Positions 1-64,000 of a stretch of 64,000 bases of DNA are shown one piece after another. Both the position numbers and the translations under genes were made by a program. Numbering within the stretch: position 1 is the stretch's first letter; each line of letters opens with the position of its first letter. The stretch comes from Colwellia sp. 75C3 (GTDB taxonomy: Bacteria; Pseudomonadota; Gammaproteobacteria; Enterobacterales; Alteromonadaceae). Under the pieces are notes generated by a model, which saw only the letters and a list, made by a program, of their open reading frames with translations, did no database searches and had not been told where the DNA came from. The stretch lies in NCBI RefSeq assembly GCF_002836255.1, contig NZ_PJAU01000033.1, positions 558,001-622,000 of the forward strand, in the 5' to 3' direction.

Positions 1-127
1 TATAATAATTGTTTTTTACTGACTTATACTATATCTTTTGGTCAGAAAAAATTAACGTATTTACTCGAATAATATTTCAAACACTAGTTTTACAACAAAT
101 AACCCCACTTAGTTTCGGAGAAGTCAC

Positions 128-1063
128 ATGAAAGTAGCTGTTTTAGGCGCCGCAGGCGGTATTGGTCAAGCATTATCATTATTATTAAAAACTCAATTAC
201 CAGCAGGTTCTGAGTTGTCTTTATATGATGTTGCACCAGTTGTTCCAGGTGTTGCGGTAGATTTATCACACATCCCAACTGACGTTAAAGTTGCAGGTTT
301 TGGTCGTGATGATCTTAGCGGTGCATTAACAGGTGCTGATATTGTTTTGATCCCAGCGGGTATGCCACGTAAGCCAGGTATGGACCGTGCTGATTTATTT
401 AACGTTAATGCTGGCATTATTAAAGTATTGGCTGAAGGCATTGTTGCAAGTTGTCCTAAAGCGTTAGTAGGTGTAATTACTAACCCAGTTAACGGCACTG
501 TACCAATTGTTGCAGAAGTATTTAAAAAAGCGGGCACTTATGATGCAGCGCGTCTTTTCGGTGTTACTACATTAGATGTTATCCGCAGTGAAGCTTTTGT
601 TGCTGAGCTGAAAGGCTTAGACGTTGCTACCGTTAAAGTACCGGTAATTGGTGGTCATTCAGGCACAACTATTTTACCATTATTATCTCAAGTTGAAGGT
701 GCTACTTTCTCAGATGAAGAAATTGCTACCCTAACTCCTCGTATCCAGAATGCTGGTACTGAAGTAGTTGAAGCAAAAGCTGGTGGCGGTTCTGCGACAC
801 TTTCTATGGGCGCTGCAGCAGCACGTTTTTGTATGTCTTTAGTTAAAGGCCTACAAGGTGAAGATGTTGTTGATTACGCATACGTTGAAGGTAACGGTGA
901 AGATGCATTGTTTTTCGCACAACCTGTACGTCTTGGCGTAAATGGTGTTAGTGAAATTTTAGCTTACGGTAAGTTAAGTGCTTTTGAGCAACAAGCAAAA
1001 GAAGATATGCTTGCTACCTTGAAAAAAGATATCCAAGAAGGTGTTGATTTTATGGCTAGCTAA
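128..1063 (+). CDS. mdh: Malate dehydrogenase (NAD+)
   Basis: TCA-cycle enzyme that interconverts malate and oxaloacetate with NAD+ in the cytosol. The 311-residue product has the usual length of the Enterobacteria-type MDH. Visible are the N-terminal nucleotide-binding glycine motif GAAGGIG (7-13), the substrate arginines in RKPGMDR (R81, R87) and at R153, the ITNPVN segment (118-122), and the catalytic histidine in GGHSG (H177). A GGAG ribosome binding site lies 7 bases before the ATG. It stands alone, is closed by a strong hairpin, and is convergent with ispB. The 127 bases before it hold an AT-rich leader with a TATACT (25-30) that could be a -10 box; the matching -35 may lie at or beyond the window edge. 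Identification is secure. Confidence 0.97.
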
Positions 1064-1088
1064 GCCTCCATAAAATCATCAAAAAAAA

Positions 1089-1133
1089 GCGCTGTTATCT
1101 TTGACTCTGGTCAAATGGTAACAGCGCTTTTTT
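1089..1133. terminator. Bidirectional intrinsic terminator between mdh and ispB
   Basis: Left arm GCGCTGTTA (1089-1097) pairs with TAACAGCGC (1119-1127). An inner stem TTTGAC/GTCAAA (1100-1105 and 1110-1115) closes on a four-base loop. A run of T follows on the plus strand and a run of A precedes it, so it can stop transcription from both convergent genes. Confidence 0.9.
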
Positions 1134-1218
1134 ATTTATTTACTTTGATACTTAAATGGCTGGGTTAAGCAGATATCATCATAGTGTTAAAATATGGTTT
1201 CTAGCTTAAATTGCTCGC

Positions 1219-2202
1219 TTAGTGACTTCTATTGGCGGCGATATGAGCCAAGGAAATCAATGCTTGTTTGTGTTCACTATCAGCAATGACATCAAGTGCC
1301 TTAATGGCTTTGTCAGCTTCAATTTCAGCTTGTTGCTGGGTATAACGCAAAGAACCTGTTTCTTCCATTGCTTGAAGTATCAAATCAAGGTTATCCATGC
1401 CGTTACCTAGTTCAATAGCTTCTTTAATTAATTGTTGCTGGGCACTATTACCATGTTTTAGGGCATATAATAACGGTAGGGTTGGTTTACCTTCTGCAAG
1501 ATCATCACCGACATTTTTACCCATTTCTTTAGCGTCAGCGGTGTAATCCATAATGTCATCAACTAACTGAAATGCGGTACCTAGAAACTTGCCATAATCA
1601 GCCATGGCCTGTTCAGTTTTATCATCTTGATTGGCTATTATAGCAGCAAGGCGTGTTGCTGCTTCAAACAACTTAGCCGTTTTACAATAAATGACCTGCA
1701 TATAGCTTTCTTCAGTAGTACTTGCATCATTACAGTTCATTAACTGCAAAACTTCACCTTCAGCGACTATATTAGTGGCCTCAGATAAAATATCCATAAT
1801 GCGCATATCACCCAATTTAGTCATCATTTGAAAAGAGCGTGTATAAAGAAAATCACCGACTAATACACTGGCACTATTACCAAATAGCGCATTGGCAGTT
1901 TCTCTGCCGCGACGCATATTTGACTCATCCACGACATCATCATGTAATAACGTAGCTGTATGAATAAACTCAATAATCGCCGCGATTTCCCAATGTTTTT
2001 CGCCTTGATACGCGAATGCTCTAGCTGCAAGAACCGTTAACATAGGGCGCATTCGCTTGCCGCCACCGTTAACAATATAGATACCGAGTTGGTTAATTAA
2101 TGCGACATCAGATTGCAATTGTTCATAAATAAGATCATTTACTGCTGTCATATCGCTTTGCGCTAGTGTCTGTATTGCTTTAATATTTACTTTATTTACC
2201 AT
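1219..2202 (-). CDS. ispB: Octaprenyl/polyprenyl diphosphate synthase
   Basis: Trans-prenyltransferase that extends farnesyl diphosphate with isopentenyl diphosphate to make the side chain of ubiquinone and menaquinone. The 327-residue protein has both aspartate-rich magnesium-binding motifs, DDVVD (88-92) and DDIMD (215-219), and the GGGKRMRP substrate region (46-53). Length fits IspB, not the shorter farnesyl diphosphate synthases (about 300 residues). It is divergent from rplU-rpmA-obg, the arrangement found in Escherichia coli and many gammaproteobacteria, which supports IspB over other prenyl synthases. The exact chain length of the product cannot be read from the sequence. Confidence 0.93.
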   Translation of the reverse strand: MVNKVNIKAIQTLAQSDMTAVNDLIYEQLQSDVALINQLGIYIVNGGGKRMRPMLTVLAARAFAYQGEKHWEIAAIIEFIHTATLLHDDVVDESNMRRGRETANALFGNSASVLVGDFLYTRSFQMMTKLGDMRIMDILSEATNIVAEGEVLQLMNCNDASTTEESYMQVIYCKTAKLFEAATRLAAIIANQDDKTEQAMADYGKFLGTAFQLVDDIMDYTADAKEMGKNVGDDLAEGKPTLPLLYALKHGNSAQQQLIKEAIELGNGMDNLDLILQAMEETGSLRYTQQQAEIEADKAIKALDVIADSEHKQALISLAHIAANRSH

Positions 2203-2408
2203 GCCACTTTTCTTCAGCTATTTTGATTCGTTTTTTTGACTAGTTATTAATCAAGAGTAATCAAAAGTATTCAATTAGTTATGTAGGCAAAGTTTACACT
2301 AAATTTTATGCAAAAGTAGTTTTCTAGTCGCTTTGTTGTAATTCTTAGGTGAAAAGCAATTAAAAAGCATAAAAGAGTAATTAACTTAATAAATGATCGT
2401 ATTTACAC

Positions 2409-2437
2409 TTGCCCTTGTTGTATTCTTCGCGTAGAAT
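2409..2437 (+). promoter_or_regulatory. Probable sigma-70 promoter of rplU-rpmA
   Basis: TTGCCC (2409-2414) and TAGAAT (2432-2437) are separated by 17 bases and lie about 80 bases before the rplU start. They are the best promoter match in the 313-base ispB-rplU gap (2203-2515). The rest of that gap is AT-rich with no gene seen. Confidence 0.55.
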
Positions 2438-2515
2438 TTGCGCCCTATATTTTTAAACTTTAGCGTCATATAACTTTACTTTATTAAGTAAAAAATGGCG
2501 CAGTACGGAGTAGCT

Positions 2516-2827
2516 ATGTACGCGGTATTCCAAAGCGGTGGTAAACAGCATCGTGTAACCGAAGGACAAACAGTTCGTCTAGAAAAGCTTGAGCTTGAAG
2601 TAGGCGCAACAGTAGAATTTGATAACGTTTTAATGATCGCTAATGGCGATAACATCAATGTAGGCGCGCCTTACGTTGCTGGTGGCAAAGTTGTTGCGGA
2701 GGTTGTTACACAAGCCCGCGCTCCTAAAGTTACTATCGTTAAATTTAAACGTCGTAAGCATTCACGCAAACAAGCGGGCCATCGTCAATGGTTCACTGAA
2801 GTGAAGATTACTGGTATTAACGGCTAA
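2516..2827 (+). CDS. rplU: 50S ribosomal protein L21
   Basis: L21 of the large ribosomal subunit, binding 23S rRNA. The start is placed at the ATG that gives [11 protein letters not shown], which yields 103 residues, the family's normal length. An in-frame ATG 21 bases upstream would add seven residues not seen in L21 proteins, and the ACGGAG ribosome binding site (2505-2510) is spaced for the downstream ATG. The C-terminal half has the basic [16 protein letters not shown] segment typical of L21. It is first in the rplU-rpmA operon, with rpmA 16 bases downstream. Confidence 0.97.
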
Positions 2828-2843
2828 TTAGGAGCATTTTGAC

Positions 2844-3101
2844 ATGGCACATAAGAAAGCTGCAGGTAGTACACGAAATGGTCGCGATTCAGAAGCAAAA
2901 CGCCTAGGTGTTAAACGCTTTGGTGGTGAATCTGTTTTAGCTGGTAACATCATTGTTCGTCAACGTGGAACTCGTTTCCACGCTGGTAGCAACATGGGTA
3001 TCGGTAAAGATCATACTTTATTTGCTTTATCTGACGGTAAAGTACAATTTGAAGTGAAAGGTCCAAAGAGTCGTAAGTTCGTTAGCATTATTGCTGACTA
3101 A
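2844..3101 (+). CDS. rpmA: 50S ribosomal protein L27
   Basis: L27 lies close to the peptidyl-transferase centre of the large subunit. The 85-residue protein begins [16 protein letters not shown], the conserved flexible N-terminus that reaches the tRNA acceptor ends, followed by the [10 protein letters not shown] segment. There is no N-terminal extension of the type removed by the Prp protease in Firmicutes. An AGGAG site (2830-2834) precedes the ATG. It is cotranscribed with rplU, and a strong terminator follows. Confidence 0.97.
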
Positions 3102-3120
3102 GTAAGAACTTCGATTTATA

Positions 3121-3150
3121 AAAACCTCGCTTCATGCGAGGTTTTTTTTT
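3121..3150 (+). terminator. Intrinsic terminator after rpmA
   Basis: AAAACCTCGC (3121-3130) pairs with GCGAGGTTTT (3136-3145) around the loop TTCAT, followed by a long T tract. It separates rplU-rpmA from obg, so obg probably has its own promoter in 3151-3253. The TATACT at 3202-3207 is a possible -10 box, with no convincing -35. Confidence 0.92.
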
Positions 3151-3247
3151 GATTTTTTTTTGACTGAGCAGAGATTCATTTTTAGTCAGGCAAAAATAGT
3201 TTATACTAGCGGTAATTGTAAAAGACTTACCATATTAGGGTTATTGA

Positions 3248-4417
<1,170 letters not shown>

Positions 4418-4434
4418 CCTACCCGGTTGATACT

Positions 4435-4472
4435 AAGCACTTGTTTATTTTTATAAACCAGTGCTTTTTTTT
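4435..4472 (+). terminator. Intrinsic terminator after obg
   Basis: AAGCACT (4435-4441) and GTTTA (4443-4447) pair with TAAAC (4454-4458) and AGTGCTT (4460-4466), with one mismatch, followed by a run of T. Confidence 0.88.
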
Positions 4473-4498
4473 TACCCTTTTATTTTGATTGTACAGTA

Positions 4499-4763
4499 AT
4501 ACCAATTTGATTAAATTTCTTCCCAACTCAGAGCTTGCTCGATGTTCATTAACAAGGAAAATTTGTTTCGGTTTAGTCATTCTAAATCAAATGAATTTAA
4601 CGATGTTAGTGGGCATCGAGAAAGCTCCCAGAGGGCGATTTTAAAAGGCTTACATGCTGCGTTATTGATTTTGATAAGGGAATAACCATTCTCTTCAATC
4701 AATGCCTTGCCTCTAAGCCTTTTAATTATCGCTGGGTGGGAAAGAACTTAATCAACTTGGTAT
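4499..4763. repeat. MITE-like element, copy 1 (265 bp, full length)
   Basis: Non-coding element filling the obg-folA gap. The ends are imperfect inverted repeats of about 27 bases: the left end begins ATACCAATTTGATTAA, and the right end read on the other strand begins ATACCAAGTTGATTAA. Internal arms are also inverted: GAGCTTGCTCGATG (4531-4544) with CATCGAGAAAGCTC (4614-4627), and a pair containing AAAAGGCTTA and TAAGCCTTTT near 4643-4651 and 4715-4724. The inner stretch around 4650-4725, including CATTCTCTTCAATCAATG, is shared with the copies at 32.9 and 62.3 kb. No transposase gene is present, so movement would need an enzyme supplied elsewhere. The right end touches the folA promoter region. 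Confidence 0.8.
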
Positions 4764-4782
4764 AAATAATTTTGAGAGTTTT

Positions 4783-5295
4783 ATGACCATTTTATCGATG
4801 ATAGTTGCTACAGCGGATAACAATGTAATTGGCAAAGACAATGATATGCCATGGCACTTACCTGCTGATTTAGCTTATTTTAAAAAAGTGACTTTAGGCA
4901 AGCCTATTATCATGGGGCGAAAAACGTTTGAGTCTATTGGCAGACCTCTACCAAGTCGACGTAATATAGTTATTTCTCGTGATGAAAATTATGCAGCAGC
5001 AGGAATTGATACAGTAACTTCAGTCGAACAGGCATTAGCCTTAGTTAATGGCTCAAATGGTGATGTAGCGGTTGACGAGATCATGGTTATTGGTGGCGGT
5101 GCTATATATGCGCATTGTTTACCTACAGCTGATCGTTTATATGTAACTCATATCAACGCAGACATTGATGGCGATACCCAATTCCCCAATTATGATGATG
5201 GTAGCTGGGAAAAAGTAAGTAGTGAGTTACGTGGAGCAGATGAAAAGAATGTCCATCAATTAGATTTTTGTGTCTACGATCGTAAGACTAAGTAG
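4783..5295 (+). CDS. folA: Dihydrofolate reductase
   Basis: Reduces dihydrofolate to tetrahydrofolate with NADPH, in the cytosol. The 170-residue protein has the chromosomal DHFR signature: VIGKDNDMPWHLPADLAYFK with the active-site acid at D29, the MGRKTFESIGRPLP cofactor region (44-57) and the GGG loop near residue 104. GAGAG (4773-4777) serves as ribosome binding site. It is monocistronic, convergent with gltD across a shared terminator. The closest -10-like sequence, TGGTATAAA (4758-4766), partly lies inside the end of the repeat element just upstream. Confidence 0.96.
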   Translation: MTILSMIVATADNNVIGKDNDMPWHLPADLAYFKKVTLGKPIIMGRKTFESIGRPLPSRRNIVISRDENYAAAGIDTVTSVEQALALVNGSNGDVAVDEIMVIGGGAIYAHCLPTADRLYVTHINADIDGDTQFPNYDDGSWEKVSSELRGADEKNVHQLDFCVYDRKTK

Positions 5296-5342
5296 CCTTA
5301 GCAGTTAAGCTCGATAAGTTACATAAAGAAAAATTATACAAT

Positions 5343-5377
5343 AAAAAAGCGGTACGTTATTAACGTACCGCTTTTTT
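5343..5377. terminator. Bidirectional terminator between folA and gltD
   Basis: AAAAAAGCGGTACGTTA (5343-5359) and its exact complement (5361-5377) form a long perfect hairpin, with T runs on either strand's 3' side. It serves folA (plus) and gltD (minus). Confidence 0.92.
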
Positions 5378-5429
5378 AATATGCTAAATATTACTTTCTT
5401 AAAATATGAATTAAGACATTAATTTCTCG

Positions 5430-6875
<1,446 letters not shown>

Positions 6876-6882
6876 TTATCAA

Positions 6883-9800
6883 TTATTGTGCTTGCACGCG
6901 AAGTTCTGCACTTGAACGACTACGGTGACCTAACAAGGTTTTTACATCGGTAGCTGTTGGTTTAATTAATTTAAATAATGGAGCATATTTATCAAAATCG
7001 TGAAGAATTTCTTGAGCACGTAAGCTTCCTGTTTCTTCAAAATGTTGATTGATGATGCCACGTAAATGTTCTTGGTGAATTGTTAGCTCTTCAATAGCTA
7101 GCATTTCGATAGACTCTTTATTTAGACGAATATCTAAATCACCTGTTTCGTCTAAAACATAAGCAAAACCGCCAGTCATACCAGCACCAAAGTTAACACC
7201 AGTATCACCTAATATAGTGACGATACCGCCAGTCATATATTCACAGGCATGATCACCAGTGCCTTCAACAACCGCTTGGCAACCTGAGTTACGCACCGCA
7301 AAACGTTCACCAGCACGACCAGAAGAGAATAAATTACCGCCAGTCGCACCATATAGACAAGTATTACCCATAATCATGGTTTCGTGGCTAGCATACTCAA
7401 CACCTACAGGTGGTTTGATGGTTAGTTTACCGCCAGCCATACCCTTTCCGACATAATCGTTGGCATCACCAGTCAAAATCATGTGTAAACCGCCAGCATT
7501 CCAGACACCAAAACTTTGCCCGGCAGTACCTGACAAATGTATCGTTATTGGAGATGCAGCCATACCTTGGTCGCCATGGTGACGAGCTATCTCACCTGAT
7601 AACGTAGCACCAACAGAGCGATCGGTATTTTGGATGTTAAAGCGGAATTCACCACCTTTACTATGCGCTACCGCATCACTCGCAGCAGCTAAAATATTTT
7701 GATTTAACTGCCCTTTATCAAAGGCAGTGTTTTCTTGTGTTTGATGAAGCGCGGTATTTTCATCCGCAACAACAGGCGCGATTATCGGTGATAAATCTAA
7801 CTTGCTTTGCTTAGAAGTAATGCCATCTACTTGTATTAATAAATCAGTTCTACCTATGATATCAGTTAAAGTTTTTACCCCAAGGCTGGCAAGAATTTCG
7901 CGGACATCACGAGCAATAAATTTAAAATAATTCATTACTTGTTCAGGCAAACCTTTAAAGAACTGTTCACGTAAAACTTCATCTTGTGTTGCTACACCAG
8001 TAGCACAGTTATTAAGATGACAAATACGTAAGAACTTACAACCTAAAGCAACCATAGGCGCAGTACCAAAACCAAAGCTCTCAGCGCCTAAAATAGCCGC
8101 CTTAACAATATCTACACCGGTTTTTAAACCGCCATCAACTTGTAAACGAACTTTATGACGTAAACCATTGGTTACCAATGATTGATGAGCTTCTGCTAAG
8201 CCCATTTCCCATGGACAACCGGCATATTTGACAGAAGTAAGTGGGCTAGCCGCAGTGCCACCGTCGTAACCTGAAATAGTTATAAAGTCGGCATACGCTT
8301 TAGCAACACCGGAAGCGATTGTGCCAACTCCTGGGCCAGATACTAACTTAACCGAGATGATCGCTTTTGGATTAACTTGTTTTAAATCAAAAATTAGCTG
8401 AGCTAAATCTTCAATCGAATAAATGTCGTGATGTGGCGGCGGAGAAATTAAGGTAACACCGGGTACGGAATAACGTAATTTAGCAATTAATGGCGATACT
8501 TTATCACCCGGTAATTGACCACCTTCACCTGGTTTAGCCCCTTGCGCTACTTTTATTTGTAGTACGTCGGCATTGACTAAGTAATGCGGGGTAACACCAA
8601 AACGTCCAGAAGCAATTTGCTTGATACGAGAGTTTTTAACGGTACCGTAACGACGTTCATCTTCACCACCTTCACCTGAGTTTGAAAAACCACCTAATCG
8701 GTTCATTGCAATCGCAAGTGCTTCATGTGCTTCAGGGCTAAGTGCACCAACAGACATCGCCGCGCTATCGAAACGTTTGAACATTTCACTTTCAGCTTCA
8801 ACTTCATTGAGTGCAATAGGCTCGCAGTCATCTTTAAGTTTTAATAAGTCACGGATGGTGGCAATGGGACGATTATTCACTTCATCGGCAAAAGTACGAT
8901 AATCATTATAATCACCGTTTTGTACCGCACGTTGCAAGTAGTTAACAACATTAGGATTAAAAGCGTGATACTCACCACCATGAACATACTTTAATAAGCC
9001 GCCATGATTAACTTTCTGGTGAGGTAAAAATGCTTTGCGCGTTAGGTTGATGGCATCTTGTTGGATATCACTAAAGTCTGCACCTTTAAGACGACTTGGT
9101 AAGTCACTAAAACAAAGCTTCATGATATCTTCATTTAAGCCAATGACTTCAAATAAGCCGGCACAACGGTAACTGGCAATGGTAGAGATACCCATTTTAG
9201 ATAATATTTTCAATAAACCTTTGTTAATGCCTTCTCGATAATTAACGATAGCATCACGGGCTGATAAATCTATTTGTCCTTGTTCAACAAGTTGTTCAAT
9301 AGTTTCAAACGCTAAGTATGGATATATTGCCGTAGCACCTAAGCCAAGTAAGACTGCGTATTGATGTGAGTCACGTACAGAGCCTGTCTCTACAATAATA
9401 TTGGAGTCGCAACGTAACTGTTGATCTACTAAACGTTTTTGAACTGCACCAACAGCCATTGCTGCAGGAATAACCAGTAAACCCGCTTGGATATTTCTAT
9501 CCGACAATACCAAGATAACAGTACCACTATTGCGAACCAGTGTTTCAGCTTCATCACACAGTCGTCTTATGGCGGCTTCTAAGCCTTCTTCTACTTTAAA
9601 ACTTAGCGTTAGTGTATCTGAACGATAATGTTCGGGGTCCAATTCACGTAATTGCTTCAAGCCGGTATACATAAGTACCGGAGTCGAGAATAACATACGG
9701 TCTGCATGACCTGATGTTTCGTTAAATACGTTGTGCTCACGACCAATGCAGGTGCCTAATGACATCACATAACGTTCACGTAATGGATCTATTGGCGGGT

Positions 9801-11343
9801 TTGTTACTTGCGCGAATTGTTGGCGGAAATAGTCATATAAAGTACGTGTTTGACTTGATAATACAGCCATAGGTGTATCATCACCCATAGAACCCGTTGC
9901 TTCTTGGCCATTCTCAGCTAATGTTCTAATGACTTGTTGAATTTCTTCATAGCTGTAATTGAACATTTTGTGGTACTGAGTCATCTCTAAATCAGTAAAT
10001 ACTCGTTGACCAATTAAATTAGCTTCGAGTTGGTCAAAGGGCACTAAACGACGGATGTTTTTATCTAACCACTCTCTATATGGATGACGATCCTTAAGAT
10101 CATTATCAATATCGCATGAATGTGATATTTTACCTGTATAGGTATCAATGGCGAGCATTTCACCAGGACCTACACGACCTTTTTCTACGACTTCATCTTC
10201 ACCGTAATCCCAAATACCGACTTCAGAGGCAAGGGTAATAAAACCATTACGTGTGATGACATAACGAGCCGGTCGTAAGCCGTTTCTATCAAGATTACAG
10301 GCAACATGACGACCGTTAGTCATTACTACGCCAGCAGGGCCATCCCACGGTTCCATGTGCATAGAGTTGAATTCATAGAAGGCACGTAAATCATCATCCA
10401 TCAATGGACTGTTCTGCCATGCAGGCGGCATCAATAAACGCATTGCACGGTATAAGTCCATACCACCAGCTAAAAATAGCTCGAGCATATTATCTAAAGA
10501 CGATGAATCAGAGCCTTTTTGGCCAACAAAAGGTGCTGCATCTTGCAAATCAGGCAATAAAGGTGACTTAAAACGATGCGTTCTTGCTCGACTCCATTGA
10601 CGGTTACCATTAATGGTATTGATTTCACCATTGTGTGCTAAATAACGAAATGGTTGTGCTAAATGCCACTGTGGTGAGGTATTCGTTGAAAAGCGCTGAT
10701 GGAATACACAAATTGCACTTTGCATCCGTATATCAGCTAAATCTAAATAAAAATTAGGTAAATCTACCGGCATCATTAAGCCTTTGTAGATTGTCACTAA
10801 GCAAGACAAACTTGCTACATAAAATCGTTCATCCGTAATGCGTTTTTCAGCACGACGACGGGCCATATATAAACGACGTTCTAGTTCTAGATTTCTCCAT
10901 CCTGGAGGAGCGTCAACAAATATTTGCTCAATTTTTGGCAAGTTACCTATGGCTATTTCACCTAACACAGAGGTGTCGGTAGGTACTGTTCGCCAACCGA
11001 TTAACGTTAAGCTCTCGTTAGCTAACTCTTGTTCTAATACTTTTTTAGACAGTGCAGCTTCAATAGGGTCAGGACTTAGGAAAATCATGCCTACCGCATA
11101 CTTTTTACCTAGCTTCCAGTTATTGTCTGCAGCTACGGCGCGAAAAAAGCTATCCGGTTTCTGTAATAACAAACCACAACCGTCACCTGTTTTACCATCG
11201 CTAGCGATACCGCCACGATGTTGCATACGATCTAAAGCGGAAATAGCGGTCTTGATAAGTTTGTGGCTAGTCTCGCCATGTTGATGGGCGATTAAACCGA
11301 AGCCACAGTTGTCTTTTTGGACGCTATGATCATAAAGCTGCAT
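6883..11343 (-). CDS. gltB: Glutamate synthase (NADPH) large subunit
   Basis: Makes two glutamates from 2-oxoglutarate and glutamine, the main route of ammonium assimilation together with glutamine synthetase. The 1486-residue protein starts [16 protein letters not shown]. Cys13 would become the N-terminal nucleophile of the glutaminase domain after removal of a 12-residue propeptide. A central domain, an FMN-binding synthase domain and a C-terminal beta-helix with repeated glycine-rich turns follow in the usual order. The [3Fe-4S] cysteines are C1102, C1108 and C1113. An AGGAG site lies 8 bases before the start. It is the first gene of gltBD, and the promoter must lie in 11344 onward. Confidence 0.97.
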
Positions 11344-11957
11344 TCTTTTCTCCTAAATAATAAGCCAACTTACTCACAGGACAGTCAAAGAGGAATAAAG
11401 GCATGGAAAAAATGCATAAATACTCCTCTTATTAAGTAAGTGGACATTCAACATTACTCAGTTATTAGCTAAAGGTCAATCATAATAGAGCTTTTGCTCG
11501 TAATTAATTTACATTTTTGTTCTTTTTTGTAACCGGCTGGTGAGATTTAATATTTGTAAGTGGTTGATTTTATGGGTTTTGATGTTTTTGTAATATGACT
11601 TATGTTTCATATGATGAAAAATCATGAAATAAAACTACATTTTGATGGGTTTTATGCTTTTAGGGCATATTCAATATTTATTCAGGTTATGGGTGTTGTA
11701 GGTTGTATTATAGCGATTTGGCTTATTCACTAAGGAGGATTTTAAATGACGAAATTGCGAATAAGGTTGTTGTCTGTATAGAGCAAATGGCCAATGAATG
11801 CTTAATCAAGTGCCTTGGACTGATTTATTTTTCCTAAGCACAACAGGATCACAAACTTAATTAAACTGTATTAGCTCTAAGTGGTGAGGAGTAAAAACAA
11901 AAAAGCCAATAGTGTTATCACTATTGGCTTTTAGTTTTATAAATAGCGGGTTATAGC
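11344..11957. other. gltB upstream region, 614 bases without a recognised gene
   Basis: This stretch must hold the gltB promoter on the minus strand and the folE2 terminator at its right end. It is AT-rich and no protein gene is recognised. The one oddity is a plus-strand 11-codon reading frame at 11746-11781 (MTKLRIRLLSV) with a near-perfect ribosome binding site AAGGAGG (11732-11738) seven bases before its ATG. It could be a leader peptide, a relic or chance. No convincing operator for Lrp or other nitrogen regulators was identified by eye. Confidence 0.5.
11895..11932 (-). terminator. Intrinsic terminator after folE2
   Basis: AAAAGCCAATAGTG (11901-11914) pairs perfectly with CACTATTGGCTTTT (11919-11932) around TTAT. 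On the minus strand it is followed by a T-rich run, placing it 26 bases beyond the folE2 stop codon. Confidence 0.9.
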
Positions 11958-12884
11958 CTAAGGCTGATAACCACCCTCAATACCTTTGGTCGTGACACTT
12001 ACAGCGTCATGGGCATGAAGTGACTCTAAATGATTAATACGCAACCAGAAATCATCAAATTTATCTGTCTGATTCATACTATGTTGTAAGCGACGTGCAG
12101 CATCTTCACAAAACATCAGGTTTTGGCCATTAAGACGAGCAAATTCTTGCTCATCTTCGCGTTTAACTGCAGCCTGTACCGGTGTTTTTAGAGAGTTCTC
12201 GATAAGATCAACTAATTCAGTAATAGGAAATTCACTAATACTTGAATTAAGTTTTACTTTTACTTCAGCAACAGAACGTTGTGAATGAGGAGTTGCTACA
12301 ATACCTTCTGTTGTTCCTAACCAGTCATGGATGTCGGTTAGCGCTAGCTCGCTTTGTTGTGCAAATTTATCTTGAAAAGCCTGTTGTATTAATTGTCTAG
12401 CAAGGGCAGCAGAACACGGACAAGTAGATGAATAAGGTACATCAATGGTTAACTCGATAGTGAGTTGGCCTTTATTTAAGAAGCCAGTAATTATTACTGG
12501 GTATGCTTTCCAGCCTTCTTTGCCACTAATTAATGATTTTCTACGCAAGTGGTAATCGAAGCTGAATTGAACTTTAGCTTGATCACTTAATTCTTGGTGA
12601 CTGCTAATAAAGCCGTCAAGCAAGCTAACTAAACTTTGATAGTTAAGCACATTACTTGTAGATAGCTCATCGATAAGCAAGTAAAGGCGTGACATATGAA
12701 TGCCTTTAGCCTGAGCTTCTTTTAAGTTAACAAATGCATCAATATGAGCCGACACCATACGTTCGGCTTGGTCTTTTGAAGCGACCATTACAGGCATTTC
12801 AATGTTACTCATGCCAACCCAGTCAAGTGTACCCTCGGTTTGAGCAGTTGTATGGTTGGCTATATCTGGCATTGATGTCGTCAT
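11958..12884 (-). CDS. folE2: GTP cyclohydrolase IB (FolE2 type)
   Basis: Converts GTP to dihydroneopterin triphosphate, the first step of folate synthesis. The FolE2 family is unrelated in sequence to FolE and can work with metals other than zinc, so it often serves under zinc limitation. The 308-residue protein has the family's active-site segment with two cysteines, [13 protein letters not shown] (residues about 152-164), and the [12 protein letters not shown] region near 198-209. It is a single gene with its own terminator. A Fur-family-like palindrome lies about 100 bases upstream. Whether a zinc-dependent folE exists elsewhere cannot be told from this window. Confidence 0.92.
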
Positions 12885-12984
12885 TTCGACTCCACTTTAA
12901 ACGATAGTTACTAACTAATCTCCGAGACTTTTTTAGAATATGACGAAGAGTAGATCTAAGGGCGCACATTCTAGCTTATTTTTT

Positions 12985-13003
12985 AATGGTAATCATTACT
13001 GTT
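12985..13003. promoter_or_regulatory. Possible Fur-family operator upstream of folE2
   Basis: GTAATCATTAC (12989-12999) is an exact palindrome around one base, and with flanks the 19-base site matches about 14 positions of the classical Fur box. Because folE2 is commonly zinc-regulated, Zur is an alternative reader, although the site does not look like the usual gammaproteobacterial Zur box. Confidence 0.3.
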
Positions 13004-13130
13004 GTTGCTCTATAGATAAAAAAGATGAGAATAGGACGTGTTTTATGCTATTTTTCAAGAAGTTTGTCTGATATTTATTACTGCGGTAATATAGAGATAC
13101 TCTCTATTATTCGTGAAAAAAGGTGTCTCT

Positions 13131-13487
13131 ATGGGAACTGAACAATCGAATCCCTACTTAGATTTTGAATTACTTGAAGGTTATTTAGACAGCTTAGGTA
13201 AAACTATTGTCGAGAAGATGCTCGCTTTATATTGTCAGCAAGTTGAAATTTACCTTAACGATATTGAAAGTGCACAACTGAGCGATTCATTATCTGGTTG
13301 GGAAGAGCACTGCCACAAAATGAAAGGCGCTGCAGCGAGTGTTGGCATGTACCAATTGCATCGACAATTAAAGTTATTAGAAAAAACGGACGAAGCTAAA
13401 GAGGAAAAAGCGCTGTCGTTAAAAGAATTAAGATTATCGAATGAACAAGCAATTATTGCTTTTAAAAGTTGGTTGGTAAGTAAGTAA
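13131..13487 (+). CDS. hptA: Histidine phosphotransfer protein resembling the ArcB Hpt domain (HptA)
   Basis: Small cytosolic phosphorelay protein of 118 residues made of one Hpt domain. The phospho-accepting histidine is H62 in CHKMKGAAASVG, and the C-terminus (AFKSWLVSK) resembles the end of the E. coli ArcB Hpt domain. In Shewanella a free protein of this kind, HptA, passes phosphate to ArcA because the sensor lacks its own Hpt. Convergent placement with arcA supports the same role here. The ATG at 13131 is preferred, with AAGGTG (13120-13125) in front; a GTG 18 bases upstream would add six residues. A 7-bp inverted repeat (ATAGAGA/TCTCTAT, 13091-13107) lies in the promoter region. Confidence 0.85.
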   Translation: MGTEQSNPYLDFELLEGYLDSLGKTIVEKMLALYCQQVEIYLNDIESAQLSDSLSGWEEHCHKMKGAAASVGMYQLHRQLKLLEKTDEAKEEKALSLKELRLSNEQAIIAFKSWLVSK

Positions 13488-13514
13488 GTAACTACCGGCA
13501 GGTTTTGTTTAGAT

Positions 13515-13556
13515 GGTAGTTTAGTCGTCCTTTAGGGCTGCTAAACTACCTTAATA
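13515..13556. terminator. Hairpin between convergent hptA and arcA
   Basis: GGTAGTTTAG (13515-13524) pairs perfectly with CTAAACTACC (13541-13550). The loop can pair further (CCT/AGG). T runs on both sides are short, so termination may be partial, but position and stem length fit a shared terminator. Confidence 0.55.
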
Positions 13557-13566
13557 TTAACGAATA

Positions 13567-14268
13567 TTAATCTAGCGTACCGACAAAGCGATATCCTTCA
13601 CCGTGAATGGTATTAATAAGCTCTGGTGTATTTTGATTTAACTCAAAGTGCTTACGTAACCTTCTTATGGTGACATCAACTGTACGGTCATTAGAGCGTA
13701 AATCTCTGCCAGTCATTTCTTTAATTAACTCTTGGCGAGAAATTATTTTACCAGAATTTTTGATAAGCAAACTTAATGCACGATATTCTCCACGTGGGAT
13801 CGCAATGATTTCACCTTCAGGGCTAGTCATTTGACGAGAATTACCGTCTAAAGTCCATTGATTGAAGCTCACTATACTTTGTTCTGGTTCAGTACTTGTT
13901 TGTCCAATACGGCTTAAGATATTACGCGCTCGGATTGTTAACTCTCGCGGGTTAAATGGTTTGGTTAAGTAATCATCAGCACCAATTTCTAAGCCAAGAA
14001 TTTTATCAATGTCGCTATCTCGACCGGTAAGGAAAATTAATCCCATGTCCTTATTGGTAGTTAATTCACGAGCTAATAACAAACCATTTTTTCCGGGTAA
14101 ATTGATATCCATAATGACAAGGTTGATAGTGTGTAGTCTAAGCTGCTCAGCCATACTATTACCATCAACAGCTTCGAAAACGACGTAACCTTCTGCTTCA
14201 AATAAATTGCGTAAGTTAAAGCGGGTGACGTCTTCATCTTCGACAACTAAGATTTGATATGTCTGCAT
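13567..14268 (-). CDS. arcA: Aerobic respiration control response regulator ArcA
   Basis: OmpR-family DNA-binding response regulator that controls respiratory and central-carbon genes according to redox state. The 233-residue protein has a receiver domain with the acidic pocket at D11/E12, phospho-acceptor D54 in [10 protein letters not shown], and K102 in [11 protein letters not shown] winged-helix effector domain ends in the typical [15 protein letters not shown] and [10 protein letters not shown]. Long stretches match E. coli ArcA as I know it. It is convergent with hptA, and the orphan kinase gene lies 196 bases upstream on the same strand. Confidence 0.95.
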
Positions 14269-14464
14269 GTTGGTATTTACCTAATATTTAAATGGCTATT
14301 GCGATTATTATTTAATGAGTGAACTATATCCCCATTATCAGTCAATATGCATATTTCAAATTTTGCACTGTGAATGATAACGAGTATGTGTAATATATTT
14401 ACAATTATTTAACTATTTTAGTCAAGAGAAAATGAAAAAACAATTTTTAAAGGCTATTATTTCA

Positions 14465-16096
14465 TTAAGTTGATGCTAATTCTACAGGAAAGGTGATATC
14501 AAAACTCACTCCATGTTCAATATCATCTTCAAGTACTATATGACCATCTAGCGCTTGGGTTACTAAATTGTATACTAAATGCATGCCTAAGCCACTGCCG
14601 CCGCTGCCTCGCTTAGTGGTAGTGAACGGGTCAAAAATCTTTGCTTTCATGGAATTATCAATACCAATGCCATCGTCACTATAATTAATATGTAATTGAT
14701 CACTTAAGTTCATCACGTTTATAGCGATGGTGCCATGATCTAGCCCCTCAAAAGCATGGTAAATTGAATTTAATATTAGATTGATTAATATTTGGTTGAT
14801 AGGGCCCGGTTTACTATTAATATCGAGATCGTCAGGGCATATTACGGAGATAGTGACATTGGCTGATTTTATTTTTGCTGAGAGTGTTAATAAGACTTCA
14901 TCTAATAAACCTTTAACATTAAATGTGCGGGATTCAGCACTGGATTGGTCAACAGCAACCTTTTTAAAGCTTGATATTAATTTTGCCGCTCGTTCTAGGT
15001 TACGGAATATAATCGAGACATTTTCATCACTATCAGTTAAGAATTTTTTTAATTGGCTAGATTTTAATGTTTTGTCTTCAAAAGCTGTTTTAATTTCACT
15101 TAACTTGTCTGCTAATAAGCTTGAAGCAGTTACACCTAAGCCAATAGGGGTGTTTACTTCATGTGCTATACCGGCAACTAAATCACCAAGTGAAGCCATC
15201 TTCTCTGTTTCAACCAATTGCCCCTGAAACTCATGCAGTTTTTCTAATGTAGAAAGTAACTCTTGATTTGACTCTTTTAATGCGTCGGTTCTGGCACTAA
15301 GTCTATTTTCTAGAGCTTGGTTTTGAGATAAGGCATATTGGTGTTCATCAATTATGGTCGTGATATGTTTATCAGTGCGAAGTAATAAAATATTGATGTT
15401 TTTAGCCAGAATATCAAGTTCTTTATAAGGTTGAGTAGCTAATTGAGTTTGGTAATTTTTATTTTGTGATATTTGTCCCACATCTTCAATTAACTTGGCA
15501 ATAGGTTGGTTGGTTTTATTGAATAACCATTGTGAAATACTAAAGGATAAAATAAGCACAAAAATTAGAAAACCAAACATTACATAGATTAATTTACTGA
15601 TGAAATTCTGCTTTTTTAGCAAGCTAGATTGGATAAATAGATAACCTATAGTACGCTGTTCTTCGATGATTTTGACAATCAACTCTAGGTGGTTTTCTTC
15701 ATAGTGTATCGTACTTAATTGTGATATTTGGTCAATTTTATCGCTGATTGCTGGAAATTTGTGATTTTTATTATAACTACTAAAAAACTCAATGCTGCCA
15801 TCTTCATTCGAACGATACACATGTATGCGATTTATTAGGGTAGTCGAAATTAATTTTTCAAGCTCACTTTTGAGCTTACTTTGACTATTATCATTTTCGC
15901 TTTCTAAAAAGACACTACTATTACTTGCCAGGATATTTGCCCATGCGCGAGTCTCACTGGCAATATTTTTATTACCTTGTTCATCAACTATATAAATAAT
16001 ACTCGTTGATACCGTGAGTAATATTATTGCGCATAAAGCCATTATGCTCTGTACTAGGCGACTATGCAGTGACATGGTGTTGATTAAGTGTGGCAT
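14465..16096 (-). CDS. Membrane sensor histidine kinase, orphan
   Basis: Predicted inner-membrane histidine kinase of 543 residues. Transmembrane helices lie at about 17-37 and 168-188 and enclose a periplasmic sensor domain of some 130 residues that I do not recognise. A HAMP-like segment (190-240) and a coiled coil (250-300) follow. The HisKA H-box is LVAGIAHEVNTPIG with H312. The ATPase has the N box at N443, DDGIGI (474-479), FDPFTTT (488-494) and GSGLGMHL (500-507). No receiver or Hpt domain is present, and no unpaired response regulator other than ArcA is nearby. The ATG at 16096 is chosen; a TTG three codons upstream is possible. It lies 24 bases downstream of rsmC on the same strand and may be cotranscribed. 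The partner is unknown. Confidence 0.85.
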   Translation of the reverse strand: MPHLINTMSLHSRLVQSIMALCAIILLTVSTSIIYIVDEQGNKNIASETRAWANILASNSSVFLESENDNSQSKLKSELEKLISTTLINRIHVYRSNEDGSIEFFSSYNKNHKFPAISDKIDQISQLSTIHYEENHLELIVKIIEEQRTIGYLFIQSSLLKKQNFISKLIYVMFGFLIFVLILSFSISQWLFNKTNQPIAKLIEDVGQISQNKNYQTQLATQPYKELDILAKNINILLLRTDKHITTIIDEHQYALSQNQALENRLSARTDALKESNQELLSTLEKLHEFQGQLVETEKMASLGDLVAGIAHEVNTPIGLGVTASSLLADKLSEIKTAFEDKTLKSSQLKKFLTDSDENVSIIFRNLERAAKLISSFKKVAVDQSSAESRTFNVKGLLDEVLLTLSAKIKSANVTISVICPDDLDINSKPGPINQILINLILNSIYHAFEGLDHGTIAINVMNLSDQLHINYSDDGIGIDNSMKAKIFDPFTTTKRGSGGSGLGMHLVYNLVTQALDGHIVLEDDIEHGVSFDITFPVELAST

Positions 16097-16120
16097 GGTA
16101 CCCAATAAATTAGTCTGCTG

Positions 16121-17188
16121 TTACTTTGATGATAGCTGAGCTTGGTAAATAGTAAACCCTTTCTCTTTTGTTATCACGCGAGTATTACCAATGTGTGCTT
16201 CCATAATAGGTTGATAACGTAAAAAACTGTTGGCTACTATGGTGATGTTGCCTTGCTTGTTCAATTTTTGGTTAATGCCGGCTAAAAAGTCTTCACTGGC
16301 TTGATAGTGTGTTTTAACACCTTGATGAAAAGGAGGGTTTGAAACAACATGGTGATAGTGTTCGTTAACATCAGATAAGCTATTTGACGGGAATACATTA
16401 CCCGCTAGATTGTTTAACGCTAAACTCTCTTTTGCCGAGGTTAATGCTAAGGCACTTACATCAAGTAGAGATAAATTTGCTTCATTAAATTTTTTGCCGA
16501 TGAAACAGCTAATAACACCAGCACCACAACCAAAATCGAGCACTTTCCCTACTATTTTATCGGGTAAATTACTCAGTAGTAATGATGTACCTACATCTAA
16601 TTTCTGTTGACTGAAAACGCCAGGTAACGACGCTATAGTCAGTTCAATACCTTCAACGACAATATGATATTTTTTAAACCAATCTTGTAAGTTGAAAACG
16701 ACCGATAATTTTTCTGGCTCAAATAAACCGACAAAAAGCATGCAGTGGCGTGCAGCATCGACCTTTTGACAACAGGATAATATATTTTGTGTTAATTTTT
16801 CAGCAGATTGAATACCGCCTTTTTTCTCGCCAACTAACAATATTTTGGTTGTCTCATCTATACAGTGAGCAATAATAGCGAGCGTGAAATTTAGTTCAGC
16901 TTTGCTTTTAGGGAAGGTTATGATGACGAGATCATGACAAGTGTCTGTTTGATAGGTACTGGCGAATGTTGTCTGAACATTATTTTTATTAGATGAACTA
17001 CCATGTTTTTTGATTATTGCCTGATAGTCAATGAAATTGGTATTGAAGCAGCTAATACTGTCTGGCTTATGAATATCTACGTAGGCATCAATAAAACCAT
17101 CTTCCGGTAAGTTAATTAATAAGGGAGATTTAGCGATAAGTAATTCGCTATTACGTAATAAAACTTGGCTAGGATTTGACAAAGACAT
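16121..17188 (-). CDS. rsmC: 16S rRNA (guanine1207-N2)-methyltransferase
   Basis: Methylates G1207 of 16S rRNA in the 30S subunit using S-adenosylmethionine. RsmC proteins carry a degenerate N-terminal methyltransferase-like domain and an active C-terminal one. Here the C-terminal half has the cofactor motif VLDFGCGAGVIS and the catalytic VSNPPFHQG (NPPF, the motif for N2-guanine methylation), while the N-terminal half lacks both. Length (355 residues from the ATG at 17188) fits the family. A GTG four codons upstream is an alternative; neither has a good ribosome binding site. It is divergent from the lysine-riboswitch operon. Confidence 0.88.
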   Translation of the reverse strand: MSLSNPSQVLLRNSELLIAKSPLLINLPEDGFIDAYVDIHKPDSISCFNTNFIDYQAIIKKHGSSSNKNNVQTTFASTYQTDTCHDLVIITFPKSKAELNFTLAIIAHCIDETTKILLVGEKKGGIQSAEKLTQNILSCCQKVDAARHCMLFVGLFEPEKLSVVFNLQDWFKKYHIVVEGIELTIASLPGVFSQQKLDVGTSLLLSNLPDKIVGKVLDFGCGAGVISCFIGKKFNEANLSLLDVSALALTSAKESLALNNLAGNVFPSNSLSDVNEHYHHVVSNPPFHQGVKTHYQASEDFLAGINQKLNKQGNITIVANSFLRYQPIMEAHIGNTRVITKEKGFTIYQAQLSSK

Positions 17189-17282
17189 AAGGCAAGACAC
17201 AGTGCAATAAATACAGGAATAATAATAGTTATATTCTACGGTAAATAAGTATAAGGGAATAGGGTTATTTACGGTAAGTTAA

Positions 17283-17311
17283 TTGTACCCAAGTAAAAAA
17301 AATGCTTAAAT
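17283..17311 (+). promoter_or_regulatory. Possible promoter of the lysine-riboswitch operon
   Basis: TTGTAC (17283-17288), a 17-base spacer and TTAAAT (17306-17311) preceded by TG lie about 50 bases before the aptamer. Between them and the aptamer is a 10-bp hairpin, TTTAATGGTT (17333-17342) with AACCATTAAA (17347-17356). Confidence 0.4.
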
Positions 17312-17365
17312 AGCAGTTGTCCCTAATTCCAATTTAATGGTTGATTAACCATTAAATTTTAATAG

Positions 17366-17595
17366 GGCCAGAAGAGGAGCGTTAACCAGGTAATTACTAT
17401 TGTTTTGAGCAATTCAAAAGCAGAGATCAAACTCTGTAGATAGTAATGAGGGGGATTAACGCCGAGATAAATAGCTATTTGATAAGCTATTTATCGGTTG
17501 TGTACTTTATACCTTTATAAAGTAGTGGGCTGAATCCCAACAACTGTCACTTTGAATAACAACTATATAGTTGTTTAAGTGGGGAGCTTCTGGTC
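17366..17595 (+). ncRNA. Lysine riboswitch (L box) aptamer
   Basis: The order of conserved blocks matches the E. coli lysC leader: GGCCAGAAGAGG, then GAGGGGG, CGCCGAG, ATCGG, GGGCTGAATCCC, CTGTCAC and GTGGGGAGCTTCTGG. P1 is GGCCAGAAG (17366-17374) with CTTCTGGTC (17587-17595). P2 is GCGTTAA (17379-17385) with TTAACGC (17456-17462), capped by TTACTAT/ATAGTAA and two small hairpins. P3 is the 11-bp GATAAATAGCT stem (17466-17495). P4 carries the GGGCTGAATCCC element plus an extra inserted hairpin (17504-17523). P5 is CACTT/AAGTG (17548-17581) capped by a palindromic stem. Binding of lysine would repress the operon that follows. Confidence 0.95.
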
Positions 17596-17656
17596 TTTGC
17601 ATATTAGCCAAAATACCAGCCTTGCTGATGTTATGCTCTTCTTTGTCAACGCCCAG

Positions 17657-17764
17657 TACTCCGCACAATGTATCTAGTTTTATTAATCAAGCATGCTTAC
17701 CCATGTCTTTAATAACACGGATACTCATTATTTTTTATAGACTTTTTATCAGATAAGCGGAGTA
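17657..17764 (+). promoter_or_regulatory. Translational expression platform of the lysine riboswitch
   Basis: TACTCCGC (17657-17664) is perfectly complementary over eight bases to GCGGAGTA (17757-17764), which contains the dapD ribosome binding site five bases before the ATG. In the lysine-bound state this would hide the site. CTGGT (17590-17594), the 3' strand of P1, can instead pair with ACCAG (17615-17619), a candidate competing stem. No GC stem followed by a T run was seen, so control looks translational, not by termination. Confidence 0.7.
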
Positions 17765-17768
17765 ATAA

Positions 17769-18518
17769 ATGGATTGGCAAGATGTATTAGCACAGTTAGA
17801 ATCAGGTACTTTACGAGCGGCAAATCAAGATGATGCCGGTAACTGGCATGCCAATATTGAAGTGAAACAAGGTATTTTAGCTGCTTTTAAAGCGGGTGAA
17901 AACGTTGCTTTTAACGATAATTATCAGGGTTTTGTTGATAAGCACAACTTACCTGCTCGTCAATTTACACCACAAGACGGTGTTCGTTTAGTTCCTGGCG
18001 GCTCATCGGTCCGTGCCGGCGCTTACGTTGCCGAAGGCGTTATCATTATGCCACCAGCTTACATCAATGTAGGTGCCTTTGTTGATACCGGTACTATGGT
18101 TGATAGCCACGCTTTAATTGGCTCGTGTGCGCAAGTAGGTAAAAATGTCCACGTTTCAGCGGCGGTTCAAATTGGTGGAGTATTAGAGCCGATTGGTGCT
18201 AGCCCAGTGATTATTGAAGACGGTGCCTTTTTAAGTGCTGGTGTTGTTGTGGTTGAAGGCATTGTTGTTAAAAAAGGTGCGGTATTAGCACCGGGTGTCT
18301 CTCTTTCTAAGTCAGTGCCTGTTTATGATTGTGTTAATCAAGTCATGCGAGAAAAAGGTGCTGAAATTCCAGAACGTGCTGTTGTTGTTCCTGGTACCCG
18401 ACCTGTTAAAGGTGAATGGGCAGAAGAGCAAGGTTTAAGTATGGCCTGTGCGCTTATCGTTAAATATCGTGATGAAAAAAGCGATGCATCTCTAGAGTTA
18501 GAATCAATTTTACGTTAA
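17769..18518 (+). CDS. dapD: 2,3,4,5-tetrahydropyridine-2,6-dicarboxylate N-succinyltransferase, short form
   Basis: Transfers a succinyl group from succinyl-CoA to tetrahydrodipicolinate in lysine/diaminopimelate synthesis. The protein (249 residues) is shorter than E. coli DapD (274), with a reduced N-terminal domain, but the left-handed beta-helix core is clear: MPPAYINVGAFVDTGTMVDS, IGSCAQVGKNVHVS and IGGVLEPIGASPVIIED all resemble DapD. The C-terminal segment ACALIVKYRD matches the DapD end. It is the first gene behind the lysine riboswitch, with a GCGGAG ribosome binding site. It may be a second, lysine-dedicated copy, because the common dapD of gammaproteobacteria usually sits beside glnD and map. 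Confidence 0.88.
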   Translation: MDWQDVLAQLESGTLRAANQDDAGNWHANIEVKQGILAAFKAGENVAFNDNYQGFVDKHNLPARQFTPQDGVRLVPGGSSVRAGAYVAEGVIIMPPAYINVGAFVDTGTMVDSHALIGSCAQVGKNVHVSAAVQIGGVLEPIGASPVIIEDGAFLSAGVVVVEGIVVKKGAVLAPGVSLSKSVPVYDCVNQVMREKGAEIPERAVVVPGTRPVKGEWAEEQGLSMACALIVKYRDEKSDASLELESILR

Positions 18519-18698
18519 TTAATCATCTTGTCGTTGTATGGTCCAATCTATGTGTCAAAAGTACTCATTGATAGTCATCAACTCCGTGCTTTTTCCTTTA
18601 GTTTGAAACATACAACTTAAAGTTGAATAATTAATATACTCACTTGATTGAGTTCTGAAATTTAAAAGAAAACTATAAAGACAAATATAAAGAAAAGT

Positions 18699-19949
18699 AT
18701 GATGCCTAAATCCACTTGGTTTGACACCAGTATTGAACACGCCTTAATTTCCCATGAGTCACCAGAAGACGAGCAAGGTTATTATGTTTATCAACTCGAT
18801 GCACTTAAAGCACACTTAGCCGTTTTACAGCAGCAAGACGTGATTAAATTATGGTTTGCCGTTAAAGCTAATCCTTTATCAAAAGTTATTCAAACGCTTG
18901 ATAGTGAAGGTTTTAACTTTGATGTCGCCAGTACCGGTGAGTTAACTCAAGTTTTAGCGCAAGGCATAGACCCTAGTCGAGTATTAAATACCGGACCTGC
19001 TAAATCAAAAAAACAGCTCGCTGCATTTGTCAAAAAAGGTGTTCGTACTTTTGTAGTTGAAAGTCTAAATCAACTTAATTGGCTAAATGAAGTAGTGCTC
19101 GAGCAAGCTGAAGCATTAGGTAATGACGAAAAGCTTAAAGTGCTACTTAGAGTGCAATTACAATGGCATGAAGGCGAGAAAAACCCATTGGGTGGCAATA
19201 GTTTAACACCCTTTGGCCTATCAGTATCTGAGTGGCAGAATATCCATGTTGATAGTTATCCAGCTTTAGATTTATGTGGATTACATATTTTCCAATGGGG
19301 GAATATGTTGAGTAATGAAAAAATGTTTTCATTATGGTCTCAAATGATAACGCCTTTAACTGATTTAGCTAACAGCATTGGTATGACTTTGGATGTGCTC
19401 GATTTGGGTGGTGGTTTAGGTATTGATTATCTAAATGAAGGGCAGAAGTTGTCTTGGTCTCAAGTTATCAAAGACTTGGCTGTTATCAAAGAAAAGTCGG
19501 GTGTCAAAGAGTTATGGTTGGAGTTAGGACGTTTTGCTGTTGCAGAGTGCGGTTATTATGTCGTACCTGTGATTGATAGAAAAATGAATTATGATCAAGA
19601 GCAACTTGTATTAGCGGCGGGTATAAATCATTTATTACGTCCAGCAATCACCGACCAGCCTTTTCCTGTTCAAATATTACGTGAAGGTTTTTCAGCTGAA
19701 AAATCCACTATGCAAGCTTTTGATATTCATGGTCCTTTATGCACTAGCATGGATAAATTGGGGCACTTACCGTTACCAGAAGACATTGCTGTCGGTGAGC
19801 AGTTAGTGTTTGGCTATTGTGGCGCTTATGGTTTTACTGAAAGCATGCCGTTTTTCTTATGTCATGAATTAGCTGCTGAATATGTATATCAAAATGGCAG
19901 TTTAATCCAAGTTAGAGCAGCTCAGCCTGCTTCGTCTTATTTGGCTTAG
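18699..19949 (+). CDS. LysA-like PLP-dependent (fold III) amino-acid decarboxylase
   Basis: Alanine-racemase-fold decarboxylase of 416 residues, related to diaminopimelate decarboxylase. The PLP lysine is K56 in FAVKANPL, the phosphate-binding loop is LDLGGGLGID (234-243), the active-site cysteine lies in GPLCTSMD (345-352), and CGAYGF (374-379) matches LysA. Two signature positions differ: the usual EPGR is LELGR (275-279), and the usual HxGS segment is GLHIFQWGN (194-202). Riboswitch control by lysine and the dapD neighbour make decarboxylation of meso-diaminopimelate to lysine the likeliest role; a carboxynorspermidine-type or other basic amino-acid substrate is possible. It lies 180 bases after dapD and 13 before the deacylase. 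A second ATG directly follows the first. Confidence 0.75.
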   Translation: MMPKSTWFDTSIEHALISHESPEDEQGYYVYQLDALKAHLAVLQQQDVIKLWFAVKANPLSKVIQTLDSEGFNFDVASTGELTQVLAQGIDPSRVLNTGPAKSKKQLAAFVKKGVRTFVVESLNQLNWLNEVVLEQAEALGNDEKLKVLLRVQLQWHEGEKNPLGGNSLTPFGLSVSEWQNIHVDSYPALDLCGLHIFQWGNMLSNEKMFSLWSQMITPLTDLANSIGMTLDVLDLGGGLGIDYLNEGQKLSWSQVIKDLAVIKEKSGVKELWLELGRFAVAECGYYVVPVIDRKMNYDQEQLVLAAGINHLLRPAITDQPFPVQILREGFSAEKSTMQAFDIHGPLCTSMDKLGHLPLPEDIAVGEQLVFGYCGAYGFTESMPFFLCHELAAEYVYQNGSLIQVRAAQPASSYLA

Positions 19950-19962
19950 TTGAGGAATTAAA

Positions 19963-21093
19963 ATGAATAAATTTACCAAAGAGGTTATGTCTGTTGGCGA
20001 AATGGCAAGTGGTGCTAAGCTAACCGTTCCTGTTTATGCATTTCAATCTGAAAATAGCTCTGCTCCCAATGTTTATATTCAGGCCAATATGCATGGCGCT
20101 GAAGTTCAAGGCAATGCCGTTATTTTCCAGTTGCTTGAGCTACTACAACATTGCGATATACAAGCGAATATTACCCTAGTACCTTATGCTAACCCTGTTG
20201 CGTGTAATCATAAAAATGGTGAGTATACCTTAGGTCGTTTTGATCCCATTACAGGTGTAAACTGGAACCGAATGTATCACTTTGATCCAAGTATTGTGGA
20301 ACCTTTTGTTCAACAATATCTAGATGCCAGTGAAGAAGAAATAAAAGCTAAATTTCAGCAACTTTTACTTGCTGAAATAGAGAAGAAATTAGAACACAAT
20401 ATCTGGGGCATAACTACGGGGCAACGTATCGCTTATCAGTTACAACAACTTGCCCATCAAGCAGATATCGTTTTAGACTTACATACAGGCCCTATTTCAA
20501 GTAAGCACCTCTATTGCCCTGAATATGCACAGGCGAGCGCTGAATATTTCGATATTGAACATACCATTTTGATTCAAAATGACTTTGATGGCGCAATGGA
20601 TGAAGCCACTTTTTGTCCATGGTGGAGTTTACAACAAGCCTATCAAGCATCAGGAAGAAACTTTACTATGGGGAAGGGAGCCTTTAAGAAGGAAAGTTTT
20701 ACTGTTGAGCTTGGCTCTCAAGAGCAAATCGACTTAGATGTAGCCAAGCAAGATGCACTCGGTATTTTATCTTATTTAGAGTATCAGGGTGTTATTGATA
20801 ATAAGCAGTATCAGCCACAAAAAATGACCCGATATGCGTGTTATCTAAAAGATTATAAAGCCTTATATTCACCTATGGGCGGCATGGTCGATTATCTTGC
20901 TGAGTTCGGAAAGCCTTTAGCTGCAGGCGAGCCGCTAGCACGGATTCTTCGTATGGATAATTATGGTGATGGTGAAGCCTTACATTATGTGTCACTTGAG
21001 CAGCAAGTCATCCCTATTTTACACTTTGCTTCTGCTAGTGTTAATCAAGGAACTGAGTTGTATAAAGTTTTTTGTAATTACTTTGAGCTTTAA
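19963..21093 (+). CDS. AstE/aspartoacylase-family zinc deacylase
   Basis: Zinc-dependent amide hydrolase (M14-like) of 376 residues. Zinc ligands are H44 and E47 in NMHGAEVQGN and H174 in VLDLHTGP; the general base is E249 in VELGSQE. Known members remove succinyl or acetyl groups from amino acids. It begins 13 bases after the LysA-like gene with TGAGGAA before the ATG, so it belongs to the same lysine-riboswitch operon, and a terminator follows. By context it may desuccinylate N-succinyl-diaminopimelate, the job normally done by the unrelated DapE. That is inference: true AstE acts on succinylglutamate and lies with astCAD, which are absent here. Confidence 0.75.
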   Translation: MNKFTKEVMSVGEMASGAKLTVPVYAFQSENSSAPNVYIQANMHGAEVQGNAVIFQLLELLQHCDIQANITLVPYANPVACNHKNGEYTLGRFDPITGVNWNRMYHFDPSIVEPFVQQYLDASEEEIKAKFQQLLLAEIEKKLEHNIWGITTGQRIAYQLQQLAHQADIVLDLHTGPISSKHLYCPEYAQASAEYFDIEHTILIQNDFDGAMDEATFCPWWSLQQAYQASGRNFTMGKGAFKKESFTVELGSQEQIDLDVAKQDALGILSYLEYQGVIDNKQYQPQKMTRYACYLKDYKALYSPMGGMVDYLAEFGKPLAAGEPLARILRMDNYGDGEALHYVSLEQQVIPILHFASASVNQGTELYKVFCNYFEL

Positions 21094-21127
21094 TGTTTAC
21101 TAGTACTTAACATTGTGACAAGTCCTT

Positions 21128-21166
21128 AAAAAGCAGCTGCTGAATAGTATCAATAGCTGCTTTTTT
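21128..21166 (+). terminator. Intrinsic terminator after the lysine operon
   Basis: AAAAAGCAGCT (21128-21138) pairs with AGCTGCTTTTT (21155-21165) around a 16-base loop, followed by T residues. It is convergent with the gene at 21197 and may serve both. Confidence 0.8.
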
Positions 21167-21196
21167 ATTATTTTTCACTATTATTTACATAAGTTG

Positions 21197-22462
21197 TTAT
21201 ATTTTTAAACTGAGTTGCAATGCCGCACCAATGGTATCGCTATCACCAGAAAAGGCGGCAATATCCACTTGGAAAACATCCCAAGGCGAAATACCTATAC
21301 CAGCAGTATAAATGTCGTCGTCAATATCATTTAAGTCAGTACGATAACCTAAACGAAATTGAATATGCTCATAAAAACTAAATTCGGCGCCAAAGCCGGC
21401 ATATTTTGAAGACGCTAAAGAAGCAAATTGTTCTCTATCAGTAAGATCTATTTCTGTTGCTAGGCTAACCCAACTGTTTTGATAGCTTAAGCCAAGACTT
21501 GTACTGTTTTCTAAAGTAAAAGTAATATCTTGCTCAACATGATGTACTGTTTGCTTCATTAGGTTATTTGTTACTAAAGCTGCATGCCATTGACGCTCAT
21601 CGCCCCAGTTTATATATAAGCCTAAATCAACATTACTACCGCTTTTCGCTGTGGTATTTGCATCATCGGTAAGCTCAAAGTCATCGTCCTCAAACTCGTT
21701 GATTTTTACACTATTATAATAAAGATCAATGCGTTGATATTTTATTTTTGCCCCAACACTTATATCATAATTAGCGTGTTTAACGGCAGGATAAGCGGCG
21801 ATAAACCCAGCTTCAGCAATTGAGTATCCGACAGCTGTCGTTGCTGATTCGAGATCATTTAAGTCTAAATCACCGGATAAAATGGCGTCATCTAATATTT
21901 TTTCATCATCTTTGTTGTAATCCATTACTCCACCAATACGGCCATATTGACTGGTGAAGAGGCCAAAGCTTAAATATTTATTAGGAATAAGTATTTGTAA
22001 GTTCAAACCATTGCGTACTTTCACTACTTTTTTATCAATTCTTTTAAGGTCAGAAATAATATTATCAACTTGCTGATCTAAATCATCATAATAGGTGTTT
22101 ATTTGATCTGGAGACTGAAAGTTTTGAGATGGAATGGCGTTAATGTCGTCGGCTAATGTATCGAGGTTGTTACTAATATCTTCAGCGGTATCAATAACAT
22201 TGTATTTATCAGATGCCATGATGGCTACGTTTAAAGAAAAGAAGATGTCATCGTCGTTATCAAACTTGGTGAGCAAAGCTGGGTTACTTAATGATGAAGT
22301 AAAGTCTAGCGTTAAGCCGGTAAAGCCTTGTCCAGCACGTTTAGCGGTAAAACTTTCGCTATAGCTTGGTAATGCTACAACCATTATGGGTAGTAATAAT
22401 AATGCCTGTTTAAGTGTCTGTATGCTGATTTTATTTAACGGAGATTTTTTATAGGGGCCCAT
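21197..22462 (-). CDS. TraF-like outer-membrane beta-barrel protein
   Basis: Predicted outer-membrane protein of 421 residues. An N-terminal signal sequence ends near ALPSYSES (residues 29-36). The body is made of alternating beta-strand segments ending in a C-terminal strand (AALQLSLKI), and the start of the mature part (RAGQGFTGLTLDFTSSLSNPALL) matches what I know of the so-called conjugal transfer TraF-like family, which is widespread in marine gammaproteobacteria and not tied to conjugation. There is no conjugation gene nearby. A coiled-coil-prone insert lies near residues 100-150. Good AAGGAAA ribosome binding site. Function unknown; lipid or hydrophobe transport is conceivable. Confidence 0.65.
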   Translation of the reverse strand: MGPYKKSPLNKISIQTLKQALLLLPIMVVALPSYSESFTAKRAGQGFTGLTLDFTSSLSNPALLTKFDNDDDIFFSLNVAIMASDKYNVIDTAEDISNNLDTLADDINAIPSQNFQSPDQINTYYDDLDQQVDNIISDLKRIDKKVVKVRNGLNLQILIPNKYLSFGLFTSQYGRIGGVMDYNKDDEKILDDAILSGDLDLNDLESATTAVGYSIAEAGFIAAYPAVKHANYDISVGAKIKYQRIDLYYNSVKINEFEDDDFELTDDANTTAKSGSNVDLGLYINWGDERQWHAALVTNNLMKQTVHHVEQDITFTLENSTSLGLSYQNSWVSLATEIDLTDREQFASLASSKYAGFGAEFSFYEHIQFRLGYRTDLNDIDDDIYTAGIGISPWDVFQVDIAAFSGDSDTIGAALQLSLKI

Positions 22463-22646
22463 AAAGATTTCCTTGTGTTAAAGAGAGAGCAATAGCTATT
22501 CAAAGCAATAGCTTATTGGTTAATTGTAAAAGTATAGCGTAGTGAAATTGTTTCGTTAGATGTTTAGTAAATATTTACATATATAGCTACATCTTGATGT
22601 ATTTTGTGAGGGGAGGAGGATTTTTCACTAAGTATAAGCACTAAGA

Positions 22647-22680
22647 TTGAAATAAACTGCTGTATGTTATATTATCACAA
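22647..22680 (+). promoter_or_regulatory. Promoter with overlapping Zur-like box
   Basis: TGTTATATTATCACA (22665-22679) matches 13 of 15 positions of the gammaproteobacterial Zur core TGTTATAATATAACA. It overlaps a promoter, TTGAAA (22647-22652), 17 bases, TATTAT (22670-22675), whose transcription start would fall at about 22682, one base before the ATG. Zinc-bound Zur would block RNA polymerase, giving derepression when zinc is scarce. Confidence 0.6.
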
Positions 22681-22682
22681 AC

Positions 22683-23000
22683 ATGAACTTTGCATTCTCT
22701 CAACTACACATTAATAAGCGACACATTCGACAGAGTTTTTTGACGCTGTTGCTTTTTTGTGCGACTTTGTTTGTCCATAGTGAACATTATGCACAAGTTG
22801 AACTGGATGGCATTTCAAATTTTGAATTGCATGATTGTCATTTATGTCAACAAGGTATTGACTCACCGCCTAGAGCTTTAGCGTTATATCCAGCCTCTGC
22901 AGGTATAGTTAATATAAGCAAAGTTGATATTATTAATGCAGTATTTATTTCAGCTACTTATGTATATCCTCCGCTAAGAGCACCACCAATGTTTCTGTAA
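22683..23000 (+). CDS. Small exported CxxC protein upstream of a zinc receptor
   Basis: Protein of 105 residues with a hydrophobic N-terminal segment (about 18-32, a signal peptide or anchor) and a short mature region carrying HDCHLCQQG with C52 and C55, which could bind metal. The C-terminus is proline-rich (YPPLRAPPMFL). It is faintly like the small DUF2946-type proteins found near metal-uptake receptors, but I cannot assign it. The only ATG lies two bases after the Zur-like box and has no ribosome binding site, consistent with a leaderless message. It precedes the His-rich TonB receptor by 151 bases and is probably part of the same zinc-starvation response. Confidence 0.6.
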   Translation: MNFAFSQLHINKRHIRQSFLTLLLFCATLFVHSEHYAQVELDGISNFELHDCHLCQQGIDSPPRALALYPASAGIVNISKVDIINAVFISATYVYPPLRAPPMFL

Positions 23001-23010
23001 TTTTTTATAA

Positions 23011-23043
23011 TTACTAGCTAAGTACTTAGCTAGTAATATTTTT
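23011..23043 (+). terminator. Perfect palindrome with T-rich tail, possible attenuator
   Basis: A 26-base exact palindrome (23011-23036; half TTACTAGCTAAGT) is followed by TATTTTTA. It lies between the small CxxC gene and the TonB receptor gene and could end or reduce transcription into the receptor. Confidence 0.5.
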
Positions 23044-23151
23044 ATAGTGAAGTACTTATTTTATCAAGTAATGCTTCCCTTAGCTGCCACTCTGCGACTA
23101 TAAATTTGCAAAGTGATCTGCATCTTTCAAAAAATTATCGGAAACCAGTTT

Positions 23152-25656
23152 ATGTCTTTTGTGACTCATAAGAGTATCAATGTTCAAGTAAAATCACCGT
23201 TCAAAAAAATAGTAAATGCCACGGTACTCTCTACATTCGGCACCCTATTATGTTTTAGCCAAAACGTTTTAGCCCAGCAGATATCAGGTCTTGTATTAAA
23301 TAAACAAGGTCAGCCTATTAATAATGCCATAGTCGAATTAGGACTGGACTTACAGAAAGTTCGGACGAATTCTCAGGGGGTATTTAGTTTTACAAATGTT
23401 AAAGAAGGGTTTTTTGAACTTCATATCAGTGCTAAGAGCTATGGTCATAGCAATCAACAAGTTGTTGTTAGAGAAGATGTTACTGACTTGAATGTTGTCT
23501 TGTCTAGATCTGTAATGGAAGTGATTGATGTGCATAGCACGCCTTTGCATACTTCTTCAATTGAATCAGCATTACCTATTAATGTGCTCAGTGAAGATGA
23601 ATTGAAAATGAAACAAGCGTCGACTTTGGGGGAAACCTTGAAAAATGAAGTGGGCGTTCACTCTAGTTATTATGGCCCTGTTGCTAGCACCCCCATAATT
23701 AGAGGCTTGGACGGCCCTAGAGTACTGATTACACAAAATGGATTAGATGTGGGCGATGCTTCTCGTGTAGGTCCAGATCATGTTGTTGCTACCGAAACTA
23801 GCACTGCAACGCAAATAGAGGTGTTACGTGGTCCAGCAACGCTTTTTTATGGTAGTGGCGCTATTGGAGGTGTAGTTAATGTGGTTGATAATCGCGTGCC
23901 AACGAGTAGTGATGATGAAGTTGATTACTTGTTACAATATAACGATGTTTCTAATGAACAGCAGGCCTCCATTAATATCCAAACGGGTACCGATAATATC
24001 GCTTTTCATTTAGATGGCTTTTGGCGTGACTCAAAAGACTACAAGCTTGCCGGAGAGGCAGACATTCATGAAGAAGAGCACGAAGACCACCTCCATGAAG
24101 AGGATGAAGATCACGAAACTCATGGTGACACTCGTTTAGATAATAGTGCTAGTACTGCTAGTGGCGCAACATTGGGTTCAAGTTATTTATTTGAAGATGG
24201 CTTTATAGGTTTCTCTTATGGTTTTATGAACAGAGAATACGGTATTCCAGGGCATAGTCATGAAGAAGAACATATCGACGAAGATCCACTACATTTAGCG
24301 ACTGAAGATGATGAACATGCCGGTGTTTTCGCAAAAATGCAGCAAGATAGATGGCAGGTGCTTGGCGAGTATAATATTGAGCAACAATTTATCAGCAAGA
24401 TCGCAACAAAATTTGCCTATAGTGACTATCAGCATCAAGAGATTGAGTCAGGTTTAGTCGGTACAACATTTACAAATAAAAGTACTGAAGCACGTATTGA
24501 CTTATTCCACCAGGATACTTATGGATGGCAAGGTGCATGGACAGTTCATTACAAAGCATCAGACTTTAAAGCCTTAGGTGAAGAAGCTTTCTCACCACCC
24601 TCTAAATCGGAAATGCTTGCTATTGCCTGGTTAGAAGAGAAACATTTTGGACCCGTGTTATTGCAATTAGGCGCTAGGGTAGAGCAAGTTAATATAGAGG
24701 CCGATGATAGCTTGATTGGCTTTGAAGACCCTCATCATGATGAATTATCGACAGAGCCTTCACATAATGAGCACCATGAAACATTAGTCTCATTTGATCA
24801 ACAGTCATTTACGCCAATTAGTGCTTCTGCGGGGTTAGTCTGGGATTACCAATCAGGCTATAACTTAGGGATTTCAATGGCATTGTCTCAACGAGCAGCG
24901 TCTTCAGGAGAGTTGTTTTCATTCGGTCCGCACATAGGTACAAATACTTTTGAAGTTGGTGCTATGTTCGATGTACATCAAGAAGGTGATGAAATTCATG
25001 TCGAGTTAGCTGAACAAGCGCCTAGTGTTGAAACATCCCTTAATTTTGATATAACTTTCCGAAAATTCAACGGTGATTTTGGTTATGTCGTTAGCGCTTT
25101 TTATAATCGTATTGATGATTACTATTATCAACAAGATACCGGTTTGGTTTTTGTGGAAGATCATGGTCATGAGGATGAGCATGAAGGTGAATCAGGCTTA
25201 CCAATTTTAGTATACCAACAGGATGATGTTGAGATGTACGGTACTGAAGCTGAGTTTTTCTATCAAGTATCATCAGCTTTCAAGACAAGTTTAATTGCTG
25301 ATTATATTCGAGCGCGGTTAGTGAATGCAGATGAAAACGATAACTTACCACGCATCCCTCCTATGCGAATTGGCGCTATCATGAACTACCAAGCAGATAC
25401 ATTTGATAGTGAATTAAGTGTAAGCCATTATTTTGAGCAAGATGATATATCGGAACTAGAAACTAATACCGATAGCTACACTATGATTGATGCTAACTTT
25501 AATTATTATGTTGCTGGTGTTGGTGATGATTTAACCTTGTATTTAAAAGGGCAAAACCTAACAAATGAACATGCCCGTGTACATTCATCATTTTTAAAAG
25601 AAGTGGCTCCATTACCGGGACGCAACTTTAGTGTTGGTATCCGTGGTAGTTTTTAA
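23152..25656 (+). CDS. TonB-dependent receptor, His-rich, probable zinc uptake (ZnuD-like)
   Basis: Outer-membrane active transporter, 834 residues from the ATG at 23152; a GTG 39 bases upstream is less likely. A signal peptide ends near NVLAQQ (residue 41). An N-terminal carboxypeptidase-regulatory-like beta-sandwich (43-115), a plug domain (about 125-255, with PIIRGLDGPRVLITQNG and IEVLRGPATLFYGSGAIGG) and a C-terminal barrel follow. At least four predicted loops are packed with His, Glu and Asp, near residues 305-326, 367-391, 527-545 and 670-681. Such loops are typical of the zinc receptor ZnuD. The Zur-like box upstream of the preceding gene supports zinc as substrate. Nickel or copper remain possible. 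Confidence 0.85.
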   Translation: MSFVTHKSINVQVKSPFKKIVNATVLSTFGTLLCFSQNVLAQQISGLVLNKQGQPINNAIVELGLDLQKVRTNSQGVFSFTNVKEGFFELHISAKSYGHSNQQVVVREDVTDLNVVLSRSVMEVIDVHSTPLHTSSIESALPINVLSEDELKMKQASTLGETLKNEVGVHSSYYGPVASTPIIRGLDGPRVLITQNGLDVGDASRVGPDHVVATETSTATQIEVLRGPATLFYGSGAIGGVVNVVDNRVPTSSDDEVDYLLQYNDVSNEQQASINIQTGTDNIAFHLDGFWRDSKDYKLAGEADIHEEEHEDHLHEEDEDHETHGDTRLDNSASTASGATLGSSYLFEDGFIGFSYGFMNREYGIPGHSHEEEHIDEDPLHLATEDDEHAGVFAKMQQDRWQVLGEYNIEQQFISKIATKFAYSDYQHQEIESGLVGTTFTNKSTEARIDLFHQDTYGWQGAWTVHYKASDFKALGEEAFSPPSKSEMLAIAWLEEKHFGPVLLQLGARVEQVNIEADDSLIGFEDPHHDELSTEPSHNEHHETLVSFDQQSFTPISASAGLVWDYQSGYNLGISMALSQRAASSGELFSFGPHIGTNTFEVGAMFDVHQEGDEIHVELAEQAPSVETSLNFDITFRKFNGDFGYVVSAFYNRIDDYYYQQDTGLVFVEDHGHEDEHEGESGLPILVYQQDDVEMYGTEAEFFYQVSSAFKTSLIADYIRARLVNADENDNLPRIPPMRIGAIMNYQADTFDSELSVSHYFEQDDISELETNTDSYTMIDANFNYYVAGVGDDLTLYLKGQNLTNEHARVHSSFLKEVAPLPGRNFSVGIRGSF

Positions 25657-25746
25657 TCCTGTATGTAGATAGTTTTTAATAAATGTAGCTAGCTTGATAT
25701 CACCAATAGGTAGAAAGCAATCGACTATATTTGTAATAGGAGTGGT

Positions 25747-25775
25747 TAAGGGCTGTAACACTGTTATAGCCCTTA
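25747..25775 (+). terminator. Hairpin after the TonB receptor gene
   Basis: TAAGGGCT (25747-25754) pairs with AGCCCTTA (25768-25775), with a further TAACA/TGTTA pairing in the loop. The T tract after it is poor, so it is a weak or alternative terminator. Confidence 0.4.
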
Positions 25776-25844
25776 GTATTAAAATTTAGTTGATAATGCC
25801 TCTGCTATGTATTGATTAACAGCTAGATGTACTCACCAAGTCAG

Positions 25845-26972
25845 TTATTGGCAGATTTTCTTAGTAGAGGTCTTTGACTGTTTGAGAAGCGTGGACATAG
25901 AGAAGTCATAACTCTGCTGCCGGGTAAATGTTTTAGTAAAACAGTAGAAATTAATATTGTTCAATATATTTATATTGGTAAGCGGCTCCCAAAGTACTAG
26001 GTTCTCTTGCTCAATAATTGCATATTTATCATTGATTCTTGGGCTTTGAGCTGTGAAAGGGGCCTGATTATTCAAGTGATCATAGACCTGAACTAGCAGC
26101 CAAGCAATATTATAAAACTGTCCTCCAGCCGAAGCACTCAGTTGATTCTCTTTAATTTTGTTTATTGCTTCAGCATTCCAATCAAAACCGCCAATAAAAA
26201 TATCTTTATTTGGTTGCAAGCCTAACTCAATCGCGCCATCTAAAGCGCCTATTGCCATTACATCTGAACTAGCCCAGACAACGTCAATGCCCTTATGTCT
26301 GGTATAGAGAGATTTAAATTTTATTTTTGCATCTTCTGCTGACCAATTGGCAATTATATCTTGAACTAAGATAGCATTGTCTGTCTCTTCTACTTGCGCT
26401 GCAACACCGCTACTTCGCTTCAGAGATTCCAATATCAAATCACCACTTAAGGCGAGAACTTTTAACTTTGTATTTGAGGGGATTTTAATTATTCTTGCTT
26501 GTTTAATTAAGTTCTTAACAAGTAAAGCTGCACCTTGTGAATTTTCAACAAATTGTTCGGATAGCCAATATTTATATTTACCTAGGGGCTGCCCTAATTT
26601 TTTATGAGGAGGCAAATGATCGGTGTTTGAGAAATCGGAATAGGTAACAAAGGGGATTTTTGCTTGCTCTAACGTAGTAAAGTATTCGTGAGCATTTTGC
26701 TTATAGGCATGAAATATCAGCAAATCTGGCTTTTTTAAAGCTAACGCTAATTTTTCAATCACTTCAGCTTGGAAAATACGGTGGCCTTGACCTTCAATAA
26801 TGGTCAAGTTAATACCTAGATCTTTTGCTGCGGCTTCTGCAACAGCATAAGCATTATACCAATAAGGTGTTATCTTTTGCGTTTGGCTAATGTAAGTGAC
26901 ATCAATAGCAAATATTTTGGTAGAAAAAATACTGCTAGTGATGATAACTAGCAGTAAAAACATATTTTTCAA
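25845..26972 (-). CDS. Orphan periplasmic sugar-binding-type protein
   Basis: Periplasmic binding protein of the ribose/galactose-binding (type I) fold, about 375 residues with a signal peptide ending near KIFAID (residues 19-24). Hinge-fold segments such as PDLLIFHAY, KIPFVTYSDF, GIDVVWASSDVMAIGALDGAIELG and DIFIGGFDWN are characteristic. No ABC permease or ATPase gene is next to it, so it may feed a distant transporter or present a ligand to a membrane sensor, as LuxP does. The TTG start has an AAGAG sequence at proper distance; an ATG three codons later is possible. It follows cvfB by 20 bases on the same strand. Confidence 0.75.
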   Translation of the reverse strand: MKNMFLLLVIITSSIFSTKIFAIDVTYISQTQKITPYWYNAYAVAEAAAKDLGINLTIIEGQGHRIFQAEVIEKLALALKKPDLLIFHAYKQNAHEYFTTLEQAKIPFVTYSDFSNTDHLPPHKKLGQPLGKYKYWLSEQFVENSQGAALLVKNLIKQARIIKIPSNTKLKVLALSGDLILESLKRSSGVAAQVEETDNAILVQDIIANWSAEDAKIKFKSLYTRHKGIDVVWASSDVMAIGALDGAIELGLQPNKDIFIGGFDWNAEAINKIKENQLSASAGGQFYNIAWLLVQVYDHLNNQAPFTAQSPRINDKYAIIEQENLVLWEPLTNINILNNINFYCFTKTFTRQQSYDFSMSTLLKQSKTSTKKICQ

Positions 26973-26992
26973 AATTAAAACTCTTTATAGTT

Positions 26993-27847
26993 TTACAGTA
27001 ATTTTATACCTTCTTTGACGATGGCGATTTTACCGTTCTTTAGTAAATTTCCTACCGTCGCTTTAAACGTTTTCTTACTTACGCCTAAAGTTCTTTGAAT
27101 CAGTTCAGGTGCACTTTTATCATTTAATGGTGTTATACCACCCCTGTCGGCAATATGGGTTAATAACTTTTCAGAAAAATCATTGACCTTATTTTTACTA
27201 CCACGGGTTAAAAGAAGATCTAAACGACCATCTTCACGAACTTGTTTAATATAGCCGGGTATTTTTTTGCCAACTCTCAGATGTTGGAAAATTTCATTAT
27301 CGTAAAGTAAGCCCCAATGCAGGTCATTAACAATAGCTTTGAAACCTAAATCAGTTTTACCACCAATAATTAAATTTACCTTATCGCCTTGTTGGTATTC
27401 TGCCGGCCAGATATCAAGAAATTTATCTATTTTACTTGAGGCGGCAATACGATTAGTCAGCTGATCAAGAAAAACTCTAACGAGATAATACTTACCTACT
27501 TCCATTTCTGAATGCTGTTGATTGAAAGGTACTAATAAATCTTTAGGTAATCCCCAATCAAGGAACGCGCCAATTTTATTCACTTGGACAACTTTCAAAG
27601 AGACAAACTCACCGACTTGGGCTAAAGGTGTCGTTGTTGTCGCTATAAGCCTTTCAGCAGAATCGAGGTAAAGGAATGCCTTAATTTGTTCACCTACTTT
27701 ACAGGCCTCCGGCAGGTCGCGCTTAGGTAATAATATTTCACCTAAATCCCCACCATCAAGGTATGCGCCTTTGTCCAGCAAGGCAACAATGGTGAGCAGA
27801 TTGAATTTACCAAGGGTAGCTTGAGTGGGTATGTGTGAGTCTGTCAT
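26993..27847 (-). CDS. cvfB: CvfB-family S1-domain RNA-binding protein
   Basis: Cytosolic RNA-binding protein of 284 residues related to CvfB/YitL. Three S1-like beta-barrel domains run through about residues 1-215 (for example VNKIGAFLDWGLPKDLLVPF), followed by a C-terminal winged helix (about 225-284: ERTLGVSKKTFKATVGNLLKNG-like segment ending KEGIKLL). The family has been linked to regulation of gene expression in Staphylococcus; its role in gammaproteobacteria is not established. ATG start. It is upstream of, and probably cotranscribed with, the periplasmic binding protein, though no functional link is evident. Confidence 0.85.
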   Translation of the reverse strand: MTDSHIPTQATLGKFNLLTIVALLDKGAYLDGGDLGEILLPKRDLPEACKVGEQIKAFLYLDSAERLIATTTTPLAQVGEFVSLKVVQVNKIGAFLDWGLPKDLLVPFNQQHSEMEVGKYYLVRVFLDQLTNRIAASSKIDKFLDIWPAEYQQGDKVNLIIGGKTDLGFKAIVNDLHWGLLYDNEIFQHLRVGKKIPGYIKQVREDGRLDLLLTRGSKNKVNDFSEKLLTHIADRGGITPLNDKSAPELIQRTLGVSKKTFKATVGNLLKNGKIAIVKEGIKLL

Positions 27848-28269
27848 GGGAAGTGCCGTAAATAAAGTATCCCCTATTATAACGCATTCAATCTTGTATA
27901 CCCAACGATTTCAATATTGGCTATCGGCTTGGACATAAATGGCGAATTTGACAATACGAATGAATATATAGCTATGGAATTGGTTAAATAGACTAATGTA
28001 AAAATAATTTCATTTGATTAAAATTAATTATAAAGTTCACTTGAATTACAGTTAATCGCTACCTCATTGAAAAATAAGGGGTAATATGGTTTTTTGTTTG
28101 AGAGGTATCAACATGGCGCGCAACTTGTAATAACGAGTTACATCTTTGTTAATACTTGTAATGAGTAATTGGTTATTCTAGCGCTATTAAAATAAAGATA
28201 AATTTGCGAGCAATAAAGCATTAAAGCAAATAAAAAATATAAAACTTTTAAATAAATAAGGGATTAAAA
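27848..28269. other. Divergent intergenic region, 422 bases
   Basis: Separates cvfB (minus) from the efflux operon (plus) and must contain both promoters. It is AT-rich with no gene seen. TATACCCAACGATTTCAATA at 27897-27916 resembles the terminal repeat of the element at 41.3 kb and could be a decayed end. ACTTGTAAT occurs twice near 28124 and 28156. No adjacent regulator gene for the efflux pump is present. Confidence 0.45.
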
Positions 28270-29487
28270 GTGGCCACTAAAAAACAATTCATCATACCAA
28301 TCGTTATCTTAGCTGCAGGCATTGCTGGCATGGCTGTTTTTTCTAGTATGAAAAAACCACCTGAAGAGAAAGCTAAGGTAGATAACACACCAATCGTTGC
28401 TGTAAGCGAAATTTCAGTTGCACCGATGACATTAGAGGTGAACTCTTATGGCATGGTTACACCTAAATATGAAACTGAGTTGATTGCCCAAGTTAATGGC
28501 GAAATTGTTGAATTGAGTGATACCTTTCTTCGAGGCGGTTTTGTTAAAAAGGATCAATTGTTAGCTCGTATTGATCCTAACGATTATCAAGCTGCCTTAA
28601 TTGATGCACAAGCTTCAATGGCTACAGCCAGAGCAGGACTTGAAAAGGAAGTCGCTCAGGGTAAAGTTGCAGAAAGTGAATGGAAACAAATAACAGATAC
28701 CTCTCCAACAGAACTAAGTTTACGTAAACCACAACTTGCACAGGAACTTGCCCGTGTTAAAGCAGCACAAGCTTCAGTATTACGTGCAGAACGTAACTTA
28801 GAGCGTACTGAAATTAGAGCTCCTTATGATGCCATGATAGACAGTCGAAATATTGGTTTAGGATCTTTTGTTGGTGTTGGTAGTAAAATTGGCCATGTAT
28901 TGGCCACTGATACAGCCGAAGTACGTTTACCTGTCGCTGATAATCAACTTGAATTTTTAGCTAATCAAGGTGTAAATGCCAAAGTTAACCTTGTGGGTAT
29001 TTATGCAGGTAAAGAAACGCAGTGGAACGCGACTATTAAACGTAGTGAAGGCGTTATCGATAACAAAAGCCGTATGGGCTATTTAGTCGCTGAGCTCAAA
29101 GACCCTTATCAGCTAAAAAGTAAAACTAAGCTGGCAGTCTCACCGTTACGATTTGGCAGTTATGTTAACGCTAAAATTGTTGGTCATAAACTTGCGCAAG
29201 CAACTTCAGTACCTCGACATTTAGTGATTAATGGCAAAGTAGCTATTTTAGACCACGACTCAAAATTGCATTACGTTGCTATTGATATCGTTCGACAGCA
29301 GGGTAGCGATGTTATTGTAGCTAATGGCTTGGCACACGGCGATCGTCTTATTGTTTCAGCCTTAGACTATCCGGTGAACGGTATGAAATTAGCGTTGTTA
29401 GGGGATGAAACTCAGCTTGAAGAAAAAGAAGTTGAGTCCGAGCAAAGCGAAACGCAAATGGCGAATAATAAAGAGTCAGGAGAATAG
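28270..29487 (+). CDS. RND efflux periplasmic adaptor (membrane fusion protein)
   Basis: Adaptor of a tripartite RND pump, 405 residues. It has an N-terminal membrane anchor (about 7-24), then a beta-barrel/lipoyl region (VNGEIVELSDTFLRGGFVKKDQLLARIDPNDY), an alpha-helical hairpin (about 95-175) rich in Ala, Glu and Arg, and the returning lipoyl half (LERTEIRAPYDAMIDSRNIGLGSFV). The start is GTG with AAGGGA in front. The acidic C-terminal tail (EEKEVESEQSE) is unusual for the family. The RND gene follows after two bases. No outer-membrane channel gene is present, so TolC or another channel would be shared. Confidence 0.88.
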   Translation: MATKKQFIIPIVILAAGIAGMAVFSSMKKPPEEKAKVDNTPIVAVSEISVAPMTLEVNSYGMVTPKYETELIAQVNGEIVELSDTFLRGGFVKKDQLLARIDPNDYQAALIDAQASMATARAGLEKEVAQGKVAESEWKQITDTSPTELSLRKPQLAQELARVKAAQASVLRAERNLERTEIRAPYDAMIDSRNIGLGSFVGVGSKIGHVLATDTAEVRLPVADNQLEFLANQGVNAKVNLVGIYAGKETQWNATIKRSEGVIDNKSRMGYLVAELKDPYQLKSKTKLAVSPLRFGSYVNAKIVGHKLAQATSVPRHLVINGKVAILDHDSKLHYVAIDIVRQQGSDVIVANGLAHGDRLIVSALDYPVNGMKLALLGDETQLEEKEVESEQSETQMANNKESGE

Positions 29488-29489
29488 TA

Positions 29490-32400
29490 ATGAGCTCTCA
29501 TGACAGTATAACCAATGAGAAAAATGACAATGAGAACCTAAACAGGCCTCATGATGATATTGATACTAATACCGGTTTAATTGCCTGGTTTGCACGTAAC
29601 AGTGTTGCAGCTAATTTATTAATGATATTTATTTTAGTGGGTGGCTTTTTAACCATAAATACCATTAACAAACAAATGTTCCCGCAGGTACAAATTAATT
29701 GGATTTCATTTGCTGCGCCATATCCGGGGGCTGCACCACAGGAAGTGGAAGAAGGCATCACCATAAAAATTGAGGAAGCACTTGAAACCGTGCAAGGCCT
29801 TAAGCGAGTGATTACTTACTCTAATCGTAATTATTCTAATGGTTGGTTTGAAGTTGACTTAGATTATGACCCGCAATTAGTACTTGAAGAAGTAAAATCA
29901 GCGATAGATTCTATCTCTAGCTTTCCTGAAGGTATGGAGCGTATTAAAGTTGAACGAGAAAAGTTTCGTCAAGAAGTCATGTATATCAGCCTATATGGTG
30001 ATTTAACTAACGGTGAACTAAAAGAACTCGGCCGTAAAATTCATGATGAGATTCAACAGTTACCCTTCGTCAATATTTCTGATTTATTTAGTGGCTTAAG
30101 TTATGAAATATCGATTGAAGTCAGTAAAGATAAATTACGGGAATATAATTTAAACTTTAGAGATGTTGCTAATGCGGTACGTGGTAACTCTCGTAATATG
30201 TCTGCAGGGCAAATTCGAGCAGAAAATGGTTATATCAACTTACGTGTGGAGAACCAATCTTATCGAGGTCATGAATTTGAACAAATTCCAGTCGTTACCC
30301 TTGAAGATGGCACTAAGGTACTGCTAGGCGATTTAGCGACCGTCATTGATGGTTTTGAAGAAGGTTTGCAATACTCAAAATATAACGGTGAAAACTCGGT
30401 CACTATTTTTATTGGTGCAGCAGACAATCAAAGTATTACTGATGTAGCAGCCGTTGTGAATAAGTTTGTTGATGATAAGTCAGCAACATTACCTCAAGGG
30501 GTTAAGTTAGAGACTTGGGTTGATATGACTTATTACCTTGAAGGTCGTTTAACCATGATGATGGACAACATGAAAAGTGGTGCTGTTTTAGTCTTTATTA
30601 TGCTGGCATTATTTTTACGTGTACGTTTAGCCTTTTGGGTAATGATGGGCTTACCCGTGTGTTTCTTAGGAACACTACTGGTAATGCCAATGGAATTTGT
30701 TAATGTCACTATTAACATCACAAGTCTATTCGCCTTTATTTTAGTACTCGGTATAGTCGTTGATGATGCCATTGTTATGGGTGAAAGTGCTCATGAAGAA
30801 ATTGAGCAATATGGCCATTCTACTGACAATGTTATTCGTGGTGTTAAGCGCGTTGCTATGCCTGCTACTTTCGGTGTATTAACCACTATAGCAGTATTTA
30901 TTCCGTTTGTTATTGGTGATGGTCCTGAGTCCGCTTTTGGTAAATCTATCGGTTTTGTCGTTATTTTTTGTTTGATTTTCTCTTTAATAGAATCAAAGCT
31001 TATCTTACCTGCGCATTTGGTTAATATGAAACCTAAAGATAAGAAAATAAAGCTCAAGAAATTGAAAGAGTATGGTTATTTTTGGTTTCTTCAATATCCT
31101 TTAGATAGAATCATTCAAGTAGTAGACAAGCTTCGATCAGCTATTGATAAAAATCTGCAGAGCTTTATTGAAAATAAATACCGCCCAAGTTTAGCTGTGT
31201 TTTTAAAATATCGTTATGCGGTATTAATGTTTTTTATCAGCATTATGCTCATCAGTGCCGGGTTATTTGGCGGTGGTTTAGTCCGTTATGTTGGACAACC
31301 TAAAATTCCGCATGATTTTCCTCGCATCACGGTTGAAATGAATGTTGATGCCTCTGAAAAAGCAACCTTAAGTACACTATTAAATATCCAAGCCGTTATT
31401 AATAAAATTGATAACGAAATTGAAACTGAGCAGGGTCAATCTATGATCTCTGATATGCAGGTTGATTTACGCAGCCGCACCCGTGGTCAAATTATGGTTA
31501 AACTGGTAGACCCTGAATTACGTGTTATGGATACTTTTGCTTTGGCTGATAAATGGCGGAATGCAATACCTAGCTATCCTGGCGTTAAGTCGTTAACCAT
31601 TAGCGATAACTTATTTGGTGGTGGTCGTGATGATGGTGATATTGCTTTTAGGTTAGAAAGCCAAAATGAAGAACAACTTATCCTGGCATCAAGAGAACTA
31701 AAAGCAAAACTTAATACCCTTAAAGGTGTTGGTGATGTGAATGACTCTCGTCAAACAAGTGCGAAAGAGGTGCAGCTTGAGCTAAAACCTTTGGCTTACT
31801 CAATGGGACTTACCTTGGCAGAGATCGCCTCACAAGTTGGCTATAGCTTTTATGGTTTAGAAGCACAGCGCATTCTTCGTGATAGTGAAGAAGTTAAAGT
31901 GATGGTGCGTTATCCACAAAATGAACGTAGTTCTGTTGGTCACGTTGATGATGTGATGATTAAAGCACCTAATGGCGCAGAATTACCTTTATCAGAATTG
32001 GCTGAAATTATCCTGACTGAAGGTGTTACTCGTATTCGCCGTGAAAATGGTAACCGTACTATTAATGTCTGGGCGAGTGTTGATGCCGAACAAGTAGAAC
32101 CTTTTGAAGTAACTAAAGATATCCGCGATAACTTTGTACCACAGTTATTACGTAAATATCCATTAGTTAAAAGTGAAGTATCGGGACGTATCCAAGAAGA
32201 AATGGAAAGTGCGGGTGAACAACTACGTAACTTTATGATCTCCTTAATGGTTATCTTTTCGTTATTGGCAATACCATTGAAGTCATACTCTCAAGCTGTG
32301 ATGATTATGATCGTCATTCCATTTGGCGTTATTGGCTCAGTATTGGGACATTTAATCTTAGGAATGGATTTAAATATGTTCTCAGTATTTGGTATTCTCG

Positions 32401-32777
32401 CTGCAGCCGGGGTGGTAGTGAATGACTCTTTGGTGATGGTGGATTATGTTAACAGTGCCAGAAAGCGTGGTGAAGCCTTGAAAGATGCAGTTATGCATGC
32501 GGGTACTAAACGTTTTCGCGCCATTATGCTCACGTCAATCACCACCTTTGTTGGCCTAGTACCTATTGTCTTCTTTGAAACGAGTATGCAAGCCTTGATC
32601 GTAATTCCAATGGCTGTATCACTGTCTTTCGGTGTCTTATTTGCTACGGTCGTCACCTTGGTATTGATTCCAAGTTTGTATATGATTATTGAAGATATTA
32701 AAAGAGTGTTTTCACGTAAGAAAAAGAAACAAAATGGTTCGGACATGATTGCAGCTAAAGAGCTGTCTTCAAGTTAA
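29490..32777 (+). CDS. RND-family efflux transporter permease (AcrB/MexB superfamily)
   Basis: Proton-driven inner-membrane exporter of 1095 residues, slightly longer than AcrB (1049). The first transmembrane helix lies near residue 35 after a hydrophilic N-terminus, followed by a large periplasmic domain, a helix bundle with the proton-relay acids in LGIVVDDAIVMGE (D425, D426), a second periplasmic domain, and a final bundle with GVVVNDSLVMVDYVN. The subgroup resembles the uncharacterised adaptor/pump pairs common in marine gammaproteobacteria; the substrate cannot be predicted. CAGGAG precedes the ATG, and it is translationally close to the adaptor. A terminator follows at 32834. Confidence 0.9.
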   Translation: MSSHDSITNEKNDNENLNRPHDDIDTNTGLIAWFARNSVAANLLMIFILVGGFLTINTINKQMFPQVQINWISFAAPYPGAAPQEVEEGITIKIEEALETVQGLKRVITYSNRNYSNGWFEVDLDYDPQLVLEEVKSAIDSISSFPEGMERIKVEREKFRQEVMYISLYGDLTNGELKELGRKIHDEIQQLPFVNISDLFSGLSYEISIEVSKDKLREYNLNFRDVANAVRGNSRNMSAGQIRAENGYINLRVENQSYRGHEFEQIPVVTLEDGTKVLLGDLATVIDGFEEGLQYSKYNGENSVTIFIGAADNQSITDVAAVVNKFVDDKSATLPQGVKLETWVDMTYYLEGRLTMMMDNMKSGAVLVFIMLALFLRVRLAFWVMMGLPVCFLGTLLVMPMEFVNVTINITSLFAFILVLGIVVDDAIVMGESAHEEIEQYGHSTDNVIRGVKRVAMPATFGVLTTIAVFIPFVIGDGPESAFGKSIGFVVIFCLIFSLIESKLILPAHLVNMKPKDKKIKLKKLKEYGYFWFLQYPLDRIIQVVDKLRSAIDKNLQSFIENKYRPSLAVFLKYRYAVLMFFISIMLISAGLFGGGLVRYVGQPKIPHDFPRITVEMNVDASEKATLSTLLNIQAVINKIDNEIETEQGQSMISDMQVDLRSRTRGQIMVKLVDPELRVMDTFALADKWRNAIPSYPGVKSLTISDNLFGGGRDDGDIAFRLESQNEEQLILASRELKAKLNTLKGVGDVNDSRQTSAKEVQLELKPLAYSMGLTLAEIASQVGYSFYGLEAQRILRDSEEVKVMVRYPQNERSSVGHVDDVMIKAPNGAELPLSELAEIILTEGVTRIRRENGNRTINVWASVDAEQVEPFEVTKDIRDNFVPQLLRKYPLVKSEVSGRIQEEMESAGEQLRNFMISLMVIFSLLAIPLKSYSQAVMIMIVIPFGVIGSVLGHLILGMDLNMFSVFGILAAAGVVVNDSLVMVDYVNSARKRGEALKDAVMHAGTKRFRAIMLTSITTFVGLVPIVFFETSMQALIVIPMAVSLSFGVLFATVVTLVLIPSLYMIIEDIKRVFSRKKKKQNGSDMIAAKELSSS

Positions 32778-32833
32778 TCAATGACGTAACACCTCTGAGC
32801 GAACTTTAGGTTCAAGCTTAGAGTTAGAAAAAT

Positions 32834-32866
32834 AAAAAGGCAATGTTATTTAACATTGCCTTTTTT
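32834..32866 (+). terminator. Intrinsic terminator after the RND operon
   Basis: AAAAAGGCAATGTTA (32834-32848) pairs perfectly with TAACATTGCCTTTTT (32851-32865), with a T tract. Confidence 0.92.
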
Positions 32867-32894
32867 ATTGTTTTTCAGAGGATTTATCGTTCTG

Positions 32895-33003
32895 TTTAGT
32901 TACTGGTTTTGACAATAGAGTAACTATTCTCTTCAATCAATGTATTGCCAAAAGGCGTTTTCAACTCCAATTGAACCCTATATTCTTAGGTGACATGCTA
33001 TAT
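32895..33003. repeat. MITE-like element, copy 2 (truncated, decayed)
   Basis: About 109 bases align with one half of the 62.3-kb copy read on its opposite strand: both have TTA-TGGTTT-GACAAT followed by ATTCTCTTCAATCAATG, then a GCGTTT-type segment, AACTCCA, and an end with AGGTGACATG. The other half and its terminal repeat are missing, so this looks like a remnant. It lies just upstream of the hybrid sensor kinase gene. Confidence 0.65.
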
Positions 33004-33110
33004 ATTGATATGATGTTTTTAATAGTAATTAATGCTATAAATAATGTCCTTTATTACTGTTGATAAAATACAGTATCCCATGATAGTAAAATTTGAGCTT
33101 TAATTACCTG

Positions 33111-36041
33111 ATGATGGCAAGACTGAAACAAATAATACTGCTCTTTTGTTTATTAACCATGGGTAATCTAGCGGTCGTCGATAAAGCTTGGGCACTGGAT
33201 AGTCAATTACAAAAAAAATTAAGCAAAATAACCCAGCAAGAAGATAAAAAACAAGCACTAACAGCCTTATCTAAATTAATTAAATCAAATACATTTGAAG
33301 GGGCTGATCAAGCTGAAATATTCCTTCAGCAAGGAAAAGCTTTTTTTGTTCTTCATCAATACAATCAAGGTATTGATGCGATTAAACAGGCGAAAGATAC
33401 TGCGGAACTAGCCAATGCACACCTCTTAACAGCACAAGCGAATAAGGTGCTTGGCATACTGTATTATTATCAAGGTGAATTAAAATTAGCACTGAAGGCT
33501 TATCAAGACTCATTAGTTTATTATAAGAGTAACCAAGCTGATGATATTAATCATTTCTCCATAGAACGGGCAAATTTATTAAATAATATTGCACTCGTTT
33601 ATACCTCATTAGGACAACCCGATTTAGCCTTGATAAATTATCAACTTGTTGAACCTTTATATGCCCGTTATGGTGATGAAGCCGACAAAATTGATGTGAG
33701 GTATAATATTGCCGCTTTGCATATTAGCTTAAGGCGTTTTGATATAGCCATCGTTATGCTGAAGGTGATCATAGAAAAACGGCAGCAGCTTAACGATGAT
33801 TATGGCGTTGCTTCGGCTAGAGCAGACTTAGGTATTGCTTATAAACATTCAGGACAGTTCAAGTTGGCAAAAGAAAATATATTAGCAGCATTGCAATATT
33901 TTCAAGAACACGATTATAAGCATGATATAGCGTCACAACTGCATAATATGTCTGAAATACATAATGATATGTTTGATGTTGAGCAAGCTATGTTTTATGG
34001 TCAAAAAGCATTAATTATCAGTGAGGAAGTTGGTCACCAAAAAGCCTATGCGGGGAGTTTACAAAGTTTAGCGAAAGCTTTTTTTTATTCGGGTGATTTA
34101 ACGCAAGCAGAACAATATATTGAGCGGTCGATTGCTGTTGGTAAAAAAATTGATTATCAAACACTATTGACTGAAAACTTTGCCATTTCTGCTTTGATTA
34201 GTGCGAGTAATAGACAGTTTATTAAAGCACTTACGGAACAACAACAATATGAGAAAAGTTACCAACTAACGTCTAATAATACCCTTAATGATAAGTTAGC
34301 GGAATTTGAATCGGAGCAACTTAGTCAGAAAATAGTCGACTTAGAACAACGACGAACACTGCAGATATTACATTCAGCTAAAATAAAGCAACAACAAACA
34401 CTTATCATTATATCCGTGATTCTTATTTTAGTTATAGCCTTCTTTATTTACCGTCGTTACCTCGAACAGCGCTTAACCCAAGAGTTAGAGTTACGTGTTA
34501 AACAACGTACTCGTGAACTTGAAAATTTAACCAAAGAATTAGAAAAAGCTGACAAAGTTAAAAGCCAATTCCTGGCAAATATGAGTCATGAAATTCGTAC
34601 ACCACTCACCGCTATTGTTGGTCATGCAGAAGCTATTATTCATGACGATATTGATAAACATAAAGTAAAAGAAGATATTGAAGTAATCCACGGCAATAGC
34701 TTGCATTTACTTGAACTCATTAATGATATTTTGGATTTAAGCCGTATTGAAGCTAATAAGTTTGAGTTAGAAATACAGCCTTTGGATTTAGGTGAATTGA
34801 TTCAAGATTTATCCCATACCTTTAGCGCTCAAGCTCAGCAGAAAGGTCTAATTTTTACTATAGAACATCAATTATCTTTACCCTTTATTATTAAAATTGA
34901 TTGTTTACGCTTAAAGCAAATTTTACTTAACCTATGTGCCAACGCGATAAAATTCACTGAAAATGGCCTGGTAACACTGAATATTAATTGGCAAAATGAA
35001 CAACTCGTTTTTACTATAACTGATACGGGTATTGGTTTGAGTAAAGAGCATTTAGCACAAGTCTTTGAAATATTCACTCAAGCAGATAATAGCATCAGTA
35101 GACGTTTTGGCGGTTCAGGCCTTGGTTTGACTTTATCTAATCAACTCGCGAAACTAATGTCTGGTAATATTGCGGTAACCAGTGAATTAGGTAAAGGCAG
35201 TCGTTTTTGTTTAACGTTACCTTGCCAGCATAATATTGATGATAATGTACAAGCGCTACCTGATTCCTCGCAACTCGATAGTAGTGATATATTCTTTAGC
35301 GGAAAAATACTTTTGGCAGAAGATCATGATGATAACCGACGCTTGATTGCCCGCTTATTGACGAATTTAGGCTTGGAAGTTATTGTTGCTCGTAACGGTA
35401 AGGAAGCGGTCAAACTCTGCGTTGAACATCAACCTAATTTGGTACTGCTAGATATTCAAATGCCTGAAATGGATGGTGTTGAAGCTTTTAAAGCGTTACG
35501 TGCTTTAGGCTGTAATCAACCGATTTATGCTTTAACGGCCAATGCTATGTCTCATGAAGTTAGCCAATATCTGGGGTTAGGTTTTACTGGGCATTTAAAA
35601 AAACCTATTGAACGAAAGAATTTTATTGCCGCCATTGCGAAATATTTTACGACTGAGAACCATGAACGTTCTTTTTATAACTCATTAAATACGGTCGATT
35701 TACAGACTTTAAGCACAGATGAAGTTGTTGATAAAGCGGAGCAATGTCTTGCTCAAGTTGACTTAAGTGATTTAGTTGCTGAATTTAGAGCCAACCTTAG
35801 TAAGGATAAACGAGACCTTGTTCTCTATAGTAATAATGATGATATAAAGAATATTTCTTCTCTTGCACATCGTTTATCAGGGGCCGCACAAATGTTTGGC
35901 TTTGTTGAACTTAATCAGGCAGCACAAGCGCTAGAGACTATAATTAAGAGAGAATCAACGGCAGAAAATCCAAACCATTCAATCATTAGCGAGTTGATTC
36001 ATTGTTTAGTTGACGAAATTAATTTAATTGAGCAACAGTAA
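33111..36041 (+). CDS. TPR-containing hybrid sensor histidine kinase
   Basis: Multidomain sensor of 976 residues from the ATG at 33111; a TTG 18 bases upstream is possible. A signal sequence (to about residue 30) is followed by a periplasmic array of tetratricopeptide repeats (about 50-400), a transmembrane helix (about 435-457), a coiled coil, HisKA with H493 in FLANMSHEIRTPL, the ATPase domain (DTGIGLS, GGSGLGLTLS), a receiver with D781 in LLDIQMPEMDG, and a C-terminal Hpt domain with H920 in LAHRLSGAAQ. All steps of a His-Asp-His relay are thus in one chain, and only a final response regulator is missing; none is adjacent. The membrane protein gene at 36049 follows at once. Confidence 0.88.
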   Translation: MMARLKQIILLFCLLTMGNLAVVDKAWALDSQLQKKLSKITQQEDKKQALTALSKLIKSNTFEGADQAEIFLQQGKAFFVLHQYNQGIDAIKQAKDTAELANAHLLTAQANKVLGILYYYQGELKLALKAYQDSLVYYKSNQADDINHFSIERANLLNNIALVYTSLGQPDLALINYQLVEPLYARYGDEADKIDVRYNIAALHISLRRFDIAIVMLKVIIEKRQQLNDDYGVASARADLGIAYKHSGQFKLAKENILAALQYFQEHDYKHDIASQLHNMSEIHNDMFDVEQAMFYGQKALIISEEVGHQKAYAGSLQSLAKAFFYSGDLTQAEQYIERSIAVGKKIDYQTLLTENFAISALISASNRQFIKALTEQQQYEKSYQLTSNNTLNDKLAEFESEQLSQKIVDLEQRRTLQILHSAKIKQQQTLIIISVILILVIAFFIYRRYLEQRLTQELELRVKQRTRELENLTKELEKADKVKSQFLANMSHEIRTPLTAIVGHAEAIIHDDIDKHKVKEDIEVIHGNSLHLLELINDILDLSRIEANKFELEIQPLDLGELIQDLSHTFSAQAQQKGLIFTIEHQLSLPFIIKIDCLRLKQILLNLCANAIKFTENGLVTLNINWQNEQLVFTITDTGIGLSKEHLAQVFEIFTQADNSISRRFGGSGLGLTLSNQLAKLMSGNIAVTSELGKGSRFCLTLPCQHNIDDNVQALPDSSQLDSSDIFFSGKILLAEDHDDNRRLIARLLTNLGLEVIVARNGKEAVKLCVEHQPNLVLLDIQMPEMDGVEAFKALRALGCNQPIYALTANAMSHEVSQYLGLGFTGHLKKPIERKNFIAAIAKYFTTENHERSFYNSLNTVDLQTLSTDEVVDKAEQCLAQVDLSDLVAEFRANLSKDKRDLVLYSNNDDIKNISSLAHRLSGAAQMFGFVELNQAAQALETIIKRESTAENPNHSIISELIHCLVDEINLIEQQ

Positions 36042-36048
36042 TATCTCT

Positions 36049-36969
36049 ATGAACAAATCATTTTCTTATTCGCAAGCCTTGTTGGCCTTAGCTATTGCCT
36101 TTCTAGCCTTTTCTTTATTTAAGTTTACTTTGCATGTGCCTGCAATTATTAGTGTTATTGAAAAAACCACAAAAACAGTTGATTCAGTAAGTCCTGGGAT
36201 TGAAGATATTATTAATGAAGTTGCTCTCGTCAGACTCGAGGTTGGTAAAGTAAGGGAATTAGTCTCACAACAAATACCGGCTATTCTAACGCAGGTTCAA
36301 GCTTCACTTCCTGTGGTGCAACAAGTAGTCGTTGAAAGCGAATATTACTCAAGGCAACTACCGGCATTGTTAAGCCAACTCGCCAGCATTGAACAACAAG
36401 TAGAACAATTACAAAAATCTATGCCTGCAGTACTCAAACGTGTTGATGCCGTTGTTCAAACTACCAATGATACCACCGCAGAAATAGCGCGTTGGCGACC
36501 TCACTCCACTCAATATCTGAAAGAAATAGAACTATCTAGAGGTTACATCCCTCAGTACCTTTCTCGTATTGAAAATACCGTTGAGGATGCGAAAACTGTT
36601 GGCTCTGAAGCAAGTAGTGGTATAGTTTCTGGTTTTTTCAAAGGTGTAATCAAGCTACCATTAGAGATGGTTGCAGGTCTAACGGGTATAGTTGATATTG
36701 ACTCTCGTTCTGCTAAGTATTTAACGGCTGAAGATGTCGCATTGATGCAAGAAAAAGTTGTTGGTTTACTCAGTAATAGTAATCAAACTAAGTCGATTTG
36801 GCAAAACGTTAAGAGTGGTAATCGCGGTACTATTATTAAAGGTGAAGAGATTGTGCGGAACAAGCAACAATGCATTAATATCATTTTTAATAACCACTTT
36901 GGCGCAGATAAAGAAACACTCCAAGAGCTAATGTGCATAGACGATAAAGGCTTATGGAAGGTGATGTGA
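36049..36969 (+). CDS. Membrane-anchored coiled-coil protein with 17-kDa-antigen-like C-terminus
   Basis: Unrecognised protein of 306 residues. One N-terminal transmembrane helix (about 9-30) is followed by a long helical, coiled-coil-prone region (35-165, many Val, Gln and Leu heptads) and a C-terminal domain. The C-terminal pattern W..V..GNRGTI, two cysteines and DDKGLWKV resembles the Rickettsia 17-kDa surface antigen family end, where a GNxGT motif and a final DGxWK occur. Start at the ATG seven bases after the kinase stop; an upstream in-frame TTG is less likely. The tight spacing suggests cotranscription with the TPR kinase, possibly as an accessory periplasmic partner. Confidence 0.6.
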   Translation: MNKSFSYSQALLALAIAFLAFSLFKFTLHVPAIISVIEKTTKTVDSVSPGIEDIINEVALVRLEVGKVRELVSQQIPAILTQVQASLPVVQQVVVESEYYSRQLPALLSQLASIEQQVEQLQKSMPAVLKRVDAVVQTTNDTTAEIARWRPHSTQYLKEIELSRGYIPQYLSRIENTVEDAKTVGSEASSGIVSGFFKGVIKLPLEMVAGLTGIVDIDSRSAKYLTAEDVALMQEKVVGLLSNSNQTKSIWQNVKSGNRGTIIKGEEIVRNKQQCINIIFNNHFGADKETLQELMCIDDKGLWKVM

Positions 36970-37130
36970 TTTTTTATCATCTAAATCATCATGGTAAGAC
37001 AATATTTATTGTGTACAATACCGACAATATATACCTGTGCCATACAAAGTGTTCAAGCATCCTGAAATATGCCTCTTGCATGGTAACAGCTATAATTTTT
37101 CAACATAAAATATGTTAATAGGAATGGAAA

Positions 37131-38060
37131 ATGGCTAGAGAACAATTTGGTATCTGCGCTGAACCAAACTTACATGGAAATTACCTATTATTTAATGCAC
37201 TAGATGATAAAAATGCCTTTATTCGTGCTGCGATTTCTCGGTTACCCAAGTTATTTGATAACTATGCCGAGCAGTATTCGGAAGCGAATCTGATTGGTGT
37301 TGTCGCTATTGGTGAAGCCTATTGGGATGAGTTTTATCCGCAAGCCCGTCCGGCATTATTATCACCATTTCCAGCAATGCATAGTGATGATAGAGTTGCA
37401 CCGACAAATAGCTATGATATTTATATTGAAATTCGCAGTGACCGTGCTGATGTTAACCATATTGTCAGTACTAAGGTATGCCAGTTACTTGGTGATGGTG
37501 TTGAATTAATAGAGCAAGTACAAGCATTCAGGTTTTTAGATGGCAGAGACTTAACAGGCTTTGTTGATGGTACTGAAAACCCTCAGGGTTTACATCGACG
37601 AGAAGTAGCGCTGGTTAAAGATCAAGATGACGTTAACTTTGCCGCGGGTAGTTATTTACATACTCAACGGTACCAACATAATTTAACCCTTTGGGGGTCT
37701 CTCGCTGAACATGAACAAGAAGATGTTTATGGCCGAACTAAGCGAGATAACGTTGAATATAAGAATGAAGATAAGGCGCTAACAGCACACACTAAGCGAA
37801 CCAGCCTTAAGGATGATCAAGGGAAAAGTATTGAAATTGTAAGACAAAGCATGCCTTATGGAGATATGAAACGTAAAGGTTTATTCTTTGTGTCGTATTG
37901 TCAGTCACCTAAACCTTTTGAAATAATGCTAAAAAGTATGATTCATGGGGATGGTCATGGTAACTCGGACCATTTACTTAAATATACCGAAGCTGAAACT
38001 GGTAGTGCTTTTTTTGCGCCGAGTTTAACTTTTCTTGCTCAAGTAGCTGATATTGATTAA
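37131..38060 (+). CDS. Dyp-type heme peroxidase (YfeX-like)
   Basis: Cytosolic dye-decolourising peroxidase of 309 residues. Key residues are present: the GFVDGTENP motif with catalytic D146, the proximal heme ligand H220 in TAHTKRTS, and the distal arginine R238 in IVRQSMPYG. No Tat or Sec signal peptide is seen, which fits the YfeX group and not the exported EfeB group. There is no encapsulin gene nearby and no encapsulin-targeting tail is obvious at the C-terminus. It is monocistronic with an AGGAA-type ribosome binding site, convergent with the transglutaminase-like gene. Confidence 0.9.
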   Translation: MAREQFGICAEPNLHGNYLLFNALDDKNAFIRAAISRLPKLFDNYAEQYSEANLIGVVAIGEAYWDEFYPQARPALLSPFPAMHSDDRVAPTNSYDIYIEIRSDRADVNHIVSTKVCQLLGDGVELIEQVQAFRFLDGRDLTGFVDGTENPQGLHRREVALVKDQDDVNFAAGSYLHTQRYQHNLTLWGSLAEHEQEDVYGRTKRDNVEYKNEDKALTAHTKRTSLKDDQGKSIEIVRQSMPYGDMKRKGLFFVSYCQSPKPFEIMLKSMIHGDGHGNSDHLLKYTEAETGSAFFAPSLTFLAQVADID

Positions 38061-38134
38061 TACCTATACCTCACACTGAAGTTAATAAGCCTTTCGAAAG
38101 GTTGGCTAATCTATTTGTTTCATGTCGGCTCTGG

Positions 38135-39130
38135 CTACTGCTTGGATACTTCATGATAATCTTGCGCCATGTAATGCCCCTGATTAATTGCTAACTCTGA
38201 TTCAGGAGCGAGTGTACCTAAAGGCAGCAATGCTGGTCCTGTGGGCTCAGCTAATAAATATCTTACCTCATTATGCTCAATGGTAACTTCTCCTGCTTCC
38301 GCTGGAATTTTAATACCAATAAAAGCATGACCATCAATAAAAATTAACGCCATGTCAATGCGTGGCATCAAAGCCCTTAACAAAGCTGCTGTTAAGGTCA
38401 TTTTGCTATCGCAATCTCCTTGGTTTTCCCACAAAACTTGTAGTGGTGGATTAAAACCTGCACCGGAAGAGGTAATACGAGATTCTAAGGTGCTATAAGG
38501 AATACTCTGTACAAAGCTCAATACATAATTGGTGACCTTTCGAATATTCTTAATAGATACATGATCTAAAATTAACGGCTTTAGCGATTTCAAATCAGCA
38601 ACAGAATTATTCGCAATACTGACATGGTCTACTTTAATGCCATTTATCTGTTCATGGTTGGTAAAAGCTTGATAATAAGTTTCCTGAAGGTACTTTTTCG
38701 TAACCTCACTCTCAAGCCTAGTTAACGCTTGATAAGCTTCTGCTACCTTATCTTCATCTAAGCCCTTGGCTTCAATGATAAATTTATCTTGCTGTTGTCG
38801 ATAAAATATTTGTACACCGGCTATAGGCTTTTGCTGCATTTTTTTCTTAATGCGTCTGAGAATTGTTTTTTGTGCGTAATTATTTTGGTAGGTTCTAAAA
38901 TCTCTAAAGCGTTCAAATAGACCTTCTTGACTCAAGGTAAAGTTCATCGCTTGCTCAGTCTTGCTGTGATCGAGCCATTGATATTTAAAGTGATAACCTT
39001 GCTCTACTTGAGTTTTACTAAAACTTAATTGCTGCGCCTGCGCCTTAGCAATAATCAAGATAAAGAATACAGCTACCGCTAAGGGGAATTGGCATTTTTT
39101 AAACAGTGAATAAGGTAAATCAGAGGTCAC
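38135..39130 (-). CDS. Exported transglutaminase-like cysteine protein
   Basis: Predicted periplasmic or membrane-anchored protein of 331 residues with an N-terminal hydrophobic segment (about 16-30). The C-terminal half contains a transglutaminase-like core: the nucleophile C240 in NQGDCDSKMTLTAALLRAL and the histidine H268 in FIDGHAFIGI, with an acidic residue in LAEPTGP (295) as the possible third member. The N-terminal half (35-180) is not recognised. Such proteins are usually papain-fold hydrolases acting on peptides or the envelope. The start is GTG, without a clear ribosome binding site. Divergent from the acyl-CoA dehydrogenase. Confidence 0.7.
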   Translation of the reverse strand: MTSDLPYSLFKKCQFPLAVAVFFILIIAKAQAQQLSFSKTQVEQGYHFKYQWLDHSKTEQAMNFTLSQEGLFERFRDFRTYQNNYAQKTILRRIKKKMQQKPIAGVQIFYRQQQDKFIIEAKGLDEDKVAEAYQALTRLESEVTKKYLQETYYQAFTNHEQINGIKVDHVSIANNSVADLKSLKPLILDHVSIKNIRKVTNYVLSFVQSIPYSTLESRITSSGAGFNPPLQVLWENQGDCDSKMTLTAALLRALMPRIDMALIFIDGHAFIGIKIPAEAGEVTIEHNEVRYLLAEPTGPALLPLGTLAPESELAINQGHYMAQDYHEVSKQ

Positions 39131-39402
39131 GTTATTTTTTACTCGTTATTATGGGGGTAGCAAAGTGACTACCTCTATGATTAATTTTATTAAAACCTAA
39201 ACTCCATCAGACAACCCTTGCCAATAGCTTAGTTCAGGCAAAGTTTATACAGATAATAGGAGTATAAACCCTAAATAACACATTAACTTAGTTTTAAAGA
39301 AAATTAGAAAGTGCTTACAGAGTTCTGATTAGGAAATTCAATGATTTTTGTTAATAACCTCTCTTGTAAGTAAAAAATATCAGGCTATTGATGAATAGCG
39401 CT

Positions 39403-39444
39403 TTTACATTGTCATGATTTAGACTATATTCAAACAAGTGTTTT
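39403..39444 (+). promoter_or_regulatory. Promoter with possible PsrA operator before the acyl-CoA dehydrogenase gene
   Basis: TTTACA (39403-39408), a 16-base spacer and TATATT (39425-39430) make a plausible promoter. Directly after it CAAACAAGTGTTTT (39431-39444) fits the PsrA-type palindrome (AAAC, four bases, GTTT) that represses fatty-acid degradation genes in many gammaproteobacteria. The rest of the 372-base gap (39131-39502) holds nothing recognised. Confidence 0.4.
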
Positions 39445-39502
39445 AATTGTGTGTTTGCCACACGGTATCTAAACGTAATCCAAATTATAAAAGGAGGTCT
39501 TC

Positions 39503-41311
39503 ATGGCTGAATATAGAGCGCCATTAACTGATATGAATTTTTTGCTATATCAGGTGTTTAATGCCGATAAAATGTGGCAACAATTACCAAAATTAGCCGA
39601 GCAAGTTGATAAAGAAACGGCTCAAGCGATTTTACAAGAGTGCGCCAAAATTGCTGAACAAGAAATTAGCCCTATTGCTCGTCAAGGTGACGAAATTGGC
39701 GTGAGCTTTAAAGAGGGTGTAGTGACCACTGCTCCTGGTTATAAAGAAGCGTTTAATACTTATGCTGAAGGTGGCTGGACTGCACTTGGCGGTGATGTTA
39801 ATTATGGCGGCATGGGTATGCCAAAAATGTTAACGGCTATGCATGAAGAAATGCTGTGTAGTGCCGATATATCTTTTGCACTCTATCCAGTACTTACCGC
39901 AGGCGCGGCACTATCATTAGCAAAACATGGTAGTGAAGAATTAAAAGAACGCTATTTAACCCGTATGTATGCTGGCGATTGGTCTGCATCTATGTGTTTA
40001 ACTGAATCACATTCGGGCACTGATCTTGGACTTATTCGTACAAAAGCTATTCCACAAGATGATGGTAGTTATAACATTACCGGCAATAAAATATTTATCA
40101 CTGGTGGCGAACATGATCTTACTGAAAACATTGTTCATTTAGTATTAGCTAAATTACCTGATGCACCAGCTGGCCCTCGTGGTATTTCTCTCTTCTTAGT
40201 ACCAAAGTTTAATGTTAATGAAGATGAAACGCTTGGTGAGCATAATAATGTGAGTTGTGGCTCTATAGAACACAAAATGGGTATTCATGCCTCCGCTACT
40301 TGTGTAATGAATTTTGATGATTCTAAAGGTTTCTTAATTGGAGAACTAAATAAAGGCTTAGCCTGTATGTTCACTATGATGAACTTTGAACGTATCGGTG
40401 TCGGCATTCAAGGTTTGAGTGCTGCAGTACGTTCTTACCAAAATGCACTAGAGTACGCGAAAGACAGATTACAAGGCCGAGCGCTTGATAGTAAAACCAA
40501 TGGTGTTAAAAATCCTACTCAAGAAGCCGACTCTATCATGGTACATGGTGATGTTCGTCGCATGCTGTTAAATATGAAAGCATTGAATGAAGGTTCACGT
40601 GCGCTTTCAAGTTACATCTCTATGCAACTTGATTACGCGACCTATGGGACAGGTGAAGAGCAAACTAAAGGCGAAGCTTTAGCAGCCTTGATGACACCCG
40701 TTGCGAAAGCCTTTTTTACTGATTTAGGTTTTGAAAATACGGTCACCGGACAACAAGTTTTTGGTGGTCATGGTTATATTCGTGAATGGGGTCAAGAACA
40801 ATTAGTTCGTGATGCGCGAATTACCCAAATATATGAAGGTACTAATGGTATTCAAGCCATGGACTTATTGATGCGTAAAGTCGCCGGTTCAAAAGGTGCT
40901 TTGTTAGAAGTGTTTACCAATGAAGTACAGACTTTTATCGACAGTAGTAAGCATGATCAAGCGATGAATGAATTCATTACTCCGTTAGCTCAAGCATTAA
41001 CTGATTTAACAGAGCTAACGACTGATTTATTGACTAAGTCACAACAAGATATAAATGAGTTAGGCGCATCGGCAAATGACTATTTACATGTCTTTGGTTA
41101 TACGGCTATGGCATTCGTTTGGGCTAAAATGGCACAAGTTTCTTTGTCACAACAGCAGAGTAATGGTGAAAGTGGTGAAGATTTTTATCAAAGTAAATTG
41201 CATACCGCTCGTTACTTCTTTACCCGATTATTACCACGTCGACTTTCGTTAATCGCATCAGCTAAATCAGGCAGTGATTGTTTGTTTGCCATTAATGATG
41301 AATTATTTTAA
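39503..41311 (+). CDS. Acyl-CoA dehydrogenase (602-residue, C-terminally extended type)
   Basis: FAD enzyme of fatty-acid beta-oxidation that introduces the alpha-beta double bond in acyl-CoA. The protein has the N-terminal helical extension seen in the long forms, the flavin-contact segment CLTESHSGTDLG, the FGGHGY motif and the catalytic glutamate E445 in YEGTNGIQAMDL, followed by a C-terminal extension of about 150 residues. AGGAGG (39491-39496) is a strong ribosome binding site. No other beta-oxidation gene is adjacent. The possible PsrA site upstream agrees with the function. The chain-length preference cannot be told. The stop codon lies six bases before a MITE-like element. Confidence 0.92.
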   Translation: MAEYRAPLTDMNFLLYQVFNADKMWQQLPKLAEQVDKETAQAILQECAKIAEQEISPIARQGDEIGVSFKEGVVTTAPGYKEAFNTYAEGGWTALGGDVNYGGMGMPKMLTAMHEEMLCSADISFALYPVLTAGAALSLAKHGSEELKERYLTRMYAGDWSASMCLTESHSGTDLGLIRTKAIPQDDGSYNITGNKIFITGGEHDLTENIVHLVLAKLPDAPAGPRGISLFLVPKFNVNEDETLGEHNNVSCGSIEHKMGIHASATCVMNFDDSKGFLIGELNKGLACMFTMMNFERIGVGIQGLSAAVRSYQNALEYAKDRLQGRALDSKTNGVKNPTQEADSIMVHGDVRRMLLNMKALNEGSRALSSYISMQLDYATYGTGEEQTKGEALAALMTPVAKAFFTDLGFENTVTGQQVFGGHGYIREWGQEQLVRDARITQIYEGTNGIQAMDLLMRKVAGSKGALLEVFTNEVQTFIDSSKHDQAMNEFITPLAQALTDLTELTTDLLTKSQQDINELGASANDYLHVFGYTAMAFVWAKMAQVSLSQQQSNGESGEDFYQSKLHTARYFFTRLLPRRLSLIASAKSGSDCLFAINDELF

Positions 41312-41316
41312 ACGTA

Positions 41317-41423
41317 TATACCCATGAGACTTCAATATACGAGTTTCAGTATACCTGAGCGATTCATGATCAAGGTGCTTCTAATTCCAGCTTAATCCTG
41401 TACCTTGAGGTAACATGGGTATA
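41317..41423. repeat. MITE-like element, copy 3 (107 bp, internally deleted)
   Basis: Both ends are inverted: TATACCCATGAGACTTCAAT on the left, and the right end read on the other strand starts TATACCCATGTTACCTCAAG. The left part (CTGAGCGATTCATGATCAAG) and the right part (TTCTAATTCCAGCT) match opposite ends of the 267-bp copy at 62.3 kb, with the middle missing. This is what internal deletion of a full element would leave. It sits between the acyl-CoA dehydrogenase and the dcw promoter region. Confidence 0.78.
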
Positions 41424-41656
41424 AAACAACCTCAGTTAAGGGGGACTTTTTCTTAATGGGAAAAGTTACCCCTAACACACCACCTTTATCTCTACTGTCG
41501 CTAATAATAGACAGTAATTGAGTCCAATAATTATTTTTTTGTGCTTTTTTGGGATTACCTGCCACAAAAGTCCACAATTTCATCCACTTCCTCACAAGCC
41601 TTAATTTTACTGGTGTTATAGCCAGTGTATAGACCTTCCTTTTTCGTTTTACTCAC

Positions 41657-41686
41657 TTGACAGAACGTTGCTTTTTTCTCTAAACT
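41657..41686 (+). promoter_or_regulatory. Principal promoter of the dcw cluster (Pmra)
   Basis: TTGACA (41657-41662), 18 bases, TAAACT (41681-41686). A consensus -35 and good -10 place the transcript start near 41693, about 100 bases before mraZ and directly at the first MraZ repeat. Confidence 0.7.
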
Positions 41687-41694
41687 GTAGCAAT

Positions 41695-41719
41695 GTGGAA
41701 AAAAGTGGAGAAATGTGGA
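41695..41719 (+). promoter_or_regulatory. MraZ operator: three direct repeats with 10-bp period
   Basis: GTGGA occurs at 41695, 41705 and 41715, exactly ten bases apart, each followed by five mostly A/G bases. MraZ, encoded by the first gene of the cluster, binds direct G-rich repeats with this period in E. coli and Mycoplasma, so autoregulation by roadblock at the start site is likely. Confidence 0.78.
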
Positions 41720-41793
41720 TCTTACATTGTTTTAGTTATCACATTATCAATCACTTGTTTATTTAACGTTCAAAGAGTGAAGTAACAACAGAT

Positions 41794-42252
41794 ATGTTTA
41801 GAGGCACTAGCGCAATTACGCTTGACAGCAAAAATAGGATCACGATACCAACAAAGTATCGTGAAGAGCTATTTGCTGATTGCCAAGGAAAAATGGTCTG
41901 TACGGTTGATATTCAACATCCGTGTTTATTGCTTTACCCGTTACCCGAATGGGAAGAAATTGAACTAAAGCTGTGTAATTTATCAAGCATGAACCCGCAA
42001 GAGCGATTATTGCAGCAAGTTATTCTAGGTAATGCTAGTGACTGCGAGATGGATAAAAACGGTAGGTTATTAATAAATGGACCTTTAAGACATCATGCGA
42101 GTTTAGAAAAAAACGTCATGCTTGTAGGTCAGTTGAAAAAATTTGAAATTTGGCATGACACAGCATGGCAAACGCAAATGCAACAAGGCATTAGCAAAAT
42201 ACAATCGGGTGAAATTGAATTGACTGACCGCTTACTAGATTTATCACTTTAG
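41794..42252 (+). CDS. mraZ: Transcriptional regulator MraZ
   Basis: AbrB-fold (SpoVT-type) DNA-binding protein of 152 residues that forms rings and represses its own dcw promoter. Two tandem half-domains are visible: DSKNRITIPTKYREEL (about 11-26) and the second copy DKNGRLLINGPLRHHA (about 88-103), each with the family's D-x-[KN]-x-R pattern. It is the first gene of the division and cell-wall cluster, in the conserved position ahead of rsmH. The three GTGGA repeats upstream are its probable target. The ribosome binding site is weak. Confidence 0.95.
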   Translation: MFRGTSAITLDSKNRITIPTKYREELFADCQGKMVCTVDIQHPCLLLYPLPEWEEIELKLCNLSSMNPQERLLQQVILGNASDCEMDKNGRLLINGPLRHHASLEKNVMLVGQLKKFEIWHDTAWQTQMQQGISKIQSGEIELTDRLLDLSL

Positions 42253-42311
42253 TCTTTAGCGAAGTCAATTTGTAAAATAAATACGTAAATAAAGGTTATA
42301 AAAATAACAAC

Positions 42312-43262
42312 ATGGAATTAGACACTTCTCATATATCAGTGCTGCTTAATGAAGCCGTTGAAGGCTTAGCTATAACCGGTGACGGTTGCTTTATCGATTG
42401 TACTTTCGGTCGAGGCGGACACTCGTCGTTAATTCTTTCTAAGTTATCTGACAATGGACGCTTAATTGCCATTGATCGTGATCCAACAGCAATTATCGCT
42501 GCTGAAAAATTCAAAGATGACCCGCGTTTTTTAATTGAGCATGAAGGCTTTGCTTCCTTAGCTGAAATTGCAGAAAAGCATCAGTTAACCGGAAAAGTTG
42601 ACGGTATATTACTTGATCTTGGGGTCTCGTCTCCGCAACTTGATGAAGCTGAACGTGGTTTTAGCTTTATGAAAGATGGCCCGCTAGATATGCGAATGGA
42701 TACCAGTAAAGGTCAAACAGCCGCAGAATGGCTAGCTGTTGCCGATGTTGAAGACATCACTTGGGTATTACGTACCTTTGGTGAAGAGAAGCATGCTTGG
42801 CGTATTGCTAATGCGATTGTCGATACTCGAGAAGAATCACCATTAACTAGAACAAGTCAATTAGCAAAACTTATCAAAACTACTGCTCCGCAAAGAGAAA
42901 TAAAAAAGCATCCTGCAACTCGAAGCTTTCAAGCTATTCGTATGTATATCAATAGTGAATTAGAGCAAATTGAAAAAGCGCTTGTTGCTTCCCTTGATGT
43001 ACTAGCAGAAGGCGGACGTCTTGTTGTTATTAGTTTTCATTCTCTTGAAGACCGCTTGGTTAAACAGTTTATGAAAAAGCATTCACAAGGTAAAAAAGTT
43101 CCAAGGGGACTGCCTATCAGTGAAGAAGAATTAAACAAGGGTAAAAAATTCGCTTTAGTTGGTCGTCGATTAAAGCCAAGTGAAGCAGAAGTTGAAGAAA
43201 ATGTACGCTCGCGTAGTTCGGTATTACGTGTTGCAGAGCGTTTAGTAAGAACTACTGATTAA
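42312..43262 (+). CDS. rsmH: 16S rRNA (cytosine1402-N4)-methyltransferase
   Basis: S-adenosylmethionine-dependent enzyme that methylates the N4 of C1402 in 16S rRNA, at the P site. The 316-residue protein opens with [13 protein letters not shown], has the cofactor loop [14 protein letters not shown] (about 29-42) and the [21 protein letters not shown] block, and ends with [11 protein letters not shown], all typical of RsmH (MraW). It lies 59 bases after mraZ and three bases before ftsL in the dcw operon. Confidence 0.96.
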
Positions 43263-43264
43263 TT

Positions 43265-43573
43265 ATGGCTGCGCGCGCCTTAGTTTTTGATATTTGGCAA
43301 GATCTTGTCCGTTATAGCGTTACGTATATTTTATTGATGTTTGTTGTGATGTCGGCCTTTTCGGTAATTTATTACAGTCATGTCAACCGACAAACAACCA
43401 GTGAGCTGGAAGTCTTATTGTCAAAAAAAGATGAATTAAATATTGAGTGGCGCAATTTATTATTAGAACAAGGTAGTTTGGCCGAGCACAGCGCAATTGA
43501 GAGTAAAGCAAAAAAACTATTGGATATGAAACGTCCGAATGCTAATTCGGAAGTGATTGTTACCTTAGAGTAA
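43265..43573 (+). CDS. ftsL: Cell division protein FtsL
   Basis: Small bitopic division protein of 102 residues that forms the FtsQLB complex and helps activate septal synthesis by FtsWI. It has a short cytosolic tail, one transmembrane helix (about 17-37) and a periplasmic coiled coil with a leucine repeat (ELEVLLSKKDELNIEWRNLL). Sequence identity across FtsL proteins is always low; the position between rsmH and ftsI and the topology decide the call. The start codon follows the rsmH stop by two bases. Confidence 0.92.
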   Translation: MAARALVFDIWQDLVRYSVTYILLMFVVMSAFSVIYYSHVNRQTTSELEVLLSKKDELNIEWRNLLLEQGSLAEHSAIESKAKKLLDMKRPNANSEVIVTLE

Positions 43574-43689
43574 AAGCAGCTATCGCTTCAAACTATTAAA
43601 TAGAACAAGTTCAGAGTCAAAGCGCAGAGAAAACCTTTAGTCAGATATTAGTCAGACAAGCGTAAAACAATAATATAAATGAGAGCGGT

Positions 43690-45468
43690 GTGAATAAAAA
43701 AGCGGCTAAAAACAATAACCCATTAAATACCGCTCCATGGCGTTATTATTTAGTGCTGGCCGTTGTTGCCCTTATTTACTTCAGTTTGATGGCACGAACC
43801 GCTTATATTCAAATTATTGAACCAGAAATGTTGAAAAAACAAGGCGACTTACGTTCTTTACGTGTTGCCGCGAATACCGTACAGCGTGGTTCAATTGTTG
43901 ATCGTAACGGCGCTGAACTCGCCATTAGTGTACCTGTTGAAACTGTTTGGGCTGACCCTAAGATCATTATGGATAATAATGCTCTTGCTATGACGAAGCA
44001 TTGGCAAGCTCTTGCCGACGTACTTGATCAAGATATTAATAAATTGATTGCCCGTGTTGTTAAAAACCCTCGCAAACGGTTTATTTATCTCGAGCGCAAA
44101 ATTTCGCCAGCCATGGCAAATTACATCAAAGAATTAAAAATTCCCGGAATACACCTGCGTAAAGAATCGAAGCGCTTTTATCCTACCGGGGAAATTAGTG
44201 CTCATCTTATTGGTTTCACCAATGTTGATGATAAAGGTATTGAAGGCATCGAGCGTATGTATGATGAATTACTCACCGGTACGGGTGGTGCTAAGCGCTT
44301 TAGAAAAGATGCCAAAGGACGTAAAATTGAAATTATCTCTGTTGAAGAACCAGAGCAAGCGCAAACTATTACCCTAAGTATCGATCAACGTATTCAAGCA
44401 ATTGCTTATAAAGAGCTCAAAGGTGCTGTACAGGCATTCAAAGCGACTTCTGGCTCGGTAGTGGTGGCAAATATCCATACCGGTGAAATATTGGCAATGA
44501 CCAATAGCCCATCGTATAACCCAAATAATCGCCGTAATACTGCTATTCATCGTTTTAGAAATCGTGCTATTACCGATATCTACGAACCAGGTTCGACCAT
44601 GAAACCGTTAACCGCGTTAACCGCGTTAGAATTTGGCTCGGTAAAAGCTAACACTATCCTCAATACCAGCCCTGGATGGATGCGTTTAGGCGGACGTCGA
44701 GTCAGCGATCCGATTAACCGTGGCAAGTTATCTATTGAAGAAATACTCGTCACCTCATCAAATATGGGTACCACTAAATTGGCACTGTCGGTACCAAAAG
44801 ATTACTTGTTAACTAAATTTTTTGATGCGGGTTTTGCTGATGATACCGGTACTAACTTAGTCGGTGAAAGCGCTGGCATGATGCATGATAGAAGTCGCTG
44901 GTCTAAATTCGAATTAGCAACACTGTCTTGGGGGGCTGGGCTTGCCATTACCCCCGCGCAATTAACACGTTTTTATATGGCGCTTGCCAATGGTGGAATT
45001 AAACGTCGATTAACCATTGTTAAAAACAGTGGTGAAACGACTGACCCAGAAGATCAGGAAAGAATTTTCTCTGCCAAGAACAGTAATGCGATTACCCATA
45101 TGCTCGAAGCTGTTGTCGATGAACATGTGCCTAAGGCTAAAATTGATGGCTATCGTGTTGGTGGTAAAACCGGTACTTCAATTAAAGCCGTTGCTGGTGG
45201 TTATGGTAATGATTATGTCGCATTATTTGCGGGAGTTGCCCCTATTTCTAATCCTGAAATAGTTGTCGTTGTGGTTATTAATGAGCCGAGTGGCGATCTT
45301 TATCATGGTGGCGAAGTTGCCGCACCAGTATTTTCACGGGTAATGAAAGGTGCTTTACGTGTGCTTAATGTTGCTCCAGATGCACAAAAATCACGAACAG
45401 CGAGTAAACACATTAAGCTCAGACATCCAGAACAGAAATCAGCCGTAGTAGGAGAGCATAATGCCTAA
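43690..45468 (+). CDS. ftsI: Septal peptidoglycan transpeptidase FtsI (PBP3)
   Basis: Class B penicillin-binding protein that cross-links septal peptidoglycan with FtsW. The 592-residue protein has a short cytosolic tail, one transmembrane helix (about 17-37), a pedestal domain, and a transpeptidase domain with the acylated serine S302 in GSTMK (K305), SSN (356-358) and KTGT (493-496). The start is GTG with GAGAGCGG upstream, 116 bases after ftsL. The last eight bases overlap murE. PBP2 (mrdA) is unlikely given the location. Confidence 0.96.
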   Translation: MNKKAAKNNNPLNTAPWRYYLVLAVVALIYFSLMARTAYIQIIEPEMLKKQGDLRSLRVAANTVQRGSIVDRNGAELAISVPVETVWADPKIIMDNNALAMTKHWQALADVLDQDINKLIARVVKNPRKRFIYLERKISPAMANYIKELKIPGIHLRKESKRFYPTGEISAHLIGFTNVDDKGIEGIERMYDELLTGTGGAKRFRKDAKGRKIEIISVEEPEQAQTITLSIDQRIQAIAYKELKGAVQAFKATSGSVVVANIHTGEILAMTNSPSYNPNNRRNTAIHRFRNRAITDIYEPGSTMKPLTALTALEFGSVKANTILNTSPGWMRLGGRRVSDPINRGKLSIEEILVTSSNMGTTKLALSVPKDYLLTKFFDAGFADDTGTNLVGESAGMMHDRSRWSKFELATLSWGAGLAITPAQLTRFYMALANGGIKRRLTIVKNSGETTDPEDQERIFSAKNSNAITHMLEAVVDEHVPKAKIDGYRVGGKTGTSIKAVAGGYGNDYVALFAGVAPISNPEIVVVVVINEPSGDLYHGGEVAAPVFSRVMKGALRVLNVAPDAQKSRTASKHIKLRHPEQKSAVVGEHNA

Positions 45469-47077
45469 ACCTACTACACAAAACATAATCAATTGTTTAA
45501 CTCAGTTCTCTATTGAGCTACCGAGTTCGATAAGTTTTAGTGACTTGTCTGGTGATATTCATAACGATAGTCGAGCCATTGTCGAAGGCGATATTTTCTG
45601 CGCAATTATTGGCCACGATCAAGACGGTCGAAAATACATTGAGCAGGCAATAAAACAAGGTGCTAAGTTAGTACTTGCCGAATGTGAAAGTAGCACTGAA
45701 CATGGTGATGTTGTTTTGGCAGCCAAAGAAAACGAAGTAGCCATTGTTAAGTTTTATCAACTGAACCAGCATTTATTTACCCTAACAAAAAACTACTATC
45801 AAGCACCGCAAGATAATATGACGCTAGTAGGCATTACTGGCACCAATGGTAAAACGACCACCAGCCAGTTATTAGCTCAAATGCTAAATTTTTACCATAA
45901 GCCATGTGCTGTAATTGGTACGAATGGTGCGGGTAATCTCGATAATTTACACCCTATAGAAAATACTACTCCCGGTGCTTGTGAGTTACACCAATTATTG
46001 CATTGTTTTAACGATGAGCACTCTGTTCATGGCAAGTTTAGCTATGTAGCGATGGAAGTGTCCTCACATGCATTATCACAAAATCGCGTGCAAGCAGATT
46101 TATTCGATATAGCACTCTTTACCAATTTAAGCCGAGACCATCTTGATTTTCATGGTTCTATGGCGAGTTATGGCGAAACGAAAAAGCAAATTTTCACCAC
46201 TGATAGCAAGCAAGTTGCAGTAGTGAATTTTGATGATCAACAAGCAAAAAAATGGCTAGAAAACTGGCCTGAGCAACAGCCGCTTTGGTTATATGGCCGT
46301 GAAAGCAGCATAAACAGCTATAAACATTTTGTAAGCGCTAAAGATATTAATCGTCATAGCCACGGTGTCTCTTTTACTTTAGCGAGTCATTTAGGCGATA
46401 TCGACATTACCAGTCCATTATTGGGCGATTTTAATATTGATAATTTATTGGCAGCCATCAGTGTACTGCTTATTCAAGGCATAGCATTAAACGAACTCCC
46501 TGATTTAGTTAACCAAGTGAGTGCCATCGCAGGGCGGATGGAAGCAACCAGCGCTGAAAGCTTAGCAACTGCCGTGGTTGATTATGCCCACACTCCCGAT
46601 GCGTTGGAAAAAGCATTACAAGCCTGTCGTCAACATTGCTCTGGTGAATTGTATGTCGTGTTTGGTTGTGGCGGTGATAGAGATAAAGGCAAAAGACCTT
46701 TAATGGCACAAGCAGCAGAGAAATATGCTGACTATTTAGTCGTTACCAATGATAACCCGCGCAGTGAAGATGCCCAATTAATAGCAAATGATATAGTTGC
46801 CGGTTTTACCAATCCGGATGCGGAGCAAATAACGATCATTTTAGAAAGAGAACAAGCAGTATTGAAAACTCTGAATAAAGCAAAATCTGGCGATATCGTA
46901 TTGTTGGCAGGTAAAGGTCACGAAGATTACGTCATTGTTGCTAAACATGATGAAAAGGGTGCAGTTATTGGCACACAGAAATTAGCGTATAACGAACGCT
47001 TAGTTGTGACGGATTTTTATCAAAAGCATTCGACTCTAGCTTCGGTAGCCGCATTGCCTAATGAGGCAAACTTATGA
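45461..47077 (+). CDS. murE: UDP-MurNAc-L-Ala-D-Glu:meso-diaminopimelate ligase
   Basis: Adds meso-diaminopimelate to the peptidoglycan precursor in the cytosol, using ATP. The 538-residue protein has the P loop GTNGKTT (127-133), the carbamylated-lysine region, and DNPR (431-434), the motif that marks diaminopimelate-adding enzymes as opposed to lysine-adding ones. It is slightly longer than E. coli MurE (495), partly through a C-terminal tail. It overlaps ftsI by eight bases, and its stop overlaps the murF start (ATGA). Confidence 0.96.
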   Translation: MPKPTTQNIINCLTQFSIELPSSISFSDLSGDIHNDSRAIVEGDIFCAIIGHDQDGRKYIEQAIKQGAKLVLAECESSTEHGDVVLAAKENEVAIVKFYQLNQHLFTLTKNYYQAPQDNMTLVGITGTNGKTTTSQLLAQMLNFYHKPCAVIGTNGAGNLDNLHPIENTTPGACELHQLLHCFNDEHSVHGKFSYVAMEVSSHALSQNRVQADLFDIALFTNLSRDHLDFHGSMASYGETKKQIFTTDSKQVAVVNFDDQQAKKWLENWPEQQPLWLYGRESSINSYKHFVSAKDINRHSHGVSFTLASHLGDIDITSPLLGDFNIDNLLAAISVLLIQGIALNELPDLVNQVSAIAGRMEATSAESLATAVVDYAHTPDALEKALQACRQHCSGELYVVFGCGGDRDKGKRPLMAQAAEKYADYLVVTNDNPRSEDAQLIANDIVAGFTNPDAEQITIILEREQAVLKTLNKAKSGDIVLLAGKGHEDYVIVAKHDEKGAVIGTQKLAYNERLVVTDFYQKHSTLASVAALPNEANL

Positions 47078-48612
47078 TTACTATTTCACTCGCTACTTTA
47101 GCTAAAGTTACCGATGGCGAGCTTATTGTTGCAAAAAATCTAGCAGAGTTAACTCTTGATGAATTAGTCATTAATGATTTAGTTACCGATAGTCGCGCTA
47201 TTGTTGATGATTCTGACAAAAAAACTGCTTTTTTAGCGCTTAAAGGTCCTAGCTTTGATGGACACCGTTTTGCCAAGCAAGTTATCAAGCAAGGTTGTCA
47301 ATTGCTCATCGTTGATCATCACTTAAGCGAAGTGACCGACACGGCACAGTTAATTGTTAATGATACCCGTATTGCCTTAGGTCAAATTGCCGCTTTCGTT
47401 AAAAAAGAGGTCGCCCCTAAAACTGTCGGTATTACCGGTAGTAGTGGTAAAACAACTGTTAAAGAAATGGTTGCCGCTATTTTGTCTCGTTTAGGCAAAG
47501 TGCTAGCTACGAACGGTAACTTTAATAATGATATTGGCGTGCCTTTAACATTACTTCGTTTAGATAATAGTCATGATTTTGCTGTTATTGAAATGGGCGC
47601 GAATCACATGGGTGAAATTGCCTATACCACAGCGTTAACTCAGCCAGATGTTGCTGTGATTAATAATATTGCTGCAGCACATCTAGAAGGTTTTGGCGAT
47701 TTATGTGGTGTAGCTCGCGCTAAAGGTGAAATATTTTCAGGCCTTGGCGAAAATGGCGTTGCCCTATATAACCAAGACACCAAGTACACCAGTAAATGGC
47801 AATGGCGCTTAACCGATAAAACGGTGCGTACTTTTTCTTGTTTTAGTGCCGGTGTTAATACAGGGGCTAGTAAAGCCAATTGTTATAGCGAAAATGTCAA
47901 CTTAGATGAAAATGGCTGTGCAAGTTTTACTTTGCAAAGCGACCTGGGCCGTTGTGAAGTTATTTTAACCGTGCCGGGACAGCATAATGTTTGTAATGCC
48001 GTTGCTGCTGCTTGTATCGCGCTAGAGTTTAATGCCAGCCTTGAAGATATTCGTTTAGGTTTAGCACAAATGCAGCCGGTAAAAGGTCGACTAAATTTAC
48101 ATCAATTAAAAGATACAAAAACAGGCTGCAATATAAAACTGATTGATGATAGTTATAACGCTAATCTTGAATCAGCAAAAGCGGCCGCGCAATTATTAGC
48201 AAATTACCCTGGCAAGCAATTACTCATCCTAGGAGATATGGGCGAGCTAGGCAGCGAAGCACGTAGTTACCATCAAGAGGTTGGTGAGTTTGCTAAGGGC
48301 TTACAGTTGAATACTTTATTGTCATTAGGCGTATTGAGTCAAAGTGCCAGTGATGCTTTTGCCAAAGACAATGACAAAAATGAAGAAAGTCAGCATTTTA
48401 ATCAACGATCTGATTTGATGGCCCATTTACTTAATATGCTAACTCAGCAGTTGTCTGCTGGTCAGCAAGATATTGCCATTTTAGTTAAAGGCTCTCGAAG
48501 TGCACATATGGAACACGTAGTGACAGAAATTATTAAATGGTTTGAAAAAATGAATGCCCAGCAAGGGTTAAATCAAGTTAATGAACATCCAAGTAAAGAA
48601 GGTACAGCGTAA
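47074..48612 (+). CDS. murF: UDP-MurNAc-tripeptide:D-alanyl-D-alanine ligase
   Basis: Adds D-Ala-D-Ala to complete the precursor pentapeptide. The protein of 512 residues has the Mur-ligase P loop GSSGKTT (122-128), [14 protein letters not shown] in the central domain, and the [16 protein letters not shown] segment of the C-terminal domain that marks MurF. Start and stop overlap its neighbours by a few bases (ATGA with murE; one base with mraY), so translational coupling is likely. It is somewhat longer than E. coli MurF (452). Confidence 0.95.
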
Positions 48613-49694
48613 TGTTATTGTGGTTAGGTGAGTATTTAACTCAATTTTATTCAGCGTTTAATGTTTTCTCTTATTTAACATTTCGCGCCATTATTAGCAC
48701 GCTAACAGCGCTGTTTATATCCTTATATTTTGGTCCTAAACTTATTCGTTATTTGCAAAAAATGCAAATAGGTCAAACGGTAAGAGATGATGGTCCTGAA
48801 AGCCATTTGTCTAAATCGGGTACGCCAACGATGGGTGGTTTGTTAATACTCGCTTCCATTGTGGTTAGTGTTTTACTGTGGGCTGATCTAAGCAATATTT
48901 ATGTTTGGGTAGTGTTATTCGTGATAGTGAGCTTTGGCATAGTTGGTTTTGTAGATGATTATCGTAAAGTTGTTCGTAAAGATGCGAATGGTCTAATCGC
49001 GCGTTGGAAGTATTTTTGGCAAACCGTTATCGGCTTAAGCACAGCGTTATTTTTATTTTTTATTGCCCAAGATCCAAATGAAACGGCTTTATTAATACCC
49101 TTTATGAAAGAGCTATTACCACAGTTAGGCATATTTTATGTGGTGATGACTTATTTCGTTATTGTTGGCACCTCAAATGCGGTGAACTTAACTGATGGTC
49201 TTGATGGCTTAGCTATTGTTCCTACCATTATGGTTGCAGGAGCTTTTGCATTATTTGCCTATGTTACCGGTCACGTGAACTTTTCTACTTATTTAAATAT
49301 TCCCCATATCGCTTTAACAAGTGAGTTAGTGATTGTCTGTACCGCCATTGTCGGTGCAGGGTTAGGGTTTTTGTGGTTTAACACTTATCCAGCGCAAGTT
49401 TTTATGGGCGATGTTGGTTCACTTGCATTAGGTGCAGCGCTTGGCGTTATTGCGGTACTTGTTCGACAAGAATTAGTTTTATTTATCATGGGCGGTGTTT
49501 TTGTGATGGAAACTGTCTCGGTAATTTTACAAGTTGGCTCCTATAAAATGCGCGGTCAACGTATTTTCCGTATGGCACCAATTCATCACCACTACGAATT
49601 AAAAGGCTGGCCAGAGCCGCGAGTTATTGTTCGTTTCTGGATTATTTCATTGATATTAGTGCTGATAGGTTTAGCGACCTTGAAGTTACGTTAA
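48612..49694 (+). CDS. mraY: Phospho-MurNAc-pentapeptide transferase
   Basis: Polytopic inner-membrane enzyme that transfers phospho-MurNAc-pentapeptide to undecaprenyl phosphate, making lipid I. The 360-residue protein has about ten transmembrane helices and the three signature regions: [16 protein letters not shown] with the aspartate pair, [13 protein letters not shown], and [19 protein letters not shown]. Length equals that of E. coli MraY. Its start codon overlaps the last base of the murF stop. Confidence 0.97.
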
Positions 49695-49724
49695 ATAAAG
49701 ACGATCGGAAAAATAAGGTAAAAT

Positions 49725-51155
49725 ATGGCTTGGTTAACCGCGTTTAAAGATAAAAATATTGTTGTGCTAGGTGCCGGAATGACAGGTTTGTCATGCCTAC
49801 GTTTTTTGCACGCGCAAGGTTTGTCTTTTGCTGTTAATGATTCGCGTACGATGCCTTTTGAAAATACTAATGAACAAACTCAATACGAGCAAGACTACCC
49901 GAAAGCACAATTTGTTTTTGGCCAATGGCAACAAAGCTTAATTGCCAATGCTGATATTATTGTTGCCAGCCCAGGTATAGATTTAATCAGTGAGGGCATT
50001 GCTGCACTTATTTCAGCAAAGTGCCAAGTGATAGGGGATGTTGAGCTATTTTGCCTAGTTAATAATAGTCGTATTAACCCGATGAGTATGTTGGCAGTAA
50101 CAGGCTCAAATGGTAAGTCTACAGTAGTGTCACTATTAGCCTATTTAGGTAAAGTTATCGGCGGTAACGTCGCGTTGGCAGGTAATATCGGCGAGCCAAT
50201 TCTTGATTTGCTTCAACTAGAAAGTGCTGGCGATACTCAGCGAGCTAATCAGCCAGATACTGTTATTGTAGAACTCTCTAGTTTCCAGTTAGAAACGTTA
50301 ACTAGCATGCAAGCTATTGCCGCTACGGTACTTAATTTAAGTGATGACCACCTAGATAGACATAAGACATTAGCTAATTATCAGGCTATTAAGCAAAGTA
50401 TTTACCCACAGGCGAAAATAGCCGTAGTGAGTAGAGAAGATCAAGCAACTAATAGTTTAGTTACAGCACAAGAAACAATTTCTTTTGGTTTAAATAAACC
50501 AGAACAAGGGCATTTTGGTTTTAAAGACATTGATAACAAAAAGATGTTGATGTTTGGTGAGCAAGCGCTTATTTCAATCGATGAGTTACCGCTTGCAGGT
50601 ATGCATAATGCGCTCAATTATATGGCTGCGTTAGCCCTTGGTTACAGTGCGGGATGGTCATTAACTGCTATGACAGAAAATCTTGCCGGTTTTACGGGCT
50701 TAGCTCATCGCTGTCAACGCGTAGTGAGTGAAGATAATATTCAATGGATTAATGATTCTAAAGCGACCAATGTCGGTGCAACACTTGCCGCTATTACCGG
50801 TTTAGCTCCGACGCTCGCCGATAGCAATAAGTTAATCCTTATTGCTGGCGGCGACGGTAAAGGCGCTGATTTCTCACCGCTTAGAACAATATTCAACCGT
50901 GAAGTAAGCCAGTTAATTACCTTAGGTAAAGACGGTGCTGAAGTTGCTAACTTAGTTAGCGATGCTATTCAAGTTAACAGCCTTAGTGAGGCTGTAGCTC
51001 AAGCGAAGCAGATAGCCAAACCAGGTGATATGGTCTTACTTTCACCCGCTTGCGCAAGTATTGATATGTTCAAAAATTACATGGTTCGCGGTGAGCAATT
51101 TATTGCTGCAGTTGCTGCTTCGCTAGTAAAAGTTAAGGAGGATTCATGTCGTTAG
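49725..51155 (+). CDS. murD: UDP-MurNAc-L-Ala:D-glutamate ligase
   Basis: Cytosolic ligase that adds D-glutamate. The 476-residue protein has a Rossmann-like N-terminal UDP-binding domain ([15 protein letters not shown], about 13-27), the P loop GSNGKST (127-133), ELSSFQLET with the conserved Ser-Ser-Phe-Gln motif, and [12 protein letters not shown] in the C-terminal part. It follows mraY by 30 bases with AAGGT ahead of the ATG, and overlaps ftsW by ten bases. Confidence 0.96.
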
Positions 51156-52447
51156 AAAAAACCATGACCTTCGCAAAAACAATGTCTTTAGAAACAACGC
51201 AAGCAATAACAAAAACGCTAGCACAAGTGACAGTACCACCGTTACCTGAGTGGATTAACCGTTATATGACGGGTTCCAATCAATATGGTACAAACGCTTT
51301 TGATCGAAGCCTTATTGTTTTGGGACTGATCATGTATATGGTTGGTTTAGTCATGGTAGCCTCTTCCTCTATACCGGTAGCTGAACGCTTATTTAACAAT
51401 CCTTTTCATTTTGTTATTCGTCACGGTATCTATATTGGCTTAAGCCTTGCCATAGCAGGAGTAGCCTTACAAATCCCGATGTCTTGGTGGCATAAAAATA
51501 GTAGTTATTTATTAGGCTTTGCCATCGTATTACTTGTTACCGTATTGCTAATAGGCCGCTCAGTAAATGGTTCGACTCGTTGGATAGTGCTCGGCCCAAT
51601 AACGGTGCAAGCGGCAGAGCCAGCAAAATTATTTTTCTTTTGTTATTTAGCAGCCTATTTAGTACGTCGCCGCGAGCAAGTAATGGAGAACATGAAAGGT
51701 TTTATTAAGCCGTTAATTGTTTTTGGTGTTATGGCTGTTTTATTATTATTACAGCCAGATTTAGGTACAGTTATCGTGATGTTTGTTACCACGTTTGGCT
51801 TATTATTTTTAGCCGGCGCTAAGTTATGGCAGTTTATTGCTATGTCTTCAGTTGGTGGGATTTCATTAGGCATGCTTGCTTACTTTGAACCTTATCGTTG
51901 GCGACGAGTGACCAGTTTCTTAGACCCATGGCAAGACCCTTTTGGAAGTGGTTATCAGCTAACACAATCATTAATGGCCTATGGTCGTGGTGAGGTGTTA
52001 GGACAGGGCTTAGGAAACAGCATACAAAAACTAGAATATTTACCAGAAGCACATACCGATTTTGTTATGGCTGTTTTGGCCGAAGAATTCGGCTTTGTTG
52101 GTATAAGTGTAGTATTGCTACTCAGTATGACGTTGGTGTACAAGGCACTTATTTTAGGGCGCTATGCACTTGCTAAAGAAAAATATTTTGAAGGTTTCCT
52201 CGCTTACGCTATCGGTATTTGGATGTGTTTTCAGGCAGCCGTAAATATCGGTGCTAGTGCCGGCATTGTACCGACCAAAGGATTAACTATGCCACTGATT
52301 AGTTATGGTGGCAGTTCGATGATAGTAATGACTTTAGCGCTTGTGCTGTTAATACGCATTGACCATGAGATTAGATTACAGAGCATTCAGGCGACTAGTT
52401 CGAAAAGAAATAGTAATAAAAGTGCTAGCAAAAGTGGTGATAAATAA
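51146..52447 (+). CDS. ftsW: Septal lipid II polymerase FtsW
   Basis: SEDS-family glycosyltransferase, partner of FtsI in septal peptidoglycan polymerisation. The 433-residue protein has about ten transmembrane helices, with an extended N-terminal cytosolic region (about 50 residues). Family features include [25 protein letters not shown] with the catalytic-region aspartate, [16 protein letters not shown] and [14 protein letters not shown]. The start is well supported by AAGGAGG (51135-51141). The gene overlaps murD upstream and shares one base with murG downstream. Confidence 0.96.
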
Positions 52448-53619
52448 TGGCCGTTAGCCGTAACCCAAGTAATAGCCAAGATAATAAAGGCAAATCACCA
52501 ACCTTGTTAGTTATGGCGGGCGGTACTGGTGGACATATATTTCCAGGTATTGCGGTTGCAGATGAGCTTAAAGCGCTAGGTTGGAATATCCATTGGCTAG
52601 GAACCGCCGATCGTATGGAAGCTCGTATTGTTCCTGAGCATGGTTATGATATTTCTTTTATTAGTATAAGTGGTCTACGTGGCAAAAAATTAGTGGCAAT
52701 GTTTGTTATGCCTTTTAAATTGTTACGGTCGCTGATTCAAGCTAGACGTGTTATCAAAAGAGTGAAACCTGATGTTGTTTTAGGCATGGGTGGTTATGCC
52801 AGTGCACCGGGTGGTTTAGCTGCATGGCTAAGTAAAATACCGCTCATTGTGCATGAGCAAAATGCAGCAGCAGGATTAAGCAATCGATTATTAGCACGCA
52901 TTGCCAACAAGATATGCTGCGCTTTCCCTAATGCATTTGCGAGTGGAATTGATGCCGAAGTTGTAGGTAACCCTTTACGAGCGTCAATTGGTCAACAAGG
53001 TTCGTTATCTACTTTGGCTGAAGAGCATAAGACCTGTAAGAATATATTAGTTGTCGGTGGCAGTCTTGGTGCACAAGTTTTAAATAAAGTGATGCCGAGT
53101 AGTTTTGCTCATTTAGTGAGTGTCGATGAGAACTTTTCTATTTGGCATCAAACAGGTGAAGGCAAAAAAGAGCAAGTCATCGCATCGTATTCAGAGCATA
53201 GTCTGGCAATGGATAAGATTAAAGTCAGCGAGTTTATAAAGGATATGGCCACAGCATATCAGTGGGCTGATATTGTTATTTGTCGTGCGGGAGCCTTAAC
53301 TGTTTCAGAGTTAGCGATGGCAGCAAAGCCAGCTATTTTTGTACCACTACCCCATGCGGTTGATGATCATCAAACAAAAAATGCGCTTTATCTGGTTAAA
53401 CGTGAAGCGGCAAAGTTGTTACCACAGAATAAATTAAATAAAGAGAGTATCACGGCGTTAATTACCGAGCTATTTGAGCGACCTGAAACTTTAGCGAATA
53501 TGGCTAAAGCTTCTTATGGCGCTGCAAACCGTGATGCAAGTATGAAAGTAGCAAAATTGTGTCAACAGCTTTCACAAGTTAATAGCGCAAAACTTAGAAA
53601 TAACGAAGAGAAAATATGA
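52447..53619 (+). CDS. murG: UDP-GlcNAc:lipid I N-acetylglucosaminyltransferase
   Basis: Peripheral inner-membrane GT-B transferase that converts lipid I to lipid II. The 390-residue protein has the glycine loop GGTGGHIFP (25-33), GGYASAPGG (115-123), [12 protein letters not shown] starting at 136, and the C-terminal donor-binding [11 protein letters not shown]. It is about 35 residues longer than E. coli MurG, from a polar N-terminal extension and a longer C-terminus. Its ATG uses the last base of the ftsW stop, and murC starts four bases inside its end. Confidence 0.95.
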
Positions 53620-55115
53620 TTAAGCAAACTCACTCAAGTACTGATTCAAGTAAATTTTCCAACTCACCCGCAGCTCAAGTACCTGAAATGCGTCGAGTAA
53701 AACGTATACACTTTGTTGGCATAGGTGGTGCTGGCATGGGCGGGATTGCTGAGGTATTGCTTAATGAAGGTTATCAAATTTCAGGTTCAGATATTGGTGA
53801 AAACCAAGTAGTTAAACGTTTAACTGCGTTGGGTGCAAACATTGTCATAGGTCACCAGAAAGAGAATGTAGCCCAGGCGAGCGTTATTGTTGTATCTACT
53901 GCAATAAATAGTGATAACCCTGAGCTTGTTGAAGCAAAGCGATTACGTATACCTGTAGTTAGACGCGCTGAAATGTTGGCTGAGTTAATGCGTTTTCGCC
54001 ACGGTATAGCTATTGCGGGGACACACGGAAAAACAACGACAACGAGCTTAATTGCTAGCATTTTTGCTCAAGGGCAATTAGACCCTACGTTTGTTATCGG
54101 CGGTCTACTTAATAGCGCGGGCACGAATGCAAGGTTAGGCAGTAGTCGATATTTGGTCGCGGAAGCGGATGAAAGTGATGCATCATTTTTACACTTGCAA
54201 CCTATGGTCTCAGTTATCACCAATATCGATGAAGATCATATGGAAACTTATCAAGGTGATTTTGAAAAGCTCAAAGACACTTACATCGAATTTTTACATA
54301 ACTTACCATTTTATGGTTTAGCGGTGGTATGTATCGATAATCCGGTAGTACGTGAATTATTACCACGCATTAGTAGACAAGTGATCACCTATGGTTTCTC
54401 CGAAGATGCCGATGTAAGAGCGGTAAATTATCAACAAGAGGGTGGCGTTAGTCATTTCACCGTAGAAGTAGCAGGGCAAGAACCTCTTGATATGAGTGTA
54501 AACCTACCAGGTCAGCACAATGTACTAAATGCATTAGCTGGTGTAGCCGTTGCCAAAGACGAAGGGGTTAGTGATGACGCTATTTGTCAGGCATTAACTG
54601 AGTTTGAAGGTATTGGCAGACGTTTTGAGCAGTTAGCTACTTTAACAACTGATGCTGGAGAGATGGTGTTGGTGGACGATTATGGCCATCATCCAAGTGA
54701 AGTGAAAGCGACTATATTGGCCATGCGTCAAGGTTGGCCTGAGAAACGATTAGTAATGGTTTTCCAACCGCATCGTTATTCTCGAACCCGCGATTTATAT
54801 GAAGACTTTGTTGAAGTACTTTCTGAAGTTGATTGCCTATTTTTACTTGACGTTTATGCGGCAGGCGAAACACCAATCCCGTCAGCAGATAGCAAAAGTT
54901 TAGCGCGCTCAATTCGTCAACGTGGCCAAATAGAACCAGTTTACGTCAGCGATGTAGATAAGTTAGCGCAATTATTAGCGACTCAGTTACAAGATAACGA
55001 CATGGTTATAACCCAAGGCGCAGGTAGCATCGGCGCGGTAGCACGTAACTTAGCGGATCATAGCTTATTGCAGATTGACTCTGCTGTTCAATCTACTGTT
55101 AAAGGTGACAAGTAA
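53616..55115 (+). CDS. murC: UDP-MurNAc:L-alanine ligase
   Basis: First Mur ligase, attaching L-alanine to UDP-MurNAc. The 499-residue protein has the N-terminal [18 protein letters not shown] (31-48), the P loop GTHGKTTT (135-142), the [10 protein letters not shown] block and [13 protein letters not shown] of the C-terminal domain, which separates MurC from Mpl in this context. It overlaps murG by four bases and shares one base with ddl. Confidence 0.96.
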
Positions 55116-56080
55116 TGAGCAGTAGCTTGGAATTATCAATGGCGAGTTCACTTGCATTGCTAAAGCAAGAGAAAATCGCTGTGCTTTATGGCGGCAATTC
55201 AGCAGAGCGTGAAGTATCGCTCAACTCAGGGCAGGCTATTGCCAAAGGCTTAGAAGTTGCTGGTTTTGATGTTGTGCTGATTGACACTAAAACTGTGCCA
55301 TTAACTGATTTATTGATTAAGAAAGTAAACAGAGTTTTTATTGCCCTACACGGTAGAGGTGGTGAAGATGGTTGTTTGCAGGGAGCGCTTGAGTATTTAA
55401 ATATACCCTATACAGGCTCAAATGTTTTAGGTTCATCGCTTTCCATGGATAAAGTACGCAGTAAGCAAATATTTAAAGCATGTGACTTACCAACTGCACC
55501 TTTTACTGTTGTTAATAAAGCCGATTTTGAAAACTTATCGCTAGCTTCTATCCTTGCTGATTTAGGCGGTAGGATAATGGTAAAACCAGCCAATGAAGGT
55601 TCAAGTATTGGTATGGCGCAGGCGCAGACAGTTGAACAGCTGAGAAATGCATTAATTGAAGCCTTTGGTTTTGATACACAAGTATTACTTGAAGCTTGGA
55701 TAGATGGACCAGAATATACCGTTGCCATTTTAGGTGATAAGGCTTTACCTGCAATTCATATGGAAACACCACGTGAATTTTATGATTATGAAGCAAAATA
55801 TCAATCAAGCAGTACACAGTATCATTGCCCATGTGGGTTAAGTGAATCTGAAGAAAATGACATAAAATCGCTGTCTGTTAAAGCATTCAATGCAACCGGC
55901 GCTCAGGGCTGGGGACGCGTTGATATTATGCGCAATAGTACTGGCGAATGGCAAATATTAGAAGTTAATACAGTACCTGGCATGACGGAAACGTCATTAG
56001 TGCCTAAAGCCGCGAATGTATACGGATTGAATTTCAGTGAATTAGTGACACAAATCTTACTACTTAGTGTCAAAGGGTAA
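55115..56080 (+). CDS. ddlB: D-alanine:D-alanine ligase
   Basis: ATP-grasp enzyme that makes D-Ala-D-Ala for MurF. The 321-residue protein has [17 protein letters not shown] near the N-terminus, [17 protein letters not shown], the [13 protein letters not shown] loop and the C-terminal metal-binding [18 protein letters not shown]. Its place between murC and ftsQ corresponds to ddlB of E. coli. It starts on the last base of the murC stop. Confidence 0.95.
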
Positions 56081-56090
56081 GACAAAGGCT

Positions 56091-56981
56091 ATGGCGAGTA
56101 AGCAACAAAAAAAAGATAAAAAATTAAATCAACAAGGCCAACAAAGTACTTTGTCTTTTGGCTTGGGATTAGTCTTTTTTGTTGTAGTGTTGTTCAGCTT
56201 AATAACAATTAGTTGGTGGCTTACTCAGCACTTTGTTGGCCAGGAAAGTGCACCGGTAACGTCAATCGTCATTTCAGGTGAAATGCCTTATAGCGAGCGG
56301 AGCGACATTATCAATGCCATTGATCAGATTGATATGGGCAATTTCTTTCAGGTAGATGTAAATGAAGTCCAAGATCATGTACTCGCTTTACCTTGGGTTT
56401 ATTCGGTAGCGGTTAGAAAACAGTGGCCAAATGAATTAAAGATATATGTGGTTGATCAAAGTCCGGTGGCATTATGGAACGGAAACTTTTTAATCAATCA
56501 ACTAGGGCTAGTTTTTCAGGCGGATATTGAGCGTATTAATCATTACCTGCCAAACTTCTTTGGACCTGAAGGGACTGAGATAATAGCACTAAAAAATTAC
56601 AGAGATCTCAATGCGTTACTAGATTTTAAAGCGCTAGCAATTGATGAGTTAATATTGAGTGAACGCTTCTCTTGGCAGTTAACCTTGAATGATGGTGTGA
56701 CGCTTAATTTAGGTCGAGAAGAGAGAGTTGAACGTATCCAACGATTTATGGACGTTTATCCAATAATAAAAGCACAACTAAAAGCAAAAATAATTGCGGA
56801 AAAACAGAAAAATCAGGCGGTTGATTACATCGATTTGCGGTATGATACGGGATTGGCTGTTGGTTGGAAAACAGTAGATAAAATTACATTGATAAAATTG
56901 AAAAAAAATAACAATAAAAATCATCTAAAACTAGTGCCGAATATAAGCACAATCAGTGAAGAGTTTACGTTAAATGTCTAA
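56091..56981 (+). CDS. ftsQ: Cell division protein FtsQ
   Basis: Bitopic inner-membrane division protein that organises the FtsQLB complex. From the ATG at 56091 the product has 296 residues: a basic cytosolic tail (about 1-20), a transmembrane helix (about 23-44), a POTRA domain starting near VTSIVISGEMPYSERS, and the beta domain. A GTG 24 bases upstream inside ddlB is in frame but has no ribosome binding site. The last eight bases overlap ftsA. Confidence 0.93.
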   Translation: MASKQQKKDKKLNQQGQQSTLSFGLGLVFFVVVLFSLITISWWLTQHFVGQESAPVTSIVISGEMPYSERSDIINAIDQIDMGNFFQVDVNEVQDHVLALPWVYSVAVRKQWPNELKIYVVDQSPVALWNGNFLINQLGLVFQADIERINHYLPNFFGPEGTEIIALKNYRDLNALLDFKALAIDELILSERFSWQLTLNDGVTLNLGREERVERIQRFMDVYPIIKAQLKAKIIAEKQKNQAVDYIDLRYDTGLAVGWKTVDKITLIKLKKNNNKNHLKLVPNISTISEEFTLNV

Positions 56982-58209
56982 AGCAGCAGAAAGAAAGTTA
57001 GTGGTCGGCCTTGATATAGGCACCTCCAAAATATCTGTCGCAGTAGGGGAGATCACGCCAGACAACCAGTTAAGTATTATTGGTGTTGGTAATCAACCTG
57101 CTCGCGGTATGGATAAAGGTGGTGTAAATGATTTGAATCTAGTTATTCAAGCAATTCAACGCGCCATCAATGAAGCTGAATTAATGGCTGATTGTCAAAT
57201 AAGCTCAATTTATTTAGGCATATCTGGCAAGCATATCAGTTGCCAGAATGAAAATGGCATGGTGCCAATTAATGATAAAGAAGTCATTCAAGAAGACATA
57301 GACAACGTTATTCATACCGCACGTTCGGTTCCTATTTCAGCTGAACGTCGTATGTTGCATGTACTGCCTCAAGAATTCAGTATTGATTGTCAAGACGGTA
57401 TTAAAAGCCCAATTGGTATGTCTGGCGTACGTATGGAAGCAAAAGTACATATCGTAACTTGTGCCAATGATATGGCTAAAAATTTAGTTAAATGTGTTGA
57501 ACGCTGTGATTTAACCGCTGACCAATTGATTTTTTCAGCGCTGGCGTCAAGCTATGCCGTGTTAACTGATGATGAAAAAGAGTTAGGTGTGTGTGTTGTT
57601 GATATGGGCGCAGGCACCATGGATATCTCAGTGTTTACTGGTGGTACTTTACGTCACACCGCGGTAATACCTGTAGCAGGTAACCAGGTGACCAGTGATA
57701 TCTCTAAAATATTTAGAACACCACTAAGCCATGCTGAAGATATTAAGGTGCAGTATGCCTGCGCTTTAAAAGAATTGGTTAGTATGGAAGATAGCATTGA
57801 TGTACCGAGTGTTGGTGGTCGTCCTGCTCGCTCAATGTCGCGTCATACTTTATGTGAAGTGGTTGAGCCAAGATATCAAGAATTGTTCGAGCTAATTCAA
57901 GATGAAATTAGAGAGTCAGGTTTAGAAGATCAAATTGCTGCTGGTTATGTATTAACGGGTGGTACGGCGAAAATGGAAGGTGTACTTGAATTTGCAGAAG
58001 AAATTTTTCAAATGCCAGTTCGTATTGCCAATCCATTGTCCGTACAAGGGTTAAAAGAATATGTAAATGACCCTAGTTACGCAACCGTTGTTGGCCTTTT
58101 GCATTATGGTATGCAGGCGACAAGTGAAGTAGAGAGTGTTAAAAGCAAGCGTGAAAGTGTTGGCGATATTTGGTCAAGGATACATGCTTGGTTTAAAGGC
58201 GAATTCTAA
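56974..58209 (+). CDS. ftsA: Cell division protein FtsA
   Basis: Actin-like protein that tethers FtsZ to the membrane and recruits later division proteins. The 411-residue protein has the phosphate-1 loop VVGLDIGTSKISVAVGE (about 10-26), the phosphate-2 block VVDMGAGTMDISVF and the adenosine motif YVLTGGTAKMEGV. Its C-terminus, DIWSRIHAWFKGEF, is the amphipathic membrane-targeting helix. It overlaps ftsQ and is followed by a 123-base gap that may contain an ftsZ promoter. Confidence 0.97.
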   Translation: MSKAAERKLVVGLDIGTSKISVAVGEITPDNQLSIIGVGNQPARGMDKGGVNDLNLVIQAIQRAINEAELMADCQISSIYLGISGKHISCQNENGMVPINDKEVIQEDIDNVIHTARSVPISAERRMLHVLPQEFSIDCQDGIKSPIGMSGVRMEAKVHIVTCANDMAKNLVKCVERCDLTADQLIFSALASSYAVLTDDEKELGVCVVDMGAGTMDISVFTGGTLRHTAVIPVAGNQVTSDISKIFRTPLSHAEDIKVQYACALKELVSMEDSIDVPSVGGRPARSMSRHTLCEVVEPRYQELFELIQDEIRESGLEDQIAAGYVLTGGTAKMEGVLEFAEEIFQMPVRIANPLSVQGLKEYVNDPSYATVVGLLHYGMQATSEVESVKSKRESVGDIWSRIHAWFKGEF

Positions 58210-58332
58210 AAAATTGTATTGTGAGCTGTTAAATGGAAATAACAGTTATCTCGAGTTGTCGTTAATAAAGTAATATTTAACAACAGTTTATTAAGTATTT
58301 TAAGTTATTGTAAGTAAAACGGAGAGAGAAAT

Positions 58333-59493
58333 ATGTTTGAATTAATGGAAGACCATAGCGAAGAAGCAACAATTAAAGTTATCGGTGTTGGTGGCGGTGG
58401 TGGTAATGCTGTAGAGCACATGGTTTCACAAACAATTGAAGGGGTAGAGTTTGTTACGGCAAACACTGATTCTCAAGCGTTACGTAATTCTTCAGCTAAT
58501 GTTACTTTGCAACTTGGCGCAGATGTCACTAAAGGATTAGGCGCTGGCGCTAACCCTGAAATTGGCCGTTGTGCAGCTGAAGAAGACAGAGAAACAATTA
58601 AGCAAGCCTTACAAGGTGCCGATATGATCTTTATCGCTGCTGGTATGGGCGGTGGTACAGGTACTGGTGCAGCACCTGTAGTTGCTGAAATTGCTAAAGA
58701 AATGGGTATTTTAACGGTTGCTGTAGTAACAAAGCCGTTCCCATTTGAAGGTAAAAAGAGAATGAACTATGCCGATCAAGGCATTGAGTTTTTATCTAAA
58801 AGTGTTGATTCACTTATTACTATTCCGAATGAAAAATTATTAAAAGTACTTGGCCCAGGAACAAGTTTATTGGATGCCTTTAAAGCGGCAAATAATGTAC
58901 TTCTTGGCGCAGTGCAAGGTATTGCAGAGCTAATTACTCGTCCAGGTTTAATCAACGTCGATTTTGCCGATGTGAAAACGGTAATGTCTGAAATGGGTAC
59001 TGCCATGATGGGCTCAGGTACTGCTTCGGGTGATGATAGAGCACAAGAAGCGGCTGATGCAGCCATTTCAAGTCCTTTATTAGAAGATGTAGATTTAGCC
59101 GGAGCACGCGGTATTTTAGTTAACATTACGGCAGGCATGGATATTAGTATCGATGAGTTTGAAACTGTTGGTAATGCAGTAAAAGCCTTTGCTTCTGAGA
59201 ATGCAACGGTTGTCGTCGGTGCTGTCATTGATATGGATATGACAGATGAACTTCGTGTTACGGTTGTTGCTACGGGTATTGGCGCTGAAAGTAAACCTGA
59301 TATTACTTTAGTTAACCCAATGCCAATGGCAGAGCCAAAAGTTGTCGGTGGTGATTATACGCCAGCTGCACCACAGGTAAATGTTGCTACTGAAGCTGTA
59401 GCCATGACTGATAGTAATGCGCAAAAAGTTGCGGCAACGGACTTAGATACTTATTTAGATATCCCGGCATTTTTACGTAAACAAGCTGACTAA
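58333..59493 (+). CDS. ftsZ: Cell division GTPase FtsZ
   Basis: Tubulin-like GTPase that forms the division ring. The 386-residue protein has the tubulin signature GGGTGTG (106-112), the NTDSQAL nucleotide region (44-50), and ends with the conserved C-terminal peptide LDIPAFLRKQAD, which binds FtsA and ZipA and is nearly the same as in E. coli. The linker before it is fairly short. A strong GGAGAGAG ribosome binding site precedes the ATG. Confidence 0.98.
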   Translation: MFELMEDHSEEATIKVIGVGGGGGNAVEHMVSQTIEGVEFVTANTDSQALRNSSANVTLQLGADVTKGLGAGANPEIGRCAAEEDRETIKQALQGADMIFIAAGMGGGTGTGAAPVVAEIAKEMGILTVAVVTKPFPFEGKKRMNYADQGIEFLSKSVDSLITIPNEKLLKVLGPGTSLLDAFKAANNVLLGAVQGIAELITRPGLINVDFADVKTVMSEMGTAMMGSGTASGDDRAQEAADAAISSPLLEDVDLAGARGILVNITAGMDISIDEFETVGNAVKAFASENATVVVGAVIDMDMTDELRVTVVATGIGAESKPDITLVNPMPMAEPKVVGGDYTPAAPQVNVATEAVAMTDSNAQKVAATDLDTYLDIPAFLRKQAD

Positions 59494-59686
59494 CTATAAT
59501 TCAATTGATATCAATTAACTCAGGCTGTTATTGGTATTTTTGATTTTAGTGCTTTTTTTTGATATATTATGCGCCGATTAAAGTGCTGTGAGTGAATTAT
59601 TCTATATGACTTAAAAAGTTAAATAGGATATTTACTAGAGCAATTGCATTTATTAACATATAAAAAGCAAGGTAAGCGAGGCTGAT

Positions 59687-60604
59687 ATGATTAAGCAACG
59701 TACATTAAAAACGAGTGTTTCAACCGTAGGTGTTGGATTACATAAAGGTGAAAAAGTGCAGGTTACTCTCCGTCCTGCACCAGCAAACACCGGTATTGTG
59801 TTCCGTCGTATTGATCTTGACCCTGTGGTCGAAATCAAAGCGACGCCTGAAGCCGTGGGTGAAACAACGTTATGTACCTGTTTGGTTAATGAACAGCAGG
59901 TGAAGGTATCAACTGTTGAGCACTTACTCTCAGCAGTTGCCGGTTTAGGTATCGATAATTTGTTTGTTGATGTTGACTCTGCTGAGATTCCGATCATGGA
60001 TGGCAGTGCTTTACCTTTCGTTTATTTAATTCAATCGGTTGGTATCGAGACATTAAATGCCCCTAAGCGCTTTTTACGTATTAAAAAGCCAATCCGTGTT
60101 GAAGAAGGTGATAAATGGGCAGAGTTACTGCCTTACGAAGGTTTTAGAGTCAATTTTTCTATTGAGTTTGAACACCCTGTTATCGAAAAAACTTGTCAAA
60201 CGATGAGCATGGACTTTTCTAGTTGCTCGTTTATTAAAGAAATTAGTCGTGCTCGAACGTTTGGCTTTATGAAAGATATTGAATTTTTACGCTCTCATAA
60301 TTTAGCCTTAGGTGGCAGTTTAGAAAACGCGATAGTACTTGATAATTATCGTATGCTAAATAAAAATGAATTACGTTATGATGATGAATTTGTAAAACAT
60401 AAGATACTAGATGCAATTGGCGATCTTTATATGTGTAGTGCAAGTATTTTAGGTGAGTTGAACGCCTTTAAATCTGGACATGGTTTAAATAACTTATTAT
60501 TAAGAGAAGTTTTTAAACAGACTGATTCATGGGAATGGGTAACATATGAAGGTGATAAAACCTCACCAATTGAATACCAGGAAATAAATGCTGCGGCATT
60601 TTAA
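59687..60604 (+). CDS. lpxC: UDP-3-O-acyl-N-acetylglucosamine deacetylase
   Basis: Zinc enzyme of the committed step of lipid A synthesis, in the cytosol. The 305-residue protein has all key residues at E. coli numbering: zinc ligands H79 (STVEHLLSA), H238 and D242 ([10 protein letters not shown]), and the catalytic H265 (GHGLNN). It closes the dcw cluster after ftsZ, 193 bases downstream, in the usual order. It is convergent with dciA. Confidence 0.97.
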
Positions 60605-60643
60605 TCTTTCCAATATTCTTAGAAGTGCGAACATTAAGAACGT

Positions 60644-60680
60644 TTAATTCATGTTTAAATAGAGTTTAAACATGAATTAA
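60644..60680. terminator. AT-only-rich perfect hairpin between lpxC and dciA
   Basis: TTAATTCATGTTTAAA (60644-60659) pairs perfectly over 16 bases with its complement (60665-60680) around TAGAG. It lies between convergent genes, where a bidirectional terminator is expected, but there is no T tract and the stem is AT-rich, so it may act differently. Confidence 0.45.
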
Positions 60681-60725
60681 CCACAGTGAACGCATGCTTC
60701 AATTGATTAACTTATATCTGTCAGC

Positions 60726-61232
60726 TTATTTTCTTCCTGCGACTCTCGCTAATTTCTCAAGCTTTTCCTTTAGACCTTTAGGGGCATTCTTCGCTATATC
60801 AAGAAACTGCTTTGCGGTTTTTTCATTTACTACGGCATTATTTTTTGGTGCAACGGCTTTAGCAAATTGTAAAAGATCTGATCTTGTTTTTTCGGTAACT
60901 TGATGGCGCTGCTGACGGAAGCCTTGCGGGTTAACTTTGATTTCTATTTTTTTAAAAGTACCATCAGTACTGGTTGTTAATGCGTTACAGATGGTATTAC
61001 GTTCAAACTGTAATCTTTGCCCCCAAACCGGAGATTTCACTTCTATAATTAAGGTGTCATGTCGGCAATTTGCAATATGCCAAGCATCTTCTGGTAAATC
61101 AGGACAAATTTTTCGTACAATGTCCGCCAAAATAGTCAAAGAGTTGGTTTTTGTTTGAATATGTGCCAAAGTGCCTGTCGTTGTTTGCAATAGGGCTGAC
61201 ATATTAATAGGGACTTTTGATTTTCTAGCCAT
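60726..61232 (-). CDS. dciA: DciA-type replicative helicase loader (DUF721)
   Basis: DciA proteins bind DnaB and help load it at the origin in bacteria that lack DnaC. This 168-residue protein has the N-terminal KH-like DUF721 domain (about 30-110, with CRHDTLIIEVKSPVWGQRLQFER) and a variable basic C-terminal tail. A DUF721 gene beside lpxC and secA is also known from Pseudomonas and Vibrio, which supports orthology. The ATG at 61232 is chosen, with GGTG eight bases ahead; a TTG or GTG slightly upstream is possible. It is divergent from the M23 peptidase gene. Confidence 0.85.
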   Translation of the reverse strand: MARKSKVPINMSALLQTTTGTLAHIQTKTNSLTILADIVRKICPDLPEDAWHIANCRHDTLIIEVKSPVWGQRLQFERNTICNALTTSTDGTFKKIEIKVNPQGFRQQRHQVTEKTRSDLLQFAKAVAPKNNAVVNEKTAKQFLDIAKNAPKGLKEKLEKLARVAGRK

Positions 61233-61301
61233 TGTTGTCACCAAAAATTAGCAAAATTCAGTAATAAAACTGACTGAATAAATTAACCGAAATAGATATC
61301 T

Positions 61302-62198
61302 ATGAGTTTAACACTACTATACCGAGGAAAGAACGTCAGATTCTCAATGCGACTAACTAAATTGCATTGGTTATCCGCTATGTGCGCCTTTGCGTTAATT
61401 TCAGGGTTAATCGTTCATCTAATTGCCAGTAATAAATTACAACCTAATAGCGAAAAGTACCAAGTGTTATCTCAAGTTAATTCAGTACCAATGCAAGTTA
61501 AAGAACAAAAAATTACCGCGTTAACTATCAAACTCGCCGAATTACAAAGCCAAGTATTACGTTTAAATGCTCTCGGTGATCGCTTAGCAGATGATGCTAA
61601 TATTCCCGAGAAAGAATTCAACTTCAAGCAACTACCAGCAAGTGGTGGACCCGCATCGAATACTTTTCTAGTTAATGATAAAACACTTGAACAACTCTTT
61701 ATTGAAATAGAGCTCTTTGAAAGCAAAATAAATTACGAAGAAAAACAACTACAAATGCTTGAATCTTTGACATTTGGTCACCATATACAAAATAATGGTT
61801 ACTTATCAGGTCGACCAATAGCCAAAGGCTGGTTATCCTCTTATTATGGTGTCCGCAAAGACCCGTTTAATGGTAAAGCAACCATGCACAAAGGCATCGA
61901 TTTTGCGGGTAAAGAAGATACCGCTATTATTGCTACGGCAGCAGGCGTTATCACTTGGGCAAGTAAGCGCTATGGTTATGGAAATTTAATTGAAATAAAT
62001 CATGGTGATGGTTTAACTACACGCTATGGTCATAATAAAGATTTACTGGTAAATGTCGGTGATGTCGTAAATAAAGGGCAAAAAATTGCACGAATGGGCA
62101 GTACTGGTCGCTCAACTGGACCACATGTTCATTATGAAATATTACGAAATAATAAACAAATTGACCCAATTAAGTTTGTTTATCGAAAAGGGAAGTAA
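61302..62198 (+). CDS. M23-family (LytM) peptidoglycan peptidase, membrane-anchored
   Basis: Predicted periplasmic endopeptidase of 298 residues. One transmembrane helix (about 24-42) is followed by a coiled-coil region (about 65-155) and a C-terminal LytM domain with the metal and catalytic residues intact: HKGIDFAG (H and D ligands), and HVHYEI (the HxH pair). This differs from EnvC- or NlpD-like activators, which have lost these residues, so it is probably a real hydrolase. It stands between dciA and secA, as in other marine gammaproteobacteria, where secM is absent. Confidence 0.88.
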   Translation: MSLTLLYRGKNVRFSMRLTKLHWLSAMCAFALISGLIVHLIASNKLQPNSEKYQVLSQVNSVPMQVKEQKITALTIKLAELQSQVLRLNALGDRLADDANIPEKEFNFKQLPASGGPASNTFLVNDKTLEQLFIEIELFESKINYEEKQLQMLESLTFGHHIQNNGYLSGRPIAKGWLSSYYGVRKDPFNGKATMHKGIDFAGKEDTAIIATAAGVITWASKRYGYGNLIEINHGDGLTTRYGHNKDLLVNVGDVVNKGQKIARMGSTGRSTGPHVHYEILRNNKQIDPIKFVYRKGK

Positions 62199-62250
62199 CC
62201 GGTTGAAACGTTAAGCGGTTATCATAATAATTCACGAATGGTGGTTAGTA

Positions 62251-62517
62251 TATACCCATGTCACCTCAAAATGCAGGAGTCAGCTGGAATTAGAAACGTC
62301 TTTAGGTAAGGCATTGATTGAAGAGAATGGTTGTTCCATTGTCGAAACCAATAACGTAGCATAAAACGTTTCTAAACCAGCCCTATGGGGACGACTGAGC
62401 AAATCATGCGCTTCGTTGCATCTGTTTTTAAGGGAATAACCCTTAATAAAAAGATGTGCCTTGATCATGAGTCGCTCAGTTATCCTGAAAATCGCATTTT
62501 GAAGTATCATGGGTATA
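62251..62517. repeat. MITE-like element, copy 4 (267 bp, full length)
   Basis: The ends are inverted: TATACCCATGTCACCTCAAA on the left; on the right, read on the other strand, TATACCCATGATACTTCAAA. On its minus strand it carries the shared core with CATTCTCTTCAATCAATG, also present in the 4.5- and 32.9-kb copies. Its right quarter matches the left half of the 41.3-kb copy. It occupies most of the 354-base gap between the M23 peptidase gene and secA, leaving only 35 bases before the secA ATG. No gene is encoded; an 80-codon open frame inside it is an accident of the repeat. Confidence 0.82.
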
Positions 62518-62552
62518 GCCACTAATAATTCTCAATTAATGGTTTAAATAAG

Positions 62553-64000
62553 ATGTTTGGAAGTTTGTTAACAAAAATATTCGGTAGTCGAAATGATAGA
62601 TTACTAAAACAGATGGGCAAAGAAGTAACTAAAATAAATGCACTCGAGCCTGTTTTAGAAGCGTTAAGTGATGAAGAATTGAAAGCGAAAACCATTGAGT
62701 TTAAAGAGCGATTTACTCAAGGTGAAACGGTAGAGCAATTATTAGCTGAAGCCTTTGCTGTAGTCAGAGAAGCCAGTAAACGAGTCTTTGGTATGCGTCA
62801 TTTTGATGTACAAATGATTGGCGGCATGGTGCTTAATGACGGTAAAATTGCTGAGATGCGTACCGGTGAAGGTAAAACATTAACCGCTACCTTACCATCA
62901 TACCTAAATGCCTTAACGGATAAAGGTGTTCACGTTATTACCGTGAATGATTACCTCGCAACACGTGATGCGGATTGGAGTCGCCCTTTATTTGAATTTC
63001 TTGGGATGACTGTTGGTTGTAACGTTGCCGGTATGACAACTGAAGGTAAGCAAGCTGCTTATCAATCAGATATTACTTACGGTACCAATAACGAATTCGG
63101 TTTTGATTATTTACGTGACAATATGGTGTTCTCTCCACAAGAACGCGCTCAAAAACCACTACATTTTGCAATTATTGATGAAGTCGATTCAATCTTAATT
63201 GATGAAGCAAGAACGCCACTTATTATTTCAGGTCAAGCTGAAGATAGCTCGGCACTGTATAAAATTATTAATACTTTAGTACCGACGCTCGAGCAGCAAG
63301 AAGAAGAAGATAAAGAAGGTGAAGAAAGTACGGGTGACTTCACTATTGATGAAAAAGCAAAACAAGTTTATTTAACTGAACGTGGTCAAATTCACATTGA
63401 AGAGATCATGGTTGAAAAAGAATTATTAACGGTAGGTGATACTCTGTTCTCAGCCGCTAATATTACTTTATTACATCATGTTATGGCTGCACTTCGTGCT
63501 CATAAACTCTTTCATAAAGATGTCGATTATATTGTAAAAGATGATGAAATAGTCATTGTTGATGAACACACTGGCCGTACGATGGAAGGCCGTCGTTGGT
63601 CTGAAGGTCTTCATCAGGCAGTTGAAGCTAAAGAAGGTGTTAATATTCAAAATGAAAATCAGACACTTGCTTCTATAACCTTTCAAAACTATTTCCGAAT
63701 TTATGAAAAACTGTCAGGTATGACAGGAACGGCAGATACTGAAGCTTTTGAGTTTAGTCACATTTATGGTCTAGAGACAGTTATTATTCCTACCAACCAG
63801 CCAATGGTTCGTAAGGATATGCCTGATTTGATTTACTTAACAACAGACGAAAAATTTGAAGCTATTTTAGCTGATATTCAAGATTGTGTGAAACGAGGAC
63901 AACCAGTACTTGTAGGTACCATTGCGATTGAAACCTCTGAGTTTTTATCAGACTTCTTGAAAAAAGAAAAAATCAAACACAAGGTACTTAACGCTAAGTT
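62553..64000 (+). CDS. secA: Preprotein translocase ATPase SecA, 3' end beyond window
   Basis: Motor ATPase that drives protein export through SecYEG. The first 482 codons are present and remain open to the window edge; the full protein should be about 900 residues. Visible are the N-terminal helix [16 protein letters not shown], Walker A GEGKT at 105-109 (the same position as in E. coli), [17 protein letters not shown], and the DEAD-box region [17 protein letters not shown] lysine/glutamate-rich insert ([13 protein letters not shown]) lies near residue 250. The ribosome binding site is weak (AATAAG). No secM is found upstream. Confidence 0.97.

What the first reader, a model, noticed from the sequence alone, without database searches (positions are those of the whole stretch)
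17366..21166. Lysine riboswitch controlling a DapD-decarboxylase-deacylase operon
An unmistakable lysine aptamer is followed by three genes on the same strand ending at a terminator: a short DapD-type succinyltransferase, a divergent LysA-type decarboxylase and an AstE/aspartoacylase-type deacylase. Together these could give succinylation, desuccinylation and decarboxylation for lysine synthesis under lysine feedback, apart from the usual dispersed dap genes. The lysine-specific set would let the cell repress lysine formation without starving peptidoglycan of diaminopimelate. I do not know of a described operon with this content.
Basis: partly seen in the sequence, partly recalled or inferred. 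Interest (0 to 1): 0.78.

Follow-up and report, generated by a model that had tools for sequence, protein, structure and literature searches.

The report
Lysine-controlled operon for a lysine shortcut
A lysine-sensing RNA switch sits in front of three genes that may make lysine by a side route which avoids the cell-wall building block the usual route shares, so that lysine synthesis could be shut off without harming the cell wall.

Summary
An Rfam lysine aptamer (17364-17597, 78.9 bits) precedes a short DapD paralogue, a LysA-like decarboxylase and an AstE-like deacylase. The genome keeps separate dapD, lysA, dapE and dapA.

The cassette is conserved: 35 of 118 family genomes and 80 of 80 named loci. 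A dapA paralogue lies in front in 58 of those 80; the window lacks it. Three distant, Francisella-like genomes carry riboswitch-lysC-dapB-dapA-dapD-decarboxylase.

The decarboxylase is not LysA: it forms its own clade and misses the lysA cut-off. It keeps both arginines for the distal carboxylate. It has Thr (115 of 115 rows) where LysA has the Glu that binds DAP's free distal amine. That swap, made in Thermotoga LysA, cost most DAP activity (PMC8277567, passages).

Best reading: N-succinyl-LL-DAP is decarboxylated while still succinylated, then desuccinylated to lysine, bypassing meso-DAP. This is inferred; no enzyme was assayed. Against it: seven genomes keep the deacylase without the decarboxylase.

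The operon's gene order is partly in print (PMC5584792); the proposed route was not found in my searches.

The parts
17364..17597 (+). lysine riboswitch aptamer (RF00168)
   Evidence: 78.9 bits, gathering 30; also found before the cassette in 32 of 34 relatives
17598..17768 (+). leader between aptamer and dapD paralogue; the dapA paralogue that most relatives have here is missing. TACTCCGC (17657-17664) is complementary to GCGGAGTA (17757-17764) at the dapD ribosome site
   Evidence: the 8-nt match is only weakly above chance (26 of 500 shuffles as good) and is poorly conserved
17769..18518 (+). DapD paralogue P0001, predicted tetrahydrodipicolinate N-succinyltransferase
   Evidence: NF008808 296.6 bits over cut-off 204; 43% identical to the genome's other DapD
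18699..19949 (+). decarboxylase P0002, predicted N-succinyl-LL-diaminopimelate decarboxylase (K56, R278, R314, C348, T349, Y377)
   Evidence: below the lysA cut-off; Thr349 and both Arg in 115 of 115 rows; separate clade
19963..21093 (+). AstE/aspartoacylase-type deacylase P0003, predicted N2-succinyl-lysine desuccinylase (H44, E47, H174, E249)
   Evidence: Pfam PF24827 99.8 bits; putative zinc and catalytic residues kept (roles recalled)
21128..21166 (+). terminator-like hairpin with T run
   Evidence: read by eye from the sequence

Best explanation
This is a lysine-riboswitch-controlled branch of the succinylase pathway that makes lysine without passing through meso-diaminopimelate. The DapD paralogue succinylates tetrahydrodipicolinate. 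A shared aminotransferase makes N-succinyl-LL-DAP. The operon decarboxylase (P0002) removes the free-end carboxyl of this still-succinylated compound to give N2-succinyl-L-lysine. The AstE-type enzyme (P0003) removes the succinyl group to give lysine. Lysine binding to the leader lowers expression of the set, most likely (in relatives with dapA2) by hiding the ribosome site of the first gene, while the separate dapA/dapD/dapE/lysA genes keep feeding meso-DAP to the cell wall. Shown by computation: the aptamer, the gene set, its conservation, the paralogues, the active-site residues and the phylogeny. Inferred: the substrates, the order of reactions, the regulation and the physiological purpose.
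For: (1) In T. maritima LysA, Arg249 and Arg285 bind the distal carboxylate and Glu315 the distal amino group of DAP; E315T lost most DAP activity and took 2-aminopimelate, which lacks that amine (PMC8277567, passages). P0002 has the matching Arg278 and Arg314 and Thr349 in 115 of 115 rows; the 18 rows over the lysA cut-off all have Glu. Spacing agrees: 249 to 285 and 278 to 314 are both 36 apart, 315 to 343 and 349 to 377 both 28. (2) P0002 is outside a 100/100 LysA clade. Its best profile matches among solved structures are SbnH (175.4 bits) and BtrK (146.8), then LysA (142.5 and below). SbnH and BtrK also have Thr here and act on acylated or carrier-bound L-amino acids (recalled). (3) dapD2 and the decarboxylase gene occur in exactly the same 35 of 118 family genomes, and overlap by 1 nt in 4 of the 7 loci opened. 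(4) All 35 operon genomes keep a lysA over cut-off and 34 of 35 a dapE over cut-off. (5) In three distant genomes the same decarboxylase (45-49% identity; R, R, T kept) is encoded next to lysC-dapB-dapA-dapD behind a lysine riboswitch, with an aminotransferase-like gene nearby (family tests on L211). All 4 of 369 class genomes with the decarboxylase (E <= 1e-70) have a P0003-like protein; 6 of 369 have one at E <= 1e-60. (6) In 26 of 26 leaders that still have dapA2, a segment can pair with the dapA2 ribosome site and the aptamer's 3' end carries a possible competing partner; 23 share one motif, 3 Pseudoalteromonas leaders have a variant.
Against: Seven of 42 genomes with close P0003 orthologues lack both dapD2 and the decarboxylase. 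Three of these keep riboswitch-dapA2-P0003, so P0003 has some use without the decarboxylase. P0003's putative zinc and catalytic residues are the same in operon, lone and paralogous copies, so nothing marks a special substrate. In the three distant genomes the P0003-like gene is unlinked. The E315T mutant still acted only on the D centre (PMC8277567), while the predicted substrate is L at the reacting centre. The reaction has no assay. The fold comparison does not separate LysA, SbnH and BtrK (best Z 37-39 each). Two close relatives have the cassette without a riboswitch at gathering score. Thr349 may simply be inherited from an SbnH/BtrK-like ancestor, since that group shares it. The window's own leader lacks the conserved hairpin motif.
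Confidence: 0.55

Rival explanations
1. Lysine-regulated isozymes of the ordinary pathway: P0001 acts as DapD, P0003 as a DapE substitute and P0002 as a second LysA acting on meso-DAP, with the shared DapF in between.
For: dapA2 and P0001 pass curated dapA/dapD cut-offs; three genomes keep riboswitch-dapA2-P0003 without the decarboxylase, as a DapE-like role would allow.
Against: P0002 lacks the Glu that binds the free distal amine (115 of 115 rows), fails the lysA cut-off and is outside the LysA clade. A true LysA (35 of 35) and DapE (34 of 35) are already present.
Confidence: 0.2
2. Two-gene core: P0001 and P0002 make N2-succinyl-lysine as proposed, but another enzyme (such as DapE) normally removes the succinyl group and P0003 is a general deacylase that happens to be co-transcribed.
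For: P0003 is retained without the pair in seven genomes and has more distant relatives (44-50% identical in four loci) in 30 other family genomes; it is unlinked in the three distant genomes.
Against: P0003 follows the pair in 35 of 35 and 80 of 80 loci, and a P0003-like gene is present in all 4 class-sample genomes that have the decarboxylase.
Confidence: 0.15
3. The set makes a lysine-related special product (for example an N-acyl diamine or siderophore part) and lysine is only the signal.
For: SbnH and BtrK relatives serve siderophore and antibiotic synthesis (SbnH: PMC7139808 passages; BtrK: PDB titles).
Against: I recognised by eye no synthetase or exporter gene within the cassette in the loci listed; the distant version sits with lysC, dapB and dapA.
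Confidence: 0.1

Closest known systems
Riboswitch operon dapA-dapD-lysA-hyp-hyp of Pseudoalteromonas (PMC5584792, Table 1; passages and section 10 read)
   Same: Same gene order from dapA to the decarboxylase and the same riboswitch class; the Pseudoalteromonas loci I opened carry this set.
   Different: The paper calls the decarboxylase lysA, names no deacylase in the passages I read, says the operon arose in the Pseudoalteromonas ancestor and describes Colwellia dapD as independently regulated. Here it also occurs in Colwellia, Litorilituus, Thalassotalea, Thalassomonas and Cognaticolwellia and in a Francisella-like lineage.
Succinylase (DapD-DapC-DapE-DapF-LysA) pathway
   Same: Uses DapD chemistry and, by inference, a shared aminotransferase.
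   Different: Decarboxylation is predicted before desuccinylation, skipping LL-DAP and meso-DAP.
SbnH, the staphyloferrin B decarboxylase (6knh)
   Same: Fold III PLP decarboxylase with a CT motif; best profile match.
   Different: SbnH lacks Arg314; a different clade in the second tree.
LysA (TIGR01048)
   Same: Fold, PLP lysine, both carboxylate-binding arginines.
   Different: Glu to Thr at the distal-amine site, different loop (HIFQWGN against HIGSQ), below cut-off.
AstE/aspartoacylase family (PF24827); structures 3lwu and 3fmc
   Same: P0003 is a close relative (phmmer E 1e-125 and 1.3e-124).
   Different: Those structures are named by family only; I saw no tested function for them.

Membership tests
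Lysine riboswitch RF00168 | score over the curated gathering threshold with the full-length structure | tested here: met
   78.9 against 30 bits, model 1-182
Lysine riboswitch RF00168 | binds lysine and changes expression | not testable with these tools
   needs in-line probing or reporters
LysA (diaminopimelate decarboxylase) | TIGR01048 cut-off | tested here: not met
   175.2 against 297.9 bits; all 35 operon copies at or below 209 bits
LysA (diaminopimelate decarboxylase) | Glu that binds the distal amino group of DAP | tested here: not met
   Thr in 115 of 115 rows; Glu in the 18 rows over the lysA cut-off
LysA (diaminopimelate decarboxylase) | two Arg that bind the distal carboxylate | tested here: met
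   R278 and R314 in 115 of 115 rows
LysA (diaminopimelate decarboxylase) | falls inside the LysA clade | tested here: not met
   LysA clade 100/100 excludes it; 97/92 in the first tree
SbnH/BtrK-type acyl-amino-acid decarboxylases | common clade | tested here: inconclusive
   next to SbnH at 92/88, not so; long branches flagged in both
DapD N-succinyltransferase | curated cut-off | tested here: met
   NF008808 296.6 against 204; but TIGR00965 191.4, below its cut-off 375.4
DapD N-succinyltransferase | uses succinyl-CoA on tetrahydrodipicolinate | not testable with these tools
   needs an enzyme assay
AstE/aspartoacylase superfamily | Pfam AstE_AspA_cat cut-off and metal ligands | tested here: met
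   99.8 against 25 bits; in 114 operon rows H44 and E47 in 114, H174 in 113 (1 gap), E249 in 112 (2 gaps) (roles recalled)
DapE | match to the DapE family TIGR01246 | tested here: not met
   P0003 has no TIGR01246 match at E <= 0.1; a DapE over cut-off lies elsewhere in the genome

The most novel reading that the evidence does not exclude
A further route to lysine in bacteria: a succinyl-protected branch in which N-succinyl-LL-DAP is decarboxylated directly and meso-DAP is never formed, so lysine supply and cell-wall DAP are made by separately controlled enzymes; in the Francisella-like lineage it may even be the main or only lysine route.
Probability: 0.5. Interest if true: 0.87.

Novelty: new variant of a known kind. 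Interest (0 to 1): 0.72.

Why it matters
As far as I know (recalled), all established DAP-type variants pass through meso-DAP, so cutting lysine synthesis risks cutting cell-wall supply. A succinyl-protected branch would uncouple the two, would mean that the operon proteins annotated as LysA in marine Gammaproteobacteria are mis-named, and would give a lysine route that does not need DapF. It also makes a clean test possible: one residue (Glu or Thr) predicts which substrate the decarboxylase takes. It bears on a puzzling statement in a Francisella model paper that DAP cannot be made although lysine can (PMC2933595, passages).

Tried and rejected
Fold comparison of the P0002 model (pLDDT 84.9): the best LysA, SbnH and BtrK rows tie at Z 37-39, so it does not decide the substrate. 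SbnH as the sister group: 92/88 in the first tree (54 rows), not recovered in the second (39 rows: 18 rows left out beforehand, namely five long-branch rows and thirteen relatives to thin the set, and the three Francisella-like rows added). Re-wired ribosome-site pairing in the window leader: TACTCCGC/GCGGAGTA is perfect in the window and L076, 7 nt in L088 and 6 nt in L078; the other eight of the 12 Colwellia-type leaders scored do not have it, and 26 of 500 shuffles match as well for the window (the script found no start in L083, L087 and L091), so I do not claim it. Exclusive use of the new route in the Francisella-like genome G304: apart from the operon's own dapD and decarboxylase and an FslC protein, no match (tblastn E <= 1e-4) to dapD, dapE, dapF or lysA in 779,001 bases, about 38% of that genome; this cannot show absence. 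Plasmid carriage: no close relative on plasmids (156 records, all under 60% identity). Literature: searches in the held library gave no description of this route in their listings; the 2003 lysine-riboswitch paper of Rodionov and others is not held.

Limits of counts: the 115 decarboxylase rows (window, 80 named loci, 34 sample loci) overlap, because some genomes are in both sets. The hairpin pattern was written after seeing part of the same leaders, and in L073 and L075 it caught a second possible partner upstream of the one nearest the ribosome site.
Full report
Observation. Rfam's lysine aptamer model matches window 17364-17597 over its full length at 78.9 bits (gathering 30) and is the only match at gathering score in the window. 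Three ORFs follow on the same strand: a 249-aa DapD-type protein (NF008808 296.6 bits, cut-off 204), a 416-aa fold III PLP decarboxylase (Pfam Orn_Arg_deC_N and Orn_DAP_Arg_deC over cut-off; lysA model 175.2 bits, below its cut-off of 297.9; exosortase-associated decarboxylase model 176.9, also below cut-off) and a 376-aa AstE/aspartoacylase-type protein (99.8 bits, cut-off 25). A terminator-like hairpin can be read at 21128-21166.

Second copies. The window lies in a 5.4-Mb genome of 60 contigs close to named Colwellia species (93% identity of the decarboxylase at best). It has a second lysine riboswitch (82.2 bits), whose downstream gene on contig C59 is an aspartokinase (named by eye, not by a family search). 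It has another DapD, 43% identical, with rpiA- and glnD-like neighbours (by eye). It also has a LysA over cut-off (C33, 483.8 bits), a DapE over cut-off (C3, 538.6 bits) and a dapA over cut-off (C12, 226.7 bits).

Spread. In 118 genomes of the family, orthologues of the decarboxylase stand out sharply: 35 genomes at 516 bits or more, the next match at 140. All 35 have the neighbouring dapD paralogue and deacylase, and the dapD paralogue (E <= 1e-70) occurs in exactly these 35. A lysine riboswitch is present in 33 of 35: the window and 11 of 13, 13 of 13 and 8 of 8 relatives. In 26 of the 34 relatives a dapA-type gene lies between riboswitch and dapD; all 26 pass the dapA cut-off. In 80 named loci from Colwellia, Litorilituus, Thalassotalea, Thalassomonas, Cognaticolwellia, Pseudoalteromonas and some records named only to family or order (161 relatives were found, the best 80 kept), the three genes are in order in 80 of 80 and dapA is in front in 58. 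The dapA paralogue is therefore probably ancestral and was lost in the window's lineage and elsewhere. The dapD and decarboxylase genes overlap by one base in the three Pseudoalteromonas loci and one of two Thalassotalea loci opened (4 of 7 loci in all), which speaks for one transcript there.

Distant version. A class-wide sample of 369 genomes has the decarboxylase (E <= 1e-70) in four: the window's own and three of one genus, G166, G304 and G409 (480-495 bits). Those genomes have 2.0-2.1 Mb; the loci taken have 31-34% GC, two of the three operon loci have DUF3568 proteins nearby, and G304 has FslC (808.7 bits, cut-off 500). I take them to be Francisella-like; their names are not shown. Their locus reads riboswitch, aspartokinase, dapB-like, dapA, dapD, decarboxylase. 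Family tests were made on L211 only: lysine-sensitive aspartokinase 3 (570.2 bits, cut-off 455), dapB 81.9 (below its cut-off of 122), dapA 268.7 (cut-off 206.15), dapD NF008808 295.9 (cut-off 204), decarboxylase below the lysA cut-off at 226. dapD and decarboxylase overlap by one base in L211 and L212, not in L213. An aminotransferase-like gene lies nearby (best matches aspartate aminotransferases, below cut-off; L211 and L213 tested): directly downstream in L213, upstream in L211, and in L212 upstream beside a second lysine riboswitch (3470-3649, overlapping the called start of that ORF). P0003-like proteins (E <= 1e-60) occur in 6 of 369 class genomes, among them all four with the decarboxylase.

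The decarboxylase is not a LysA. A study of T. [quoted passage not shown] E315T lost most DAP activity and became mainly a 2-aminopimelate decarboxylase. In my alignment the operon enzyme has Arg278, Arg314 and Thr349 in 115 of 115 rows. The 18 rows that pass the lysA cut-off have Glu; four other LysA-like rows below the cut-off have Thr (3) or Phe (1). I did not align the T. maritima sequence itself; the match rests on the motifs EPGR/ELGR, RP and C-E/C-T and on equal spacings. The three distant decarboxylases keep R, R and T. Trees place the operon enzyme outside the LysA clade (97/92; 100/100, where operon and distant enzymes form one 100/100 clade). Its place among SbnH, BtrK and exosortase-type enzymes is not settled. 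Profile search ranks SbnH (175.4 bits) and BtrK (146.8) above LysA structures (142.5 and lower). 6knh is SbnH according to PMC7139808 Table 1 (passage) and the PDB titles.

Mechanism. A substrate with a distal carboxylate but no free distal amine, between a DapD-type succinylase and an AstE-type deacylase and under lysine control, points to N-succinyl-LL-DAP as substrate and N2-succinyl-lysine as product. The stereochemistry needs care: the E315T enzyme stayed D-specific, whereas the free end of N-succinyl-LL-DAP is L. SbnH and BtrK act on L-configured substrates (recalled), and P0002 shares motif features with that group, so an L-acting enzyme is plausible but unproven. Control is probably at translation: in 26 of 26 leaders with dapA2 the sequence just before the start codon can form a hairpin with an upstream segment, and the aptamer's 3' end carries GGAGAGCTT or a close form that can compete for that segment; 23 leaders share one motif and the 3 Pseudoalteromonas leaders have a variant. 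In the window, without dapA2, the platform is unclear.

Results against. Seven of 42 genomes with close P0003 orthologues (636 bits or more) lack the dapD2-decarboxylase pair. G003, G052 and G087 keep riboswitch, dapA2 and P0003; G012, G046, G084 and G112 keep P0003 without riboswitch or dapA2 at the locus. Thirty further genomes have P0003-like proteins at 316-463 bits; in the six such loci I opened (L161, L162, L207-L210) I recognised by eye no lysine-biosynthesis gene, and two (L161, L210) lie beside molybdenum-cofactor-type genes. Putative zinc and catalytic residues are the same in operon, lone and the six paralogous copies aligned; a few nearby positions (42, 155, 175, 356) differ in the paralogues but not in the lone copies. 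Thus P0003 is a broader family and was perhaps recruited. Two close relatives of the window have the cassette but no riboswitch at gathering score (L042/L086 and L043/L089). The literature on Francisella conflicts: one model paper says DAP cannot be synthesised although lysine can (PMC2933595, passages); a review lists lysine among Francisella's auxotrophies (PMC5368251, passages). Neither concerns these three genomes by name.

Known and new. PMC5584792 (section 10 and passages) already lists the Pseudoalteromonas riboswitch operon and the Colwellia riboswitch before dapD, and holds the operon to have arisen in the Pseudoalteromonas ancestor. New here, as far as those passages go, are the wider spread, the loss of dapA2 in Colwellia, the deacylase as a constant member, the Francisella-like version, the misfit of the decarboxylase with LysA and the proposed meso-DAP-independent route. 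My paper searches listed no description of that route in the held open-licence library; other journals were not searched.

Noticed in passing
L200 (G003), L203 (G087), L204 (G052): Reduced operons: lysine riboswitch, dapA paralogue and deacylase, with dapD paralogue and decarboxylase missing together.
   Followed up: partly
L005 1354-2631 (G000 contig C55): A third LysA-like decarboxylase in the own genome (233.9 bits, below the lysA cut-off) with Phe at the Glu/Thr position, followed by a GltS-like symporter gene (named by eye); role unknown.
   Followed up: no
G000:C33, G078:C55, G038:C35, G109:C1 against other genera: The LysA of the four genomes of the window's genus (474-484 bits) lies on a different LysA branch than that of most other operon genomes (527-550 bits); G021, G041 and G099 have both kinds.
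   Followed up: no
window 17657-17664 and 17757-17764: Eight-base complement between leader and dapD ribosome site in the absence of the dapA paralogue; weak statistics and poor conservation.
   Followed up: partly
L042 and L043 (same as L086 and L089): Two close Colwellia relatives keep the cassette but have no lysine riboswitch at the gathering score.
   Followed up: partly
L212 3470-3649: A second lysine riboswitch beside an aminotransferase-like gene in a Francisella-like genome, a candidate for the shared transaminase step.
   Followed up: partly
L163 1-2207 and 5728-6819: In a Francisella-like genome the P0003-like gene lies some 3.5 kb from ORFs that look by eye like a saccharopine-dehydrogenase-type and an aldehyde-dehydrogenase-type protein, possible lysine degradation.
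   Followed up: no
window 23113-25656: A large TonB-receptor-like ORF with long His/Asp/Glu-rich stretches, downstream of the operon; a metal-uptake receptor by look only.
   Followed up: no
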